A DNA stretch of 64,000 nucleotides from a virus. Below the pieces are notes generated by a model that searched no databases, was not told the origin of the DNA, and saw only the letters and a list, made by a program, of their open reading frames with translations. The stretch is taken from the IMG/VR virus record IMGVR_UViG_3300026257_000002, positions 62,001-126,000 of that record; one strand, 5' to 3'. The position numbers and the translations under genes are program-made. Shown here piece after piece: positions 1 to 64,000 of this stretch. Each line of letters opens with the position of its first letter. Position 1 is the stretch's first letter.

Positions 1-161
1 GCAGGAATATAAACTGTTACTGGTGAAGCATTAGCAACAGTAACTTTGGCAGCATTAGAGTGAGTGTTTACTACCCAAAGAAGTGTTCCTGCTAAAGCAG
101 CAGCATCAGCTAATGCAGCTGCTTGAATATCTTCTGCGGCAGTGAGAGGTTTGATGATCAT
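1..161 (-). CDS. Small conserved phage protein, partial (C-terminus off the left edge)
   Basis: The first 53 residues of a minus-strand gene run off the left edge; the start is the ATG complementary to 159-161. The visible N-terminus MIIKPLTAAEDIQAAALADA is followed by a beta-type stretch. This start (MIIKPL, then an acidic AED) resembles a short virion-associated family I recall from T4-like cyanophages; that link is from memory and unverified. It lies 18 bp downstream of the gp16 stop. In T4 gene 17 follows 16 directly, so this is a small gene inserted between the terminase subunits. A late-promoter-like GATAAATA lies 19 nt upstream of its start. Function unknown. Confidence 0.6.
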   Translation of the reverse strand, partial: MIIKPLTAAEDIQAAALADAAALAGTLLWVVNTHSNAAKVTVANASPVTVYIP

Positions 162-178
162 TTGTCTATACTTTTTAG

Positions 179-595
179 TTATTTATCTTCTAAATTATTT
201 TTTGCCTTCTTCAACATCTTTGCTAGATCAGCAGTAGATCCAACAAACATAGTATTATTAACTGTCGTCGGACCTTTCTTTTCTTCTTGACCTAGATCTT
301 TCATTTTCTTCTGAAGATCAGATAACTTATCAGTGATGTCAGCAACGTTCTTAATGCCCTGGAAGGCGACTTCGTATGCTCTTGGATGATTGCTACTCCT
401 AGCAACGTCAAGCAACTCCTCAATGGCAACCTGACCCTTCTGAATGAGTTCATATAACTCACCACGGGCATACTTATAATCTGTTTCTATGTCAACACTA
501 GTAACATCAACCTTTTCAAGTTTGGGTTGCTCCTCTTCATCCATAGGAGTGATGTTAAAAATATCCTCCATATTTTGCTGGAATTTATTGTCCAT
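179..595 (-). CDS. 16: Terminase small subunit, T4 gp16-like
   Basis: This 138-residue acidic, alpha-helical protein has the expected size and place for the T4 gp16 small terminase, which regulates and positions the gp17 packaging motor on concatemeric DNA. T4 gp16 is about 164 aa. A helical core at about residues 40-105 contains GELYELIQKGQVAIEELLDVA and a predicted coiled coil ending in LSDLQKKMKDL. A Lys-rich tail follows. It overlaps the 3' end of gp15 by 11 bp, indicating translational coupling. The call rests on fold type, size and gene order (13-14-15-16) more than on a unique motif. Confidence 0.85.
   Translation of the reverse strand: MDNKFQQNMEDIFNITPMDEEEQPKLEKVDVTSVDIETDYKYARGELYELIQKGQVAIEELLDVARSSNHPRAYEVAFQGIKNVADITDKLSDLQKKMKDLGQEEKKGPTTVNNTMFVGSTADLAKMLKKAKNNLEDK
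180..187 (-). promoter_or_regulatory. Possible T4-type late promoter (GATAAATA)
   Basis: The minus strand reads GATAAATA, fitting NATAAATA. It overlaps the last codons of gp16, 19 nt ahead of the partial gene at 1-161. Spacing matches the better-supported site upstream of gp25. The overlap with coding sequence means a chance match is possible. Confidence 0.4.
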
Positions 596-1391
596 GATAT
601 ATTATACCTTCATTAAATCCAAAATCATCATCTGGTTGCAACAGAGCATCATCAGCAGCATTAATAACACCATCAGTGTTTTTATCTTCTAATGCTTTAG
701 GAGTGACGTTATATTCAAGTGCCCTTTGATTAGTATCTTTATCACCAATAAGAGTAGTAGCAATAGATTTTCTAATGATATCATTAGCAGCAACAGGACC
801 ATACATAAAGGTCTTGACGCTAAATCTTAGTGTGTAATAAATATATCTTCTGGTGGAGTAATCACCTTCATATTCATCAGTATAATCAATACTTTCTAAG
901 ATGATTGGAATATCCCTCTTCTCATTCATTTCAGGAATGAGATCGATAGTCATAGTAAACTGTGGTTGAAAGAATGGTAAAATCTGTTCAACGATTTGAA
1001 GAGCATCATCTTGAGATTTTGCAATAGCATTAAGTTCAAATCCAATAGTATATGGAACAGGAAGATACTGTACCTTTATAGTTTCAGTCTTCCCATCACC
1101 CACTACTTTATTTCTTTGAATGGGTGGAACTTTTCTTCCTGTATCATACTGCAAAGATGTCATCTCAAATGATAACCTAGGCACAGTAACAGTTACCTTC
1201 TTATCAAGATTAGGAGATTGCTCAAGTCTTGCTAAAAATTTCTGAATAGGTCCATACGCTAAAGGAACCTTCTGCTGAGTGACTAGATCACCATTAGCAT
1301 CAGTTGTCTTTAATTGAATATTATTAAAGAGAGTACCAAAAGTGGTTACAGTCTTTCTAATAATTTGGTGATAAAAATAATTTCCTAACAT
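585..1391 (-). CDS. 15: Tail sheath stabilizer and completion protein, T4 gp15-like
   Basis: A 268-residue protein matching T4 gp15, which caps the tail tube and sheath and forms the head-tail joining terminator hexamer. The N-terminal MLGNYFYHQIIRKTVTTFGT corresponds to the aromatic start of T4 gp15, followed by FNNIQLKT and then a beta-rich core with the LAYGPIQKFLARL segment. T4 gp15 is about 272 aa, so length agrees. The start ATG overlaps the gp14 stop by 1 bp (TAATG), and the C-terminal coding region overlaps gp16 by 11 bp. Expressed as part of the late neck operon. Confidence 0.9.
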   Translation of the reverse strand: MLGNYFYHQIIRKTVTTFGTLFNNIQLKTTDANGDLVTQQKVPLAYGPIQKFLARLEQSPNLDKKVTVTVPRLSFEMTSLQYDTGRKVPPIQRNKVVGDGKTETIKVQYLPVPYTIGFELNAIAKSQDDALQIVEQILPFFQPQFTMTIDLIPEMNEKRDIPIILESIDYTDEYEGDYSTRRYIYYTLRFSVKTFMYGPVAANDIIRKSIATTLIGDKDTNQRALEYNVTPKALEDKNTDGVINAADDALLQPDDDFGFNEGIIYHGQ

Positions 1392-2536
1392 TAAAAGCTA
1401 CCAGTAAAATTGCCAAATTCGCCAAACGGATTTGCTTCCGTAAAATCAACAATGCCATCCGCTGCTGTTTCAAGTTCCCTATTTTCAGAGAAACTATCAG
1501 TCATATCGAGAGTATCAAAAGAACCTACGGTCCATCGTGCATCTGAATCTGCACCAACAATTTCTTCGTTTATGTCGAAATCGCCGTTCATATAAGCAAC
1601 TTTCAAAATCCTAGTGCTAGAATCATATTCAGCTACTTTACCAACAATGTTTCCGGGTGAAGAATCAATTGTAATAATTGGATTCCATCCGGTAATAGAC
1701 TCAATATTACCATCTCCATCGTAAGTGATATCTCCATATATGTATGATCCTGCAGGAGCATTAACAGCACTGACTACACCATCGGTGATCGCAGTTGTAG
1801 ATGAAGTAATGAATGTTCCAGTGGGAGAATACCAAAATGCATTGGGGGCAGTTTCGTATTTCTGACCAGCTGATGTGATAGTAATCGCACCAAGAACTCC
1901 ATTTGCATCAGCAACTGCGGTTGCAGCTGCATCAAATCTAGTTCCAGAAACTTTTTCATCTTCAGTGAAATGTCCACTTCCATTGAGGTTCAGTAGAATC
2001 GGATATACTCCAGATTCCATTTCAGTGTTGTCAATAGAAGTAACGCCAGTATCGAAGATACTATCGCCATACTCAAAGACTTCACATGTTAATGTATATG
2101 TATATAGACTTCCTAATTGATAGAATGGTTTTTGATTCTCTACATACTTGATTTCAAATACAGTTTCATTTAATGGGAACCAAATAAGATCGCCATCATT
2201 AGGTCTTCCAGTTACAATTTTATTTGTAGCGGTATCTGCAAAATCTTGCCACCTTCTTCTAGAAACCGTAAGTTGAATTTCATCAGTTACACGAAGACCA
2301 AACTTAGAAAGCATATCTCCATTACCACCAAATTGCTCAAAGTTTTCAAGATACATCTCAATGAGATAACTATCTTTAAACTGTGAGTAATAGATGTCAT
2401 TCCATAGTTTATCCTCATGAATTTGACGAGGAATGTAATAACATTCCAGACCATACATTTTGATCTGTTCGTCTACAATATCCTGAACTAAACCTTGCTC
2501 ACCTTTTGTTCCTTGTGTAAAGTATAAGTTCTTCAT
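1391..2536 (-). CDS. 14: Neck protein, T4 gp14-like
   Basis: This 381-residue protein starts MKNLYFTQGTKGEQGLVQDI and contains IYGLECYYIPRQ-like and LIWFPLNETVFEIKYVE segments typical of T4 gp14, a neck component that closes the filled head and joins it to the tail. T4 gp14 is about 256 aa. The extra roughly 120 residues are an Ala/Gly/Thr-rich beta insertion at about residues 170-320, a kind of expansion seen in cyanophage neck proteins. The start is immediately after the gp13 stop with no gap, and the stop shares a base with the gp15 start. Confidence 0.88.
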   Translation of the reverse strand: MKNLYFTQGTKGEQGLVQDIVDEQIKMYGLECYYIPRQIHEDKLWNDIYYSQFKDSYLIEMYLENFEQFGGNGDMLSKFGLRVTDEIQLTVSRRRWQDFADTATNKIVTGRPNDGDLIWFPLNETVFEIKYVENQKPFYQLGSLYTYTLTCEVFEYGDSIFDTGVTSIDNTEMESGVYPILLNLNGSGHFTEDEKVSGTRFDAAATAVADANGVLGAITITSAGQKYETAPNAFWYSPTGTFITSSTTAITDGVVSAVNAPAGSYIYGDITYDGDGNIESITGWNPIITIDSSPGNIVGKVAEYDSSTRILKVAYMNGDFDINEEIVGADSDARWTVGSFDTLDMTDSFSENRELETAADGIVDFTEANPFGEFGNFTGSF

Positions 2537-3331
2537 TTATCCGATCATGTCTAGTGGTGGTAACTCTGCTGCTAACTTAAACTCTTCCATGATCACTGCA
2601 ATCTCACGTTCAGCATCCTCATAGAACTCTCTGCCGTTGAGAGATGTTCCACCAGGAAGTTGAACGTTTTTAAATTTAATTAAGTTCTGACCCCATTGAC
2701 GTTTAATCAATGAAGTAAGATATCTCTTTAACCAAACATCATTATAAACTTCTGTAGCAGTAGTAGGATCAAGCATCCTATAACATTCAACAAGTAAATG
2801 TTGTCCAGCTGTAATCTGGTCCCAGTCAGTATCAATATATAATTTATTTTCTCTTTTATTAAATCTTACTGGTTTAAAATTTCCAATAACCCAATCAAGA
2901 GTTTCCAAATATTGTTTTACCATGTAATAATTTAAGATTTCCATTGAACCAAAGTTATAGAAATCATTCAGGAATAACTGATACTTCATACTGAAGATAT
3001 TTCCAGATACCGCTGATGAACTATTGTCATAAGCATACACTTGTGTTATACCTAGAACATGATCTGGTATTGTAATAAAATTATTTTGCTCTTTAAAATC
3101 TGATCCAGCAATTGTACTGTTCGCTTTTGCGTCAGTAATCATTGACTCAGTAATTTCTATTTTTAAAAATGTTTTGATGGATCCATCAAAATGACGCTCT
3201 TGAAAGAATTGAATAGCATCGTCTACAAGATCTTCAACTTGATCATCATCTACGTTGATCTCTAGTACGGGAAAACCTAATTTCCTTAAACTATAATCAA
3301 TTAATTCCTGGCGTGATGAGGGTCGTGCCAT
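2537..3331 (-). CDS. 13: Neck protein, T4 gp13-like
   Basis: A 264-residue gp13 homologue: a portal-adjacent neck protein that with gp14 completes the head. Diagnostic features are the N-terminal MARPSSRQELIDYSLRKLGF followed by an acidic DDDQVEDLVDDAIQFFQERH segment, which is the conserved helix of this family. T4 gp13 is about 309 aa. It is the first gene of the neck operon. Upstream lie the T4-type late promoter at 3363-3370 and a terminator hairpin whose poly-T tract ends only a few bases before the ATG. The 3' arm of the hairpin carries an AGGGG that could act as a distant Shine-Dalgarno. Confidence 0.9.
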   Translation of the reverse strand: MARPSSRQELIDYSLRKLGFPVLEINVDDDQVEDLVDDAIQFFQERHFDGSIKTFLKIEITESMITDAKANSTIAGSDFKEQNNFITIPDHVLGITQVYAYDNSSSAVSGNIFSMKYQLFLNDFYNFGSMEILNYYMVKQYLETLDWVIGNFKPVRFNKRENKLYIDTDWDQITAGQHLLVECYRMLDPTTATEVYNDVWLKRYLTSLIKRQWGQNLIKFKNVQLPGGTSLNGREFYEDAEREIAVIMEEFKLAAELPPLDMIG

Positions 3332-3339
3332 GAATAAAA

Positions 3340-3367
3340 AAATACCCCTAGTTTCCTAGAGGTATTT
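3340..3367 (-). terminator. Intrinsic terminator overlapping a late promoter and the gp13 leader
   Basis: On the minus strand UACCUCUAG pairs with CUAGGGGUA (one U-G wobble) around a GAAA tetraloop, followed by seven U residues. Outer A-U pairs extend the stem to 3340/3367. It lies downstream of the 2OG-oxygenase gene and directly upstream of gp13. As plus-strand RNA the wobble becomes a C-A mismatch, so the hairpin favours the minus strand. Confidence 0.8.
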
Positions 3368-3370
3368 ATA
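3363..3370 (-). promoter_or_regulatory. T4-type late promoter TATAAATA upstream of gp13
   Basis: Perfect TATAAATA on the minus strand, 32 nt ahead of the gp13 ATG. It overlaps the outer 5' arm of the terminator hairpin. With T4 spacing the start would be near 3357, so the late RNA would lack the 5' arm. Confidence 0.75.
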
Positions 3371-3371
3371 A

Positions 3372-3959
3372 TTAAATATTAATTTGAGGTAAACCACAAT
3401 TAAATGAAAGAATTATTTTTTCACCATCAGTTTCTTGATAGGGTGTAGCATGATGTAAGTCACTGTGGAAAAGTAATAATGATGCTGGATTACATTTTAA
3501 TGTAAACACAGCACTTGAATAGTCATTCGCTATTTCAGGTTCAGCAAATGGAGACTTATTTGGATCCCAAAAATTTATAACATTTTCAGATACTGTTTTT
3601 ATATAAAAAGCTCCCGAAATAAAACTACCTGGGTGTGTATGAGGAAATAAATAATTTCCCTTGGTTCCAATATTAAACCACATCATATCAACTTTAGTAT
3701 TGCTTGCTATATGATGAGAATACCCATACTCAGTTAAATATTGCTTAATATGATAATTTATCTCATCAGTTAAATTTTTAAATGGCGGTATTCTATGAAG
3801 AGTCTTTATAACCTTATGACTTGATTTTACTCTGAAATAAGGAGTTGTTTTGCTTTTTTTTGAAATACTTTTAATTTCAGTTTCAAAATTTTCTAATTGA
3901 TCTTCGCAAACATTAGTTGCTTCGTATACAGTTTTTGGTAAAATTTTATGTATTGTCAT
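3372..3959 (-). CDS. 2-oxoglutarate/Fe(II)-dependent oxygenase-like protein
   Basis: A 195-residue double-stranded beta-helix protein resembling the short phage and bacterial 2OG-Fe(II) oxygenase family (TIGR02466-like). Visible motifs are PHTHPGSFISGAFYI (His107, His109), an NFWDP turn at about 129-133, and the C-terminal LLFHSDLHHATPY (His165, His169) followed by GEKIILSFN. Lys181 stands where an Arg usually contacts 2-oxoglutarate. Such genes are frequent in T4-like cyanophages; substrates are unknown. It lies 14 bp downstream of the 91-aa gene, in one early-type unit ending at the terminator at 3340-3367. The N-terminal 50 residues are Lys-rich and divergent. Confidence 0.8.
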   Translation of the reverse strand: MTIHKILPKTVYEATNVCEDQLENFETEIKSISKKSKTTPYFRVKSSHKVIKTLHRIPPFKNLTDEINYHIKQYLTEYGYSHHIASNTKVDMMWFNIGTKGNYLFPHTHPGSFISGAFYIKTVSENVINFWDPNKSPFAEPEIANDYSSAVFTLKCNPASLLLFHSDLHHATPYQETDGEKIILSFNCGLPQINI

Positions 3960-3973
3960 AATAAAAATATCTA

Positions 3974-4249
3974 TTAATTATAGTCTACCATAACTTTACC
4001 TTGTTCAGGATCAACCTCAACTTCATTCATAAACCAGTGCTGAACTGCAATAATATTATCAAAGACTTTTATCTGATCTTGAAATTCACACCACCATAAA
4101 AGATTCTCTACAGGAACTTGAGTCTCAAGATCTTCATGAATGCTTTCATCATCTATAAATGCTTCAATAAGCATATGAGTATCTTCTCCGTGCTTTTCTT
4201 CAATTTTTTTAATTATGTCATACATAGGGATATCCGTAATACTCTCCAT
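3974..4249 (-). CDS. Acidic small protein of unknown function
   Basis: A 91-residue acidic protein from the ATG at 4249 (MESITDIPMYDIIKKIEEKH). A TTG at 4279 would add ten residues, but that region overlaps the presumed -10, so the ATG is preferred. It contains a helical first half and a Trp-rich LLWWCEFQDQIKVF segment, then an acidic end. No family recognised. It is the promoter-proximal gene of a two-gene minus-strand unit with the oxygenase at 3372-3959. No clear Shine-Dalgarno is seen; the predicted leader is very short. Confidence 0.65.
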   Translation of the reverse strand: MESITDIPMYDIIKKIEEKHGEDTHMLIEAFIDDESIHEDLETQVPVENLLWWCEFQDQIKVFDNIIAVQHWFMNEVEVDPEQGKVMVDYN

Positions 4250-4263
4250 AGTTTTTGTCAATA

Positions 4264-4293
4264 AATAAATCTGATACAATCTATATATGTCAA
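4264..4293 (-). promoter_or_regulatory. Sigma70-like promoter, leftward member of a divergent pair
   Basis: A perfect TTGACA -35 (4288-4293 on the minus strand) with a weak TTTATT -10 (4264-4269) at 18-nt spacing. Its -35 is back to back with that of the rightward promoter, separated by one base. The weak -10 limits confidence. Confidence 0.45.
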
Positions 4294-4294
4294 C

Positions 4295-4323
4295 TTGACA
4301 TTATTAATGTATTGTGTTAACAT
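4295..4323 (+). promoter_or_regulatory. Sigma70-like promoter, rightward member of a divergent pair
   Basis: TTGACA at 4295-4300, 17-nt spacer, TAACAT at 4318-4323 (4 of 6 matches to TATAAT). It precedes the plus-strand unit 4345-6373, with a predicted leader of about 15 nt. Confidence 0.55.
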
Positions 4324-4344
4324 ATAGAAAAGAAATTTAAAACC

Positions 4345-4803
4345 ATGAGCATTCAACTTTGTTTATTAGAAACCGGAGAAACCATTATTGCTGATATCAA
4401 AGAAGCAATAGACCCAGATCAAAATAAATCTATGGGATATTTTGTTAGTCATCCATTTATTGTTGATCATAGATGTGAAACAGTTGTTGCTCTTAATAAT
4501 GAAATAGTTGATGACACAGAAGATAAGTCCACGATCTCATTTAAACTTTGGGCACCATTAGCAAGACATTTTGAGTTTAAATTTACATATGATTTTGTTC
4601 GTGTAATTTATGAGCCACATACTAGTTTATCAGAAACTTATATAAGTTTAATTCAAAAATGGCAAGAAGATAATACTGAAGAAATTGTAGCAGATAAGCA
4701 TAGAACTAATATTAGCATTAATACAGAAGAATTAGGAAACCTTGAATCTTCGTCGTCGCAGCAGAGTGCAATTATTAATCCTACAGGAGGAGAAGAAGAA
4801 TAA
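4345..4803 (+). CDS. Conserved phage hypothetical, possibly Sm-like N-terminal fold
   Basis: A 152-residue protein. The first 90 residues are beta-rich: LCLLETGETIIADIKEA, then GYFVSHPFIVDHR, then KLWAPLARHFEFKF. This pattern resembles a cyanophage-derived Sm-like protein of known structure that I recall, but the match is from memory. An Sm fold would suggest RNA binding. The C-terminal 50 residues are acidic, low-complexity and probably disordered. It is the first gene of a three-gene plus-strand unit that runs against the surrounding late genes. Its stop overlaps the next start (TAATG), and GGAGGAG near its 3' end can serve as ribosome binding site for that gene. Confidence 0.65.
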   Translation: MSIQLCLLETGETIIADIKEAIDPDQNKSMGYFVSHPFIVDHRCETVVALNNEIVDDTEDKSTISFKLWAPLARHFEFKFTYDFVRVIYEPHTSLSETYISLIQKWQEDNTEEIVADKHRTNISINTEELGNLESSSSQQSAIINPTGGEEE

Positions 4804-5606
4804 TGTATAGTGATAAAATTCGTACTTTTTATATTAATAATCAAGGTATAAATCCAGATTGTATTATTGAAGAGTTTGATGACTATATTGTCATAGATAA
4901 TTGTTTAAAAAACTTTGATGATTTTAAAAATAATCTTTTAAAATTTCCTGTTGATAATAGTGATGAATTTATTACCGATTTATATAATCACAACATAATA
5001 AGTGCTGATCTTGCAAAACCACCAGGGTATTGTCAAATTTTACCAATACAACTTTTTGAACAGTATATTTTTGAAATTTATAAATTCCTAGTTGAATGTG
5101 AGTATCTACCACAGAGAGTTAATGACAATTTATTGGACCGAGGGTTTCCAAATAAATTATCAAGATGTTGTATTATGACGGGACAAATTTTTCATAATGA
5201 TATGATTATTAATAAAAATGCAAATTCCCCAATGCCTGCAACTGGATCATACTATTCTACACTATTTTTAGATTCAGATGAAAACTCGAATAATGGACTT
5301 AGTTTATATAATTTAATTTACAATGGTGAGAGATATAGTTGCCTAGATGATATTACTAGGCTTACTGATAAAGAATTAGTTTCAGAAATTGCTGATTTTC
5401 TTAATGTAAAACATGGTGTAGATAAATCATTAGAAAAATATACTCAATATCAAGATAATGATTATTTTGAAACAACTAGATTTATTCCAGCAAAAGAAAA
5501 TAGAGTAGTTATTACTAAAGGTGGTAACTGGATTAATCATAAGTATGATTCAACAGAAGAATCCTATCGAATTAACCTAGCACTTAATGAACCTCCAAAA
5601 CAATGA
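4803..5606 (+). CDS. Putative Fe(II)/2OG-oxygenase-like protein, first of a tandem pair
   Basis: A 267-residue protein paralogous to its downstream neighbour: both have an N-terminal stretch ending in KFPV and a PPGYCQ/APGFQQ turn before the core. Possible metal-binding residues are FHND (His131-x-Asp133) and a distal His246, with Arg256 in ESYRINLAL ten residues later. The order HxD, H, R is the signature of Fe(II)/2OG oxygenases (double-stranded beta helix). No substrate can be inferred. It overlaps the upstream stop by 1 bp and the downstream start by 4 bp (ATGA). The low-complexity AT-rich coding suggests phage origin rather than recent host transfer. Confidence 0.65.
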   Translation: MYSDKIRTFYINNQGINPDCIIEEFDDYIVIDNCLKNFDDFKNNLLKFPVDNSDEFITDLYNHNIISADLAKPPGYCQILPIQLFEQYIFEIYKFLVECEYLPQRVNDNLLDRGFPNKLSRCCIMTGQIFHNDMIINKNANSPMPATGSYYSTLFLDSDENSNNGLSLYNLIYNGERYSCLDDITRLTDKELVSEIADFLNVKHGVDKSLEKYTQYQDNDYFETTRFIPAKENRVVITKGGNWINHKYDSTEESYRINLALNEPPKQ

Positions 5607-6373
5607 ATAAAATGCTTCTAGATCAATTTACTAGATATACTGCTCGTCAATTAGATGCATTAGTTGAATTTAATCCTGATATGGAAGTTGAATTTAATGT
5701 ATGTGAGGGAACAAAATATTTAAGGATAAGAAATGTTTTGAAACGCCCTGATGATTTAGCTGAGTTTCTTTCTAAATTCCCGGTGGAAGATAGGAATATG
5801 TCTATGGAAGTAGATGGCATGACTCATATTTCAAGTAAAGCACCTGGTTTTCAGCAACCAATCGACAGAACTCACCTTTTAATGTTGGGTCATTCAATAT
5901 ATGACATAGCAACAGCTAATAAACTTATTAAATACAATAGAGAAGATGTAATTTTTGAATATTACACCAATTGTTGTTATCCTGGGATGAGGTCATATAA
6001 TACTAATTATTTACCTCATGTTGATCCTTTTTCTATAGCAGCAAATTTTTATTTAACTGATGTTCCAAATACAGGAACTTCTTTCTTTAAGTTTGTTGGT
6101 GAAGATAATAAATTTTTCTATTCACTATATGATTTACTGCGTGATCGTGGAAGGGGACAACAAAATTATGACGATAATATAGAAAATTACAAAATTGAAT
6201 CGGGATGGGAAGAGTGGAACTATTTTACTGGTGATAATTTCTATCAAAGATATCTATATCTACCAGCAGAATATAATTCATGTTCCATGTATAGAGGAAA
6301 TAGATGGCATGGAATTACTTATGATGCTAATTGTGATGATGTTAGATATTCACTTGTTGGTGTAATCAGATAA
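5603..6373 (+). CDS. Putative Fe(II)/2OG-oxygenase-like protein, second of a tandem pair
   Basis: A 256-residue paralogue of the preceding gene. The core contains YLPHVDPFSIAANFYLTD (His139-x-Asp141), then RGNRWHGITYD (His236) and DDVRYSLVGVIR (Arg248, twelve residues after His236). This HxD...H...R arrangement supports an Fe(II)/2OG oxygenase fold, possibly the DUF6445-type group; the exact family is uncertain. Its start overlaps the upstream stop (ATGA), so the pair is translationally coupled. The gene ends at a strong bidirectional terminator that separates it from the convergent fibre operon. Confidence 0.7.
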   Translation: MNKMLLDQFTRYTARQLDALVEFNPDMEVEFNVCEGTKYLRIRNVLKRPDDLAEFLSKFPVEDRNMSMEVDGMTHISSKAPGFQQPIDRTHLLMLGHSIYDIATANKLIKYNREDVIFEYYTNCCYPGMRSYNTNYLPHVDPFSIAANFYLTDVPNTGTSFFKFVGEDNKFFYSLYDLLRDRGRGQQNYDDNIENYKIESGWEEWNYFTGDNFYQRYLYLPAEYNSCSMYRGNRWHGITYDANCDDVRYSLVGVIR

Positions 6374-6400
6374 AAAAAGGGGGAAATTTCCCCCTTTTTT
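6373..6400. terminator. Bidirectional intrinsic terminator
   Basis: A perfect 28-bp palindrome: six A, five G, three A, then the complement ending in six T. It sits between the convergent genes ending at 6373 (plus) and 6406 (minus), with a poly-T exit on both strands. Confidence 0.95.
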
Positions 6401-6405
6401 ATTAT

Positions 6406-6708
6406 TTAAGATGGTTTGTGCTCAAATCCCACTCTAGGAACTTTATATTTATTTGTGGAGTATTTGTCCCACAAATCTGCAAGTTTCCTGAGTTCACCTT
6501 TGTCAGCTAATCGTGGGTTTGATCCCAAAATAGAAACTTTAAGTGCTTCATATACATGGACAGCTTCGTGAAATTTTACTTCACCATCTTTCCATTCTGC
6601 AGTATCATCTGCTTTTTCGTCCCATTCCCAGTCAGTAATTTCTTCTAATTTTTGTTTTAAATCCGAGAGGGTATAAGAACCATCCCCTGATATTGTAAAA
6701 TGTGTCAT
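6406..6708 (-). CDS. Small acidic hypothetical protein
   Basis: A 100-residue protein, MTHFTISGDGSYTLSDLKQK at the start, with WEWDEKADDTAEW in the middle and a basic end (VPRVGFEHKPS). No family recognised. It is the last gene of the fibre operon, 19 bp downstream of the 1881-aa protein. A TAGGAG Shine-Dalgarno lies 10 nt ahead of the ATG. It ends at the bidirectional terminator. Position directly after a fibre gene fits a small assembly or chaperone protein, but that is inference only. Confidence 0.7.
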   Translation of the reverse strand: MTHFTISGDGSYTLSDLKQKLEEITDWEWDEKADDTAEWKDGEVKFHEAVHVYEALKVSILGSNPRLADKGELRKLADLWDKYSTNKYKVPRVGFEHKPS

Positions 6709-6727
6709 TTGATAGTAACTCCTAAAA

Positions 6728-9700
6728 TTATGCTTGTGATTCTTTCCAGGTAACCCTAGAAGAAACTGAATATGGATTTGAGATGCTTACATCAGTAGAG
6801 TCAACAATATTTGCGACGACTGTCAAGATGTCTGGACCGTTCGGGAATACTCCGTCACCACCCAATATTGCATTACCCAAGTCAGAAATCTCTGTTAGGT
6901 CATATTCAGTTCCCTGAGATTGACCGTTACCACTACCAGATGCTCTGAATGACAGAATAGTTGAACCACCAGCAACAACTTCATCAGATTCATGTTTGAG
7001 AAGTTGGCAGAGGGAAGGTTCTTGAACATTTTGATAAGCATCACTGCTTAATTGTGCATTAAGGAGCAAACTAATTTCAGTTTCGTGTGTGGTAAGAATA
7101 CCAACTGAATCAAGAGCTAATTGCATTCTGTTAATAATTTCTCTTTCTCCCAGAGCACCTGTGATCGAAGAATCGACTGAAGGAGCAAGTCTAATTGAAA
7201 TTAATGGGATATCCATAGGAATGACGTTATCAGTTCCAGATGGAGCACCAACACTAAATGTTTCTCCACTATTTACAGCTGGATTTCCTAGAGTAGAGTA
7301 GATTTGATTATAATAACCTCTTGGGAAATATTCGATGACCCCTTCTGTATATAAGATGTAAACGTAATGTGTACTTCCAGAGGTTCTTGTTCGAGGATGA
7401 GTTCGCTTACCATCTAGGAAATATCCATTTGCTACAGTAGTATTGTAAATAAGACTATTTGAAGGCAAATCATTGGCATAAGTACCAGCATCGAATGGGA
7501 TACGGATATAGTATCTTCTAGTATACCAGTTTATATATTCTTCAATAATGGCAGAGTTACCATTACTAGTTACATTAACAGAAGTAGCGTTTGTATACTT
7601 CTGGACGTTACCGGATGCTGTGAATAAGTATGCTTCGTCATCTTGATACATACCATCCATAATAACTGAAGTACCCCAATGGAACAGAGTTCCTGTGTAA
7701 GTGGGAGCATTACCATTTTCAATTTCGTAACGAGCAGGTAGGTTACCTGAACGGAAGTAAGATTCAGTATCGATGTTGTTGTGCTTGAACTCATGCATAT
7801 ACTTGACGTGACCATTCTGATCCTTAAATCCGAAGCGGATCTTACCAGCACCATACCAGGAGTAATCCATGTAGCACATCTGGATCTTAGAAATATCTAA
7901 GGTATATCCAGAAGGACCATCACCATCTGCCTTATCAATGTTCCAGTTGTTTTGAGCTACGCGAGTATCAACTGTTTTAGTACAAATGACATTTGAAGCA
8001 GTGACACCCCTATATGCAGGTTGAACAGTCAATTGACTGTTGCTAGTTACCTTAACAACTCTGTATGACATGCCCCTAATCACAATATGATCTTTGATAC
8101 TTAGTTCAGAAGTAAATTTGGTATCAGTGCCAGTAACAATATTACTTCCTTTATTAACTGAAACTCTTCCAGGAATTTGAAGAACTGAACTTCTTCTAAC
8201 ACAATTCAATGTAGACCCATTAAATTCATAGAAGAAACCATTTTGATTATCAAACATACCTGCGCGAACATCACATTCAGACCAGGCAAGAACTTGTACT
8301 TTAGGGAAACCACCAGAAGAACTATTGGTAGGTTCATTATCTAGAAGATACTTAAAGTTAAAATCATCAATAATATCACAGGCATATGAAGTATGATTAA
8401 AATGTGTTTCATCAGAATCAACAATTTTAACTGCGATATTTGTAGTTAAATTATGTGGTTTGGATGTTCTAATAACACCTTTGTGAATTTGGTTGAAAGT
8501 GACAACTTCGGAAGAAAGAGCACCAGTCAATGGTTTATCTATTGTAAATGTAGTTGCATTATCTACACTAATAACTCTAGTGCCAGCGGCAATACCATTA
8601 CCACTAATAGGCATTAAAGCGAGAATACCTGAAGTGTCGCTTACAGTTAGGGTTGTTTCACCTAGAGTGCCTGTAGCATTTTTTGTGGTCAAAGTTCCTT
8701 CAGTTGCATATGTAAGATCAAGAATCGGAATTAATGGGATGAAATTCATTGCATATGAAGTTTGGATACCTTTACCAGACTGATAGCGGAAATACTTACG
8801 TGTCTGTCTAGAAATTCTAGCGTTAGGTGACTTAGCAGTACCAATTTCCATACCACCATCGAACGGTCTATGGAGATAGAAACCATCAGGTCTTACATAA
8901 ATGTAAGAAGGAATTAGATAAACAGCTGAACTGTCAGTGAAATTAAAGTTTGAATCTACTAAAAGATTATCATCGTCAGTAATAGCAGTAATTGTTTTTT
9001 CGATTAATGTACCAGGAGAACTGGTAGCATCAACAACTTTAATTTTATCACCAACCTTGAAGAATCTTTGGAATGCAGCATTACTTCCAACAATTTTTCT
9101 TGATGCACTATTAACTTCGATTGTACCAGGACCGGATACTTCACCAGAAATATTACTGCTATAGAATTGTTGAGTTCCGCTTCCTGCAGACAATGTAATT
9201 CCATTATCAGATTGAGCATCACTCTCGCTAGCACAAACTCTGAAATTATTATTATCCATAATAGAAATCCAATAATCAGCACCGTCAGTTAGACCACCAA
9301 TAACAGAACCTCCAGCAGCATCATAAATTACTCTTGTTCCAGTTCCAAAATAGTGATTGTTAATTGTTATATGTGTTGAAGAAACATTCGCCGAAGCATC
9401 AAAACCTTTTGTTGATGGAGGAACTTTAAATGGAACTGTAACTTCCAATTCAGTATCACTAATGGCTTTGGTTGTCGTATAAGAACCATCAACTACACCA
9501 AAGTCAGCAGTTGTATTTTCAAAAGATTGAATTCCCGCACCCACTCCTGATAATGTAATCATACTACCACCTGCTGATGAGGCGAGAGTAAATCTATTAC
9601 CATTAATATTGGTAAGAAAATATGAAGATCCATTACTAAGACCAGTTATTTCAGTTCCAGTTGTCTCATACTTTAAGACTTCTCCACTAGTGAATTGATT

Positions 9701-12373
9701 ATCTGCAATATAAATTGAGTTTCTTAGTGGATTAGTTTTAGTAATAGAGAACGTTTGAGTTCCATTTGCACCTGCAAGTCTTATTGGAGAAGCCCCTGTG
9801 CTTGACTTGATCCTAAAGCGGTTGTCATCAATTTTATCGATATACCATGTTCCAGAAGTAGTACTAGTGTTATTACCATAAACATCATTATAGTAATAAA
9901 TGGCCCCAGTACTTGTTAATGTAACCGCATCATTATTATCCAGCCCATGTGCCGCTGAATAGAAACTATCGTTGGTGGATGTATTTCTCTTAAGAAGAGC
10001 AACGTATACGTTAGTATTGCCATCGCTGCCGATGCCATTAAAGTAATGATCTATTGAACTGTAATGATAACCTTGAAGATACCAGAAGTAATACTCACCA
10101 CCATAAATATTAAAGTATTTACTACTATCAATGTTCGCGCAATAGAAACTTGTTGTCCACATAGTCTTAGAACCACCAGCACCACCAAGACCACCTACAG
10201 TATAACTATAACTATAATCACCATTATTGTCACCGTTTACACCATAATTCTCATGATCGGTCAAGAAATCATATGTTCCTTGCCATTGTGCAGTAGTTCC
10301 TAAGGGGAGACTTTGATGATGATATCCGTAGGTTTTCCAAGCCGTGCCGAAAGCAAACTTCCACGCATAATTATAATAGAATTCTTGAGCACTACCAGTT
10401 ACTCCATTGTTGTTACTGCGATTAGTGGAGAAACATGCTGTAATCTCCCATGACTGGGCACCTAGTCCATAAGTGGTATTAACATTTTGCAGGTCATATC
10501 CAGAATATGTTCCACCAAAGTTCCAACCATATGTATACCATCGGCAGTAGTATTCACCATAAGCCTTGTATTCACGGTAAATATTATAAACAAGACCTAA
10601 GTTATGATTACCATAGGTAAATGTTCCGCCAGATTGAAGGTTGCAATTATAGTTTAATCTTTGTGATTCATTAAGTTTAATCGTGTTAGCATCAATTACT
10701 TCAACATAATAAACCTGCATTCTATCCAGTCCAACAACTGGAGTATTACCAGGATTGGGGTAATAAAGCATTGCATAACTATTCTGAAGTCCATGACCAG
10801 TTATGGTAATAGTATCATTGCCATAGTCAATGTCAGATTCGTCAAATCTTAATGTATATGTTGTTTCATAGTTATATGGTACGGTCTGTGCAGGATCTGC
10901 CTGAGGAGATTGCACCGACTGGGCAACAATATCAACGTAAAGCTGACCATCGGGCGCAGTTGCTGTAGGATCAACAACATCAAGAATTTTTGGTGATACT
11001 GTGTTTACAAAATAGAAGTTTGTGTTATCAGCGAATCCATGTTCTGCCGCAGTTGTCAGAAGAATTATACTTTGTGTAGCGTGGGTGATATCTAATTCAC
11101 CATCACCACCCATTGAAGCATGATTTGCACAGTAATAATATAACGTAGTTGCTGCTGGTTGTGTATTTGTAATATAAATTCTTACATAAGCACCAGATGT
11201 TCCTTCTGTTCCTGAACGATATACATATGTGTCATAAGCAGATCCACCACCATGAGTACCATCGGCAGTAGTAGAAAATGTAAATGGGTGATTAGTATTA
11301 GAGCTATCCGAAACATCAAATACATAAACTGCTTTTCTTGATATATCAAGAACTGGTGTCAACAAATCATCAATGAAATACTTATTGCTACCCCCTGATA
11401 CTCCACCTGTGTCAACGGTATAAGTGCCATCAGCACCAATAATTGTTAATGTATCGGCGTCAGCAAATACTGAACCTACTATATCAGTAATTGTAATCTG
11501 ATTTCCAGAAACTGCAACGATCTTAGCAGTGTCAGATCCATTACTAACAGATGCATCAACAAGAACATCAGCAGCTAGTGTAGTGGTTAAGGTAATTACA
11601 TTGACGCTTTTGACTTTTACTACTTTTTGATAAAAGTCAGCTGTAATCCCTCTGGTTGGAGAAAGATTAATCTGCGAACCTTGAAAGAACTTACCTGGGA
11701 TAATTGAGGTATAAGTACCTTCAAGACTAGCGGTTACTGGTTGTGCCGATCTTGCCTTATATGAGAAAGTAGTAGTGCTAGGAATTGATTGAATTAAATA
11801 AGCACCTTCTGCAGTAAGAGATGATAGTCCAGTTACTGTAATAGGAACACCAACCTGTAAGTTGTGATCATACTGTGTCGTTACAGTAATAATTTCACTT
11901 CCAGTAACTGATTCTACTGATACAATATATGGAATTGTTGTATCAGCAGTAGATGCATAGAACGAAGGAATATTATTAATAGTCTGGAGAGTTTCCCACT
12001 TAGAAGACTGAGGACCATATTCAAAGTCAGTATCAATTAAGTTTTCTGGACTAGATACTCTAAACTTAGAAACAGGGTCAACAAATGTTTCAGATGGTTC
12101 AATATTTACATAATCTTGTTCGTAGAAAATTTGTAATTCATCATTAGATGACATAGCATTACAACTGTATGTCAATACAAATGTAGTTTCATCAGTTGCT
12201 CCATCATAAGTTCTGGATTCCAATCCTAAACCTGAGTCCGAAAATGTATAGATCGATTCATTTTCAGTTACATTGGTGATTAAAAGTAATCTTTTTGCTG
12301 AGATATTACCTTTGACTATAACAGTATTACTACTGGGTATGAAAGTGTAATAATGTACTAAATGTTTTGCCAT
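6728..12373 (-). CDS. Large virion fibre-like protein with a cupredoxin-like domain
   Basis: An 1881-residue beta-rich protein, Thr/Ser/Asn/Gly-rich like marine T4-like tail fibre proteins. The N-terminus (MAKHLVHYYTFIPSSNTVIV) lacks a signal peptide. At about residues 348-430 is a cupredoxin-like module: His362 in NHPFTFS, then YYYCANHASMGG with Cys415, His418 and Met421, arranged like a type-1 copper site. The middle (about 560-740) is Tyr/Trp/Gly-rich. Later parts carry repeated beta units of the form HGL..G..V.. with YYL/YWI turns. It has an AAGGAA Shine-Dalgarno 7 nt before the ATG and lies in the late fibre operon. Role probably distal fibre or host contact; exact T4 equivalent not assignable. 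Confidence 0.8.
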   Translation of the reverse strand: MAKHLVHYYTFIPSSNTVIVKGNISAKRLLLITNVTENESIYTFSDSGLGLESRTYDGATDETTFVLTYSCNAMSSNDELQIFYEQDYVNIEPSETFVDPVSKFRVSSPENLIDTDFEYGPQSSKWETLQTINNIPSFYASTADTTIPYIVSVESVTGSEIITVTTQYDHNLQVGVPITVTGLSSLTAEGAYLIQSIPSTTTFSYKARSAQPVTASLEGTYTSIIPGKFFQGSQINLSPTRGITADFYQKVVKVKSVNVITLTTTLAADVLVDASVSNGSDTAKIVAVSGNQITITDIVGSVFADADTLTIIGADGTYTVDTGGVSGGSNKYFIDDLLTPVLDISRKAVYVFDVSDSSNTNHPFTFSTTADGTHGGGSAYDTYVYRSGTEGTSGAYVRIYITNTQPAATTLYYYCANHASMGGDGELDITHATQSIILLTTAAEHGFADNTNFYFVNTVSPKILDVVDPTATAPDGQLYVDIVAQSVQSPQADPAQTVPYNYETTYTLRFDESDIDYGNDTITITGHGLQNSYAMLYYPNPGNTPVVGLDRMQVYYVEVIDANTIKLNESQRLNYNCNLQSGGTFTYGNHNLGLVYNIYREYKAYGEYYCRWYTYGWNFGGTYSGYDLQNVNTTYGLGAQSWEITACFSTNRSNNNGVTGSAQEFYYNYAWKFAFGTAWKTYGYHHQSLPLGTTAQWQGTYDFLTDHENYGVNGDNNGDYSYSYTVGGLGGAGGSKTMWTTSFYCANIDSSKYFNIYGGEYYFWYLQGYHYSSIDHYFNGIGSDGNTNVYVALLKRNTSTNDSFYSAAHGLDNNDAVTLTSTGAIYYYNDVYGNNTSTTSGTWYIDKIDDNRFRIKSSTGASPIRLAGANGTQTFSITKTNPLRNSIYIADNQFTSGEVLKYETTGTEITGLSNGSSYFLTNINGNRFTLASSAGGSMITLSGVGAGIQSFENTTADFGVVDGSYTTTKAISDTELEVTVPFKVPPSTKGFDASANVSSTHITINNHYFGTGTRVIYDAAGGSVIGGLTDGADYWISIMDNNNFRVCASESDAQSDNGITLSAGSGTQQFYSSNISGEVSGPGTIEVNSASRKIVGSNAAFQRFFKVGDKIKVVDATSSPGTLIEKTITAITDDDNLLVDSNFNFTDSSAVYLIPSYIYVRPDGFYLHRPFDGGMEIGTAKSPNARISRQTRKYFRYQSGKGIQTSYAMNFIPLIPILDLTYATEGTLTTKNATGTLGETTLTVSDTSGILALMPISGNGIAAGTRVISVDNATTFTIDKPLTGALSSEVVTFNQIHKGVIRTSKPHNLTTNIAVKIVDSDETHFNHTSYACDIIDDFNFKYLLDNEPTNSSSGGFPKVQVLAWSECDVRAGMFDNQNGFFYEFNGSTLNCVRRSSVLQIPGRVSVNKGSNIVTGTDTKFTSELSIKDHIVIRGMSYRVVKVTSNSQLTVQPAYRGVTASNVICTKTVDTRVAQNNWNIDKADGDGPSGYTLDISKIQMCYMDYSWYGAGKIRFGFKDQNGHVKYMHEFKHNNIDTESYFRSGNLPARYEIENGNAPTYTGTLFHWGTSVIMDGMYQDDEAYLFTASGNVQKYTNATSVNVTSNGNSAIIEEYINWYTRRYYIRIPFDAGTYANDLPSNSLIYNTTVANGYFLDGKRTHPRTRTSGSTHYVYILYTEGVIEYFPRGYYNQIYSTLGNPAVNSGETFSVGAPSGTDNVIPMDIPLISIRLAPSVDSSITGALGEREIINRMQLALDSVGILTTHETEISLLLNAQLSSDAYQNVQEPSLCQLLKHESDEVVAGGSTILSFRASGSGNGQSQGTEYDLTEISDLGNAILGGDGVFPNGPDILTVVANIVDSTDVSISNPYSVSSRVTWKESQA
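11084..11332 (-). other. Cupredoxin-like domain region within the 1881-aa virion protein
   Basis: This segment encodes about residues 348-430. A beta strand (AVYVFDVS) is followed by NHPFTFS, a Gly-rich loop, and a final strand ending in C-x2-H-x2-M-G-G. In known cupredoxins an upstream His plus a C-x(n)-H-x(n)-M loop bind type-1 copper. Whether this one binds metal is inferred. Confidence 0.55.
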
Positions 12374-12417
12374 TTGTTAATTCCTTACTGTTATATAATG
12401 GTTTACTTGATAAGACA

Positions 12418-12606
12418 TCACGCGCCTAAAGCTATTGCCATAGCAGCAACACTTCGTTGGGTTGCTAATTGATAACCGCCTGCCCGCACTCCATCATGTA
12501 CCACTGCAGTCTTCTTATCAGTGTCAACCGTAATTTCCCCTTCTGCACCAGTAAAAGTTAGGTGTTGTGAGCTGGTTCCTCTTCGGAATTGGACTTGTGT
12601 AGTCAT
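12418..12606 (-). CDS. Stand-alone phage tail-fibre repeat domain (VHDG type)
   Basis: A 62-residue protein consisting of one fibre motif: QFRRGTSSQHLTFTGAEGEI, then VDTDKKTAVVHDG and GGYQLA. This RRGT...F.G..GE..VDT.K.TVVVHDG unit is common at the N-terminus of longer phage tail fibres and tropism-determinant proteins, where it mediates trimer assembly or attachment. Here the reading frame stops 20 residues later, so the unit stands alone. A late promoter (12637-12644) lies 31 nt upstream. The 1881-aa gene starts 44 bp downstream. It may act as a separate fibre adaptor, or be the detached head of a longer fibre. Confidence 0.75.
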   Translation of the reverse strand: MTTQVQFRRGTSSQHLTFTGAEGEITVDTDKKTAVVHDGVRAGGYQLATQRSVAAMAIALGA

Positions 12607-12636
12607 TGAAAAGTAATCCGTATCTTTTTCTTCTAT

Positions 12637-12644
12637 TATTTATA
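12637..12644 (-). promoter_or_regulatory. T4-type late promoter TATAAATA
   Basis: Perfect TATAAATA on the minus strand, in the 45-bp gap between the stop of the 2340-aa gene and the start of the 62-aa VHDG protein, 31 nt ahead of its ATG. Probably also serves the 1881-aa gene downstream. Confidence 0.75.
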
Positions 12645-12651
12645 AGAATAA

Positions 12652-15600
12652 TTATATTATCGTGCTGAATATTCTTATAGGACTAAAGAGTTTTAAAACA
12701 TTTACAGATGTTCCAGTCAGAACAAACTTCGCTGTTCCTGGTTGGGTAATTCTTGTAACACTTCCTGGATTGTTACCAACAACGGTGAATAGATTAATAG
12801 ATACTGGTGTTTCAATATCAATTGCTCTTGCTTCAGCAGCACCATTGAATGTTGAGAACGTGCCCGTTCCGAGGTAACCATATGTCCGTCTAGCAATTGC
12901 TTTGCCACTAGTTGATACATATGCGAATACTGTCTCACTACGAGTATTCTTAATATCAGATGCTTCACCTGAAATTGTTGCACTTCCAGCAGCATCATAA
13001 TTTCCTTCAGTAAAGCTTTCTGCTGCACTTCCACTTGGTTTGAAGAGGACAGTACTTTCAGAAGCAATTGTTCTGGATTCTGCAGCACCATTGAATGTTG
13101 AGAGTGTTCCTGATCCAACAAATGAAATTGCCGCAACAGGGATAGCATTACCACTAACGAATATAGATTCAGAACCAGCAAAACCTCTTGCTCTAGTAAC
13201 AACACCACGTCCTTCGACATTATAAAGAAGTGTATTTTGTGGAAGATTGGTTGTAGTAGATTCAGTAGCACCAGCAATTCCAAAGAGTGAACCTTTACCA
13301 CTGTAAGTTCTGGTTGATACTACACCACCATCACCATAAACAAATGTTTCTCCTCCATCAGGAGTAAAGGATCTAGTTCTAATTCCAACAGCAGAACCAG
13401 TAATCTCAAACAGACCAGTTTCAAGATCAGGTGAAATAACACTTGCTTCTGATGCTCCATCAATACCAAATAGTGATCCTGAACCAACAAAAGATCTATC
13501 TCTAACAATATTGGCATCACCAATAAAGTTGAATAAACCAGTAGATTCTTCATCTACTGTTACCGCTTCAGCAGCACCATTAAATCCAAATAGCGAACCT
13601 TCGCTAGAATAAGGTCTTGCGAATGCTTCATCCAGATTATCGCTGATAGTAACATTACCTTCAGCAGGAGCAGATCTGACGAATGCATTTGCTTCTCCAC
13701 CAGAAGCCTTGAATAGGACAGTGCTTTCTGCTTCGGAAATTGCTGTAATTTCTGCTGCGCTTCCTGCATTGAAGAGTGAACCTTCCCCTTGATATGCATT
13801 TGTAAGTGTTTCTTCAACAGTTCCAGAAACAGTATTTAATCCAGAACCTTCATATATGCGAGCAAAATTCTCTGATCCTGAACCAGATGGGATGAATAGA
13901 ACTGTGCTTTCTGGTGCAAGAATTGTTCTTGCTTCTGCTGCAGATCCGAAACCAAATAGTGATCCAGAACCAATATGTAACAGCGAGAACAGAATAATTG
14001 GACTTCCACTTGCCTTGAATAAAACTGTATCTGTTAATGGATTGAACCCACGAACTTCACTGGATCCATTAGTAGTAAATAATGTTCCAGAACCATGATA
14101 ATTAAGAGTGATCTTGAGATCTGGAGTGCCATCATATTTAAAGCATTCAACTTCAGGATTAGTGAAGATGTTAAATCTAAGTTGAAGTTCAGGAGTACCG
14201 GAAAGTCTAGGTGAACCATCAGGACGTGATGTCCATGCCGGATTCCATTTAGAAGCAGCAGTGCCAGAAGCAGTATAAAGAACTGTGTCTGTTAGTGGAT
14301 TATAACCAGCTACTTCTGTAGCACTATTGAATGTGAATAGTGAACCAGAAGTTCCTGGATCTCTATCATCACCATAATATCCATAAACATTAACTTTTTT
14401 ATTTACAGATATACCAGCAACTGTTGCTGATCCACCAATTTTGCCATATACAGAGTTAACATAACGTGGTGATGGTCTATACTGTGTCCACTCAAATCCT
14501 TCATTAGGAGTTTTGAGTTTAAGCGTTCCACCTCCAGAAAGATAGTTGCTGAGAATATCATCAACTCCACCCAATCCAGAAAGCTTAATCTCACCATAAG
14601 ATCTCCACCATGGACGGAATCTTATATGAGAGTTAGGAGCGAGAGGTGTGTCCTCTGGATATTTAATAAGTCCAGATCCAACATAATTCTCAATATGTTT
14701 CTCGACTGCGCCACCACGCATTCTGAGAAGGAAGGTTTCTTCAGGTGTTTGCCAGACTAGCGACTCTACATGTCCGCTAGCGGAGAAGAGATTACCAGTA
14801 CCAACATAATTTACTATGCTCGCTGGCAGCTCTGCAGCACCAGAAATTCTGAACAGTCCAAATGGATTCCTATCACCAGGGACTGTGAAGACAAAACCGT
14901 GATCAGTATTTGGTGGAAGATAATCAGAACTGATAGAACCATTATCAGCAGAAGATGTTACTGGATCTGAAATAGATCCATTGTCTTCTGATTCATAACC
15001 ACCAATAACAGATGAGGTATTATAGGAGAATACTGCCTTCTCAATTCTATCTCCAATATGGAACAGTGATCCAGAACCAGTGTAAAGTCCCTTACTGAAA
15101 CTTTCTGCTCCACTACCAGTAAGTTTTCCTTGCTCGTAAGGACGTGATCTCCAATGTGGACGGAAGGTAAAGTCGGCAGGATCTTGCTGTTCATTGAAGA
15201 TCCTAATGCAACCTTCTTTGGAACTATAAGGTCCACGAATGAAGAATGTTTCAGCAGCACCTTGGAAACTAAACAATCCAACATAAGGTTGTGTAGTTTC
15301 TATAATTACTAATTGACCGTTATCAAATTCACCTTCAGTAACTACATCAGTTACAGCACCATAATCAATATTAGTAGACGATGCTGATGTAATAGAACCA
15401 TAGTCTCCACCTGGAGTGAATTCAACTACTGATGATTCATTATAATCATATGTCGCACTTTCAAGTTTGTCTCCAATATGGAACAGTGATCCAGAACCAA
15501 TAAATGGTCTAGACTGAGCATATGTATTGAATTCTCCGCCAAGACCGTTTCTGAGTTTTGGAGGATTAGTGGTAGTAGTATCAGTTCTCCAATGTGGACG

Positions 15601-18600
15601 GAATCTGAAGTCAGCAGGATCTTGCTGTTCGTTGAAGATCCTAATTGCAGGACTCAAACGGTTCCAATTGAATGTTGGGAAGAATTCTTCGGATGCTGAT
15701 CCACCAATTTCAAATAATTTTCCAAGTGGATTAAGATCTACTAAGATAGATCCATAATTAATATTAGGATCATAATTTTCACCTACAGAACCATAGTCTG
15801 GGTCTGTCTGTAGTTCAATAGACCTTATACCAAAGTTATCCCATGCATAAATTTGACCTTGTGATGCTGTAGGCTGATAAATTCTAACAGGGAAGTTTGC
15901 TGTTCTTGCAACTTCAGGAATATTAATATCAACAGTATTCAAACTGTCGAATTCTGTATCGTTTTGAGCAACAAGAATTGAGGGGAGATAAGTATCAAAT
16001 TGAATGTATAAATCTTCACCAGAATCAGGTGAATCACCACCATTACTACCATTACCTCTAATAGCAGAAATCCTAATTCTTTTTACACCTTCAAGATTGA
16101 GGGATAAAGATACTTCTCTTAAAGATAAACTATTGTAATTTTCTGCATTTATATCACCAATACGAATATGAGACCCGATATCAAATCCACCATCAGAACC
16201 AGTACCAGTTCCACTATCTACCCAATAAGCACAATTTGTTAATGTATTGCTAGGATCATTGTTAATATCTGCAGCACTAACAGTAGTAGCGGTGGCATAT
16301 TCTGTAACACTATCTGCAATTAATCCATTATCAAATTCTCCATAAGTTGTGATAGAAGAACTATTATAGGCATATACTGCCTTCTCAATTCTATCTCCAA
16401 TATGGAACAGTGATCCAGAACCAATGAAAGGTCTGCTGAAACTATCAGTATCTCCACCAGAAGTATTGAAGAGAACTGTTGATTCACCAGCCTGAGAAGT
16501 GAACTGGAGATTACTATATCCACCGGCAATTCTAATCTCAGCAGTAGCACCTAGATATGCTCTTGGATTTGCATGTGCTCTATCTCCACCAGTAACTTCA
16601 AATAGTCTTCCAAATGGATACGTGGTATATGGTATTCTTACCTGACCGTAATTTATTTCCCCAGCAGAAAGTTGAGTAACCTGACCGTAATCAGATGTGG
16701 ATCCAGAGGAGGATAGTGATCCATTATCAATAGGATCTTGTACTACCCCAATAGAACTATCGTTGTAATCAAATATTGCTCTCTCATCATTCTGACCAGA
16801 AGTGAATAATGAACCAGTTGTACTATAGTTTCCTACAATATGTTGCTCAGACATTGTGCCTGATAATGTAAGAACACCAGAACCATTTACAACATAAACT
16901 TGCGGTGTTGGTTCTACAAACTGAACTGATGCATCACCACGAAGGAAAACAGTATCAGTTTTAAGATTGGGAGTTACAACATTGAAATTAGCTGTATCCA
17001 GTGTAGGAACAAATAGAATAGATCTTAAGCCAATATTATCAAAGGTACTTAATCCATATTGACTTAACTTAAATTCTTGTCCGGCATTTCTAGCTTCTGG
17101 TGGTATAGTAGAGAATACTTTCTTCCACTCATCGAATTCGTCAGTGTCTGTAATTACTTCAATAGGACGATAAGTATTTGCATCGTTCCAATAGAAAAGG
17201 AGGTCATCAGTACCTTCTGGACTATTTCCTCCATTAGATCCATTGCCAGTAATAAGATCAAATATAAATTCATCCAATTCTGAAGCATTAACTGTCCAAC
17301 ATAACTCTCTGTAATATTCCCCACCGCTAGTAGTACCGAATCTAAAATGCTTAGTGCCTGCACCTGAATCAAATGCACCAACGCCCGTGCCAGCTCCAGA
17401 GTTTTCAATTGAAACACCACTTAAAGTTGCGCTATAATTAGATACTAATTCGTCTGGAAGAACTGTAACAAATCCTGAATTTGTATCAGCATTTCTTAAT
17501 GCTACTTGTTTTATGCCATATTCATCATCCGAGAAATATAATCGAACACTGAAGTGAACACCAGAAACTCTGAATTCACTTGGAACTGTGACAGTTCTTT
17601 CGCTAACACCATCAGTTGCTACTTCCAGACCAGACCAGTTTGCTGGAATAGAATCTTCATTTTGTTCGGCAGGGAATAATACATCATTTACTGTAGTTAA
17701 TCCTGTCTTAGTAAAGTAATATTCTAAACTATCTGGACTGATTGATCCTTCATTTCCACCGTTACTATCATTACCTCTGATACCAGAAACAGTTATATGA
17801 GTTACATCAGTGAGATCAAGGTACCATGACATCTGGTTGATGCCATCGTTACCATCAATTTCATAATGGGGTCCAATATTAAATCCATTCCATGAATTAG
17901 TGCCAATTCCACCAGTTCTAATCCAAATACCAGATACATAATAGTAATCACTTGTTATATCTACATCAGGACCAACGTCTTCAAAAGCATATGATGATAC
18001 ATAAGATGCAGTATAATTATCTGTTTGTCTTACTGTAGCAGAACCATTAACTTTGATTGCTCCGAACTTAGTAAAACTGGGATAGAATGAACCGTAACTT
18101 AATTCACCACCAGATGGAGGACTGATAATTTGTCCATAATTTTCTGTAGTTCCAGCAGATTGATTAATTGTTTGATAATCATCTGTCTGAAGAGACTGAT
18201 AATAGTCTGATCCTACAGTATGATGTAGTTCAATAGACTTTATACCATAGTTATCATATGCATGAGTTGAATCTTGTGTGTAGTATGCTTGAAAAATTCT
18301 AACATAAGAATTTGGTACTCTTTCCGATATAGGAACATCAACATCAACAGTATTCAAACTATCAAAGTCCGAATCCACACCCCAAGCTGGATCAGGAACA
18401 ATAATGGTACCATTGCTGCCCTGATATCCAGGTCCATTCAGGTCAGCACCAAACATAAAGTATAAATGTTCGTTCGCTGGAGTGGATCCACCATATGAAC
18501 TACCACCATTACTGCCATTACCTCTAATAGCAGAAATCGTAATTTTTTCTACGCCTACAAGATTAAGAGAGAATTCTAGTTCTCTTCCGGTAAGAGGATA

Positions 18601-19674
18601 ATCTACAGCATTTGGATCACCAATACGAATATGAGACCCGATATCAAATCCATCATCAGAACCAGTACCAGTTCCTCCATTTGCCCAATAAACACAATTT
18701 TTTTCTGAAGTATTAGGATCATTTGAAATTGCTGAAGACCAAATATCTTGAGCAGTTTCAACAGTCGTTACTGTCTGAATAGCATAATTAGTATCATAAG
18801 TAAATATTGCTCTCTCGTCTTTCTGCCCAATTTCAAATAGTGATCCACTTCCCTGATATGGTGCTCGGGTAAATGAATCTGGATTGGTTGAATTATAGAT
18901 ATTTAAACCAACACCAGTCAGTTTAGATGTCTTTACAACATAGATTTGTGGAGTTGGTTCATCTAACTGGGAACTTTCTTGCCCAGAAATATGAATGTTA
19001 CCAGAACCAGCCCATGCTTTAATTCTAAAATTACTGCTATTATATCCTTCTAATGAGAATAACCCGTAGGGTCTACCATCTCCTGATACGATATCACCAT
19101 TATCAAATTCTCCTCCATCAACAATATCAGTTACTTGTCCATAAGCTATAGAAGAACCTACAGCAGCAGGGACTAGTCCATAGTCAACGCTACTACCATA
19201 GGTCTTTGAGTATTCTGTAAATTTATGCGTTACGCTGCTCTCAGCGCCGCCGGAAACCCTCAAAGGACCAGATGATCCTATCCATGGGGCAACCATCCTC
19301 TCGCGCCCATCAGCGATCTCGAAGAGAGTTCCTGAACCGGTCCAGGCTTGTTTTCTAACTACTATTGCTTTTTGTTGTAACTTAATCGGTTCTGGTTTCG
19401 ATACAAATACTACTGTAGCTGCAGAGTCTGTAGTATTGGAAACCTTAAATGTGCCGAACGGATAAGTTGTTTCAGTAAAAATAATTCCTTGATAATCTTC
19501 TTCAGTAAAGAAGTTAACTAATGTATCACCAGTAACAATATAATCACCAGAAACTACTAAATCATATTCCGTCTCACCATTATCAACTGTGGATATAGGA
19601 GAATCACCAATAGATCCTAAATCCGTAGTTACATAAAAGTTAACGTGTGATGTATCGTAGTTAAATGTATTCAT
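12652..19674 (-). CDS. Giant repeat-array virion protein (GSGSLF repeats)
   Basis: A 2340-residue protein built almost entirely from internal repeats. One class, about 15 copies, is GSGSLF..G.A.E.. (for example PFIGSGSLFHIGDRIEKAVY). It is dispersed in the N-terminal two thirds and becomes a regular array over the last 600 residues, alternating with ESTVLFKPSG units. A second class, about four copies, contains SHIRIGD...LEFSLNL..V..I.ISAIRGNGSNGG. No enzyme motif, signal peptide or membrane segment is seen. The composition and late operon context suggest an elongated beta-solenoid or fibre shaft. Some repeats are near-identical at DNA level, indicating recent homogenisation. A terminator at 19696-19714 separates it from the upstream gene, and no clear late promoter was found for it. 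Confidence 0.75.
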   Translation of the reverse strand: MNTFNYDTSHVNFYVTTDLGSIGDSPISTVDNGETEYDLVVSGDYIVTGDTLVNFFTEEDYQGIIFTETTYPFGTFKVSNTTDSAATVVFVSKPEPIKLQQKAIVVRKQAWTGSGTLFEIADGRERMVAPWIGSSGPLRVSGGAESSVTHKFTEYSKTYGSSVDYGLVPAAVGSSIAYGQVTDIVDGGEFDNGDIVSGDGRPYGLFSLEGYNSSNFRIKAWAGSGNIHISGQESSQLDEPTPQIYVVKTSKLTGVGLNIYNSTNPDSFTRAPYQGSGSLFEIGQKDERAIFTYDTNYAIQTVTTVETAQDIWSSAISNDPNTSEKNCVYWANGGTGTGSDDGFDIGSHIRIGDPNAVDYPLTGRELEFSLNLVGVEKITISAIRGNGSNGGSSYGGSTPANEHLYFMFGADLNGPGYQGSNGTIIVPDPAWGVDSDFDSLNTVDVDVPISERVPNSYVRIFQAYYTQDSTHAYDNYGIKSIELHHTVGSDYYQSLQTDDYQTINQSAGTTENYGQIISPPSGGELSYGSFYPSFTKFGAIKVNGSATVRQTDNYTASYVSSYAFEDVGPDVDITSDYYYVSGIWIRTGGIGTNSWNGFNIGPHYEIDGNDGINQMSWYLDLTDVTHITVSGIRGNDSNGGNEGSISPDSLEYYFTKTGLTTVNDVLFPAEQNEDSIPANWSGLEVATDGVSERTVTVPSEFRVSGVHFSVRLYFSDDEYGIKQVALRNADTNSGFVTVLPDELVSNYSATLSGVSIENSGAGTGVGAFDSGAGTKHFRFGTTSGGEYYRELCWTVNASELDEFIFDLITGNGSNGGNSPEGTDDLLFYWNDANTYRPIEVITDTDEFDEWKKVFSTIPPEARNAGQEFKLSQYGLSTFDNIGLRSILFVPTLDTANFNVVTPNLKTDTVFLRGDASVQFVEPTPQVYVVNGSGVLTLSGTMSEQHIVGNYSTTGSLFTSGQNDERAIFDYNDSSIGVVQDPIDNGSLSSSGSTSDYGQVTQLSAGEINYGQVRIPYTTYPFGRLFEVTGGDRAHANPRAYLGATAEIRIAGGYSNLQFTSQAGESTVLFNTSGGDTDSFSRPFIGSGSLFHIGDRIEKAVYAYNSSSITTYGEFDNGLIADSVTEYATATTVSAADINNDPSNTLTNCAYWVDSGTGTGSDGGFDIGSHIRIGDINAENYNSLSLREVSLSLNLEGVKRIRISAIRGNGSNGGDSPDSGEDLYIQFDTYLPSILVAQNDTEFDSLNTVDINIPEVARTANFPVRIYQPTASQGQIYAWDNFGIRSIELQTDPDYGSVGENYDPNINYGSILVDLNPLGKLFEIGGSASEEFFPTFNWNRLSPAIRIFNEQQDPADFRFRPHWRTDTTTTNPPKLRNGLGGEFNTYAQSRPFIGSGSLFHIGDKLESATYDYNESSVVEFTPGGDYGSITSASSTNIDYGAVTDVVTEGEFDNGQLVIIETTQPYVGLFSFQGAAETFFIRGPYSSKEGCIRIFNEQQDPADFTFRPHWRSRPYEQGKLTGSGAESFSKGLYTGSGSLFHIGDRIEKAVFSYNTSSVIGGYESEDNGSISDPVTSSADNGSISSDYLPPNTDHGFVFTVPGDRNPFGLFRISGAAELPASIVNYVGTGNLFSASGHVESLVWQTPEETFLLRMRGGAVEKHIENYVGSGLIKYPEDTPLAPNSHIRFRPWWRSYGEIKLSGLGGVDDILSNYLSGGGTLKLKTPNEGFEWTQYRPSPRYVNSVYGKIGGSATVAGISVNKKVNVYGYYGDDRDPGTSGSLFTFNSATEVAGYNPLTDTVLYTASGTAASKWNPAWTSRPDGSPRLSGTPELQLRFNIFTNPEVECFKYDGTPDLKITLNYHGSGTLFTTNGSSEVRGFNPLTDTVLFKASGSPIILFSLLHIGSGSLFGFGSAAEARTILAPESTVLFIPSGSGSENFARIYEGSGLNTVSGTVEETLTNAYQGEGSLFNAGSAAEITAISEAESTVLFKASGGEANAFVRSAPAEGNVTISDNLDEAFARPYSSEGSLFGFNGAAEAVTVDEESTGLFNFIGDANIVRDRSFVGSGSLFGIDGASEASVISPDLETGLFEITGSAVGIRTRSFTPDGGETFVYGDGGVVSTRTYSGKGSLFGIAGATESTTTNLPQNTLLYNVEGRGVVTRARGFAGSESIFVSGNAIPVAAISFVGSGTLSTFNGAAESRTIASESTVLFKPSGSAAESFTEGNYDAAGSATISGEASDIKNTRSETVFAYVSTSGKAIARRTYGYLGTGTFSTFNGAAEARAIDIETPVSINLFTVVGNNPGSVTRITQPGTAKFVLTGTSVNVLKLFSPIRIFSTII
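15031..15079. repeat. Direct repeat, copy 1 (49 bp, coding)
   Basis: Identical to 16375-16423. It encodes part of the SGSLFHIGDRIEKAV unit of the 2340-aa protein. Confidence 0.9.
16153..16212. repeat. Direct repeat, copy 1 (60 bp, coding)
   Basis: Matches 18616-18675 with one mismatch. It encodes the GTGTGSDGGFDIGSHIRIGD segment of the second repeat class. Confidence 0.9.
16375..16423. repeat. Direct repeat, copy 2 (49 bp, coding)
   Basis: Identical to 15031-15079. A further diverged copy lies near 15465-15505. Confidence 0.9.
18616..18675. repeat. Direct repeat, copy 2 (60 bp, coding)
   Basis: Matches 16153-16212 with one mismatch, about 2.46 kb away in the same gene. Confidence 0.9.
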
Positions 19675-19695
19675 TAATGTTTTTTATCATTAAAA

Positions 19696-19714
19696 GGGGG
19701 GACATAATCCCCCC
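19696..19714 (-). terminator. Intrinsic terminator between structural genes
   Basis: Six G and six C flank a 7-nt loop; on the minus strand the hairpin is followed by TTTT. It lies 35 bp downstream of the 393-aa gene stop and about 22 bp ahead of the 2340-aa gene. The short T tract suggests partial termination. Confidence 0.7.
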
Positions 19715-19749
19715 ACAAAAACAAATAATAAAAAATTGTATACTATATA

Positions 19750-20931
19750 TCAGTCAAGGCTGACGTTCAATGTAATCTTGATTTGGTCACCGTTGTTCTG
19801 AATGGGGTATGGACCATTTGTAAATCTTTCAGCAAACATGATGCTGCTGTAAAGAGTAAGGTCGCCAGTTCCTTTCAGAGCAGGAGTTGTAGTAAATGTA
19901 TTGGCATCAGCTACAGAGAATACTGTATATGTAGCATCAACTGTACCACTGTTTGTTGAACCTTGTGCAATGTAAATAACATCACCCACAACCAAACCGT
20001 GAGAAGTAGCAGTTACTTCACTATACTCAAGAGTGATTGATGAGTCGGTAGCAACCTGAATGTTATCGATCAGAGCATTGTTCAAATAGATGATTCTATT
20101 AAGAAGATCGATACCGATGATAGTGGTATTTGAATCAACGCCGTTGTTACCAGTAACATCCATTCCAATTGTGATGTCATCCATGATGGAAGCAACGTTT
20201 GGAAGAGTGATGAAGGAATTACCAACAACACCATTACAAGGATCTGTGTTATCACCCTTAGTAAGAACTGATCCTGCAGATGCATCGGCAGCATCAACTA
20301 CACCCTGAATTGTCAGAGGCATGTTGTTAGCACGAGCCAAGTAGTAACCATAAACATTACCAGCAGCAGCTTGGAATGTGAATGTTTGCTCTGGATATGT
20401 AGCAGTTGTAACTCCACCAGAGAAGTTGATTGTTCCAGAAACAGCACCAGAGTTAGCTACAGTCAGAACGATAGTCGAACCAGAAACTCTAGATACCTTA
20501 CAACCAGCACCGATACCAGTACCAGAAACAAGGTTACCAACACTAATAGTTCCAGTTACTGAAGATACCGTAATTGTGTACTCAGCAGAAGTTCCTGTGC
20601 CGGTTCCAGATGCAACAGGATCTCCAGCAGTAGCAATCGCCCAGCGATTACCGTTTAAAAGGATGCCATAGTTATTATCATATGATTGATCAGCACGGTT
20701 GTTAACTACTTCAGGATAACCTGTTGCAAGCGGTGCTGTGGTTCCATAACCATTAGTATTACCATCAACATAAGGCTCATAGTAAGCAGTCGTAGAAGGA
20801 ACATCACCTTCTGCGGGGTCTGTGTTTGATGTAAAAAGCTTTAGAGTTAGGTTTCTAGGGATCTGATGAGTAGCATTCAGCAAATAGCGAAGCGATTCTA
20901 CCTCACCAATATTAGGTACTAAAAGTGCCAT
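19750..20931 (-). CDS. T4-like cyanophage-type virion structural protein
   Basis: A 393-residue protein beginning MALLVPNIGEVESLRYLLNA, with the N-terminal region LTLKLFTSNTDPAEGD and the C-terminal MFAERFTNGPYPIQNNGDQI. I recognise this pattern from marine T4-like phages, where it is annotated as a structural or tail-fibre-associated protein; the exact role is not known. The middle is a beta-rich Thr/Val/Gly region. It has a GGAGG Shine-Dalgarno 10 nt ahead of the ATG and a late promoter (20972-20979) upstream. An intrinsic terminator follows it. Confidence 0.75.
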   Translation of the reverse strand: MALLVPNIGEVESLRYLLNATHQIPRNLTLKLFTSNTDPAEGDVPSTTAYYEPYVDGNTNGYGTTAPLATGYPEVVNNRADQSYDNNYGILLNGNRWAIATAGDPVASGTGTGTSAEYTITVSSVTGTISVGNLVSGTGIGAGCKVSRVSGSTIVLTVANSGAVSGTINFSGGVTTATYPEQTFTFQAAAGNVYGYYLARANNMPLTIQGVVDAADASAGSVLTKGDNTDPCNGVVGNSFITLPNVASIMDDITIGMDVTGNNGVDSNTTIIGIDLLNRIIYLNNALIDNIQVATDSSITLEYSEVTATSHGLVVGDVIYIAQGSTNSGTVDATYTVFSVADANTFTTTPALKGTGDLTLYSSIMFAERFTNGPYPIQNNGDQIKITLNVSLD

Positions 20932-20971
20932 TTAAAGTGTTCCTCCACGGAAAATTCGTTTTATCTGTTTA

Positions 20972-20979
20972 TATTTATA
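20972..20979 (-). promoter_or_regulatory. T4-type late promoter TATAAATA
   Basis: Perfect TATAAATA on the minus strand, 41 nt ahead of the ATG of the 393-aa virion gene and in the 69-bp gap after the 238-aa gene. Confidence 0.75.
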
Positions 20980-21000
20980 TTTTTAATCAAAGTAAAATTA

Positions 21001-21717
21001 TCATAATTCTACTTTCAGAGCGATAGCAAAATTACTGATTGATACTGTAGTATTTATAACTTCATATTGTATGATGTCACCTGCATTCAAAGTGGTATCC
21101 CAATTGGTTAAATCAACGTCAGTGTTTTTATTGCTAGTTACAAGTTGCGGAGTATTACCTGCACAAATTGACACAACATTAGGATAGTCAGCAAAGCTAG
21201 ATTTTCTTAAATCTACCTCTAACGTCCCATCTGCATCAGCAAGTAAAACCCATGATTTAATAGTACCAGTAACATTAATAGTCAAATAACCTTTGTTACC
21301 TGTAGTCATTGGTCGCGAACCATTGTCCACGACATAATTAATTGTTCTTGTCAGATCAGCAGTATTAGCAAGAGCAATACCGAAAAACGGCACACTAGAA
21401 CTAGCAGGTGGGGTTGCAAATATAATCTGATTTCCAGATACTGTATATCCAACTCCAGGTTGAAGAATAATATTATCCAATGAAATAATCAATTGTTGAT
21501 CGTTCAATGGTTGATACGATTTACCAGAAGTACTCAAGTTAAATACTGTTTGAGCACCATCAAATTGCGAAGCAACATCATCCAGAATTAAATTCTGGTA
21601 TTGAACACCTTTTACTGGTGCTTCGTAATTAAGACCAACACTATAAGGATCAGTAGATTGCTGAGTTACGGTAAAATCAGTAGATCCCTGAGTTACATTA
21701 ATTTGGTAATCAGACAC
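21001..21717 (-). CDS. Fibre-associated structural protein
   Basis: A 238-residue protein starting MSDYQINVTQGSTDFTVTQQ. The central part, QTVFNLSTSGKSYQPLNDQQ followed by LIISLDNIILQPGVGYTVSG and IIFATPPASS, is the known phage fibre module in which FNL, VSLDG.IQ and I.F..PP mark a small beta domain. The C-terminal half is a receptor-type beta domain. It overlaps the upstream 114-aa gene by 1 bp. Probably a fibre subunit or fibre attachment protein of the late operon. Confidence 0.7.
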   Translation of the reverse strand: MSDYQINVTQGSTDFTVTQQSTDPYSVGLNYEAPVKGVQYQNLILDDVASQFDGAQTVFNLSTSGKSYQPLNDQQLIISLDNIILQPGVGYTVSGNQIIFATPPASSSVPFFGIALANTADLTRTINYVVDNGSRPMTTGNKGYLTINVTGTIKSWVLLADADGTLEVDLRKSSFADYPNVVSICAGNTPQLVTSNKNTDVDLTNWDTTLNAGDIIQYEVINTTVSISNFAIALKVEL

Positions 21718-22055
21718 TATATTGTCACTCCTGGTGTTATTGTTGCAATCCCTTCAATAAATCTAGTTTTATTTCCAGTTGCTGATGTTAGGACAATATC
21801 GTAAACATATCTTCTTGCCTTCAAAGTAGTTGTGATAGTATCCGATAAATCAATTCTAATTATACCACTATTTCTATCTACGAAAGTAACTTCAAAATCT
21901 GTTGGCGCTCCGGTTGTATAATAACTAGTTTTCAGTTTAGCAGCAGCAGTAAAACCCAAAAGATTGACTGGTGCGCCATCCGTATTTTTGATAGTAAAGG
22001 TTGCTGAAAAATCAGTCCCCTGTTCTATCACTAAGTTAAGTGTAATTGCGGACAT
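21717..22055 (-). CDS. Small beta-rich structural protein (fibre/baseplate accessory)
   Basis: A protein of 112 residues from the ATG at 22055 (MSAITLNLVIEQGTDFSATF). A TTG at 22061 would add two residues and has a better Shine-Dalgarno spacing (7 nt from AAGGAAGG, against 13 nt from the ATG). The EQGTDF.ATFT..N.DG.P.NL.G.T A..K pattern is an Ig-like beta domain found in many phage baseplate and fibre accessory proteins. It starts directly after a terminator that also contains a late promoter, so it should be translated from late RNA. It overlaps the 238-aa gene by 1 bp. Confidence 0.75.
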   Translation of the reverse strand: MSAITLNLVIEQGTDFSATFTIKNTDGAPVNLLGFTAAAKLKTSYYTTGAPTDFEVTFVDRNSGIIRIDLSDTITTTLKARRYVYDIVLTSATGNKTRFIEGIATITPGVTI

Positions 22056-22066
22056 ATACAAAAAAA

Positions 22067-22095
22067 GACCTTCCTTGTTATTTATAAGGAAGGTC
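22067..22095 (-). terminator. Intrinsic terminator with a late promoter in its loop
   Basis: A perfect 10-bp stem, GACCTTCCTT with AAGGAAGGTC, around a 9-nt loop, followed on the minus strand by TTTTTT. It terminates the 65-aa coiled-coil gene. The 3' arm carries AAGGAAGG, a strong Shine-Dalgarno-like sequence for the gene starting at 22061/22055. Confidence 0.9.
22079..22086 (-). promoter_or_regulatory. T4-type late promoter nested in the terminator hairpin
   Basis: TATAAATA on the minus strand lies in the loop and the last base of the 5' arm of the terminator. T4 spacing places the start near 22073, inside the 3' arm, so late RNA cannot form the hairpin and begins with GAAGGTC. Confidence 0.7.
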
Positions 22096-22105
22096 AGTAT
22101 TTATA

Positions 22106-22303
22106 TTATTCTACTTCTGGAGTTACTACTTCTGGTTCTGTAGTTTCCTCCGGTGGTTCCATCAAATCAATTGCTTCAAGAGCACCTTTTAGTTTTAACG
22201 CAAGTTCTTTCTTTGCTTCGACTTGTGCTTGGAGATTCTTGATCTCTTCAATAGTGCTATTAAATTGTTGTGTGAAATTTTCACGAAGTGTTGCTGCTTC
22301 CAT
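22106..22303 (-). CDS. Small coiled-coil protein, conserved cyanophage type
   Basis: A 65-residue protein with a heptad-like helix (IEEIKNLQAQVEAKKELALK, then LKGALEAIDL) and an acidic Pro/Glu tail. Short coiled-coil proteins with a KKEL.LKL.GALEALD core recur in marine T4-like phages by my recollection; function unknown. It has its own consensus sigma70 promoter (22327-22355), a GAGGAA Shine-Dalgarno 6 nt before the ATG, and an intrinsic terminator 11 bp after the stop. It is therefore a self-contained unit likely expressed early, although it sits between virion genes. Confidence 0.8.
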   Translation of the reverse strand: MEAATLRENFTQQFNSTIEEIKNLQAQVEAKKELALKLKGALEAIDLMEPPEETTEPEVVTPEVE

Positions 22304-22326
22304 GCGGTTCCTCAGTTTCAGTTGTT

Positions 22327-22355
22327 ATTATACTACGAGTTATTTAGTGTGTCAA
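22327..22355 (-). promoter_or_regulatory. Consensus sigma70 promoter
   Basis: TTGACA (22350-22355), 17-nt spacer, TATAAT (22327-22332) on the minus strand: perfect in both hexamers and spacing. The -35 overlaps the stop codon of the 1110-aa adhesin. The predicted start is about 17 nt ahead of the 65-aa ORF. Confidence 0.88.
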
Positions 22356-25300
22356 GAAGACTTAAATACGCACTCTCTGACAGATCCACCATTATTGTCT
22401 CCAGTAAATCTAACGCGCCAATAACGCGCCACAATACTAACACCAATACCCATTGTTACATCTTTATTTGAAGTATTATCACTACTCATTGCTTCTTGCC
22501 ATGTCGTACCATCATGAGAATGTTCTAGATACATTGGAGTAACATTATTATTTCCAGAGCCAGGGAAACAATTGCTGTTGGTGGTGCCATCACCGTCAGG
22601 TCTGTATAAAATAACTTGTTTTATAGATACATTCTCGCCAAAATCTTTTCCGATAGTAGCATTATTAGAAGGATCTAATCTTGCTGAAACTGTATAATCG
22701 CCAGTCGTAGTTCCATCAAAAGCAGCAGATAATCCACCATCCTGTGTCATATTGCCAATAGCAGTTCCTTTAGTTCTAAGTTGTTCATCTGTAAGACCTG
22801 CTGGCGCGTCTACGCTAGTAGAGGGGAAACTACTTCCAGAATACCAAACAATTCTAACAGCACCTGATTGTCCAATATTACTACTTGCAGGATCTCCAGC
22901 ACCATGACCAGATCCACCACCACCATACTTTCCGTATTGAGTGCCACCATTTCTACCAAAAATATTATCAGTTCCACCAGAACCAGGGTCTCCAATTCCT
23001 CCACTAGTACCTTCTCCAAAAACACCTACACCATTGACGTTAGCCCACCCTGCTCCACCACCAGCACCACCGCCTGCACCAGCAGTTGCTCCATTTGTAT
23101 AGACACCTCCTGCTTCCCAACGTCCACCATGACCACCATCTCCAGAATATCCTCCAGCACCTCCACCAAATGCCCAATATGAAGTTGTGCCATCATTATC
23201 TCCGCCATCTCCACCAGATCCACCACCATCACCAATATTTGAAGTACTATTTCCTCCAACACCAGCAGTACTACCACTGGCACCTGCACCACCCATTGCC
23301 ATACAATAGGTAGTGCCACCTAAAGCAAATTGAGAAGTTCCTCCAGCACCAGCGGAGGACGAAACACTTGTTTGATATCCTTCGGGATAGGAAAAGCCAG
23401 TCACTGTTGAAGCACCAGTTCCCCTAGCACCAACAGTTACAGTATAAGTTGTGCCAGGTGTTACTGAAATATTATTTTTATATGATAGTGACCCACCACC
23501 ACCTCCAGTAGTTCCTGTAACACTATTTGGATAGTGAGCACACCCGCCACCACCTCCAACAGCAACTACATTAACTGAAGTTACACCAGATGGAGGAACA
23601 AAATTATATGTTCCTGGTTCAGTAAACATCATTTCAAAAACATCGCTGCCGCCACCGCCGCCACTGCCGCCGAATGGGTGATCTGAAGATGCTGTTGCAC
23701 CAGACACTGCTACGAGAGTTGTAGGACTTACTGCAGCATCAGTTACAGAAGTCTCGGACTGGCAGCAAAGGAGTACTGTATTTGTTACATTTTCAAGCGG
23801 TTCTGTGGGCACCGTGAAGCTAGAAGTGTGGAGTGCGGTTCCTTTGATTACACGGAAGTTAGAAATAAGTCCTTTGAATTCGTAATTAGCATGGGTGGCA
23901 TTTGGAATCCTATCTCCGATAATCCAATCATCATCTTCTTCGGCATCCCAACTGGTGGTATAGGTGTCTTCCAAATTTCCGTTAAAGAATGTATACGTGG
24001 TTCCACTTGATCTTGTTACCATTATATGATGCCATGTATCATACCGATCGGAACCGATCGCACCGGTTTGACCCCTTTCAGTGTGATCTTTGGTGATTCT
24101 AATAGTATCATCAGTGGAGTTCCAATACATTTCCATACTGTCAAAGACATCTCCTTGACCTACAGTGAACATAGTATAATAGTTTTCACCAGAATCCTCC
24201 ATTTTATAAAAGTATTCTATTGTAAAGTCTCCAGTACCAAGGTTTAAATCTGAGTGAGTTGGAATTTTTACAGCTCCACCGTTTCCATCAAACTCTACAC
24301 TTCCACCGTAGTCAATGGCTGGAGCTACTGCACCGAAAGTCCATGTTGGAGTGAAGTTAGAGGTTTCTACCGTTCCACCTTGCTCTACTAATACATGCTT
24401 CATATATCCATGAAGATTATAATCTGATAAATCACCACCTCCACCAAATTCAGTTCTTTTACCTGTGTATATTGAAGGTGAGGTAGTAGTAGAATCCACT
24501 AAAGATCCATTTACGAATAGTCTATGAGTTGTTCCATCCCAATTAAGCATAACATGATACCAAACTTGTTTATTTAAAGTACCACTAGTAAGTTCTACAG
24601 TACCACCATTAACTCTCATAACTAGAAGGTCTTCTTGGAATCCAAATAACAATCTACCACTTGCACCACTCTCATATTGATCTACAAGTATTCCCATATC
24701 AGAAGACGTATTACCTGCCTGCCCAGAGTCATTTTCATAAAATGCCCAACATTGGAACTGCCATGAACTCAACGAATCATCTAAGAAAGTATTAGTTCCT
24801 GCATGGAAATATTGTTCAGTATCAGAACCCTCAAAATTAAATGAATCATCAGCTAGAGCACCAAAATTCGATGAAAATGGATTATTCCAACTTGCTACTG
24901 CTCCTGAAGCTGTGATACCACCAGGAGTAACAACATTTGCAAGAGGACTAATATTTGACCTACAAAGCAGAACTTTTGCATTTGGTATTTCTGTAAGTAG
25001 TGCTAATGGTGGTGCAAAGTTTGATGTATAAACAGCAGTTCCTTTGACCATGCGGAAGTCGCAAATCTGCCCATGAAATTGATAGTTAGCATCAACATTT
25101 TCTCCAAGAATATAATCCTCATTTGAATAATCATTTGAGTCACTATATGTTGAGGAATATGCCGTACCATCCACATATACTGTTGTTACCGAACTACTTC
25201 TTACTACCGCTACATGAGTCCAAGTATCATCACTCACCGTTACATCAGCAGTTGTCCGATAGTTGCCATCAGTATATAATTCAATTTTATTTTCATGTCC

Positions 25301-25684
25301 AGCTGTGTGGAATCTACCAATTAAAAATCCATCACTTGCAGCTGATGATGAACGAGTATCCACTATGGTGTCTAAAGTGCCATCGGAAGACTCGAAATAA
25401 ACCCAACACTCTAATGTAAAATCACCTGTATCAAAGGCAATATCGCTATTACTGTTAGTGTTATTTATGTGATCATTAACGCCATCAAAACTGGAAGAAC
25501 CCCCAAATGGAAGTTCATAACCAGCTGTGAAACTAGAACCAACTTTAGTAATAGGATATAAAGTTGGACCTCTATCATTAAAATCCTCTCCTGTAGCATA
25601 GAATACTGCTGAAGCTGGAAGTCCTTCAGCAGTAGTGACACTACCCTCGCCTGCACCATAACCAAAAAACATGATTTGCATCAT
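22352..25684 (-). CDS. LamG-repeat and glycine-rich virion adhesin
   Basis: An 1110-residue protein with three concanavalin-A/LamG-like domains (about residues 28-235, 270-445 and 460-640). Each has GDFTLE/GDFTIE-type strands, DTWTHVAVVRS or TWHHIMVTRS, a G-type sugar-site loop, and a closing DFRMVKGTAVYTSNF or NFRVIKGTALHTSSF. A glycine-rich domain at about 690-940 begins EPGTYNFVPPSGVTSVNVVA and ends AVRIVWYSG. The last 150 residues look discoidin-like (RLDPSNNATIGKDFGENVSI, then ARYWRVRF). LamG and discoidin domains bind glycans, so this is a likely host-surface adhesin. It begins 2 bp after the stop of the fibre at 25686. Confidence 0.82.
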   Translation of the reverse strand: MMQIMFFGYGAGEGSVTTAEGLPASAVFYATGEDFNDRGPTLYPITKVGSSFTAGYELPFGGSSSFDGVNDHINNTNSNSDIAFDTGDFTLECWVYFESSDGTLDTIVDTRSSSAASDGFLIGRFHTAGHENKIELYTDGNYRTTADVTVSDDTWTHVAVVRSSSVTTVYVDGTAYSSTYSDSNDYSNEDYILGENVDANYQFHGQICDFRMVKGTAVYTSNFAPPLALLTEIPNAKVLLCRSNISPLANVVTPGGITASGAVASWNNPFSSNFGALADDSFNFEGSDTEQYFHAGTNTFLDDSLSSWQFQCWAFYENDSGQAGNTSSDMGILVDQYESGASGRLLFGFQEDLLVMRVNGGTVELTSGTLNKQVWYHVMLNWDGTTHRLFVNGSLVDSTTTSPSIYTGKRTEFGGGGDLSDYNLHGYMKHVLVEQGGTVETSNFTPTWTFGAVAPAIDYGGSVEFDGNGGAVKIPTHSDLNLGTGDFTIEYFYKMEDSGENYYTMFTVGQGDVFDSMEMYWNSTDDTIRITKDHTERGQTGAIGSDRYDTWHHIMVTRSSGTTYTFFNGNLEDTYTTSWDAEEDDDWIIGDRIPNATHANYEFKGLISNFRVIKGTALHTSSFTVPTEPLENVTNTVLLCCQSETSVTDAAVSPTTLVAVSGATASSDHPFGGSGGGGGSDVFEMMFTEPGTYNFVPPSGVTSVNVVAVGGGGGCAHYPNSVTGTTGGGGGSLSYKNNISVTPGTTYTVTVGARGTGASTVTGFSYPEGYQTSVSSSAGAGGTSQFALGGTTYCMAMGGAGASGSTAGVGGNSTSNIGDGGGSGGDGGDNDGTTSYWAFGGGAGGYSGDGGHGGRWEAGGVYTNGATAGAGGGAGGGAGWANVNGVGVFGEGTSGGIGDPGSGGTDNIFGRNGGTQYGKYGGGGSGHGAGDPASSNIGQSGAVRIVWYSGSSFPSTSVDAPAGLTDEQLRTKGTAIGNMTQDGGLSAAFDGTTTGDYTVSARLDPSNNATIGKDFGENVSIKQVILYRPDGDGTTNSNCFPGSGNNNVTPMYLEHSHDGTTWQEAMSSDNTSNKDVTMGIGVSIVARYWRVRFTGDNNGGSVRECVFKSS

Positions 25685-25685
25685 A

Positions 25686-27692
25686 TTAGCTTACCCCCGT
25701 ACCAGAAATATATGCTACAGCATTAGTAATATACAATATCGTTGCTATTCCATATCCCGCTAATGTCTTATCTCCAGTAGATCCATTAGTAAATTTAAGT
25801 GTTATTCCAGTACCTTCAGTAAGTGTACAACTAGAACTGTGATCATTTACCACTGTAATCATAGATCCAGCAGATAATCCAGCTGCTCCTCCTTCAAATG
25901 TTACCGAACCACCGCCAACAGTGACAATTGCTTCTCCAGAACTATAGTTAGTAGTATTAACTATTTCAGCACCAGTTGTGTTATTGATTTTGACTGTTCT
26001 AATATCTACACTTAACTTGTCACTAATAGTTCCGTCAATACCGATTGATGCTTTTGTAACAGTATTGAATGAAAAATCAATAGGGTGATCGCTGCTACTG
26101 TGGATTTCTAAACTAGAAGTTTTTGCGGTAAGAACAAGGAGACCATTAGTATTTGTCTTATCACCAATACTTAAAGTAGTATCGCCACTAGGGTTATCAA
26201 TTTCTATACTACCAGTATCAGCATATAATTTTAGTGGAGAAGCAGTAAAAGCAGCACTTGAATCTAATTCAATGTGTCCTGCACTCTGAATATTTGTTTG
26301 GATGATACCGTTGCTATCAAGTTGAAAAGCACCACCAGCAATTGTCAAACCAATATTAGTTTCCCAACATCCACTAGCATTATCATAAGTAATAAGCTTA
26401 TCAGTAGTTCCTTTCAGTGTAATACCACCACCATCAGCCAAAAGATCAGTAGGTGATCCACTAGTGCCAAGTTCAATATTTTTATCTTCTACTGTTAAAG
26501 TAGTTGTATCAATGGTAGTAGTAGATCCAGAAATATCAAGGTTACCTACAACATAAAGATCCTTATAAACAATAACTCTTTCAGATGCATCAGTCGTCTG
26601 AAGTTGAATGTAAGTATTAGTACCCTCTTTAATAGCAAGAGCATTTGTTGCATTATCTGTAATAGTAACTTCTGTTTCTGAATCTTCAAGATTTACATTC
26701 TCATTAACTTTTAATGAATTATTAATTACTGTTTCACCATTTCCATTAGCAGCACCAATTCTTATATCATCATTAGCAATTAGTAAATCAAAAGTATTTT
26801 GTGATGAAAGAATTTCACCACCATTAACGTTTAAGTCACCATCTAGAACTGTATCATCAGATCTAATATTAAAGTTACTGTTTATTCCAGTGTTTCCAAA
26901 CGTACTAAGACCAGTAACCACAGTAGAGGCAGCACCAAAAGCATTGACTGTTGCTGCTATCGTATTAAAAACATTGATAGAAGTTCTCGATGTTGTAATA
27001 TTATTATTTCTGATAGCAAGAGTGCCAACAACATCAGCACCTATTGTAATATCAGTTGCGTCCATAAGGACTTGGGCAGTATCAATATAATTATTGAAAA
27101 TAGTTGCTGTTGTTGCAGTACTAGCATCAACCTTAATAATACCTGAATTTACTGCAAGTTCTCCAGTAAGTGTAGTGTCCAAATCTACTTCTAGTGTATC
27201 AATAGAAGCAATTCCATCAATCCATAAGTTATTCCATTGCTTAGCGAGAGTACCTAAATTATAGTTAGCAGTTGAATCAGGAACAATACTTGATTGAACA
27301 TCTGCATTGAGTATAATATTATCAGTATCAAGATCACCAAATGTTAATGTGCCACCAGTTCCAGAACCTGCTCTAAATGTAATATCTCCATCTACTTCTA
27401 AGTTACCAGTAACAGCAAGACTGGTAGTTAACCCTAATTTATTAGCATCTACTTTATAAAATCCTTGACCTGTATCCCAGAATAAACTTGGTGATGCTAA
27501 TGTGCCATCATCCATCCCAATAGTTTGATTTGATAAATCAACATCACCATTAATGATCTCATTGATTGCAGTGACTACAACATTTGTCGGAGTTAGTAAT
27601 AAACTTGCATCTCCCACATCAGTGCCGATGAGATTAAGCATCTGGCGCTGTTGCTCGAATGTAAAACTAACTAATACTTCTCTAATTGCCAT
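25686..27692 (-). CDS. Tail fibre-like protein
   Basis: A 668-residue protein starting MAIREVLVSFTFEQQRQMLN. It carries long fibre-type beta repeats: LEVDGDITFRAGSGTGGTLT, NILNADVQSSIVPDSTANYN followed by LGTLAKQWNNLWIDG, and many V.G.L.I.G..T.I segments. The DSTANYNLGT..KQWNNLW element is typical of marine T4-like phage tail fibres. It probably forms a trimeric shaft. A possible late promoter (GATAAATA at 27744-27751) lies 52 nt ahead. The start overlaps the stop of the 67-aa gene by 11 bp. Confidence 0.8.
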   Translation of the reverse strand: MAIREVLVSFTFEQQRQMLNLIGTDVGDASLLLTPTNVVVTAINEIINGDVDLSNQTIGMDDGTLASPSLFWDTGQGFYKVDANKLGLTTSLAVTGNLEVDGDITFRAGSGTGGTLTFGDLDTDNIILNADVQSSIVPDSTANYNLGTLAKQWNNLWIDGIASIDTLEVDLDTTLTGELAVNSGIIKVDASTATTATIFNNYIDTAQVLMDATDITIGADVVGTLAIRNNNITTSRTSINVFNTIAATVNAFGAASTVVTGLSTFGNTGINSNFNIRSDDTVLDGDLNVNGGEILSSQNTFDLLIANDDIRIGAANGNGETVINNSLKVNENVNLEDSETEVTITDNATNALAIKEGTNTYIQLQTTDASERVIVYKDLYVVGNLDISGSTTTIDTTTLTVEDKNIELGTSGSPTDLLADGGGITLKGTTDKLITYDNASGCWETNIGLTIAGGAFQLDSNGIIQTNIQSAGHIELDSSAAFTASPLKLYADTGSIEIDNPSGDTTLSIGDKTNTNGLLVLTAKTSSLEIHSSSDHPIDFSFNTVTKASIGIDGTISDKLSVDIRTVKINNTTGAEIVNTTNYSSGEAIVTVGGGSVTFEGGAAGLSAGSMITVVNDHSSSCTLTEGTGITLKFTNGSTGDKTLAGYGIATILYITNAVAYISGTGVS

Positions 27693-27885
27693 TTGTAAGT
27701 TTCTTTAGTAACTGCTTGATTTCATCAAGTTCTTGCTTCAAAGTATTTATCTCGTTTCTAATACCAGTTCTATTTTGTTTGAATTTCATATATTTTTCAT
27801 ATTCAGAACGATTTGAATTAATCACAGCACCACTTTGCACATCACGATATAAATTGCTGTGACCTTCTACTTTAACCTTATTCAT
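27682..27885 (-). CDS. Small coiled-coil protein in the fibre operon
   Basis: A 67-residue protein, MNKVKVEGHSNLYRDVQSGA followed by VINSNRSEYEKYM and a C-terminal coiled coil (IRNEINTLKQELDEIKQLLK). The N-terminal V.GH..L.RD..SGA.IN pattern is one I recall as widespread in T4-like marine phages and annotated only as hypothetical or virion-associated. It shares 1 bp with the DUF4815-like gene upstream and 11 bp with the fibre downstream, so expression is coupled to both. Likely a small assembly factor or a structural adaptor; function not established. Confidence 0.72.
   Translation of the reverse strand: MNKVKVEGHSNLYRDVQSGAVINSNRSEYEKYMKFKQNRTGIRNEINTLKQELDEIKQLLKKLTNGN
27744..27751 (-). 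promoter_or_regulatory. Possible late promoter (GATAAATA)
   Basis: A NATAAATA match inside the 67-aa gene, 52 nt ahead of the 668-aa fibre start. Could be chance in AT-rich coding DNA. Confidence 0.3.
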
Positions 27886-30800
27886 TATGAGTGAGCAATA
27901 GCACGAATATCTTCAATTCTTGGGGCAAGTGCTGGATCATTTCCAACAAAGACAATTTTAATTGCAAATGATGAGAATGGTTTCAGATCATCAATGGTAT
28001 ATACATATTCTAAATATGAATCCAGATCTTCTACTGATGGAGATAAAGATTTAAGATTATTTGGAATTAAAATATCAGTATTGTCTGAATATCCAGTGCC
28101 ATTGAAAGCTTCCCATGAAATATTTCTAAAATCATCAGAACTACCATCAGGTCTTACTTTATAGAAAACTTTGATATTTTTATTATCAAACATATTTGCA
28201 GTAATCTTACAATCAAGAGATGTGGCAGGAGATTCTAAAGTTACTTCTTTAGTGAGATACTTAGAAGATGTAGAACTATTGAATGAATCTTCACCTACAA
28301 ACAAGAAACCATTAGATGCAGTTACTCCAGTAATAGATCTACTTGTCACAGGAGTCGTTCCTGTGTTGCTGTCATCAATGATATCATTGACTGCAAAAAG
28401 TTCATCAGTAGTAACTTTAACTTTCAGTGATCCAGTTCCAGAATCCCATCCAATAACAATACCAGATTTAACTGAAACAGTATCTAGTGTTGCTTCCACA
28501 CCTCCTTGCTGAATAATGTTACCTGCGACAAAAGGTCCATTTGTAACATTAATTAATTTTAATGTTTTATTATTTAAATCAACTGAGACAACTTGACCAG
28601 CAGCACCACCAGATTGAATTAAATTTGTATTACTATCAACAGTATTAATGAAATTACCGCCACTAGAATTAGAATAAACCAAGACTGCAGTGGAAACTAC
28701 ATCAGGATTAACAGTGGTTACTGTATAGTCAGAATTTGTATCTACACTTAGAGTTTGAGATACAGTACCAAATCTATCTTCATTACCAGTTGGATTATCC
28801 ATTCTAGAAGAAACTGTGATCAAATTACATCTATTAGCATCAAGCACTGGTGAAATATTATCTTTTGTTGTTTGAAGTGAAATAGTCTGAGTAATAGATC
28901 TTTCTCCATTCATCAAAGATGCTTGAGCTCTGTATACTTCATTAACTGGTGAAGCGATTATTCTACTTTCTTCAAAGTAATAATTGTCATTAGAACTAAT
29001 AAAGTAGGTAGGAGAAATCTTATATTCATTAGTTGTATTTGAATCAACTGCTTTGCCATAAACAGTTTTGATATTTTGAGAAACTGTAGATGATGGGAAG
29101 GTCAGAAGAGCAACTTGAGGAGAAACAATTTGATATAATTTATTAGTAGTTGCTGTGATTGCAGTTCCACCTCCAGAACCACTTCCACTCACAGAAACAT
29201 TAGCAGCAGTCCAAAGATCACTGTCAATAAAAATGCAGTATTCATCAATACCAACATTACTCACAGAATGTAACCCGTTTATTAATGTTACAGGAACTCC
29301 GTAAATACCATTTACCGCCCCAGCACCAACAACATTACCAAGTATGACAAGATCACCTTCATTCATACCATGATTAGGATGATTAACGCGAAGAATTTTT
29401 TGGTTGGAACCAAATAGTGCTGAAGTTCCTAAAGTTTCATCAACAGAAATAGCATTGTCTGGAAGATTTACTACATCCAAATCATCATTGATTAATTCGA
29501 TATTTGCTGTTCCTGTAGTATCAAATACACATCTGTTAGTAGAAAATTTAAGATCTTGTAAGGTATCTTCAATCCATGCAGAAGAATTTTGTGACTTATA
29601 CAAAGACCCTACATCCGGTTGTGTAGATGCAGCAACTGTGCTATTCAGAAGTGAATCACCTACTATTGAACTATACAAAGTATAATCTTTAGATGATGTA
29701 GTTACTACTACAGCATATGTTGCATCATTTTGTAAATAAACAGGTGACTTAAAATTAAACTTAGTTTTATTAGAAGCATCAGATGAAGTTGAAATACCCA
29801 TCCTAACTGCTGGATTTGTTACTTTAAATACCGCTGTAGCAGATGCTAAACTATCACCACCAGAAATACTTACTGTGGGCGCAGTATAATAACCAGATCC
29901 TTTGTTGGTTAGATTAACTTCATACACTTTACCATTATAAATTTTAGCTGATGCACTAGCAGAAGAACCAAATGATCCACCGATATCACCAGTAATATTG
30001 ACTACTGTAGTTTCATCATTGTATTGAGAACCAAAACTAGTAACTTTAATTTTATCAACTATACCCGAATCATTATCTACATTAAATGTAGTGATAGTAA
30101 TCGCAGGAGATCTATTAACGACAAATTCTTCACCTGCAATAAATTCAGTTCCATTATGGTTTGAAAGAATTAAGTTATATCTAGCGTTTGTTGTTGTAGT
30201 AGTTAAATTAGTCTTAATGGTTCCCACAGCACCGGAAGTTTTTCCAGTGATTGTTTCACCAGCAAAAAGTGTAATACCAGAAGGTACATCAACACTCATT
30301 TTAATTCTGAGTCGGGTGTCTGAACTTAAAGAACACTCACTAAATGGTAAAACTGTTCTTGTAGGAACACCACCATTAGTTTCTGTTAAATATACACTTA
30401 CCGGTCTATTAGTATCTTCTCCAGTTGGAGTTGCTTTATTTGCAAAGTAAAGATCGATACTAGAAAGGAATAATCCTTCTTCAAAACCAGAAACTCGGAA
30501 TGTTTGGGCGAGAGGATCTAATAATCCAGACTGATTGATATTAACTAATGAACTACCAACATACTGAACTGTATCAGAATTTGAAGTTGACCTTCTGCTG
30601 ATATAAGGTACTCTGGTTGACTGAATAGAGGTTGTGAATGTTTCTGGCAATCCAGTTACGTTATATGATGTTTCTGCAAAAGTAGCAACATCTGAGTTAG
30701 AACCACTATTCGTAGCACTTGAAGTTAATCTAAATGATTTGCTACCAACAACAAATGATTTCTTGGAACTTGTTTCATCGTAGAATGATCCAGGAGAAAT

Positions 30801-33800
30801 TTGTAAATCAATTGTCTTCTTACCTTTAATTGGAGAGTATCCATTAGGAATTAAGAAAATACCACTGATACTTCCATTATCATCGGTAATAATATCTTCA
30901 CCAAAACCTTTTTCGGCATATCCAGCAACACTAGTAAATGGTGTTGTGATATTAGTAACATCATCTGGATTTGTCCATGAAGAAACGGCGATGCCATCAA
31001 AGAAAGCATATAACTTAGTATTCGGTTCGAGACCATTAACAACAAATTTAACTTGCTTAGATCTAATATAAGGATTATATGGAGTTGATAAAGTTCTTTG
31101 ACCTCGATCTGCTGCAGCAGATCCATAAGGTGAAACTCTATTTAATGTACCATTTCTAGATCTTGTTCTAGTTTTACTAGCGATAACAATATCAGGTACT
31201 GAAGCAAATTGATTAGAAGATCCAATGAAGTTAGTGGAGTTACTTAGAGTATATGTTGGCGTTCCAATCCATGAGATCTGCCATTCATTCCAAAGACTTC
31301 CCCACATTTCAGGATTATTATTTTTGATATTATCAAAAACAGAGTTTTCATTTACAATTAATTCAGGCGCTGTATCAGTATCTTTCCACTCATCAATATT
31401 AGGTTCTAATGTCATCAAACCAGCAAACTTTGCTGATTTATCTGGGTTAACTGCGATAGTTTTAGTAGCAGCTAAATTTTCTACCGTTTTCATCTCAGTA
31501 TAAGGTAGCATAATAAGCTCACCTTTTCTTATATATCCACTAGTAGCTCTTTGAGCATCATTTAAATCTTTTTCAATAAGACTTGTTTGAGAGGCAGCAT
31601 AACTAGGTCTCAAAATTCCTAATTGAGTATCAACAGCACATCTGTAATCAGATGATCCTGTATTACCAACTCCATGACCCTCAAAATTATCTACAAGAAT
31701 ACCATTCTTGAATCTGTCATTACCAAACTCATCTTTAACTTGAGTATTGAATGTATCTTGCTCCAGAAGACTTAATACTGTATAGTATTCAAGTTTCTCA
31801 ACTCTTTTTTCTAACTTACCAATGTCTCTCATCGTATAACGACGATTATCAAAACTCTTGGAAGTAATATCAGAAATACTATAGGTATAAGCAGGAATAT
31901 TTAAGTGGTATAAAAGAATGCCATCAGAAATTTCTTGAGGTATTTGTGGGTTTAGTGAAGGTGTTCCTTTTGAAACAACAAAACCACCTGTCTTAGCAAT
32001 ATAAACGGAATCAATTCTATTCAGATAGAATTGATATCCAGCATCAAAAGACGTTCCTGCAATAGGAAGTGTGGATGCAGAAGATCCTGTTCCAGTAAAT
32101 TTAAGAGCATTTACAGTTACTTTATCACTATATCCTGGAATTACTGTAGCTGTGTCAAGACCATCATAGTCAGAAACTCTTGGTCTAAAGTCAACTGTAT
32201 CTCTAAGTGAAATTCTTCCATAAACACTTGAGTCATAGTATGGAATATCTTTATAAGTAATATTGGTATATGAGTCTACTGTAAAATAATCACCGGTATT
32301 AACACCACCAATATGTTTGAAGTAATCGAATACCACAAGAAGTCTGCTGGTAGGTGCAATTGCTCCTGGTTTTAGTGTAATACGAGCAAGATCATAATGT
32401 GTATCTCTTTGACCACCATCAAAATTAAAGCGATCAGTGACTTGAACATCGTTATTAGTGGCAGGTGAATCAGTAGCAGACATATAAACTGCTTTTAATT
32501 TCAGTCCATCAGCATACTGAATGGGAATCGAAGGATCTGAAAATCCACTAGATACATGATATTCTTGATTTTCTACAAGAATTTTAGTCTTAGGAGAAGT
32601 ATCTACCTTTCTTACAGGAGCAATTAACTTAAATGGAATGTTAGCAAACGTAACACCAAGATCAATTGTAATACTTTGAGCACTATTGCCCAAATCTACT
32701 TTACCAGAGAGGTCAAGTAATTCACCAGTATTTGGATTTGTCATCACATAATTTTCTGATGTATATCCAAGGAACTGCTCGTTCGTTCCTACGCTAATAT
32801 TAATAGCACCACTAGCATCGAGATTTCCTAAGAATTCTTGCTGCACTGTATAGTTGATATTGGTATTATTAGCATCCAATACCATTGTTTTTACATGCTT
32901 ATTTGGTAGTGGATATATTAGAGTATTAGTCTCAGCACCAGAAAGTTTTGAACGAATTCTAGAAATTTTCTTAGTAGAGAATGATGATAGAATAGCACCA
33001 TAGATATAAATTTTAGCAGAATCTCCACTACCATCAGGTACTGCATATTTTACTGAGTATTTTCTAGTAACACCAGGATTATCAACAACAGCAATAACAT
33101 CTCCTGTCACTAGATCTACATCTGGTCTAGATCCAAGATTATCTGCCTTAATGAAATAGTCTCCTTCGGTAGCACTAAATGTAGCTCCATTATCGATATA
33201 ATATGAAAGATCATTGCTGTAAATATCACCAGCAAAAGGATTTCCTGTTGTAGCATTAAAGAAACTCTTAACGAAAGATGAATCATAATTTACGATGGTG
33301 TTAGCATTCAGGTTTGCTGCGACAAAACATCCACTCCCAGTAGGGTCAACAATTTCTATAGTAGGAGGAGTAACAAATGTTCCTAATGCTAACCTTGCAG
33401 CAGGTGTAATTGTGATAGATCTAATTTCATTATTTAAAATAACGATATTTGCAGCACCAATGTCAGTAAGTCTATTTACACCATTAATGTTGATTGCAGT
33501 GATATTTGTATTTAAGTTATATGCAGAACCAAAAGATATCATCTTAAGTGATGCTAAAGAACCTTTTGGTTCTACGAAATTATATGGGGTTGAGGTTTCA
33601 TCTTGTTCAGAAAGTAAAGTCTCTCCGTCAATAAAAGTGCCGGAAACTCTAGATAAAATTACTTCATTTGTATCATCAATTAACTGCTCTACAATTCCTC
33701 TAGCACCACTTGTCTGACCAGTAATGAATTTACCTAATGAGAAATTTAGTGGATTTCTGCATAAAATTTTAGTAAAGTATTCTGCATTGAATAAACCAAG

Positions 33801-35447
33801 TTTATAAAGTGATGATTTATCATAAACTCCTCCTGTAGAAGTTCCAGTGAGAAACTTAACTGATTTAGTTTTACAAATACCAATAACTGGTGTTGTAATT
33901 CTTTCTGTTGTTTTTAATGTTCCTGAAACAGCTCCCATGGTGATACTTTCACCAATACCCCAGTCACCCGAAGTTGCTTTCGTTACAATAGCAACTGCTT
34001 CAGTTTGAGATGAATTTAATTGATAATATCTAACTTGACCGCTTTGGGCACCAATACTGTAATTGGTATTTACTGGGACTAAATCTACATCACTTAAAGT
34101 CTCAACTGTAATCATCCAGAACTCTTCTCCATCTGGTGCGGTATCGTCGAGATTAGCAGTAGTTTCGCCAAATGCAATATCATGATACTTATCATAGAAT
34201 TTCAATTCTTGATATGCACTAGTGCTAAGTAATCCAGTACCAGTCAAGTTCTGAGATTTACTTTCAACATCAGGGAATGATAGAAGATTAGTTGCAGTAA
34301 AATTAGATCCTTCTCCAGGACTTAATGAATTATTTTCTTGTGTCTCAGTTTCTCTTGCTTTATCAACCTCAAGATATCTTACTGATGTAGTCTCAATTTC
34401 ATATCCTTTTACATATGCTTTTCCTGGTTCAATAACCACTACAAATTTATCTTCAGAACCACCTTGTTCTACAGAATATACACCATTATTATCTACTGTT
34501 GATAAACTTTCTTTAAAGTTTAGTAAAAATTCTTTAACTACATAATCACCCGATTCATCAAATGTTCTCCTTGCAAGAATATCTTCAATAAGACTATTAC
34601 GAGAAACAACTCCTACAGTAGGACTAATAGAACCATCCTTTATCTGAAGTAGTTCGACAAAATCTTTTTGTGCTGCTAAATCAATAGGTCTTGATACTAA
34701 AGTTACCGATAACTTAAGTCTATGAGCGCCAGGAGCAGCATAGTTAGAATAACCCTGAGCATTGTCAAGCAAAGAGAAATCTTCTTCTGGTGTGATAAGT
34801 TGTTCTGATACAATAAAACCTACCTTATAAGTAGGATTATTAGAATACTTATCTAGAATTAAAGTTTCATTTTGATTTTTCACCAAAGATCCATTGATGA
34901 AGTAGATACCTTCTCTGACTGAAACAGCAGAACCATATCCCATGGCAGCACTTTCAGTAGGTTTCACATTTCCACTAATACCAACAATCGCTGTCGGAGC
35001 TCCTGGTGAATTGGAAGTTATAGTCTCACCTTCACTAAAGGTAAGTGCAGTATTACTACTACCACCAGTTTCATACTTAACAAATAAAGTGGTTGAATCT
35101 GATGAAGTAGCAGCTGTAGCATTTAATACCGTAGCAACTACACCAGAAACATTACCAGTCATTTTCTTACCGATATAATCGGTAATTTCTAAGTTATTCG
35201 TGAAAGAACTTACTTTCACAAAACTATATTGTTTGTCTACAATAACTTCCCCAGGAACAACAACAGATCCCTGTTTAAAGTTTGCCTTAGCAAGACTTTC
35301 AACTTGATTTTGTAAAATAGATTGTAAAGTTGTTAATTCCCTAGATTGAATTGAGTATCCAGGTCTGAAAAGAACTCGGTAAAAGTTGCTATTCGGATCA
35401 AAATCATCAAAATATGGAGATTTGTTTAGATTAGTACTCTGGGGCAT
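27885..35447 (-). CDS. DUF4815-like giant virion (baseplate/fibre) protein
   Basis: A 2520-residue protein. The N-terminus, NLNKSPYFDDFDPNSNFYRV then FRPGYSIQSRELTTLQSILQ and NQVESLAKANFKQGS, matches the DUF4815 phage structural family, which starts with NVSPYFDDFD and a RPG..VQ.RELTQLQ helix. A long C-terminal part contains the family's LDPLAQTFRVSGFEEGLFLS strand and KATPTGEDTNRPVSVYLTET. It lies downstream of gp8, the place held by gp9/gp10 fibre-attachment genes in T4, so a baseplate-to-fibre connection is a reasonable inference. It is longer than most DUF4815 proteins owing to inserted beta modules. It shares 1 bp with the next gene. Confidence 0.82.
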   Translation of the reverse strand: MPQSTNLNKSPYFDDFDPNSNFYRVLFRPGYSIQSRELTTLQSILQNQVESLAKANFKQGSVVVPGEVIVDKQYSFVKVSSFTNNLEITDYIGKKMTGNVSGVVATVLNATAATSSDSTTLFVKYETGGSSNTALTFSEGETITSNSPGAPTAIVGISGNVKPTESAAMGYGSAVSVREGIYFINGSLVKNQNETLILDKYSNNPTYKVGFIVSEQLITPEEDFSLLDNAQGYSNYAAPGAHRLKLSVTLVSRPIDLAAQKDFVELLQIKDGSISPTVGVVSRNSLIEDILARRTFDESGDYVVKEFLLNFKESLSTVDNNGVYSVEQGGSEDKFVVVIEPGKAYVKGYEIETTSVRYLEVDKARETETQENNSLSPGEGSNFTATNLLSFPDVESKSQNLTGTGLLSTSAYQELKFYDKYHDIAFGETTANLDDTAPDGEEFWMITVETLSDVDLVPVNTNYSIGAQSGQVRYYQLNSSQTEAVAIVTKATSGDWGIGESITMGAVSGTLKTTERITTPVIGICKTKSVKFLTGTSTGGVYDKSSLYKLGLFNAEYFTKILCRNPLNFSLGKFITGQTSGARGIVEQLIDDTNEVILSRVSGTFIDGETLLSEQDETSTPYNFVEPKGSLASLKMISFGSAYNLNTNITAININGVNRLTDIGAANIVILNNEIRSITITPAARLALGTFVTPPTIEIVDPTGSGCFVAANLNANTIVNYDSSFVKSFFNATTGNPFAGDIYSNDLSYYIDNGATFSATEGDYFIKADNLGSRPDVDLVTGDVIAVVDNPGVTRKYSVKYAVPDGSGDSAKIYIYGAILSSFSTKKISRIRSKLSGAETNTLIYPLPNKHVKTMVLDANNTNINYTVQQEFLGNLDASGAINISVGTNEQFLGYTSENYVMTNPNTGELLDLSGKVDLGNSAQSITIDLGVTFANIPFKLIAPVRKVDTSPKTKILVENQEYHVSSGFSDPSIPIQYADGLKLKAVYMSATDSPATNNDVQVTDRFNFDGGQRDTHYDLARITLKPGAIAPTSRLLVVFDYFKHIGGVNTGDYFTVDSYTNITYKDIPYYDSSVYGRISLRDTVDFRPRVSDYDGLDTATVIPGYSDKVTVNALKFTGTGSSASTLPIAGTSFDAGYQFYLNRIDSVYIAKTGGFVVSKGTPSLNPQIPQEISDGILLYHLNIPAYTYSISDITSKSFDNRRYTMRDIGKLEKRVEKLEYYTVLSLLEQDTFNTQVKDEFGNDRFKNGILVDNFEGHGVGNTGSSDYRCAVDTQLGILRPSYAASQTSLIEKDLNDAQRATSGYIRKGELIMLPYTEMKTVENLAATKTIAVNPDKSAKFAGLMTLEPNIDEWKDTDTAPELIVNENSVFDNIKNNNPEMWGSLWNEWQISWIGTPTYTLSNSTNFIGSSNQFASVPDIVIASKTRTRSRNGTLNRVSPYGSAAADRGQRTLSTPYNPYIRSKQVKFVVNGLEPNTKLYAFFDGIAVSSWTNPDDVTNITTPFTSVAGYAEKGFGEDIITDDNGSISGIFLIPNGYSPIKGKKTIDLQISPGSFYDETSSKKSFVVGSKSFRLTSSATNSGSNSDVATFAETSYNVTGLPETFTTSIQSTRVPYISRRSTSNSDTVQYVGSSLVNINQSGLLDPLAQTFRVSGFEEGLFLSSIDLYFANKATPTGEDTNRPVSVYLTETNGGVPTRTVLPFSECSLSSDTRLRIKMSVDVPSGITLFAGETITGKTSGAVGTIKTNLTTTTTNARYNLILSNHNGTEFIAGEEFVVNRSPAITITTFNVDNDSGIVDKIKVTSFGSQYNDETTVVNITGDIGGSFGSSASASAKIYNGKVYEVNLTNKGSGYYTAPTVSISGGDSLASATAVFKVTNPAVRMGISTSSDASNKTKFNFKSPVYLQNDATYAVVVTTSSKDYTLYSSIVGDSLLNSTVAASTQPDVGSLYKSQNSSAWIEDTLQDLKFSTNRCVFDTTGTANIELINDDLDVVNLPDNAISVDETLGTSALFGSNQKILRVNHPNHGMNEGDLVILGNVVGAGAVNGIYGVPVTLINGLHSVSNVGIDEYCIFIDSDLWTAANVSVSGSGSGGGTAITATTNKLYQIVSPQVALLTFPSSTVSQNIKTVYGKAVDSNTTNEYKISPTYFISSNDNYYFEESRIIASPVNEVYRAQASLMNGERSITQTISLQTTKDNISPVLDANRCNLITVSSRMDNPTGNEDRFGTVSQTLSVDTNSDYTVTTVNPDVVSTAVLVYSNSSGGNFINTVDSNTNLIQSGGAAGQVVSVDLNNKTLKLINVTNGPFVAGNIIQQGGVEATLDTVSVKSGIVIGWDSGTGSLKVKVTTDELFAVNDIIDDSNTGTTPVTSRSITGVTASNGFLFVGEDSFNSSTSSKYLTKEVTLESPATSLDCKITANMFDNKNIKVFYKVRPDGSSDDFRNISWEAFNGTGYSDNTDILIPNNLKSLSPSVEDLDSYLEYVYTIDDLKPFSSFAIKIVFVGNDPALAPRIEDIRAIAHS

Positions 35448-35489
35448 ATTACTAGACTAGTAAGTTGTTTTGATCTTATATGGTATATA

Positions 35490-37061
35490 TTAGAATTCTA
35501 CGACCAATTTGACATCTTCAATTTGATCAATAGAACGAGAAACAGTTCTTCTGTTCTCAACATAAATGATGTCACCAGTATATTTTTTAATTTCTGGTGA
35601 TGAATAACCATTAGCAAAAGTTAAATTGGAAGTAGTCAAACTATAAGTAGTGTCTGGAGTTTCAACAGATGATGAAAGTGCTCCAGTGATTGCATTTGAA
35701 CCAGAGAAAGGAGTTAAATCCCCACCTTGGTCACCGGTAGCAATGTGCTCGTAGCTGCTCTGATATACTTTAAGGATTTTAGTGCTAGCATCCCAAGAAA
35801 CAACTTTGCCTGAAGCACCGGTTGTAGATTGTGTTACAGTCTCGTCAATATTAAATGAAGCGACTGTTGCAGATGGAAACTTAATAGCAGTCAAACCATT
35901 ATAGGTAGAACCAGCAGCTGCTCCACCACCAGACTCTTCAGGATTGCGAAGAACGCCAATTCTTCTGAAATCCGTATCAACAGGGAACTCAAGGTTCTCA
36001 TCATATTGAACTCTGGAGTTTACCATGACACGCTTAGTGCCAAGTTCCTTATAGATGTTATATCCATGTCCACCTGCAGGAGGAATGATTACTTCCAAAA
36101 CTGCTTCTGCTCCAGGAGCTCCGATACCAGAGATTTCAGTTGAGTTTACGTTGATATAACCGTAGGTATATCCAGAACCGGGAGTAGTAATCGTTACTTC
36201 AGTCACAGCACCGCTGCTAACTTTGACTGTCGCAAGTGCTTGTGAACCTCCGTTTTGTGCCCAGTCTCCACGAATAGGAACATTAATATATCCAGTCGAA
36301 GCATTATCAGTATATCCTGTGCCACCTGTATTAATTACTACGGTGTCGATAGCACCGTCTACAGCGGCTGCTTTAACATCAACACCATTAGCGGGGTCTC
36401 CAGCAGATCCAACACCCCAGTTAGCAGGGACGGGGGCATAGGAGGTTGTGAAGAATTTAATTACATCATCAGTTCCAATGCTGTAGAGGAATTTCCACTT
36501 GTAAGTATCAGCAGTTGTGAAGATAGTAGTACCAGTTCCAGTAGGGGCAACAGTAGAAGCAATACCATTGGGGTTGGCAGGTGATGAACCATTATAGATA
36601 CACTTATAAACTTTATAGTCACTTACGACATAATATTTTGCAGAGTAAATATGTGGTGCATTTTCTCCGGCAGAGTTTGCCTTGAAATCTGCGCTATAGT
36701 TAGAACGATACATTGAATATGTCGTTCCTGAAGTCCAATTATGTCTATTAATAACTAATCTAACATCTGATGACTGAATTCTCTTAAGAGAAATCATATC
36801 ATCAAAAATTTCTTTCTCGTAATTGAAACTATCGATTGGCGTAGGTGGATTGTTCTCATCAGGAGCGGCAAGATAAGATCCACTGTGCTGACTACCTGAA
36901 GCTTGACCGACATATGAAGTCGCACCAGCTACAGCAGCAGTATCCCAATCTTGGGGTCTACCCATGAAGAAGTACATATTCGTAGGGGCTGCCTCGGAAA
37001 ATGCTTCTTCAAACTGTTGGGCATTATGAATTCTAAATTGTTCAGAAATAAGTGCTGGCAT
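35490..37061 (-). CDS. 8: Baseplate wedge protein, T4 gp8-like
   Basis: A 523-residue protein recognised by both ends. Near the N-terminus TNMYFFMGRPQDWD parallels the NTIFITFGRSEPW segment I recall from T4 gp8. The C-terminus YTGDIIYVENRRTVSRSIDQ, ending EDVKLVVEF, parallels the gp8 terminus (GEMIYMENRPP...DQTEEINILFTF). The central YKCIYNGSSPANPNG and YKWKFLYSIGTDD segments also fit (T4: WLVYRCLD, YVWEYLFEI). T4 gp8 is about 334 aa; the extra 190 residues form Gly-rich beta insertions. gp8 dimers join adjacent baseplate wedges. It follows the gp7-like giant, as in T4, and has a late promoter upstream. Confidence 0.85.
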   Translation of the reverse strand: MPALISEQFRIHNAQQFEEAFSEAAPTNMYFFMGRPQDWDTAAVAGATSYVGQASGSQHSGSYLAAPDENNPPTPIDSFNYEKEIFDDMISLKRIQSSDVRLVINRHNWTSGTTYSMYRSNYSADFKANSAGENAPHIYSAKYYVVSDYKVYKCIYNGSSPANPNGIASTVAPTGTGTTIFTTADTYKWKFLYSIGTDDVIKFFTTSYAPVPANWGVGSAGDPANGVDVKAAAVDGAIDTVVINTGGTGYTDNASTGYINVPIRGDWAQNGGSQALATVKVSSGAVTEVTITTPGSGYTYGYINVNSTEISGIGAPGAEAVLEVIIPPAGGHGYNIYKELGTKRVMVNSRVQYDENLEFPVDTDFRRIGVLRNPEESGGGAAAGSTYNGLTAIKFPSATVASFNIDETVTQSTTGASGKVVSWDASTKILKVYQSSYEHIATGDQGGDLTPFSGSNAITGALSSSVETPDTTYSLTTSNLTFANGYSSPEIKKYTGDIIYVENRRTVSRSIDQIEDVKLVVEF

Positions 37062-37097
37062 TTCTATAAATGTTAATGTTTACGGTTTTCCTTGTGT

Positions 37098-37105
37098 TAT
37101 TTATA
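37098..37105 (-). promoter_or_regulatory. T4-type late promoter TATAAATA upstream of gp8
   Basis: Perfect TATAAATA on the minus strand, 37 nt ahead of the gp8-like ATG. A second overlapping NATAAATA match (GATAAATA) lies at 37104-37111. Confidence 0.75.
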
Positions 37106-37109
37106 TTTA

Positions 37110-40100
37110 TCACCCTCGCCAAGCGAGTCTTAAGTAATCGGTATCTGTATGTGATGTTGCTGTAGTTCCCTTCACTCCTCTCACGACAGTAAAATCTTGT
37201 CCTGAAATTGAAGTATATTCAACAATTTCATCTCCAAACTCCAAATATCCCGTTGGAGGGAAGTTGGAAACATCGCCAGTAACAGTAATTGTAGTAACAG
37301 TATCATTGATATTGCCATTCAATGTAAGACCATATGAAACATATGCTTCTGGTCCGATATTAATAATATTTGGTTCAGTCGCTCCTTGCGAAACTGCTCT
37401 ATGAGTTGTGAAATCGCCAACGGTCAGTGCTGGCGCATAACGATTCATGTGTTGAATAGTAACTCCAGTTCCAAGATATGATGCGAGAGGATCATTAATT
37501 CCATGTGGTTCATAAGAGAACTTATTATTATCAAATGTCTGAAGGTTATATGCCAAACCTGCTTCAGAAGTATTTCTGATCATTTGATTTTCCATCTCAA
37601 TTACAGTTGTGTTTGATGAAGTTAATTGCGAAATAACAAGTGGCACAGTGACTTCTTCATCAATATCACTGCTAACACTAAATCCAGGTAATAATGCATT
37701 TGCCAAAGAAATATCAACAATTGTATTATTTTTCATATACAATGGTGTGTGAGGTCTAATAATCTCATATTTTTTAGCAAAAATTAATTCAGGTGGTTCT
37801 GTATATCCAGAACCCGGATTTGTGATAATAACATTAGTTACTTTACCATTGGTAATTTGAGCAATAGCTTCTGCACCAGTTCCTGGATTATCACATTCGG
37901 TTTTAAATAGAATGATAGGAGCTACATCATACTCAAGACCAGGATTTGTTATATTAATACTAGTAATTGGTCCTGGAGCAAATACTGTAGGAATACCCAT
38001 TGTATTTTCAACACCTATAGTTCCATCAATTCCCACTGGATTACCACCTGAAACAGAACTAGCAGTAAGATCTATTACAGCATTAGCAACAGCATTCTTG
38101 CCACGGACATAAGCATTATCTGTATATATTAATGCTGTATAAACTAAGTTATCAGTATTTTTAAGTGCCTTTTCCTCAACTCTAATAATTTCTTTAACTG
38201 ATTCACCATCAATTCTGATCTTATCACCTGGTTTAATAATATCTCCAGTATTTGCAACCTTAGTTAGATATTTACATCCTTCAGGACTATTGTCGCCAAT
38301 ATATTCCAAGTTTTCAAATACTTCACCATTCCAGATTGAAATAGTCTTCTCAAACACTTTACCATAGAAATATAGCACAAAACATTTTTTCCCTGTAGTG
38401 GGTGCTTCAGTAAATGTAATTACATTATCAACAATAGTATATGAAGATCCCTCTACTTGAGGAACCCCGTCAAGCATAATTAACATTTGATGATCGTCAG
38501 GAGGAAGAATATTATCATCACCAAATTTAAATTCAAATGATCTTTGACTCGAATTAAATTGATCCGCAAAATTATTTAAGATTTTATATTTACTGAATGT
38601 ATAAGAGAAGAAATGTCTGTCTTTTTCTATTACATTAGTAAATTTAATTACATTGGGATTTACGCTTCTGTCAATGGTATAAGATTCTCCATAAAGTTGA
38701 AGGACACCATCAATAAAGACTAGCAGATTTTCATCTGCCTCTGTGGTGACATTAGAACCATTGATTTTGTAAAGAGGATAGTCGGTGCTAATCCCATCAA
38801 ACAAGATATTTTTTAATTTATACGAATAGCGAGCATCATCACCAGCAGAAACAAATTTAAAGAAAGTGGAGTGGAATACAGTTCCTTTTCTTACTGGTTC
38901 ATATAGTTTAAGTATTGCATTAGAATATTCAAATTGACCTTCAGTAAAAGTGGCATTTGTCAAACTTGATGATTCAATAGTTCCAGAAGTAGTGAGGAAA
39001 TCATCTAAAATAGTTAAATCTTGAATATAAAGTTGGTTACAGATTGCAAGGCTCATCATATCTCTTGCCTTTTCAAAAGCAGTGATAGATTCATTTACTT
39101 CACCTGCAAGACCATTACTTAATAAAGCAGATCCATCCAAATATTTTTGAGTAGAACTTCTAATATTAGAATTACCACCTGTTCTCAAATCACCAATAAC
39201 AGAATCAACAATTAGACTTAAATCCCTCTTGCATTTTGCTTCACCAGCAGAAAGAATTCTTACTGATTCTGCTGGTAAAGATTGTGGATAATTTAATGAT
39301 CCTTGAGATAAGTATAGTGTTACGATTCCAGCAAGATTATCAATATTCGATTTAATGTCAGCACATGCGCCATCACTGTTATTTGAAACAGGAGCATTGA
39401 CCACAGGTCTTACAATGGCATCGGTTACTGCTCTAATGAAAGTATGTGGATACTCACCGCCTGAAATAACCACAGACTGATTCAGTGCATTACTGGCAGC
39501 ACTTACAAATGTGTGAGGATAGTCACCACCACTGATAATTGCATCAGTGAGAGCAGAAACAAATGTATGTGCCGAAACAATTGATGTAGTACCAACTTGA
39601 AGTGTAATTGTAGTATCGCTTACAGAAACAACAGGAATTGGTTGATTATAAGAACGGTCACGCTTATGCTTAATACTATCAGTAACACCACTCTGGAATA
39701 CATGAGTAGTTACGTTTGTGGAAGGTGTAGTTGTTAGAACTTTAACTGTAAATGTTTGTCCATCAATAGCGGAAACTTGTAACCACTTACCACTTACAGG
39801 GTCAGTAGCTCTTGGATATGCATGATCAGATGATTGACTATCTTCATCACAACGGAAGGTTACAGCACCATCATCAAACTTAACCCAATCACCTACCTTA
39901 ATACCATGTGTGGTACCTGTGTTAATAATCATTAGACCTGTAACAGGATCATATGTTGTACCAGCACCAGGAGTATGTGTATCAATTATATTTCTTGGAT
40001 AAGAATGAGTATCTGCTGGATCGGCAGCAACACCAACTTGGACATCAATTGTAGTTGCTTGTGGATTTAATACTGCAAGGTTAGATCCAGATGCAGGGTC

Positions 40101-43100
40101 AGTAGATCTTGGATATGCATGGTTAGTTGCATGAGCATCAGCATCACAAGTAAATGTAACACCACCATTAGCAATCTGCACTGTGTCAGAAGTTGTAAGA
40201 CTGTGAGATCCAATCTCGATAGTCATTACACCTGTGGATGGATCATATGTTGTGCCAGCAGCTGCTGTAACAGCACTACCAACACTAGGAGTAATAGCAT
40301 TAGTAACACCACTTACAAATGTATGCGTTCCAGTAGCAGCACCACATGTGAAAGTAATACCATCGTCAAGCATTTTTACAGTGGCATTAGATTTAATTCC
40401 ATGAGTTCCGATAGTCACTTCCATCAAACCAGTTGAACTATCATAAGTTGCATTAGTTGGAGTATAATTTACAATAGGTGACGATCCAATATTAACAGTA
40501 AGATGATCATCGGTTGCAGTAAGAACAGTAGATCGTCTTTTAGAAGCAGGATCAGTTGATCTTGGATATGAATGGAAACTAACATTATCATCTTGAGTAC
40601 AAGTAAAGGTCAATCCATCATCTCCAAGTAAAATATTATCTCCTACAACGAATCCATGATCATTTGATGTAATACCCAAAATTCCAGTGGTGGCATCATA
40701 GGTCGCATCAGTTACTGTATAAAGTCTTGGGACATATGTATGATCTGATGTGTCAGTAGAACTACCAACATTAATTGTGATAGTAGTTGCAGTCTTTGTT
40801 ATAATAGAAACTGCAGTATCAAAAGTCTTATCCTTTTTCTTCTTCAATCCATCATTGACTGCACTGACAAATGTATGTGTAGAAGTATTAGATGAAACTC
40901 CTATCGCAACCCTAAAAGTGTTTCCTGTTACAGCATAGATTGGTATCCACTTACCACTGAATGGATCAGTAGAACGAGGATATGAGTGGTTAGTAGCATT
41001 TCCATCCATTCCACAAGTAAATATTAGGGAGTCATTATCAAATTTAATAAGATCTCCATTGTTCCATCCATGATTATTAACAGTAACAGTGAGAACACCA
41101 AGTACCGGATCATAAGAAGCATCTGTAACAGTTTCACTTAAGATATCAGTCTTAGGGTAACGATGCTCAGTTTGATTATTGTCTAAATCGCAGGTAAATG
41201 TAAGTGATTCTGGTTCAATCTTAACACTTGTACCTGCTCTTAAAGAGTGGTTTCCGATAGTTAACTCAAGATCTCCTGATACAGGGTCGTAATTAGCATC
41301 ACTAATAGTAAACGTTTTTTCTGGACTTGCCCCTACAGTAATATCAAAAGTATCACTAGTTACATTAGAAATTGCTAAAGATTGCTCATGGTTTCCATCA
41401 GCAAGTCTTGGATAGGATTTTTCTGCAACATTACCATCCATTCCACAATTAAATGTTAATCCATTTGACTTGATTACAACATCATCTCCATTATTGAGAC
41501 CATGATCGACAATTGTGACTTGAGCAACACCTGTTACAGCGTCATACGTGACATCTGTTGGTGTTCCAACCGCATCTCCCCAGTAACTAGCATTGCCAGC
41601 AGTAATGGTGAGATCTTTAATAAGAAGTTGATTTACAATTGCTTGCTTCATCAAATCCCTAACTTTATTGAATGCAGTGTTAGATTCTAGAATTTCGCCA
41701 GAAAGACCATTGCTGATGAATGATGTTCCTTGGTCATTAAAATATTTCTTAAGGAATTTACGAGCATACACATTACCGCCTGTGTGAATATCTAGTGATA
41801 CTGCATCAATAAACATTCCAATATCACGCTTACACTTTGCTTCCCCAGTAGTATCAGTCCCAATGTTTTCTGCTGGAAGACCGGTAGTAGATCCTGCATT
41901 AATTGTGGTAGTTATAACACCGATAAGAGTTGTAAGGTTTGAAGTTATATTGGCACAAAGAGGAGAACCAGAATCAGCAGTAATGGTTAAGTCTTTAACC
42001 AATAATTCATTGGTAAATGATTTAATCATTTCATCGCGAGCAAAATTAAATGCTACAATTGATGCTGCTTCTTCACCTTGTAATCCATTATTAATAGGAT
42101 TACCAGAATTATCAAAGTATTGTAATACAAATTTTCTAGTATACTCATTACCACCATTTACTAGATCAATAGAAGAGTAATCGATTAATAATCCGAGATC
42201 ACGCTTACACTTTGCTTCCCCAGTAGTATCAGTCCCAATATTTTCCGCTGGAAGACCACTTATAGATCCTGCTGTGAATGCAGAAGTAGCAATACTAGAA
42301 AGAGTTGTAAGTGATGAAGCTATGTTAGCACATAAAAGAGCACCACCAGCAGCACCTACGTTAATTGTAAATGTATTTGTATCTGCTGCTGAGATAGTAA
42401 GAGTATTCTGATATGCTATATCTCTCTTCTTACTAACACCATCAGCAGTAGCTGATACAAATGTGTGTGTATAGTTTCCACCAGTTATAACCGCACCAGA
42501 TGTTGCAGATACAAAGGTATGAGCATCAAGATTACTAATAGCACCCTGTCCACCATTAACATTAATTGTTATGGTAGTTCCAGTGGTTCCTGTTATTGGA
42601 AGAGCAGTATTATATGCGTAGTCAGCACCACCTGATGTGTTAGCACCAGAAGCACGAGGATATGTACCCTGATTATTGGTTGTCGCTGATGCTATACCAA
42701 CATTAACTGTAACAGTTGTAGCAGTTGGGTTGGTTATTGCAAGTGCTGTGCCAGATACAGGGTCAGTAGCACGTGGATATGCATGATCAGTAGCATGATT
42801 ATCTGCTGCACAACTGAATGTTACTCCACCATTTGCAATGGTAAGTGTATCTGAAGTTGTAAGACTGTGTGATCCAATTTCTAAAACTAAATTTCCAGTT
42901 GTAGGATCATATGTTGTTCCAGCAGCTGCTGTAACAGCACTACCAACACTAGGAGTAATAGCATTAGTAACACCACTCTTAAATGTATGAGCACCAACAG
43001 CAGCATTACAACTAAATGTTAATGAATTATCAGCAAGTTTAATGCTCTGTCCTGTTGTCAAAGAGTGAGAACCAATTGTTAATTCTAAATCACCTGTTGT

Positions 43101-46100
43101 ACCATCATATGTTGCTCCAGTAACGTTATGATTTACTAGAGGGGTTGTGCCAACATCAACTGAGAATGTATCTGTATCAACGTTAGAAATTTCTAACCAC
43201 TGCCCACTAATAGGATCAGATGATCTTGGATATGTATGATTAGTTGCATCACCATCCATTTCACATGTAAATGTCAAAGAATCATCAGCTATCTTAACAA
43301 AATCTCCATTCTCAAACCCATGATTATCAACAGTAACTGTTACTATACCCGTAGTAGGACTATAAGAAGCATCAGTTGCTGTAAATATATCTACAGTTGT
43401 TCTTGGATAGGATTTTGTTCTACTGGCATCAGTAACACTACCAACATTAACTGTAATAGTAGTCGCTGAAACCGCAGTGATAGCAATGCTTGTGCCAGAT
43501 ACAGGATCAGTTGCCCGTGGGTATGAATGTTGCGTCACATTGTTGTCAGCATCACAAGTAAATGTGACAGCACCATCAGCAATCTGAATTGTATTTGAAG
43601 TAGTTAAAGTATGAGATCCAATCTCCAATACAAGATCACCAGTAGCAGCATCATAAGTTGTACCAGACGCTGCTGTAACAGTACTACCAACGTCAGGAGT
43701 AATAGCATTAGTAACACCACTTACAAATGTATGATTTGTATTACCATAATTACATCTGAATGAAATTGCATTATCAGCAATCGTAATTGTATTAGATGTT
43801 GTTAATAAATGATCATCTGAGGTAATTACCATCTCACCTGTGGATGGATCATATGTTGCACCTGTTACTGCGTTTGGTAAATTACCTGCATTTGATGTAA
43901 CTCCATTTGTTACAGCAGATACGAATGTATGTGGAGTATTGGGACTATTAGGATCATTAGTAATCGTAGTATCCTTAATTGTAAGTTGATTTCTAAACGC
44001 AAGGATCATATTATCCTTAGCAACATTGAAACCATAAATTGCTTCTTCTTCTTCACCAACAATACCGTTACCTAAAGGATTTCCAGAATCATCAAAGAAC
44101 TGTAGTGAGAATTTACGAGCATATTCATTACCACCATTAACAAGATCTAATGATGTATAATCAATAAAGAGACCTAAATCTCTTCTGCACTTAGTCTCAT
44201 ACGCTCCATGAGAAGGATATTGAGTAATAATATCAGTCCAAGCATTATTAATGATCTCAGTTCTATTTTGCTGAATCAGTCTATAAGCATCCTTAAAACG
44301 ATAACTACTGTCTGTAGCAGGATCGCCAGGGTAAATGTAATCAGGAAAACTTACACCAATTTGAGCAGCTGCTTTGTCAACAATTTCTTTATGATTCTGT
44401 TGAATTAATCTATAAGCATCCTTAAAACGATAACTACTGTCTGTAGCAGGATCGCCAGGGTAAACGAAATCAGGATGCTGAACTGCAATTTCACCGGCAC
44501 CTCTATCAATCAATTCTTTACGGTTTTGTTGAATTAAACGGTAAGCATCTTTTGCTTTACTATATGCAGATGTTTGAGGATCATTTGGATAGTAGAAATC
44601 AGGATATTGTAGAGAAATTTCTGCATTTGCCCTATCAATAATTTCAAATCTATTAAGATCAATTAATTTAGCACCATCTCTATGTCGATTAGCACTAACA
44701 ACAGTTGATTCTTCTTCATCCAACCAAATACCAGTATTATTTGTAGGAAGATCAACAGTTGGATTATTTAATTGATATGTCAGAATATTAATTAAGCTAT
44801 CAATCGTACTACGAACATCAGCACAAACGTCGGGATCATTATTTGTCAGATAACCATTGGGGTTTTCAAATAAAACTCTAATGGTATTTGTTGATGGTAC
44901 ATCATACACCTCAAACTTATCATTAAAATTTAAATTTCCAGTATTTGTTACAGCAGAGATGTGAATATATTTTTGGTTAGGATATGTTTGACCTACTGAT
45001 GTAGTCGCTAAATTATGATCTGCGGCAGTAGTAATAGTTGCAATACCACCAACATAACTAATCCCAATTACAGAGGATGTTTGGAATGGTTCTTGGAATA
45101 TATCATTTAATGAAAGAAGTATGGAAGTATTGTAAGTATCTAATGGGAAATTACCATCATTTGTAGTCAAGGTATATGTTTGAGTATCAACATCAAAATC
45201 AGCAGAAAGATCTGCCATTTGCACTGCTTCAATTTGATTATCTAAGAAATTAAGACGAGCAGCTCCTACACCACGATAAGCTTTTAAATCAGTTGTATTG
45301 AGCGTAGAAACTTCATATTTTTTGAAAACAATATCTGATTCCACATTCACATTAGGTAGTGTAATAATAACTTCATTAGCAGAATGATCATCAGCAAGAC
45401 CAATACTAAATGGAGAACCTGTTACAGTATCATCGAAATCAACATCATTTTCTACAGATACCTCACCAAATAATTTAAATCCAAGTGGGTGTGTTGTTTC
45501 ATCGACATATTTCTTATAATCACTTAAAGATTTTGTACTTCTGATGACATAGGAAAAATCTTGGTAATAATAACTGTCAGTAATTTTTTGTGAGGAGGCA
45601 CTAATCTTACCTAAATCAGAATCAAAGAAACCAACTTTTGAAATAAATCCAGAAATATTTCCAACAATATCTGGATTTGTTATAGAATAAATTGTAGAGG
45701 TTACCTGTAAAATAGCACCTGTAAGTGTATCACCTACTTTAGGAATACCTGAGTTAATTTTTAAATCAAGTAAGTAAATATCAGTACCAATTTCTCTTAT
45801 TTTTTCAATCTTAGCTGATAATCCACTAGAAGATGATACATTTTCTGAAAGTTTATAAACACCACCAGAAATATCGGTAATGATTACTTTTTGTTTGAAT
45901 ACTAAAGATTTAGAGAATGTTCTATCAGGATTAAATTGACTTCCACTATTATTAAATCTAATAGTTTTAATTTTACCAATGCTATTACTAACTGGGAAAA
46001 TTTTAGCACCAGCATCAATTACTGTGATAGTATCATTTTCATCATATCCTTTACCAGCATCATCAACTTTTATTGAAATAATTTTACCACCTACAATTGT

Positions 46101-49100
46101 TGGCGTTATAACTGCTCCACTACCAGTAGAAGTATTAATTGCAAGTTTTACATCACTTGAATATCTATTTCCAGAATTTAAAACACTGAATGTATCATCG
46201 AATGAACCACCAGTAATTGAATATGTTAATTTTGCTGAATCTAATTCACTATGAATAACCCCAGCAACTCTTGGGAGTTTTTTATAACCTTCACCACCAT
46301 CAATTACATCAACAGTATTAATCTCACCAACAGCAGTTTGTGAAGTTGTTGTATATGAAATTAAACCTGTGTAAGTAGGTTGTTCAGGTTGTGTGGAAGT
46401 GGTATACTTAAAACTATAGTCATTAACAACTTTAGTAACTTTAATTGATTCTACACCATCAGGGAATGTAAGAACTGATAGGAAATCTTTATTATTGATA
46501 ATTTTGTCGTTTTGTTCATAATAATATACTCTAGAAACATCAAGATTCAGTAATGCTTCTTTTGTGATAGTCACTGTTGATCCAGAAGTACCTGCAGTTC
46601 CAACAACTGTTACACCGGTAAGACTGTTAATATTTGCTGAATCTTCAGAGAAAATAAGACTATATCCAAAGATACTTCCGTCACTTAAATCAAATATATA
46701 CTCAGTTCCTCTCATTAATGTATGAGATAAGTCCCGAACATAATGGTTGCCAGTTCCAGTAGGATCAAATTCCCAATAAATCTGAGTGTCACTTATACTA
46801 CTTATATTAAGATCTCTTCCTGATGGTGAAGATGCATCTGTAAGAACACTAGAATCTGTAAGTGTGCCTGAATCAACTCGTATTTCAATAGTAGAATTTT
46901 CTTTATCAATACTATAAATTGTCCCAGACACACCAGTACTTGTAATTGATGACCCTACAGTTAATCTGTAATCTGGTTGATCATCTGGTATATAAAGTTC
47001 TACTTTATTAGTAGATGCATGTAATCTTAATGGACTATTAAATTGAGTTCGTTCGACAGTAATTTGATCTGAACCATAATCAATCGAAACAATTTTTAAA
47101 ATTTCATCATTAATTTTTAAATAATCATTTTCTCTATAACCATTAGAGTTATCTACGTTAATGGTTGTTTGGTTGAAAGCAACATCAACAACTAAAGTAG
47201 ATTCAATAACAGGAGCGATGTATTTTACTGTCTGATAATTAGATACTCTTACATTAAAAGTTTTTGATAATGATATTGCTTGCTTATCTAATGTTAATGT
47301 AACAATATCATTATCTGATAATAAATGTGGTGTTGAAGTTTCTACAGTTACATCATATGTAATACCCGCCTTATGTAAATATGGAGCACTAAACTCAACT
47401 GGCCAAGGACTATCAGGAATTCCGTTAGTTGTCGTTAATTGTGGGTGACTAAATTCAGGAGAAACTTGATATGATACTGTAGTTACATCCTGACCTTTAA
47501 TTGAGTCAACTCTACCAAATGCTCTAGAACCTTCGGTATCATCATTATCAAGATACAAGTAATCTGAGGTTTTAAATATTGCTTGACTTTCTTTTACAAT
47601 AAAAGAATCAACAACTCCCCTTTCCACATTAGATACTGATAAAATAGCATCAAAACCTTTACTTGGTGTGGAAGAACTTCTAATTCTTCTTGCTGCTTTA
47701 TTTAAATTATCTTCATTCTGTTGATTAAATTCAATATTAAAATTATTTTCTGCAGGCACAGAATAATATGTTTGTCCTACAATATATGGATAAATACCAC
47801 CACCAAAACTATCTACTGTAAGAAAGTAACAATATCTTCCCTCAGGATATTCTGGAGTAATGCAAAAACGACCATTATTAATATCAAGACTTCCTGTTCC
47901 CTGAATAAACTCATAGTCATCAATAAAAGAACCTAATGGATATGTTACTACGCTAGGTCTAGTAGCAGCTACCGTGGTTTTTAATAAATAAGAACTAGTT
48001 TGCCTAGAAATACCATTGGCAGGAACTGTTGCAGTAAGATATCCATAAGGACCATAAATGGGATTACCATCATATGCCCATCCTAAAATAGGAGAATGAA
48101 CAAATCCAGATATTTTTTCATTATAATTAGCATTTACACCCTGAACGTTATCAGATAATGAATGTCTAAGAATTCTTGGATTTGATGGATATGCATACTG
48201 AAGATTATATGCAACATTTCTACTTGGATACAGATAACCATTACCAGTATCAGATTTAATTGTCTGAGCAGGTGCCCAGTTGCCATTTCCGTCAATAGAA
48301 TTTCTTGTCTTGAATACTCTATCAAAAGACCATTTCTTAACAATAGCATTAGCAACAACACCACTACCTTTGGAAATAATATTTACAACAATAGTATCTT
48401 TATCGCTATAATCAACACCACCATTAAGTATAACGACACCAGTCAATTGATTATTAGTTATTTCAGCAATAGCAAAAGCACCTGTGCCTTTACCAGTAGT
48501 GTCAATAATTTCTACATTAGGTATAGCAACATAATCCTGACCAGGATTAGTTACTGCAATTGACTTAATAGAACCATTAACGATATCTAGATCATTAACA
48601 ATTGTTGCAGTGGCATCAAAACCATATGTAACTTCTAATGATTGATCTTGAGTATATCCATTACCACCATCATCAACTGATATGGAAAATACCTTTCCGT
48701 CTGTAATATTTGCATTAAATGTGGCACCTGCCCCAGTAGCATTTGGTATTCTGAATATTGGTTGAATGTTGGTCTCAAAACCAAATCCTTTTTGAATAAT
48801 TTCTACCTTTTCAATATTTCCATATGGAACATCTTCATAATCTTGAGAACTAAATGCTTCTACACCATTATTAAACAAACCAACTGCTTTATTACCAGTA
48901 TATTGAATTTGAGTATTTTTTTCAGTTGAAAGTGGAATTAACTTTAAAAGATTTTGATTGTTAACATTAAATCCAGTTCCGATAAATGATCCAATCGGAT
49001 GACCAGGAAGTCCTGAAGAAATAATATAAGCATAATTATCATCTTTGTAAATATTCGATACCTCAGTGGTGATACTGTTAACATTAGCATCTATCTGAAT

Positions 49101-50450
49101 ATCAGAACTACTTGAAAGAGTTCCCGTTTCATTTTTGATCCATGTTGTAAATTGTGGTCTAAAATCAATATCTCCATCAGGTGATAACTCTACTTTTTCA
49201 AATTCCTCAAAGTAAGCACCACCATCATCTATAGTAACACTAGAAGAAACACCAAGTAACCTCATAGATACTTTATTTGATTCAAGTTCTATACCACCAC
49301 TATATCCATAAAGAAATTCAGTAGTTTTAACATCACTTAAATCTGCATGATTAACAGCAACAGTATTATAAGTTCCTCTACCACAATCAATAAATTGATT
49401 GAACGTTTTATATCGGTAGGTAATAACTTCATCATCAATTTGGATAATTCCATTTAACGGAGGAAATCCAATTGTACTATCAACTGTAATTACAGAATCT
49501 GTAGATGCTAAAACTCCTCTGAGAATTGTTTCTTTAGGAATTTCAAAAAATTGTTGACTAAGAACATTTAATCTACACTCATAAACATTCTTATTAGCAG
49601 AAGCATAATTTGAAATATTATTGATTAAAATTTGATCAATAATAGCACTAACTGTTACAGATCCAGTAGCATTAGTTTGAAATAATTCATTTCCAACAAG
49701 ATCATATGGATTTCCTTGAATTGCCTCTACTTTAATAATGTCATCTACAGTAAAATCTGAATATGAAGACTTGATTACATAATCTTTTGGATATTTTACT
49801 GTGATTTCTTCATCAAATAGAGCTCTGAATAAAAATTCAATGGAAATATCAGTTCCCTTATAATTATAGAAATCTTTAATATTTCTAATTAAAGTATCTT
49901 TATCGATACTAGAAGAAATATTCTCGAATGGAAAACCAGCAAGATATTGATGCTCATAATTTCTTAAGATAAGAAATAAGACAAGACTTGATAAATTTGT
50001 AGCAATGTCATCAACTTGGTGAGATGCTGCTACAGTGCTCTCTACAGTCGTTGCAGCACCGTTAAAGTTAGTTGTTGCTGTATATCCTCTCTTACAATTT
50101 AAAAGCGTTTTAGACGATAAATTAACTGTCTCATAGAGAATAATCTCATCACCTATACTGATTAAACCATTTTCCGAAGGAAGTCCATCAAGACTATCTA
50201 AAACAATGGTTTGATCAGTAGTAGAAATTGCTTGCTGCAATTTATAAGTTGTAACAAGATTATATTTTCTTAAATTATCAATATTCTTATAATCAAGGAA
50301 ATTATTGGTGATATCAAGAAGACCACCGGATAATTCTAATGATTTATAGTATTCCTCAAAGAATTTTACAAATATAGGGAATTCATTGACAACAAACTCT
50401 GGTAGTTGCTGATCTACTAGGTCTGAGATAGTTAACTTGTTAAAATTCAT
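37110..50450 (-). CDS. 7: Giant baseplate protein with gp7-like N-terminus and YHYH-like domain
   Basis: A 4446-residue protein in the gp7 position between gp6 and gp8. Residues 1-60 carry the entry helix (FPIFVKFFEEYYKSL). Residues 183-225 carry KDTLIRNIKDFYNYKGTDIS, then IEFLFRALFDEEITV, matching FYSTKGIEASYKFLFKVLYN in the C-terminal part of T4 gp7 (about 1032 aa). Residues about 780-897 form a YHYH-like domain (LGWAYDGNPIYGPYGY, TPEYPEGRYCYFLT). A small beta unit ending in DEI..Y...RG recurs at about 76-133, 315-370, 1080-1143 and 4378-4440. Residues about 1900-3800 are tandem repeats: DAYRLIQQN three times, AKCKRDLG..ID four times, HTFVSAV...SYPR many times. The stop lies 49 bp ahead of gp8; gp6 ends 1 bp upstream of the start. 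Confidence 0.8.
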   Translation of the reverse strand: MNFNKLTISDLVDQQLPEFVVNEFPIFVKFFEEYYKSLELSGGLLDITNNFLDYKNIDNLRKYNLVTTYKLQQAISTTDQTIVLDSLDGLPSENGLISIGDEIILYETVNLSSKTLLNCKRGYTATTNFNGAATTVESTVAASHQVDDIATNLSSLVLFLILRNYEHQYLAGFPFENISSSIDKDTLIRNIKDFYNYKGTDISIEFLFRALFDEEITVKYPKDYVIKSSYSDFTVDDIIKVEAIQGNPYDLVGNELFQTNATGSVTVSAIIDQILINNISNYASANKNVYECRLNVLSQQFFEIPKETILRGVLASTDSVITVDSTIGFPPLNGIIQIDDEVITYRYKTFNQFIDCGRGTYNTVAVNHADLSDVKTTEFLYGYSGGIELESNKVSMRLLGVSSSVTIDDGGAYFEEFEKVELSPDGDIDFRPQFTTWIKNETGTLSSSSDIQIDANVNSITTEVSNIYKDDNYAYIISSGLPGHPIGSFIGTGFNVNNQNLLKLIPLSTEKNTQIQYTGNKAVGLFNNGVEAFSSQDYEDVPYGNIEKVEIIQKGFGFETNIQPIFRIPNATGAGATFNANITDGKVFSISVDDGGNGYTQDQSLEVTYGFDATATIVNDLDIVNGSIKSIAVTNPGQDYVAIPNVEIIDTTGKGTGAFAIAEITNNQLTGVVILNGGVDYSDKDTIVVNIISKGSGVVANAIVKKWSFDRVFKTRNSIDGNGNWAPAQTIKSDTGNGYLYPSRNVAYNLQYAYPSNPRILRHSLSDNVQGVNANYNEKISGFVHSPILGWAYDGNPIYGPYGYLTATVPANGISRQTSSYLLKTTVAATRPSVVTYPLGSFIDDYEFIQGTGSLDINNGRFCITPEYPEGRYCYFLTVDSFGGGIYPYIVGQTYYSVPAENNFNIEFNQQNEDNLNKAARRIRSSSTPSKGFDAILSVSNVERGVVDSFIVKESQAIFKTSDYLYLDNDDTEGSRAFGRVDSIKGQDVTTVSYQVSPEFSHPQLTTTNGIPDSPWPVEFSAPYLHKAGITYDVTVETSTPHLLSDNDIVTLTLDKQAISLSKTFNVRVSNYQTVKYIAPVIESTLVVDVAFNQTTINVDNSNGYRENDYLKINDEILKIVSIDYGSDQITVERTQFNSPLRLHASTNKVELYIPDDQPDYRLTVGSSITSTGVSGTIYSIDKENSTIEIRVDSGTLTDSSVLTDASSPSGRDLNISSISDTQIYWEFDPTGTGNHYVRDLSHTLMRGTEYIFDLSDGSIFGYSLIFSEDSANINSLTGVTVVGTAGTSGSTVTITKEALLNLDVSRVYYYEQNDKIINNKDFLSVLTFPDGVESIKVTKVVNDYSFKYTTSTQPEQPTYTGLISYTTTSQTAVGEINTVDVIDGGEGYKKLPRVAGVIHSELDSAKLTYSITGGSFDDTFSVLNSGNRYSSDVKLAINTSTGSGAVITPTIVGGKIISIKVDDAGKGYDENDTITVIDAGAKIFPVSNSIGKIKTIRFNNSGSQFNPDRTFSKSLVFKQKVIITDISGGVYKLSENVSSSSGLSAKIEKIREIGTDIYLLDLKINSGIPKVGDTLTGAILQVTSTIYSITNPDIVGNISGFISKVGFFDSDLGKISASSQKITDSYYYQDFSYVIRSTKSLSDYKKYVDETTHPLGFKLFGEVSVENDVDFDDTVTGSPFSIGLADDHSANEVIITLPNVNVESDIVFKKYEVSTLNTTDLKAYRGVGAARLNFLDNQIEAVQMADLSADFDVDTQTYTLTTNDGNFPLDTYNTSILLSLNDIFQEPFQTSSVIGISYVGGIATITTAADHNLATTSVGQTYPNQKYIHISAVTNTGNLNFNDKFEVYDVPSTNTIRVLFENPNGYLTNNDPDVCADVRSTIDSLINILTYQLNNPTVDLPTNNTGIWLDEEESTVVSANRHRDGAKLIDLNRFEIIDRANAEISLQYPDFYYPNDPQTSAYSKAKDAYRLIQQNRKELIDRGAGEIAVQHPDFVYPGDPATDSSYRFKDAYRLIQQNHKEIVDKAAAQIGVSFPDYIYPGDPATDSSYRFKDAYRLIQQNRTEIINNAWTDIITQYPSHGAYETKCRRDLGLFIDYTSLDLVNGGNEYARKFSLQFFDDSGNPLGNGIVGEEEEAIYGFNVAKDNMILAFRNQLTIKDTTITNDPNSPNTPHTFVSAVTNGVTSNAGNLPNAVTGATYDPSTGEMVITSDDHLLTTSNTITIADNAISFRCNYGNTNHTFVSGVTNAITPDVGSTVTAASGTTYDAATGDLVLEIGSHTLTTSNTIQIADGAVTFTCDADNNVTQHSYPRATDPVSGTSIAITAVSATTITVNVGSVTDASRTKSYPRTTVDIFTATDASYSPTTGIVTVTVDNHGFENGDFVKIADDSLTFTCEMDGDATNHTYPRSSDPISGQWLEISNVDTDTFSVDVGTTPLVNHNVTGATYDGTTGDLELTIGSHSLTTGQSIKLADNSLTFSCNAAVGAHTFKSGVTNAITPSVGSAVTAAAGTTYDPTTGNLVLEIGSHSLTTSDTLTIANGGVTFSCAADNHATDHAYPRATDPVSGTALAITNPTATTVTVNVGIASATTNNQGTYPRASGANTSGGADYAYNTALPITGTTGTTITINVNGGQGAISNLDAHTFVSATSGAVITGGNYTHTFVSATADGVSKKRDIAYQNTLTISAADTNTFTINVGAAGGALLCANIASSLTTLSSIATSAFTAGSISGLPAENIGTDTTGEAKCKRDLGLLIDYSSIDLVNGGNEYTRKFVLQYFDNSGNPINNGLQGEEAASIVAFNFARDEMIKSFTNELLVKDLTITADSGSPLCANITSNLTTLIGVITTTINAGSTTGLPAENIGTDTTGEAKCKRDIGMFIDAVSLDIHTGGNVYARKFLKKYFNDQGTSFISNGLSGEILESNTAFNKVRDLMKQAIVNQLLIKDLTITAGNASYWGDAVGTPTDVTYDAVTGVAQVTIVDHGLNNGDDVVIKSNGLTFNCGMDGNVAEKSYPRLADGNHEQSLAISNVTSDTFDITVGASPEKTFTISDANYDPVSGDLELTIGNHSLRAGTSVKIEPESLTFTCDLDNNQTEHRYPKTDILSETVTDASYDPVLGVLTVTVNNHGWNNGDLIKFDNDSLIFTCGMDGNATNHSYPRSTDPFSGKWIPIYAVTGNTFRVAIGVSSNTSTHTFVSAVNDGLKKKKDKTFDTAVSIITKTATTITINVGSSTDTSDHTYVPRLYTVTDATYDATTGILGITSNDHGFVVGDNILLGDDGLTFTCTQDDNVSFHSYPRSTDPASKRRSTVLTATDDHLTVNIGSSPIVNYTPTNATYDSSTGLMEVTIGTHGIKSNATVKMLDDGITFTCGAATGTHTFVSGVTNAITPSVGSAVTAAAGTTYDPSTGVMTIEIGSHSLTTSDTVQIANGGVTFTCDADAHATNHAYPRSTDPASGSNLAVLNPQATTIDVQVGVAADPADTHSYPRNIIDTHTPGAGTTYDPVTGLMIINTGTTHGIKVGDWVKFDDGAVTFRCDEDSQSSDHAYPRATDPVSGKWLQVSAIDGQTFTVKVLTTTPSTNVTTHVFQSGVTDSIKHKRDRSYNQPIPVVSVSDTTITLQVGTTSIVSAHTFVSALTDAIISGGDYPHTFVSAASNALNQSVVISGGEYPHTFIRAVTDAIVRPVVNAPVSNNSDGACADIKSNIDNLAGIVTLYLSQGSLNYPQSLPAESVRILSAGEAKCKRDLSLIVDSVIGDLRTGGNSNIRSSTQKYLDGSALLSNGLAGEVNESITAFEKARDMMSLAICNQLYIQDLTILDDFLTTSGTIESSSLTNATFTEGQFEYSNAILKLYEPVRKGTVFHSTFFKFVSAGDDARYSYKLKNILFDGISTDYPLYKINGSNVTTEADENLLVFIDGVLQLYGESYTIDRSVNPNVIKFTNVIEKDRHFFSYTFSKYKILNNFADQFNSSQRSFEFKFGDDNILPPDDHQMLIMLDGVPQVEGSSYTIVDNVITFTEAPTTGKKCFVLYFYGKVFEKTISIWNGEVFENLEYIGDNSPEGCKYLTKVANTGDIIKPGDKIRIDGESVKEIIRVEEKALKNTDNLVYTALIYTDNAYVRGKNAVANAVIDLTASSVSGGNPVGIDGTIGVENTMGIPTVFAPGPITSINITNPGLEYDVAPIILFKTECDNPGTGAEAIAQITNGKVTNVIITNPGSGYTEPPELIFAKKYEIIRPHTPLYMKNNTIVDISLANALLPGFSVSSDIDEEVTVPLVISQLTSSNTTVIEMENQMIRNTSEAGLAYNLQTFDNNKFSYEPHGINDPLASYLGTGVTIQHMNRYAPALTVGDFTTHRAVSQGATEPNIINIGPEAYVSYGLTLNGNINDTVTTITVTGDVSNFPPTGYLEFGDEIVEYTSISGQDFTVVRGVKGTTATSHTDTDYLRLAWRG
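40255..40313. repeat. Direct repeat, copy 1 (59 bp, coding)
   Basis: Identical to 42919-42977. It encodes SGVTNAITPSVGSAVTAAAG of the HTFVSAV-type array. A third diverged copy lies near 43667-43725. Confidence 0.92.
42919..42977. repeat. Direct repeat, copy 2 (59 bp, coding)
   Basis: Identical to 40255-40313, 2664 bp (888 codons) away in the same frame. Confidence 0.92.
44280..44335. repeat. Tandem repeat, copy 1 (56 bp, period 129 bp)
   Basis: Identical to 44409-44464. It encodes YPGDPATDSSYRFKDAYR; the period is 43 codons. Confidence 0.93.
44409..44464. repeat. Tandem repeat, copy 2 (56 bp, period 129 bp)
   Basis: Identical to 44280-44335. A third, diverged unit follows at about 44540-44600. 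Confidence 0.93.
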
Positions 50451-50451
50451 T

Positions 50452-52302
50452 TTATGCTGCTTCTTGGAATACCTGGAGAATGCTATCTTCTATTGAGAGA
50501 TTTAAATATACTTCTCTCACTGCACTCACATCATCATTAAGGGGGATGGCACTGATAAAAATTTCACTGTCTTCATTACTGCCGCTAATGAATTGAATTG
50601 GATTTAAATTCACCTTACCATTAGTAAAATCAACGGATCCTACATTTTCAATTAGAATTTTTTTAGATGCAGTAGCAGAATCAATAGTATATATTCTAAT
50701 TGCACCATCATCAGTATTTTCCATATACGCATCATCGTTAGGATAATTTACCGTCCTAAATTTAGAACTTGTTATAGTAGTTTTTCCATCACATGATGTT
50801 TGGAACGGATTTACATAGCATAGTAAATATTGAGCTGTAGTATTAAGTGCTGGTGTTAATTTTTTGCGTAATACGAAGTCGCTAACATTACCTGTAATTG
50901 AACTTTCCGAGGCATCAACAACTGTAGTTATTTTACTTTTTCTAATCACCCCACCAAACTTACTGATACTATTAGTATCTCTATATTGAGTTAAATTTTC
51001 AATTACAACATTTCTTATTTGCTCGGATGTTAAATTAGTATCAGTTTGCCTATAATAAATTTTAGAATTTAAAATTACGTCAACAAGTGATGGATCGACA
51101 ATAATTGGAGTAACAGAAGCAACTGTATACTTCTTAAGTTTACTGATAATATCTCTTTTAGTGGAATTACTTAAAATATCACTATATTTTGGTTTAATAG
51201 CAATTTTCACACGTCCATACTCAGGTGGTTCTTCAGTTTCACCACCATATACAATAATATCAGCAATTGATGAGTAAAGTCTTTGAGTAATTACCTTATA
51301 ATCTTCTAATGTTACTGCTCTATTTTGTGAAGAATAGAATGCGGGGGCATTTTTTCTGATTACTTCAGCATCTTCAATATCATCACCACCTTCAGAACCA
51401 ACTACAACTGTTGTAGTGATCCCAGTTAAAATTCGGTTTAATTCTTCATCATAAATTTGACCAGAGAAAACAAAATTCTTCAATTTGTTTGCTGATTTAC
51501 CTGAAGATGCAATATATGAAACTTCAATAACTTGTCCATCAGTAACTTTTTTACCCAATACACCATCACCAAAAATTAATTCATATCTGGAATCATCAGT
51601 CTCTTGAACAAAAAATACTTTATCAACTGCAGTTACATCAAGAATATTCTCAACTTTTGTAAAAATTTCAGTTTTAGATGCTGCAGCATTTTCTCTTACT
51701 ACTACTTTAATAGTTTCAATATCTATATTTTCAGTAGGAATGATAAATTTTTGATTAGCAATTGTATTATCTACAGTATAAGTAGAATTTAAATAAATTC
51801 CTTCAATTACCTGCAACTGATCTGATGAAACATTTGAAATATATCCAATATTATTTGTTACTGGAGATACAACATCTTCTAAAATAGAAAATTGATAGGT
51901 TTCGTTTCTATTTTCTGGATTTGATGAAACAAAGCAATTTCCTTTCTTGAGGGTAAGAAATGATGGCACTAATCTTTGATCGATAGCAGCAACACTACTA
52001 AAATCAACCTTTAACTTAAGGAATGCCTTTGCTGAAGTTGTTGACTTTGGATTATATCCAAGTTGTTTAGCAACTTTTACGATATTATCTCTCAAAGAAG
52101 CAGACGCCAAAAAACTCTCATTAACTGCCATCGTAGTGTTGAAGGCAGTATAATAAGTGTTATATGCTAAGAGGTCAACAATAGAAGATAGTGTTGACCC
52201 TTCAAAGTCATAATCTGTGAAATCAGTATTTCTCCTTAGATAATCAACTAAGGTAGATTTGATATCAGCGTAATCTAGAGAACTAACTTGTGCGAATGTC
52301 AT
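50452..52302 (-). CDS. 6: Baseplate wedge protein, T4 gp6-like
   Basis: A 616-residue gp6 homologue, the wedge protein whose dimers form the inner iris ring of the baseplate (P2 gpJ family). The N-terminus ADIKSTLVDYLRRNTDFTDY, then DFEGSTLSSIVDLLAYNTYY and FLASASLRDNIVKVAKQLGY, is diagnostic of gp6/gpJ. T4 gp6 is about 660 aa. The middle includes the Baseplate_J core: GDGVLGKKVTDGQVIEVSYI, then GGDDIEDAEVIRKNAPAFYS and AVTLEDYKVITQRLY. It abuts gp25 without a gap and precedes the gp7-like giant by 1 bp. Confidence 0.93.
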   Translation of the reverse strand: MTFAQVSSLDYADIKSTLVDYLRRNTDFTDYDFEGSTLSSIVDLLAYNTYYTAFNTTMAVNESFLASASLRDNIVKVAKQLGYNPKSTTSAKAFLKLKVDFSSVAAIDQRLVPSFLTLKKGNCFVSSNPENRNETYQFSILEDVVSPVTNNIGYISNVSSDQLQVIEGIYLNSTYTVDNTIANQKFIIPTENIDIETIKVVVRENAAASKTEIFTKVENILDVTAVDKVFFVQETDDSRYELIFGDGVLGKKVTDGQVIEVSYIASSGKSANKLKNFVFSGQIYDEELNRILTGITTTVVVGSEGGDDIEDAEVIRKNAPAFYSSQNRAVTLEDYKVITQRLYSSIADIIVYGGETEEPPEYGRVKIAIKPKYSDILSNSTKRDIISKLKKYTVASVTPIIVDPSLVDVILNSKIYYRQTDTNLTSEQIRNVVIENLTQYRDTNSISKFGGVIRKSKITTVVDASESSITGNVSDFVLRKKLTPALNTTAQYLLCYVNPFQTSCDGKTTITSSKFRTVNYPNDDAYMENTDDGAIRIYTIDSATASKKILIENVGSVDFTNGKVNLNPIQFISGSNEDSEIFISAIPLNDDVSAVREVYLNLSIEDSILQVFQEAA

Positions 52303-52707
52303 TTATATCTTTGATGATGACGTTAATGTTAACGAAGTGGTGAAAATTTGAGCACCTGTATCAGGAATACTATAAATTACTTGAATGTCATACTCAAATT
52401 GATCTTCATTCAAATCCAAAACTACCTCAATCAAGTTAATTCTTGGTTCATATAAAGTAATTAAGGTTTCTACCTCAGTTTTAATAGATCCAGCAGTAGC
52501 ATAATCAAAAGGTTCAAATAATAAGTCAGGAATTCCACTACCAAAATTAGCATTAAAAAACTTTTCACCTTTCTTATAAGAAAAAAGATTAAGTAGTGAC
52601 CTCTTAATCGCATTTTCATCCTTCAGAAGGTTTAAATCCTTCCGTAAAGGATTGGTTTTAAATGTGAAACTCAAGTCTTTGTAAGATCTTGATGCTTTTA
52701 ATGCCAT
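52303..52707 (-). CDS. 25: Baseplate wedge protein gp25 (GPW/gp25 family)
   Basis: A 134-residue GPW/gp25-family protein, the wedge-to-sheath initiator of contractile tails. Visible motifs are the N-terminal DLSFTFKTNPLRKDLNLLKD, AIKRSLLNLFSYKKGEKFF, the FGSGIPDLLFEPFD turn, and the family's conserved Glu-Pro-Arg in LITLYEPRINL. T4 gp25 is about 132 aa. It is directly followed by gp6, the same adjacency as W-J in phage P2. A late promoter lies at 52728-52735. No strong Shine-Dalgarno is seen. Confidence 0.93.
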   Translation of the reverse strand: MALKASRSYKDLSFTFKTNPLRKDLNLLKDENAIKRSLLNLFSYKKGEKFFNANFGSGIPDLLFEPFDYATAGSIKTEVETLITLYEPRINLIEVVLDLNEDQFEYDIQVIYSIPDTGAQIFTTSLTLTSSSKI

Positions 52708-52727
52708 TTGATATGGTTTTTTTCAAT

Positions 52728-52735
52728 TATTTATA
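52728..52735 (-). promoter_or_regulatory. T4-type late promoter TATAAATA upstream of gp25
   Basis: Perfect TATAAATA on the minus strand, 21 nt ahead of the gp25 ATG and about 35 bp after the terminator at 52770-52807. It should restart transcription for gp25-6-7. Confidence 0.8.
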
Positions 52736-52769
52736 GTGGTTTGTCATATTAAAATTTTTGGCAATAAAA

Positions 52770-52807
52770 AATGATGAAATTACGCCCAAAAGCATAATAT
52801 CATCATT
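52770..52807 (-). terminator. Intrinsic terminator of the small early-type cassette
   Basis: On the minus strand a 16-bp stem with one G-U and one U-U (arms 52792-52807 and 52770-52785) closes a 6-nt loop and is followed by a T-rich tract. It follows the 32-aa gene by 35 bp. Confidence 0.8.
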
Positions 52808-52842
52808 AGGTGCTTATATAATCTTATAAGTTAGTGTTGAAA

Positions 52843-52941
52843 TCATTCACCAGACTTTTTTTTGTCTGGATGATCTTGCTCAGAGGCTCTTTTGCCTACA
52901 ACATAACCATAAGACTTTGGTGTAGGTGTTTCCTCACTCAT
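52843..52941 (-). CDS. Small hydrophilic protein (32 aa)
   Basis: A 32-residue Lys/Glu-rich ORF, MSEETPTPKSYGYVVGKRAS then EQDHPDKKKSGE. Its start overlaps the stop of the 47-aa gene by 4 bp (ATGA), and an AAGGAAAATG context places GGA close ahead of it. The tight coupling, the shared sigma70 promoter and the terminator behind it argue that it is a real gene despite its size. No family recognised; likely disordered. Confidence 0.6.
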   Translation of the reverse strand: MSEETPTPKSYGYVVGKRASEQDHPDKKKSGE

Positions 52942-53081
52942 TTTCCTTGTCCTCGATAACGTTTTCTGGCTCCGTTAGAGGAGCTTGCACTATATTTAGT
53001 ATGTTTACCATTTCCCTGGCGAGTTTTTTTTGGTTTGGTTTCAATATTTTCGTTTGAACCCCACTTTAGGCTTATTGCCAT
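52938..53081 (-). CDS. Small basic protein (47 aa), conserved phage type
   Basis: A 47-residue strongly basic ORF: MAISLKWGSNENIETKPKKT, then RQGNGKHTKYSASSSNGARK and KRYRGQGK. The KK.RQGNG..TKYAA.S...ARK.YRGQGK pattern is one I recall from small proteins of T4-like marine phages, unannotated. The charge suggests nucleic-acid binding; this is inference. It lies 25 bp downstream of the -10 of a sigma70 promoter at 53106-53134 and overlaps the 32-aa gene. Short length would cause many gene finders to miss it. Confidence 0.72.
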   Translation of the reverse strand: MAISLKWGSNENIETKPKKTRQGNGKHTKYSASSSNGARKRYRGQGK

Positions 53082-53105
53082 TACTGAATTATTAACTACT
53101 CAAAT

Positions 53106-53134
53106 AGTATACCAAAATAAATGAGACCTGTCAA
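53106..53134 (-). promoter_or_regulatory. Near-consensus sigma70 promoter
   Basis: TTGACA (53129-53134), 17-nt spacer, TATACT (53106-53111) on the minus strand. It begins 2 bp downstream of the stop of the 1947-aa adhesin and reads into the 47-aa and 32-aa genes. Confidence 0.82.
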
Positions 53135-53135
53135 G

Positions 53136-56100
53136 TTATACAGCAGTCACACTGATAATTTGAATTTGAACTCCACCACTTTCATTACCAGCAGAAGGAT
53201 TACTAACAATAACTTCTGCTGGACTATAAGAATTAATAGAAGGTTTTGGAAGACCTCCATAATAGGAAGATCCACCTCCACCGCCACCACCAAATTCACC
53301 TCCAGCATTATATTCTAAGTCCCAACCGCCACCGCCACCGCCGCCACCGTAGTAACCCATACCGCCTTTGCCGCCACTACCATCAACGCCGTTGCCGCCA
53401 TGACCTCTACTTAAGAAACCACCGTTGCCTCCCCAAGATCCAGTATATCCATCACTAGCACCAGGATATCCGCCACCACCTCCAGATCCAGATCTATATC
53501 CACTAGTGGTTCCACCGCCACCGCCACCAGAAGCATTGAGATTACTTCCAGCATTTCCAGATGGATATCCAGCATTACCACCAGCACCAACCCCACCATA
53601 TACACCATTTCCCTGGGCACCACCCTGAGCACCAAGCATTATACACTTATTTCCAATATTATTAGTTCCAAAGAAAACTGCAGCATAATCCGAATCGTAA
53701 TAAAGTCTGTAAATATTTCCACTCGTCATGCGAATTGTTCCCTGAACATATGCACCTGTTCCAGATGGACTTCCACCACGACATTTTACAACTACATCGT
53801 AGTCACCATCTAATGGTGATAAAAGAACATTTTCAGTAAGAGTTAGAGTAGAAGATAAAGTACTGATATCACTTGTAGTAGAACTAGTAAGACCGGTCAT
53901 GACTAATTGATCTTCTAAGAGGAACTTGATTACAGCAAGACCATTTTCACCTGAACCACCATGACCCGTAACATAATCTGGATCAGTTGAATATGGAGCA
54001 GGTGTATAGGGGTGAGATCCCTTAGAACCATCACTAGTATTGTAATTAGTAACATTTGCCACAATATATCCTGATCCACCACCACCTCCTCCAGACTGTC
54101 CTGTGGTGCCATTACCGCCGCCGCCACCGCCGCCGCCCCAGTATCCTGATCCACCGCCGCCTCCACGGTTACCAGTGTTGTAGGGGAAACCGCCCCCTGC
54201 TCCACCACCATTACGACCAGAGGTTGGAACACCATTACCTTGTCCAGGCCCTCCAAGTGTTCCACCACCGCCAGGAGAAAATGTACCATCACCAGCACCA
54301 CCAACTCTACTAGCACCACCACCAAATCCACCATTACCTGCTTGACCTGTTCCGCCGCCTCCACCAACGTAAACAACGTTGTTACCAAATATCATTTCCG
54401 ATCTTTGACCACCACGACCAGCACCATATCCAGACATACCTGAAGGAGAACCCAAACCAGTAGCACCAACAAATACAGTAATAGCATTCGTATTTGAATC
54501 AGGAATACTTATAGTTCCCATTGCGAATCCACCAGATCCACCTCTAACAGGGAAACCTTCTCCAACACCAGAACCACCAGCACCCCATATTTTAAATGTA
54601 AACTCAGAAGCAGAAGATGGTATAGGTATATTTGTCGAACCGGGATTAGTAATTACAAAATCAGTTTCTAACGGTGCTGCTACAAGAGTAATAACTTCTT
54701 CGCTATTTTTGTCTGCACAGTATTGGTTACTAAGAACACAACGATAAAATTCATTAGTATTTGCAATAGTCAATGTGGGTGTGGTGTAAGTGGCAGAAAT
54801 AGCGCCAGCAATATCAGTCCAAATACCAGATATCTTTTTCTGCCACTGAAAAGTTACTGGATCACCATCACCATTCACTACTAATGCTGATACACTAAAT
54901 GTAATTGTATCACCATCATTAACTAAAGAAGATTCTGGATTTGATGTTATTTCAATATATGTTGGATTAATAACAACTCTTGAATTTTGACTTTCTTCTC
55001 CTGCAGTTCCTCTATTCAAATGAGTTTCATTAGCAAATGATCCTGTAGTTCCATTTACAGTGCTAGCAACATACCCAGAACCACCACCGCCTGCTGAAGA
55101 TCCACTACTTCCTGATGCAGCACCACCACCACCCCAGTATCCACCACCACCTCCAGCACCAGAAGTACCACCAGAAGTAGTTACAGTGACGGTAGTTTGA
55201 TCTGTAGTTAGTGTAGATGGATATGATCTTCCCTTACCCCAAATAAGTCTTACAGCACCATTACCACCATATCCACCAGGTTTATCAGTAGAACCAACTC
55301 CAGCACCACCGCCATAGATACCTCCATTTCCACCACCATCACTTCCACCAGAACCACCACCAGATCCACCAGATCCACCAGAACCACCGTTGAGGTTCAG
55401 TCCACCAGCAGCTCCATCAGCACCTTTTCCATAGATACCAACTCCACCTCCTCCAGCAGCGGGAAAAGATATGCCGCCGCCACCGCTGCCGCCACCTCCA
55501 GATCCAGCAGTTGGGTAATTGCTGAAGGTTGAATATCCACCTTGACCACCATCACCAGTATATCCACCAGCTCCACCGCCTCCCCAGACACCTATTCCTT
55601 GACCACCGTTTCCACCACCATCACCAACAAACCCACCAGCACCACCAAGACCATAACCACCACCACCTTTTACAGTGCTGGTATCGATGAAATAAGAGTC
55701 TCCTCCTCCATAGCCTGCAGCACCAACTACTATAGTATAAGTTTGTCCAGGAACTACCATAATATCATTCTTCCATCCAAGTCCTCCACCACCACCTGGA
55801 GTTATGCTGTTAGTAGTATTTCCCCAACCATGGCCACCGCCACCAATACAAACAGCAGAAACTCTATAAACACTGTTGGGACACGTCCAATAATGTGTTC
55901 CTGGTGAAAGGAAATTAGACTGACCTACTGCATTAACAAATCCACCACCATCACCACCAATTAGTGCAGTACCATCTTGACCATGTTCACCCATTATTTC
56001 ATACTCAATTGTAATATAAGGAGTGTTGGAAGTTGATGTTTCTAAATCAGAAGTAGCATGATATTCCTGATTATAATATCCGCCACCGCCGCCACCGCCA

Positions 56101-58979
56101 GCACCAGATTGGTGATTACCAGATTGATTCCATCCTCCACCATATCCACCAAAAGCTCCGCCACCGCCACCACCTGTACCACCATTAGCAGATGTACCAT
56201 TACCACCACTCCATCCCTGCGTGGAACCTACAGAGATGGAAGTTACAATTATATTTGAAGTAGTGCCGGGTGTTGCAGTATAAAATGTGTTTGCAGCAGC
56301 ACCGCCGCCTCCACCGCCTCCACCAGCGACTGCTAAAACTGTAGACCCCATACGAATAACTGTAGCAGATCCACCACCGCCTGCTGATGCATCAGTTCCC
56401 CAAGTTTCTTGGCCACCAGAAGTAGATCCACCAGGACCACCACTGTAATATCCATATCCTCCATAACCACCAGTATCGTTTCCCTGGCTTCCAGTACCAT
56501 TACCACCATTACCACCAACTTCAAGTGTTAAAGTTTGGCCACTAACGTTAGTAAGCACACCAGATATTTTCTGACCTTGACCACCCGTTCCACCATTCTG
56601 ACTGGAGAAACCAGAGCCTCCCTGCATTACTGAAGAATTACCACCATTACCACCCTTAGCACCATGAATAGTATATTTAACCGTAGAAATTCCAGCTGGG
56701 ATTTCTACCGTATTTGTACTGTTATATGTTTGATTAAATGTTGTCGCTGCAGCAGCTCCTGAAGCAACACCACCAGCGCCACCCGCACTTTGAGTACCAC
56801 CATCACCACCAGTGATAGACGCATCAAGATCATTTCCATCACCGGCTATTAATCCTCCACCAGCACCACCAGCAATATTGCATCCATAACCAGCAGATGG
56901 AGCTTGATCCACAGTAAGTGTTGACGGGAAAGATCTCCCAGGGCCCCAAATAATTCTTACGGCACCCTTTCCAGGAACTCCTCCATATCCACCTGCCGCC
57001 CATCCTCCACCTTCATTAGTTCCACCAGATCCGCCACCATAAGCACCACCATCACCACCCTCATGCCATCCTGATTGATCTCCATCTTCACCACCAGATC
57101 CACCATATCCACCATCTCCACCTGAACCAGTAGATGGAGCACCAGAACCATTATTACCCTGGCCATAAACGCCTACGCCGCCTCCACCGCCACCTTTACG
57201 TTTACCGGCATTTGTACCTGTGTTTGAGTGCCCTGCACCGCCGCCACCTCCACCTCCAGATCCAGCAGATCCAAAAAGTGTGGAAGCATTGCCACCATTG
57301 CCGCTATATCCACCAGCACCGCCGCCTCCGCCGCCCCAATTCGTCGCACTGCTTCCAGTACCACCACTACCGCCGCCGTTGCCAACATAACTTCCACCAG
57401 TCGCTCCATTCCAACCATTTACACCACCACCACCTTTTACAGTGCTGGTATTGATGAAATAAGAGTCTCCTCCATTCGCACCACCTGCTTGTCCTGGAGA
57501 ACCTACGACAACCAAATATGTTTGTCCTGGTATTACTGAAATATTATTTTTCCAACCAAGACCGCCGCCGCCACCTCCGGCACCGCCGCCACGACCACCA
57601 GCACCAACACAAACAACACAACATGAAATTACACCAGCAGGTACTGTCCAACTATGATATCCAGGAGTATCATATAACTCTTGTCCTTCTGAACTACCAA
57701 AAGCTCCACCAGTACCACCACCAGCACCACCTGCAATAGCAAGAGCCTTTGATTGAGATAAGATATTACCTTCAAATATACCAGCATATCCACCGCCTGC
57801 TTCAGCAGAACTTCCACTAGTGGAAGATGTGGTAAAACCTTTACCACCATTCAATACCACAAAAACACTTTCAGTTGGTAAAATAGGAACACCTGCTTTT
57901 GTGTAACCACCCTTACTAGCACATGCTCCTTGCCCCCATAGGTCAGAAAGAAATCTAGTTCTTCTGCTGTCTAATGAAGTAACTGTGTATGAATTACTGG
58001 ATGCCGGATCTAGAATTAATGCTCCATCTCGCTCAAGACTCCAAAATTCTGTAGTCTTAGCAATACCATCAATAGTAACTTGATAAATGGGGGGAACTAC
58101 TCTAAAATCAGCACCATCAACAATCAATGTAACAATAGATGAGGTTATAGTGTTTGCAAGAGGATTAGTTAAGACACATCTATACTGATCACCATTATCC
58201 TCATATGTATCCAATACTGACGTAGTAAAAGTTGCAGTATATCTAGCATCTACACCGGTTCCCGAAACATATACCATGACACCATTTGCATCAACAATAT
58301 CCTCCCAACTATTAGTATTATTTTCTTTTATTTGCCACTGATAATTAATTACATCACTACTAATTGCTGCAACAAGATCTAAAGTAATTGTATTACCAGC
58401 AACAGCAGGAGATGTTAATGCAGGTTGTGTTGTAATAGCAATTGCTCTACGAACCTCAATTAAAAATTCACCAGTATATTGAGGAGCGTTTACTACAGTT
58501 GCACCATGAGTAATTTCACAACGATATGAATCACCATCATCATTCGCAACACTCATCCCTGCTGGAATTGAATATGTTGTAGAGTTTGCACCAGCAATAT
58601 CAACCCAACTATTAGTTCCTGAATCTTTGAGCTGCCATTGATATTGCAATAATAAAGGATCTGCTATATTAGTGCCAGCAGTTATTGTTAGAACATAGTC
58701 AAGTATTGTTGGTTCCTCTAATTGAATGATAGTATTTTCAGTTGGAGTAACATTATTAATGACTGGTACTAAATCTTCAAGACTAGTGGATCCACCTCCA
58801 TCACCTCCACTAGGAGGATTTTCAGGATCAGAAATATTAACAGTTGATGGTCCACTACCTGATTGCATCAATGCGATATCAGTTTCAGTTACTACATACC
58901 AATCAGCAGGAGATACCTGACGTTCTTTGCCGTCTTTCGGGATATATTGAACATGATTGCTAAATGGTTGTATTCTCAT
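53136..58979 (-). CDS. Ig-like and glycine-rich tail adhesin (1947 aa)
   Basis: A 1947-residue protein between the PAAR-like tip and gp25. The N-terminal 70 residues (MRIQPFSNHVQYIPKDGKER) are likely an attachment domain. Two Ig-like domains follow at about 85-175 and 180-290, each with a YQWQ strand and a closing YRC; a third appears near 1370-1460. Most of the rest is at least five glycine-rich modules, with repeats of GLGWKNNISVIPGQTY, SYFINTSTVKGGGG and GAVRIIWGPGRSFPSTLT. The glycine runs resemble the polyglycine-II sandwich of T-even gp38-type adhesins, suggesting receptor binding. The start overlaps the PAAR gene stop by 4 bp (ATGA). Confidence 0.78.
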   Translation of the reverse strand: MRIQPFSNHVQYIPKDGKERQVSPADWYVVTETDIALMQSGSGPSTVNISDPENPPSGGDGGGSTSLEDLVPVINNVTPTENTIIQLEEPTILDYVLTITAGTNIADPLLLQYQWQLKDSGTNSWVDIAGANSTTYSIPAGMSVANDDGDSYRCEITHGATVVNAPQYTGEFLIEVRRAIAITTQPALTSPAVAGNTITLDLVAAISSDVINYQWQIKENNTNSWEDIVDANGVMVYVSGTGVDARYTATFTTSVLDTYEDNGDQYRCVLTNPLANTITSSIVTLIVDGADFRVVPPIYQVTIDGIAKTTEFWSLERDGALILDPASSNSYTVTSLDSRRTRFLSDLWGQGACASKGGYTKAGVPILPTESVFVVLNGGKGFTTSSTSGSSAEAGGGYAGIFEGNILSQSKALAIAGGAGGGTGGAFGSSEGQELYDTPGYHSWTVPAGVISCCVVCVGAGGRGGGAGGGGGGLGWKNNISVIPGQTYLVVVGSPGQAGGANGGDSYFINTSTVKGGGGVNGWNGATGGSYVGNGGGSGGTGSSATNWGGGGGGAGGYSGNGGNASTLFGSAGSGGGGGGGAGHSNTGTNAGKRKGGGGGGVGVYGQGNNGSGAPSTGSGGDGGYGGSGGEDGDQSGWHEGGDGGAYGGGSGGTNEGGGWAAGGYGGVPGKGAVRIIWGPGRSFPSTLTVDQAPSAGYGCNIAGGAGGGLIAGDGNDLDASITGGDGGTQSAGGAGGVASGAAAATTFNQTYNSTNTVEIPAGISTVKYTIHGAKGGNGGNSSVMQGGSGFSSQNGGTGGQGQKISGVLTNVSGQTLTLEVGGNGGNGTGSQGNDTGGYGGYGYYSGGPGGSTSGGQETWGTDASAGGGGSATVIRMGSTVLAVAGGGGGGGGAAANTFYTATPGTTSNIIVTSISVGSTQGWSGGNGTSANGGTGGGGGGAFGGYGGGWNQSGNHQSGAGGGGGGGYYNQEYHATSDLETSTSNTPYITIEYEIMGEHGQDGTALIGGDGGGFVNAVGQSNFLSPGTHYWTCPNSVYRVSAVCIGGGGHGWGNTTNSITPGGGGGLGWKNDIMVVPGQTYTIVVGAAGYGGGDSYFIDTSTVKGGGGYGLGGAGGFVGDGGGNGGQGIGVWGGGGAGGYTGDGGQGGYSTFSNYPTAGSGGGGSGGGGISFPAAGGGGVGIYGKGADGAAGGLNLNGGSGGSGGSGGGSGGSDGGGNGGIYGGGAGVGSTDKPGGYGGNGAVRLIWGKGRSYPSTLTTDQTTVTVTTSGGTSGAGGGGGYWGGGGAASGSSGSSAGGGGSGYVASTVNGTTGSFANETHLNRGTAGEESQNSRVVINPTYIEITSNPESSLVNDGDTITFSVSALVVNGDGDPVTFQWQKKISGIWTDIAGAISATYTTPTLTIANTNEFYRCVLSNQYCADKNSEEVITLVAAPLETDFVITNPGSTNIPIPSSASEFTFKIWGAGGSGVGEGFPVRGGSGGFAMGTISIPDSNTNAITVFVGATGLGSPSGMSGYGAGRGGQRSEMIFGNNVVYVGGGGGTGQAGNGGFGGGASRVGGAGDGTFSPGGGGTLGGPGQGNGVPTSGRNGGGAGGGFPYNTGNRGGGGGSGYWGGGGGGGGNGTTGQSGGGGGGSGYIVANVTNYNTSDGSKGSHPYTPAPYSTDPDYVTGHGGSGENGLAVIKFLLEDQLVMTGLTSSTTSDISTLSSTLTLTENVLLSPLDGDYDVVVKCRGGSPSGTGAYVQGTIRMTSGNIYRLYYDSDYAAVFFGTNNIGNKCIMLGAQGGAQGNGVYGGVGAGGNAGYPSGNAGSNLNASGGGGGGTTSGYRSGSGGGGGYPGASDGYTGSWGGNGGFLSRGHGGNGVDGSGGKGGMGYYGGGGGGGGWDLEYNAGGEFGGGGGGGSSYYGGLPKPSINSYSPAEVIVSNPSAGNESGGVQIQIISVTAV

Positions 58980-59287
58980 GCCAAGTAAACCGTTTTTGCT
59001 CCATGGAGTAAAGGAAACGATCCAGTAATACCTAATGCTAGATCACCAATTCTTAATGCTGCCTTACCTTGAACGAATACTTTAGGTGATCCTACAATAA
59101 CCCTTGCTATATGTGTTTTACAGCATTTGGGACATGGAACTATTTCTTGATAAGGTATAGTCTTATCACCTATAGTAGCATTTGCCATCTGCATTGAAAA
59201 GACCGTAGGAGCTCCTTCACCCTGTATTGGTGTGTTGCAACGATTAATATATACTTTTCCTATCGTACCTGCAGATCTTAATGCCAT
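58976..59287 (-). CDS. PAAR-like spike-tip protein, T4 gp5.4-like
   Basis: A 103-residue protein that fits a PAAR-type tip sharpening the central tail spike. The GSPKVFVQGKAALRIGDLAL segment has the PAAR pattern G.P.V...G.PA.R.GD. Cysteines at 17, 52, 55 and 56 and histidines at 59 and 95 could bind a metal ion; known PAAR tips use three His and one Cys. T4 gp5.4 is about 97 aa and also lies between gene 5 and gene 6. A TAGGAA Shine-Dalgarno lies 5 nt before the ATG. The stop overlaps the start of the 1947-aa adhesin. Confidence 0.78.
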   Translation of the reverse strand: MALRSAGTIGKVYINRCNTPIQGEGAPTVFSMQMANATIGDKTIPYQEIVPCPKCCKTHIARVIVGSPKVFVQGKAALRIGDLALGITGSFPLLHGAKTVYLA

Positions 59288-59294
59288 TATATTC

Positions 59295-60425
59295 CTATGG
59301 TAATGTATCTACTTTAATCTTATATTGCGTAAAATTACTTGTTTCAATTTGTTGATTATATAGGTTTTGTTCTGGTGTTAATTCTTTATCTTCTACTTTC
59401 ACTACAGTAGGTGATGTGACTTCAATATCAGTTGTGGGGAATGTTTGACCAAGACGTTCATTTTGTTCATCCTGTGATCTTTGTCTTTCATTTAGAATTT
59501 CTTCTAAGATCTTAGGCCAATCACCAGTATTATTATTAATTACCTGAGTAATTGTATGAACATCAGTTCCAGTCTGAGTAGCACTACTATATCCCATTCT
59601 TTCTAAAATCTTGTCCTGATTATCTGAATTAATAAATCCTGCCCATATTCCAAAACTTATATGAAGTTGCCAATCTACTTCAATCTGAAATGTAAGTGTG
59701 GTATCTTCTCGCTGATCAGGAATAAATTTATATAAATTATCGAACTTATCTGGTAATTCGTAAAGACTGTTTACTTCAAACGTTTGAGATGTGTAATCTT
59801 TATTTCCATAAGTATTGGGATCTTCATCAAGATATCCGAATTCATTATAGCAAAACACACCACCATTATAAGAACCTTGAATACTTAATGTGTTCCAATC
59901 AGGTACAGTAAATGTAGCTGCATCTGTTACTCCATCTGCATCTACACTAGTAATAAACGAAAAAGCAATATTACCTGCAGGTGTTGGATTTTGCACAAAA
60001 GCAACCCCACTACCTCTTCCATCTGCTTTAGAAAGCACGTCACGATTAAACCAATCACCTCTCTCATTCTGTGCAATACCATCACCATTAGGACCACCAG
60101 TATCCACCCACCTCATCTCGGTAGGAATACGAGCAACATGGATACCCACATATGCGCCGGAAGGTCTAGAACTGCTAGAACCATACCTATAACCTCTAGT
60201 ATTATAGTTTGAACGGTTATTATACTTGATACCATTTCTTCCTGCTCCAGTCGTTTGTGTTGGGGGTGCTGCAACTTCTGCAGATGTTGACTTAACTTCA
60301 AAATTAAAACTATTATATAAATCTACATCAGGTAATATCGGTGATTCTGCACCACTTAGATAATCGTAATTATCTGTAGATCCAGGAAGACCATTATATT
60401 TACTATAAACTATGGTGTATGACAT
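59295..60425 (-). CDS. Unknown structural protein in the gp5 (hub) position
   Basis: A 376-residue protein starting MSYTIVYSKYNGLPGSTDNY. A Ser/Arg/Tyr-rich, Gly-rich part (about 62-95) precedes a beta-rich core (TLSIQGSYNGGVFCYNEFGY, TLTFQIEVDWQLHISFGIWA) and a Gln/Glu helical C-terminus (ILEEILNERQRSQDEQNERL). I see no lysozyme motif and no OB-fold or triplet beta-helix repeat of T4 gp5. Its place directly upstream of the PAAR gene suggests a spike or hub-associated protein. It overlaps the preceding 65-aa gene by 16 bp. Function uncertain. Confidence 0.65.
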   Translation of the reverse strand: MSYTIVYSKYNGLPGSTDNYDYLSGAESPILPDVDLYNSFNFEVKSTSAEVAAPPTQTTGAGRNGIKYNNRSNYNTRGYRYGSSSSRPSGAYVGIHVARIPTEMRWVDTGGPNGDGIAQNERGDWFNRDVLSKADGRGSGVAFVQNPTPAGNIAFSFITSVDADGVTDAATFTVPDWNTLSIQGSYNGGVFCYNEFGYLDEDPNTYGNKDYTSQTFEVNSLYELPDKFDNLYKFIPDQREDTTLTFQIEVDWQLHISFGIWAGFINSDNQDKILERMGYSSATQTGTDVHTITQVINNNTGDWPKILEEILNERQRSQDEQNERLGQTFPTTDIEVTSPTVVKVEDKELTPEQNLYNQQIETSNFTQYKIKVDTLP

Positions 60426-60607
60426 TTGGTTTCAAGTTCTGCTACCTTATTATGAAGATAATCTAATGTATCAGTTAATGTTTCATAATCTTCACTTTCA
60501 GGGCGTTTATAACGCAACTCTGGGTTGCACAATTGTGATACAACTACTTCAAGATTATTTATGCGCTCAAGCACGTCCTCAAAGTCAAACCATTCTTCAT
60601 TTGCCAT
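60410..60607 (-). CDS. Small acidic coiled-coil protein
   Basis: A 65-residue acidic ORF (MANEEWFDFEDVLERINNLE, then YLHNKVAELETKC). Two short helices with heptad spacing suggest a small coiled coil. No family recognised. It overlaps the 60-aa gene by 11 bp and the 376-aa gene by 16 bp, in a chain of coupled ORFs. A CATAAATA late-type motif at 60556-60563 lies inside it and could serve the 376-aa gene. Confidence 0.65.
   Translation of the reverse strand: MANEEWFDFEDVLERINNLEVVVSQLCNPELRYKRPESEDYETLTDTLDYLHNKVAELETKCHTP
60556..60563 (-). promoter_or_regulatory. Possible late promoter (CATAAATA)
   Basis: A NATAAATA match inside the 65-aa ORF, about 130 nt ahead of the 376-aa gene. It is the only late-type motif found upstream of the spike genes. 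May be chance. Confidence 0.3.
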
Positions 60608-60779
60608 AAACTTCTCCTCGCTTTATAATATCATTGCACCAGTACGTTGCTTCTTTCTTTGTTTTCCATTGTTTTGCTTTATCTAATTCCCCCCAAACCC
60701 TATCATTATGATAATACATCCATTCACTGTTAATATAACGTGAAGAATTCTTTTCTCTTACATACCATTTTTTAGCCAT
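60597..60779 (-). CDS. Small Trp/Lys-rich protein (60 aa)
   Basis: A 60-residue basic, aromatic ORF: MAKKWYVREKNSSRYINSEW, then KAKQWKTKKEATYWCNDIIK. The pattern of a conserved W-Y-V start and an AKQWKTK..A.YW.N helix is a plausible small fold found in phages, but I cannot name the family. It overlaps the 48-aa ORF upstream by 8 bp and the 65-aa ORF downstream by 11 bp. Confidence 0.65.
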   Translation of the reverse strand: MAKKWYVREKNSSRYINSEWMYYHNDRVWGELDKAKQWKTKKEATYWCNDIIKRGEVYGK

Positions 60780-60918
60780 AGTACTTTACCTTTATTTCAT
60801 CTGTAGTTATATTTAACGATTCTACTTCCGGTATAATAGTTTCAATGTAATCCATTGCATCCTCATAATTTTCAAAGATCATTTCCTTATTATCTTTAAC
60901 CTGTACTCCTACTTTCAT
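60772..60918 (-). CDS. Small protein (48 aa) with duplicated start region
   Basis: A 48-residue acidic ORF starting MKVGVQVKDNKEMIFENYED. The first six codons and the upstream TAGGAG Shine-Dalgarno belong to the 32-bp direct repeat shared with the UvsX fragment start. Its start overlaps that fragment's stop by 4 bp (ATGA), and its stop overlaps the 60-aa ORF by 8 bp. No family recognised. Confidence 0.6.
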   Translation of the reverse strand: MKVGVQVKDNKEMIFENYEDAMDYIETIIPEVESLNITTDEIKVKYYG

Positions 60919-60933
60919 ACTAATCTCCTATTA
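60902..60933. repeat. Direct repeat, copy B (32 bp), downstream end of UvsX fragment
   Basis: Matches 61180-61211 at 30 of 32 positions, same orientation, 278 bp apart. It contains the stop, Shine-Dalgarno, start codon and first codons at the UvsX fragment/48-aa ORF junction. Confidence 0.93.
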
Positions 60934-61196
60934 ATGCTAGACTCAGTATCAAAGTAGAGCACACTAGCGAACGGGTTATTATCAAGAAAATTTCTGACAA
61001 CAGCGAGACTGAAGTATATCTTTCCAGTGCCACTTTCTCCAGCAATGGCATTAATGCTATTACTACTGAAGCCCCCAAATATACTGCCTGAACACAACCC
61101 ATTAAAGATACAACTTCCTGTATCAATGGATTCTTCGACAGAACTAATCTCATCTGCCAACTTCGCGAAGTCTTCAATTTGTACTCCTACTTTCAT
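60915..61196 (-). pseudogene. uvsX: Truncated UvsX/RecA-like recombinase fragment
   Basis: A 93-residue ORF. Residues 23-86 match the ATPase start of cyanophage UvsX: SIDTGSCIFNGLCSGSIFGG, then INAIAGESGTGKIYFSLAV and VLYFDTESSINRR. The Walker A motif (G53 to K59) is followed by Ile60 where RecA proteins need Thr or Ser. The presumed catalytic Glu85 is present, but Walker B, the DNA-binding loops and the rest (about 250 residues) are missing. An intact UvsX does strand exchange in recombination-dependent replication; this fragment cannot do so. It is open, ATGA-coupled on both sides and bracketed by 32-bp direct repeats. It could be a decaying copy or a small exapted protein. Confidence 0.75.
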
Positions 61197-61211
61197 ATTA
61201 ATCCCCTATTA
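61180..61211. repeat. Direct repeat, copy A (32 bp), upstream end of UvsX fragment
   Basis: Matches 60902-60933 at 30 of 32 positions. It spans the glutaredoxin stop, Shine-Dalgarno, ATGA overlap and the first codons of the UvsX fragment. Confidence 0.93.
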
Positions 61212-61429
61212 CGAAGATGGACAATAGTTTCATTTGCTCCACCAAGTACTTGATCATCATTCATTACTCTTGGAAATGATGCACCATACCCAAACTTCTT
61301 AATGAAATCTTCCTTCGTGAAATTACGATCTAACATTAATTCAATATAATTCTCTCCTATTGTTGTTAAAACTTTCTTGATATTAGCACAATAAGGACAA
61401 TTTTTCTTACTATAAATTGTATATGACAT
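61193..61429 (-). CDS. Glutaredoxin
   Basis: A 78-residue glutaredoxin with the CPYC active site (Cys11, Cys14), the cis-Pro segment ASFPRV and the GGANETI glutathione-site turn. Short glutaredoxins of this type (T4 nrdC-like) in phages donate electrons to ribonucleotide reductase for dNTP supply. Unlike many relatives there is no extra Cys after the GG (Ala instead). Its last codons and stop lie in the 32-bp direct repeat, and its stop overlaps the start of the UvsX fragment by 4 bp. Confidence 0.9.
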   Translation of the reverse strand: MSYTIYSKKNCPYCANIKKVLTTIGENYIELMLDRNFTKEDFIKKFGYGASFPRVMNDDQVLGGANETIVHLRNRGLI

Positions 61430-61449
61430 TTTTTACTTAGGGTGAACTA

Positions 61450-61617
61450 CTATTCTACATCAAGTTCATATTGCTCGTCAAGCTTTCGCTGCACACCAAA
61501 CAATACTTCCTCATACTCACCACTGTCATATTCATCAGCATTTTCTACTGCAATCTCTAATGCGTTTAAAATCACATCCATTTCATGCTCTGATAGATCT
61601 ATATGAATATTTTCCAT
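61450..61617 (-). CDS. Small acidic hypothetical protein (55 aa)
   Basis: A 55-residue acidic helical ORF: MENIHIDLSEHEMDVILNAL, then EIAVENADEYDSGEYEEVLF and GVQRKLDEQYELD. The pattern of an N-terminal L..hE...IL.AL helix and a later LF.KL helix is common for tiny phage proteins. No function can be named. It is the first ORF of the minus-strand chain leading through glutaredoxin and is separated from the plus-strand genes by about 110 bp. Confidence 0.65.
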   Translation of the reverse strand: MENIHIDLSEHEMDVILNALEIAVENADEYDSGEYEEVLFGVQRKLDEQYELDVE

Positions 61618-61735
61618 AACTACTTCGTTTTATTTTTTTTATATAGTCTTCTTCATACTTAAAGCTCGAGCGTATAAGACTTTCTGAAATATTCCCAAGT
61701 ATAGATACATTATTGTTATTATGCATATTACTATT
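61618..61735. other. Divergent intergenic region
   Basis: A 118-bp AT-rich gap between the leftward chain ending at 61617 and the rightward small-gene cluster. TATATA (minus) and TATAAG (plus) -10-like hexamers are visible, but neither has a convincing -35. No RNA gene or hairpin of note is seen. Confidence 0.4.
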
Positions 61736-61942
61736 ATGAAGTTTATTCTTCCTGTATTGGTGGCAATGATACTACTGGTCCCACAACCAGCAGATGCATG
61801 GAACCAAAGGAAACGAAATGTATGGGCGGATTTTGGAACTAGCATAGCATTTCCTTTGGTCTTTACTATTATCCTGTGTGGTGGATTACACTATACTTGG
61901 CCCGTTAACTATAAGGGAAATGGGGGTAGCAGACGAACTTAA
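61736..61942 (+). CDS. Small membrane protein with signal-like N-terminus
   Basis: A 68-residue ORF. An ATG at 61721 would add five residues, but MKFILPVLVAMILLVPQPAD followed by A-W looks like a complete secretion signal with an AxA-type end, so the inner ATG is preferred. A second hydrophobic stretch, FGTSIAFPLVFTIILCGG, could span the membrane. No family recognised. It opens the plus-strand cluster of small genes, several of which are membrane proteins. Confidence 0.6.
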   Translation: MKFILPVLVAMILLVPQPADAWNQRKRNVWADFGTSIAFPLVFTIILCGGLHYTWPVNYKGNGGSRRT

Positions 61943-61943
61943 T

Positions 61944-62165
61944 ATGATGGAATGGCCACCATATAGTTCTACATACTTTGTGAAGGACATCCCTTCTAGA
62001 CCCGTGAAAAATATTAAATGGTCAGCATATATTTTATTAGAATCAAATCGATTAACTAAAGTAGAATTTATTTGTGAATCTAATTTAAAACAAGATGCCG
62101 AGCAGAGATGTAAGGCACTTTATGGTGTATCTGATGTACGACAATTAAAAAGAGAATGGAATTAA
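61944..62165 (+). CDS. Hypothetical protein (about 73 aa)
   Basis: An ORF starting MMEWPPYSSTYFVKDIPSRP and ending VSDVRQLKREWN. Longer starts in the same frame (GTG at 61878, ATG at 61920) overlap the upstream membrane protein and lack a spaced ribosome binding site, so the ATG 2 bp after its stop is preferred. It contains LTKVEFICESNLKQDAEQRC, a beta-alpha unit. Function unknown. Confidence 0.6.
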   Translation: MMEWPPYSSTYFVKDIPSRPVKNIKWSAYILLESNRLTKVEFICESNLKQDAEQRCKALYGVSDVRQLKREWN

Positions 62166-62329
62166 ATAATAAAAATCCTCTTAGTCCAGTGAAGCTGGTA
62201 AGAGAAACTTACTCTCACTGGTTACAAAAGAATATAACTGAGGTACAGGTACAGTTTAAGAATGAGGAACCTGCATGGATTCCTTATGATACATTACTAG
62301 CAGTGCAGGAAGCTAAAAAATGGAATTAA
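62156..62329 (+). CDS. Small protein (57 aa) sharing its start motif with nifU-like gene
   Basis: A 57-residue ORF, MELNNKNPLSPVKLVRETYS, then HWLQKNITEVQVQFKNEEPA and WIPYDTLLAVQEAKKWN. It overlaps the previous gene by 10 bp and the NifU-like gene by 10 bp. Its first codons (ATGGAATTAAAT) are identical to those of the NifU-like gene. No family recognised. Confidence 0.6.
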   Translation: MELNNKNPLSPVKLVRETYSHWLQKNITEVQVQFKNEEPAWIPYDTLLAVQEAKKWN

Positions 62330-62562
62330 ATGCTAAGAATGTTATAGAAGTACTTAATGAACTTCTACCTTATATTGAAGCAGATGGCGGATTCTTAGAG
62401 TTTGTTGAGATAGACTACACCGGAGAAGGTGGAGTAGTAAAGGTCAGACTAGGTGGTGCATGTTCTACCTGTGCTATGAGTTCTCAGACTCTTAAGATGG
62501 GTATAGAGAGGAAATTGATGATGGAAATACCTGAAGTAAAAGAAGTTGTTCAGGTTCTCTAA
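62320..62562 (+). CDS. NifU-like C-terminal domain (Nfu-type Fe-S scaffold)
   Basis: An 80-residue Nfu domain. The family features are all visible: the N-terminal helix NVIEVLNELLPYIEADGGFL, the beta strand GGVVKVRLGGACSTCAMSSQ with the cluster-binding Cys48-x2-Cys51, and TLKMGIERKLMMEIPEVKEV. Such domains assemble and hand over 4Fe-4S clusters. In cyanobacteria Nfu matures photosystem I and other Fe-S proteins. A phage copy could keep the host's Fe-S supply running during infection; that role is inference. It lies in the plus-strand small-gene cluster, overlapping the 57-aa ORF. Confidence 0.92.
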   Translation: MELNAKNVIEVLNELLPYIEADGGFLEFVEIDYTGEGGVVKVRLGGACSTCAMSSQTLKMGIERKLMMEIPEVKEVVQVL

Positions 62563-62645
62563 CACTGTTATGAAACACTCATAATACTAGTTAATAATAC
62601 CTACTATCAAAATAAATATTAGTGTTGCGTTGGGATTGAAAGATC

Positions 62646-62834
62646 ATGCCCCAGTCACATTATACGGTTCAGTATTTAGACCAAACTAAGCACCATCAAA
62701 GTATTGGTGTATATGCAGAAGATGCTTTTCATGCAAGGAATCAAGCAGTACACGACGTACCATATCTTCAGCAGCATCCTAGTTCGATAGATTGTATTCT
62801 ATCTGCAGGATCGCAATTTTGTACAGTAATTTAG
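62646..62834 (+). CDS. Conserved cyanophage-type small protein (62 aa)
   Basis: A 62-residue ORF, MPQSHYTVQYLDQTKHHQSI, then GVYAEDAFHARNQAVHDVPY. The YTVQYLDQTK.HH.IGVYA..A..AR..A..DV.Y pattern is a small hypothetical family I recall from T4-like cyanophages. Function unknown. An 83-bp gap precedes it. A GAAAG stands as the nearest purine-rich sequence before the ATG. Confidence 0.7.
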   Translation: MPQSHYTVQYLDQTKHHQSIGVYAEDAFHARNQAVHDVPYLQQHPSSIDCILSAGSQFCTVI

Positions 62835-62837
62835 ATC

Positions 62838-62939
62838 ATGAAACACGAAATTATGTGGTGGATGAGCCGACTCACCATCATGGGAACTTCACTTTTCCTA
62901 TCAATGACACTTGCAGCAAAAGCATATGCCATGCAATGA
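62838..62939 (+). CDS. Very small single-pass membrane protein (33 aa)
   Basis: A 33-residue ORF, MKHEIMWWMSRLTIMGTSLF, then LSMTLAAKAYAMQ. One hydrophobic segment ending in AKAYA could be a membrane anchor or a signal peptide. It begins 3 bp after the stop of the 62-aa gene and overlaps the next ORF by 4 bp (ATGA), which supports it as a real coupled gene. Confidence 0.6.
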   Translation: MKHEIMWWMSRLTIMGTSLFLSMTLAAKAYAMQ

Positions 62940-63079
62940 GTAAGGAAGATTGTCTTATAATATTAAAACGCTTCGGTTATTCTGGTAAGAATGCCGAGGC
63001 ATGTGCAGAAGAGTGGGTTGATAAATTCAACGTCTCTTTTGGTCTCGTGAAATACTATGAAACATATTTTAATAGGTAA
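62936..63079 (+). CDS. Small protein (47 aa)
   Basis: A 47-residue ORF, MSKEDCLIILKRFGYSGKNA, then EACAEEWVDKFNVSFGLVKY. It reads as a three-helix fold; no family named. The in-frame upstream extension to 62792 is rejected because it overlaps two other likely genes. The start is ATGA-coupled to the 33-aa membrane ORF. Confidence 0.6.
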   Translation: MSKEDCLIILKRFGYSGKNAEACAEEWVDKFNVSFGLVKYYETYFNR

Positions 63080-63084
63080 GTATT

Positions 63085-63219
63085 ATGATATTACAATTTG
63101 CACATTTTATTGCCGGACATACAACCTTCTTAATATTAGGTAGTAGTCTTATGTTGGCACCAATTTACTTTTTCTGTATAGACTCTATCCAAAATACTCA
63201 TAGATATCAAGGTCATTAA
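63085..63219 (+). CDS. Small membrane protein (44 aa)
   Basis: A 44-residue ORF, MILQFAHFIAGHTTFLILGS, then SLMLAPIYFFCIDSIQNTHR. Most of it is hydrophobic, giving one membrane span with a polar tail. A TAGGTAAG sequence 6 bp ahead fits a weak Shine-Dalgarno. Function unknown. Confidence 0.55.
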   Translation: MILQFAHFIAGHTTFLILGSSLMLAPIYFFCIDSIQNTHRYQGH

Positions 63220-63242
63220 AAAGCCTAGATAGTAGGTGTAAA

Positions 63243-63557
63243 ATGAATCCAATCTTTGATATATTATTTTCTATAACCTGGGTAGTGCTTCTAGTAGGTG
63301 CTATTAGACTTATGGCAAATGGATGGAATCTAATGACGACAGAACCCTATAAAAAACAACCAGAAGGCCTTCCTGTCCATCCAGAGATGGCAGATGTTCC
63401 TGATGGTGAAGAATTAATGGTTGTTAATTTCGAGAAAGTAAATAAAGAAATAGATCCTTTACATGCATCATTACAGGATCGTATTAATCAACTCCAACAA
63501 GATGATAATGAAGACGAGGATGATGATGGTGGAGACATTGTTGCCCTGCGCCGCTAA
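63243..63557 (+). CDS. Membrane-anchored acidic protein, conserved cyanophage type
   Basis: A 104-residue protein with an N-terminal membrane span (FDILFSITWVVLLVGAIRLM), the sequence NGWNLMTTEPY, a HPEM.DV.DGEELMVVNF core and a strongly acidic tail (DDNEDEDDDGGD). The GWN.MTT.P...HPE..D...GE.L.VV.F layout is one I recognise from T4-like cyanophages, unannotated. The topology suggests a membrane-anchored cytoplasmic domain. Function unknown. Confidence 0.75.
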   Translation: MNPIFDILFSITWVVLLVGAIRLMANGWNLMTTEPYKKQPEGLPVHPEMADVPDGEELMVVNFEKVNKEIDPLHASLQDRINQLQQDDNEDEDDDGGDIVALRR

Positions 63558-63599
63558 ATAATAGTAATATTTGGTATCCAGAAATTGACGGAACAAAGC

Positions 63600-63824
63600 A
63601 TGGAGACCAAGATAGCAGTCTTGGAAGCGAAAGTAGATCACATGATGACTCATACCAAGGAGCTTACAATCAGAGTCCGTGCTAACGAAAAGGTAGTTGC
63701 ATCCGTTAGTCTTTTGGGAGTTATAGCATGTACCATTATTGGTGCAGGTTATTTTGCACCTAAAGCAGAAGCTACTCCTATAAATAATAGTAATATAGTT
63801 AACTTTCCCTATGAAATTGAGTAA
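63600..63824 (+). CDS. Coiled-coil and single-span membrane protein
   Basis: A 74-residue ORF from the ATG (METKIAVLEAKVDHMMTHTK); a TTG at 63585 would add five residues. A coiled coil at about 3-35 is followed by a membrane span (VASVSLLGVIACTIIGAGYF) and a short polar end. This layout fits small phage membrane proteins, including some holin-like ones, but no lysis gene is nearby to support that. It overlaps the next ORF by 14 bp. Confidence 0.65.
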   Translation: METKIAVLEAKVDHMMTHTKELTIRVRANEKVVASVSLLGVIACTIIGAGYFAPKAEATPINNSNIVNFPYEIE

Positions 63825-63942
63825 ACCTTTGGTGCATTTAAGATTGCATCAATGTCAGTTCTTTTACTGGGATCCAAAGATAGATCCTAGAGAACCAGAA
63901 TATATTGGAGACCTACATGATGGGTCTTTTTTTATGCTATAA
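63811..63942 (+). CDS. Possible small protein (43 aa) overlapping a terminator
   Basis: A 43-residue ORF, MKLSKPLVHLRLHQCQFFYW, then DPKIDPREPEYIGDLHDGSF. Its 3' end includes a terminator-like hairpin with seven T residues, unusual for coding DNA, so reality is uncertain. It overlaps the previous gene by 14 bp in another frame. Confidence 0.4.
   Translation: MKLSKPLVHLRLHQCQFFYWDPKIDPREPEYIGDLHDGSFFML
63909..63933 (+). terminator. Terminator-like hairpin at the end of the small-gene cluster
   Basis: AGACC pairs with GGTCT across a 9-nt loop and is followed by seven T residues. A short stem, so moderate strength. Confidence 0.55.
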
Positions 63943-63943
63943 T
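63935..63943 (+). promoter_or_regulatory. Extended -10 promoter element (TGCTATAAT)
   Basis: A TG-n-TATAAT extended -10 directly after the terminator. No TTGACA-like -35 is seen. It would start transcription of genes beyond the right edge. Confidence 0.5.
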
Positions 63944-63949
63944 ATATCT

Positions 63950-63965
63950 GCCAGTATATACTGGC
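63950..63965. other. Perfect 16-bp palindrome near a promoter start
   Basis: GCCAGTATATACTGGC is its own reverse complement and begins 7 bp after the -10. It could be an operator or an RNA hairpin at a transcript 5' end. Confidence 0.5.
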
Positions 63966-64000
63966 TGCGGTGATCCCCTTCAAGGTAGGTTCAGGATTAG

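Follow-up and report, generated by a model that had tools for sequence, protein, structure and literature searches.

The window, by which we mean the whole stretch of DNA analysed here (64,000 nucleotides, bases 62001-126000 of an incomplete virus record 132,522 bases long), carries on its minus strand a 65-aa gene followed by a gene of the LtfC-like type, and between the two lies a hairpin in which an intrinsic terminator and a T4-type late promoter motif overlap (Table 1). Against the phage collection, tblastn at E 1e-3 gave no match to the 65-aa protein; a link to S-PM2 p095 emerges from HMM and pairwise comparison, and a homologue of the 65-aa gene also lies 5' of the S-PM2 element described below. 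The sigma70 promoter before this gene is kept in 11 of the 12 relatives whose sequence is readable, the remaining one having TTGACG, and CTAAATA was seen by eye in its spacer in all relatives with a readable promoter. The overlap of the two motifs (22327-22355) is possibly a nested early/late dual promoter, in line with S-PM2, for which early and late promoters are reported to overlap (PMC2984593). A homologue of gp55 is encoded in the genome (tblastn, G000 47807-47439, 37% identity, E 1e-15). Elsewhere in the window, at 6376-6397, AAAGGGGGAAATTTCCCCCTTT forms a bidirectional terminator with T runs on both strands.

Table 1. Features of the locus and of a second composite in the window, with the basis of each assignment.
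Feature	Position	Strand	Basis
Intrinsic-terminator hairpin, perfect 10-bp stem and 9-nt loop	22067-22095	minus	read from sequence, RNA folding, relatives
T7 tract of the terminator; predicted part of the downstream gene's leader	22060-22066	minus	read from sequence
TATAAATA, T4-type late promoter motif in the loop, predicted start 22073	22079-22086	minus	motif, conservation
Second TATAAATA, 5' of the hairpin and reaching into the end of the stop region of the 65-aa gene	22098-22105	minus	motif search
Weak Shine-Dalgarno candidate AAGGAAGG within the 3' arm	22069-22076	minus	read from sequence
Downstream gene, 112 aa, LtfC-like (phrog_1084; phrog_3304, L-shaped tail fibre assembly), start ATG 22055	21717-22055	minus	profile and relatives
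Upstream gene, 65 aa, phrog_580	22106-22303	minus	profile comparison
Perfect sigma70 promoter, TTGACA-17-TATAAT, before the 65-aa gene	22327-22355	minus	motif search
Late-type CTAAATA within the sigma70 promoter spacer	22341-22347	minus	motif search
Second composite: 12-bp terminator (3340-3367) whose 5' arm is overlapped by TATAAATA (3363-3370)	3340-3370	minus	
gp13-type head-tail adaptor Ad2 (phrog_211), ATG 8 nt past the stem of the second composite	2537-3331	minus	

Anatomy of the hairpin and further composites in the genome

Read along the minus strand, the hairpin runs GACCTTCCTT-ATAAATAAC-AAGGAAGGTC and is followed by T7 (22066-22060). Five of the ten pairs are GC and the T run follows the stem without a gap, the layout of an intrinsic terminator; the preliminary description had the perfect 10-bp stem right and gave the tract as T6, one T short. 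As RNA, the hairpin folds at -18.8 kcal/mol (z = -5.1) and none of 200 shuffles was equally good, so the fold is not due to chance. An Rfam search of the element returned sub-threshold microRNA matches only.

The late motif lies in the terminator loop, as had been described, with its first T serving as the final base of the 5' arm and its remaining letters in the 9-nt loop, and it has the location of a late promoter motif, 23 nt 5' of the ATG at 22055. In T4, the late motif occupies positions -13 to -6 relative to the start (PMC1524935). Applying this spacing here predicts a late start at 22073, inside the 3' arm, in agreement with the earlier placement. The abundance of TATAAATA in the 64-kb window shows no enrichment (9 occurrences against 9.2 expected), and we therefore dropped the argument from counts and rely on position and conservation.

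The same genome holds at least three more such composites, placed before gp13, before a phrog_8438 gene and before rusA. The first is the second composite of Table 1; in the second, TATAAATA overlaps a CCCC/GGGG terminator (G000 31684), and in the third, TCTAAATA overlaps a 13-bp terminator (G000 20527). Two successive late promoter motifs precede the phrog_8438 gene, in a tandem 25-bp repeat of agatctttaaTATAAATAcccc that lies outside the window (L010; G000 31677-31729, minus strand). These other copies, like the second TATAAATA at 22098-22105 and the upstream sigma70 promoter with its CTAAATA, had been missed in the preliminary description.

Conservation among relatives and recurrence in marine phages

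Relatives of the downstream protein are encoded by 57 viral contigs, the 35 closest of which share 77-100% identity with it. The hairpin with an intact TATAAATA is found in 35/35 of these close relatives, and TTATAAATAA is unchanged across 17/17 aligned rows. The arms of the stem do vary: two contigs (L038, L041) have a G-U pair and three others (L023, L026, L047) a different one, and in a further three (L039, L040, L044) linked changes in both arms restore nine perfect pairs. A run of at least six T directly after the stem is present in all close relatives and in most sister elements, and the second TATAAATA is absent from about half of the close relatives. These comparisons support the view that terminator and late promoter form one conserved element. 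More distant relatives and isolates have no hairpin, yet several of them keep ATAAATA at the same place before the same gene, so what is shared widely is the late promoter, and the hairpin is a trait of one group.

A scan of 2.86 Mb from 15 marine T4-like genomes gave 27 sites at which the late motif ATAAATA or CTAAATA would place a start within a terminator-like hairpin. This amounts to 24 per 1000 motif occurrences, against 4.2 for 20 one-letter variants in a per-occurrence control that is partly confounded by the clustering of both late motifs and terminators between genes. The rates of ATAAATA (18/735) and CTAAATA (9/387) are close to each other, at 23-25 per 1000, the other variants among the 22 all stayed at or below 10 per 1000, and ATAAATA has the top rate of nested starts among 21 anagrams. 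The enrichment remains when the window genome and G001, a near relative, are left out (17.4 vs 3.9 per 1000, P = 2e-6). Since late motifs, like terminators, concentrate between genes, a local comparison matters: 17 ATAAATA starts lie inside hairpins with an estimated mean length of about 20-25 nt, against 12 in the 60 nt upstream. Starts just past terminators are commoner, with 40 ATAAATA starts within 60 nt; 37 late motifs in these genomes start right behind the T tract, which is the ordinary order.

CTAAATA, first noticed at rusA and thus not preselected from the variant test, behaves like a second late motif in the marine T4-like genomes scanned. In phage Aeh1 it has been reported as the late motif (PMC1524935), and the one reported for S-PM2 is NATAAATA (PMC2984593).

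The nested terminators are closely tied to gene starts: an ORF of at least 40 aa begins within 22 nt of 17/26 of them, compared with 78/992 other terminator-like hairpins (Fisher 1e-12), and in most composites the T tract almost adjoins the ATG of the next gene. Two forms can be told apart: an edge form, whose promoter touches or overlaps the 5' arm, and a loop form, whose promoter sits at the apex, as in the window, in S-PM2 before g13, in S-CAM1 before the phrog_8438 gene, in S-CAM3 and in ACG-2014f; the preliminary description had suggested looking for the motif in terminator loops of other marine T4-like phages, and the last four carry it there. The gp13 junction carries the edge form in the window phage and the loop form in S-PM2, the phrog_8438 junction the edge form in the window phage and the loop form in S-CAM1, and the rusA junction ATAAATA in S-PM2 and CTAAATA in the window phage. 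That three shared junctions bear composites of differing sequence or geometry across phages suggests selection for function. In S-CAM7, a composite precedes a phrog_16 helicase. Among cultured phages, elements of this kind lie at S-PM2 66787-66815, before g13, at S-PM2 115176, before rusA, and at S-CAM1 126712, S-CAM3 165824 and S-CAM7 109872.

The composites are not universal. Nine of the 15 marine genomes hold at most two composites, and several of them (Syn9, S-SSM7, P-HM1, HTVC008M, Mosig) hold none. Some of the nested hairpins in this set may be chance occurrences, and among the weaker sites are S-PM2 102826 and S-CAM7 186414, where the first ATG opens no long ORF or only an unclear one. 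T4 has no terminator-nested late motif (0/65 ATAAATA, 0/31 CTAAATA), and the parts scanned of Aeh1 and KVP40 hold two and one, respectively; for this reason, the nested late promoter is mainly a trait of the marine phages in this sample.

When viral contigs were searched by pattern, 81 had ATAAATA ahead of a CCCC/GGGG terminator, and a control motif gave 34. An ATG lies within 22 nt in 62/80 of the cases examined, against 4/36 for the control heptamer. In several contigs mazG lies upstream and the downstream family differs (phrog_8438, phrog_3560, phrog_1462, or none); L269, L274, L281, L282, L289 and L333 share the mazG end and the promoter-terminator cassette and continue with genes of different families. 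Exchange of genes at the cassette has been proposed for PeSLs, and a constant mazG followed by varying genes would be compatible with it here.

A probable start-site-dependent switch and its alternatives

The anatomy, conservation, recurrence and motif-specific enrichment of the element argue for a switch that depends on where an RNA starts, a reading that we consider probable and in which the activity of promoter and terminator, the position of the start and any effect on translation are predicted from sequence. Polymerase arriving from upstream, from the sigma70 promoter (22355-22327) or from earlier late starts, would transcribe both arms; the full hairpin with U7 would form, and upstream transcription would end after the 65-aa gene. 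A gp55-type late polymerase would instead start at the TATAAATA of the loop, with its RNA beginning near 22073 in the 3' arm. Because this predicted start lies past the 5' arm, the locally started RNA could not form the terminator and would run into the tail-fibre-assembly gene, and the former 3' arm and the U tract would become the 18-nt leader of that gene. The preliminary description had cast the element as a gate between early and late transcription, which does not stand as such, because late RNA from further upstream would stop too: RNA from the CTAAATA at 22341-22347 would also be stopped. The predicted gate sorts by start site, not by time, and needs no early/late clock. A point against the switch is that RNA started from the second TATAAATA would still fold a 7-bp hairpin.

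The conserved motif and the conserved T run each bear on a simpler account. The hairpin could be just the terminator of the 65-aa gene, with ATAAATA an incidental product of an AT-rich loop and the downstream gene served by leaky read-through. A terminator is expected after a gene preceded by so strong a sigma70 promoter, but the motif is invariant, is present in distant relatives that have no hairpin, and is specifically enriched inside terminators, all of which makes this account unlikely. Conversely, the locus could hold a plain late promoter, as is expected there, with a hairpin that does not terminate and acts on 5' or 3' RNA stability or processing; a 3' hairpin can protect RNA, but the terminator-like run of six or more T behind the stem, kept by every close relative and most sister elements, would be left unaccounted for, and we regard this account as improbable.

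A further possibility, proposed in the preliminary description, adds translation to termination: the ribosome site would be hidden in read-through RNA and exposed in late RNA, as in T4 gene e. The unpaired probability of AAGG is 0.00 in read-through RNA and 0.56-0.93 in RNA starting at 22073 or 22071, GGAGG or GGGAGG occurs in the 3' arm of the S-CAM1, S-CAM3, S-PM2 rusA and S-CAM7 186414 elements, and T4 e, soc, 49 and I-TevI operate in this manner (PMC3014915). Against it, an RNA starting at 22075 re-pairs the site (only 0.05 unpaired), the ATG has an unpaired probability of 0.74, and the 3' arm of some sister elements contains CCCC or CTCC. The spacing is also poor. The earlier distances of AAGGAAGG, 7 nt to a TTG and 13 nt to the ATG, were measured correctly; AAGG lies 13 nt and the AGGA core 16 nt from the ATG at 22055, and Shine-Dalgarno cores in this genome lie mostly 3-14 nt from the start and precede 17% of its long genes, compared with 56% in T4. 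The TTG, offered before as an alternative start, was rejected, as relatives carry an in-frame TAG just 5' of the ATG. Of the proposed double gate, the sequence supports the transcriptional part, and the translational half is weak, which leaves the combined reading doubtful, though worth entertaining. Within the start-site-dependent switch, the hiding of AAGG from ribosomes in read-through RNA would thus be a secondary effect, possible and not well supported.

Relation to known systems and meaning for marine T4-like phages

Hairpin control by late promoters is known for T4 e, soc, 49 and I-TevI (reviewed in PMC3014915). In these genes, as in segB and in mobE of Aeh1, the late promoter lies inside a hairpin that is formed by read-through RNA and not by late RNA, and the same holds here, with the late promoter in the 5' part of the hairpin and the predicted late RNA devoid of the 5' arm. 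T4 gene e, when read and folded, has the form AATACCTTCT(ATAAATACTT)AGGAGGTATT-ATG with a stem of about 10 bp, and its TATAAATA begins with the final base of the 5' arm, which is also the register of the window element. The two differ in that gene e has no U tract, sequesters a Shine-Dalgarno sequence at good spacing and does not terminate, whereas the window element has an added T7 tract and a poor Shine-Dalgarno sequence and precedes a structural gene. T4 gene 49, which encodes a resolvase like RusA, is itself under late-promoter hairpin control (PMC3014915).

A second point of comparison is the PeSL cassette. Arbiol in 2010 and Comeau in 2014 reportedly described PeSLs in T4-like phages as cassettes of a sigma70 early promoter and a stem-loop; the likeness lies in the joining of promoter and terminator in a small intergenic cassette, and the difference is that PeSL promoters are of the sigma70 early type, whereas the late promoter of the window element overlaps the stem itself. 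The element is accordingly no PeSL, its nested promoter being of the late type and the sigma70 promoter lying about 230 nt upstream. It also differs from the ordinary order of terminator and then late promoter, where the start lies beyond the hairpin and not inside it. In the part of the literature covered, no account of a terminator-nested late promoter came to light. The preliminary remark that no description of this exact nesting had been seen thus holds for the added terminator function and not for the union of late promoter and Shine-Dalgarno sequence in one hairpin, which is known from T4 gene e; neither for the U-tract terminator version nor for its marine recurrence did we find a description.

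Taken beyond this locus, the data lean, by a modest measure, towards a recurrent module of about 30-40 bp in marine T4-like phages, in which a late promoter would be built into an intrinsic terminator, the 3' arm and U tract would supply the leader of the gene that follows, and the whole would close the upstream unit and open a late one, having repeatedly arisen or been rebuilt at the same junctions. Cyanophages are without the T4 proteins MotA and AsiA, and how their transcription classes are kept separate is unsettled (PMC2984593). A terminator blind to RNA started inside it would provide a simple insulating rule that needs no extra protein, and the arrangement would extend the switch of T4 gene e from translation to termination. 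The model predicts specific RNA ends in the cultured phages S-PM2, S-CAM1, S-CAM3 and S-CAM7, and the composite may explain the swapping of downstream genes behind mazG.
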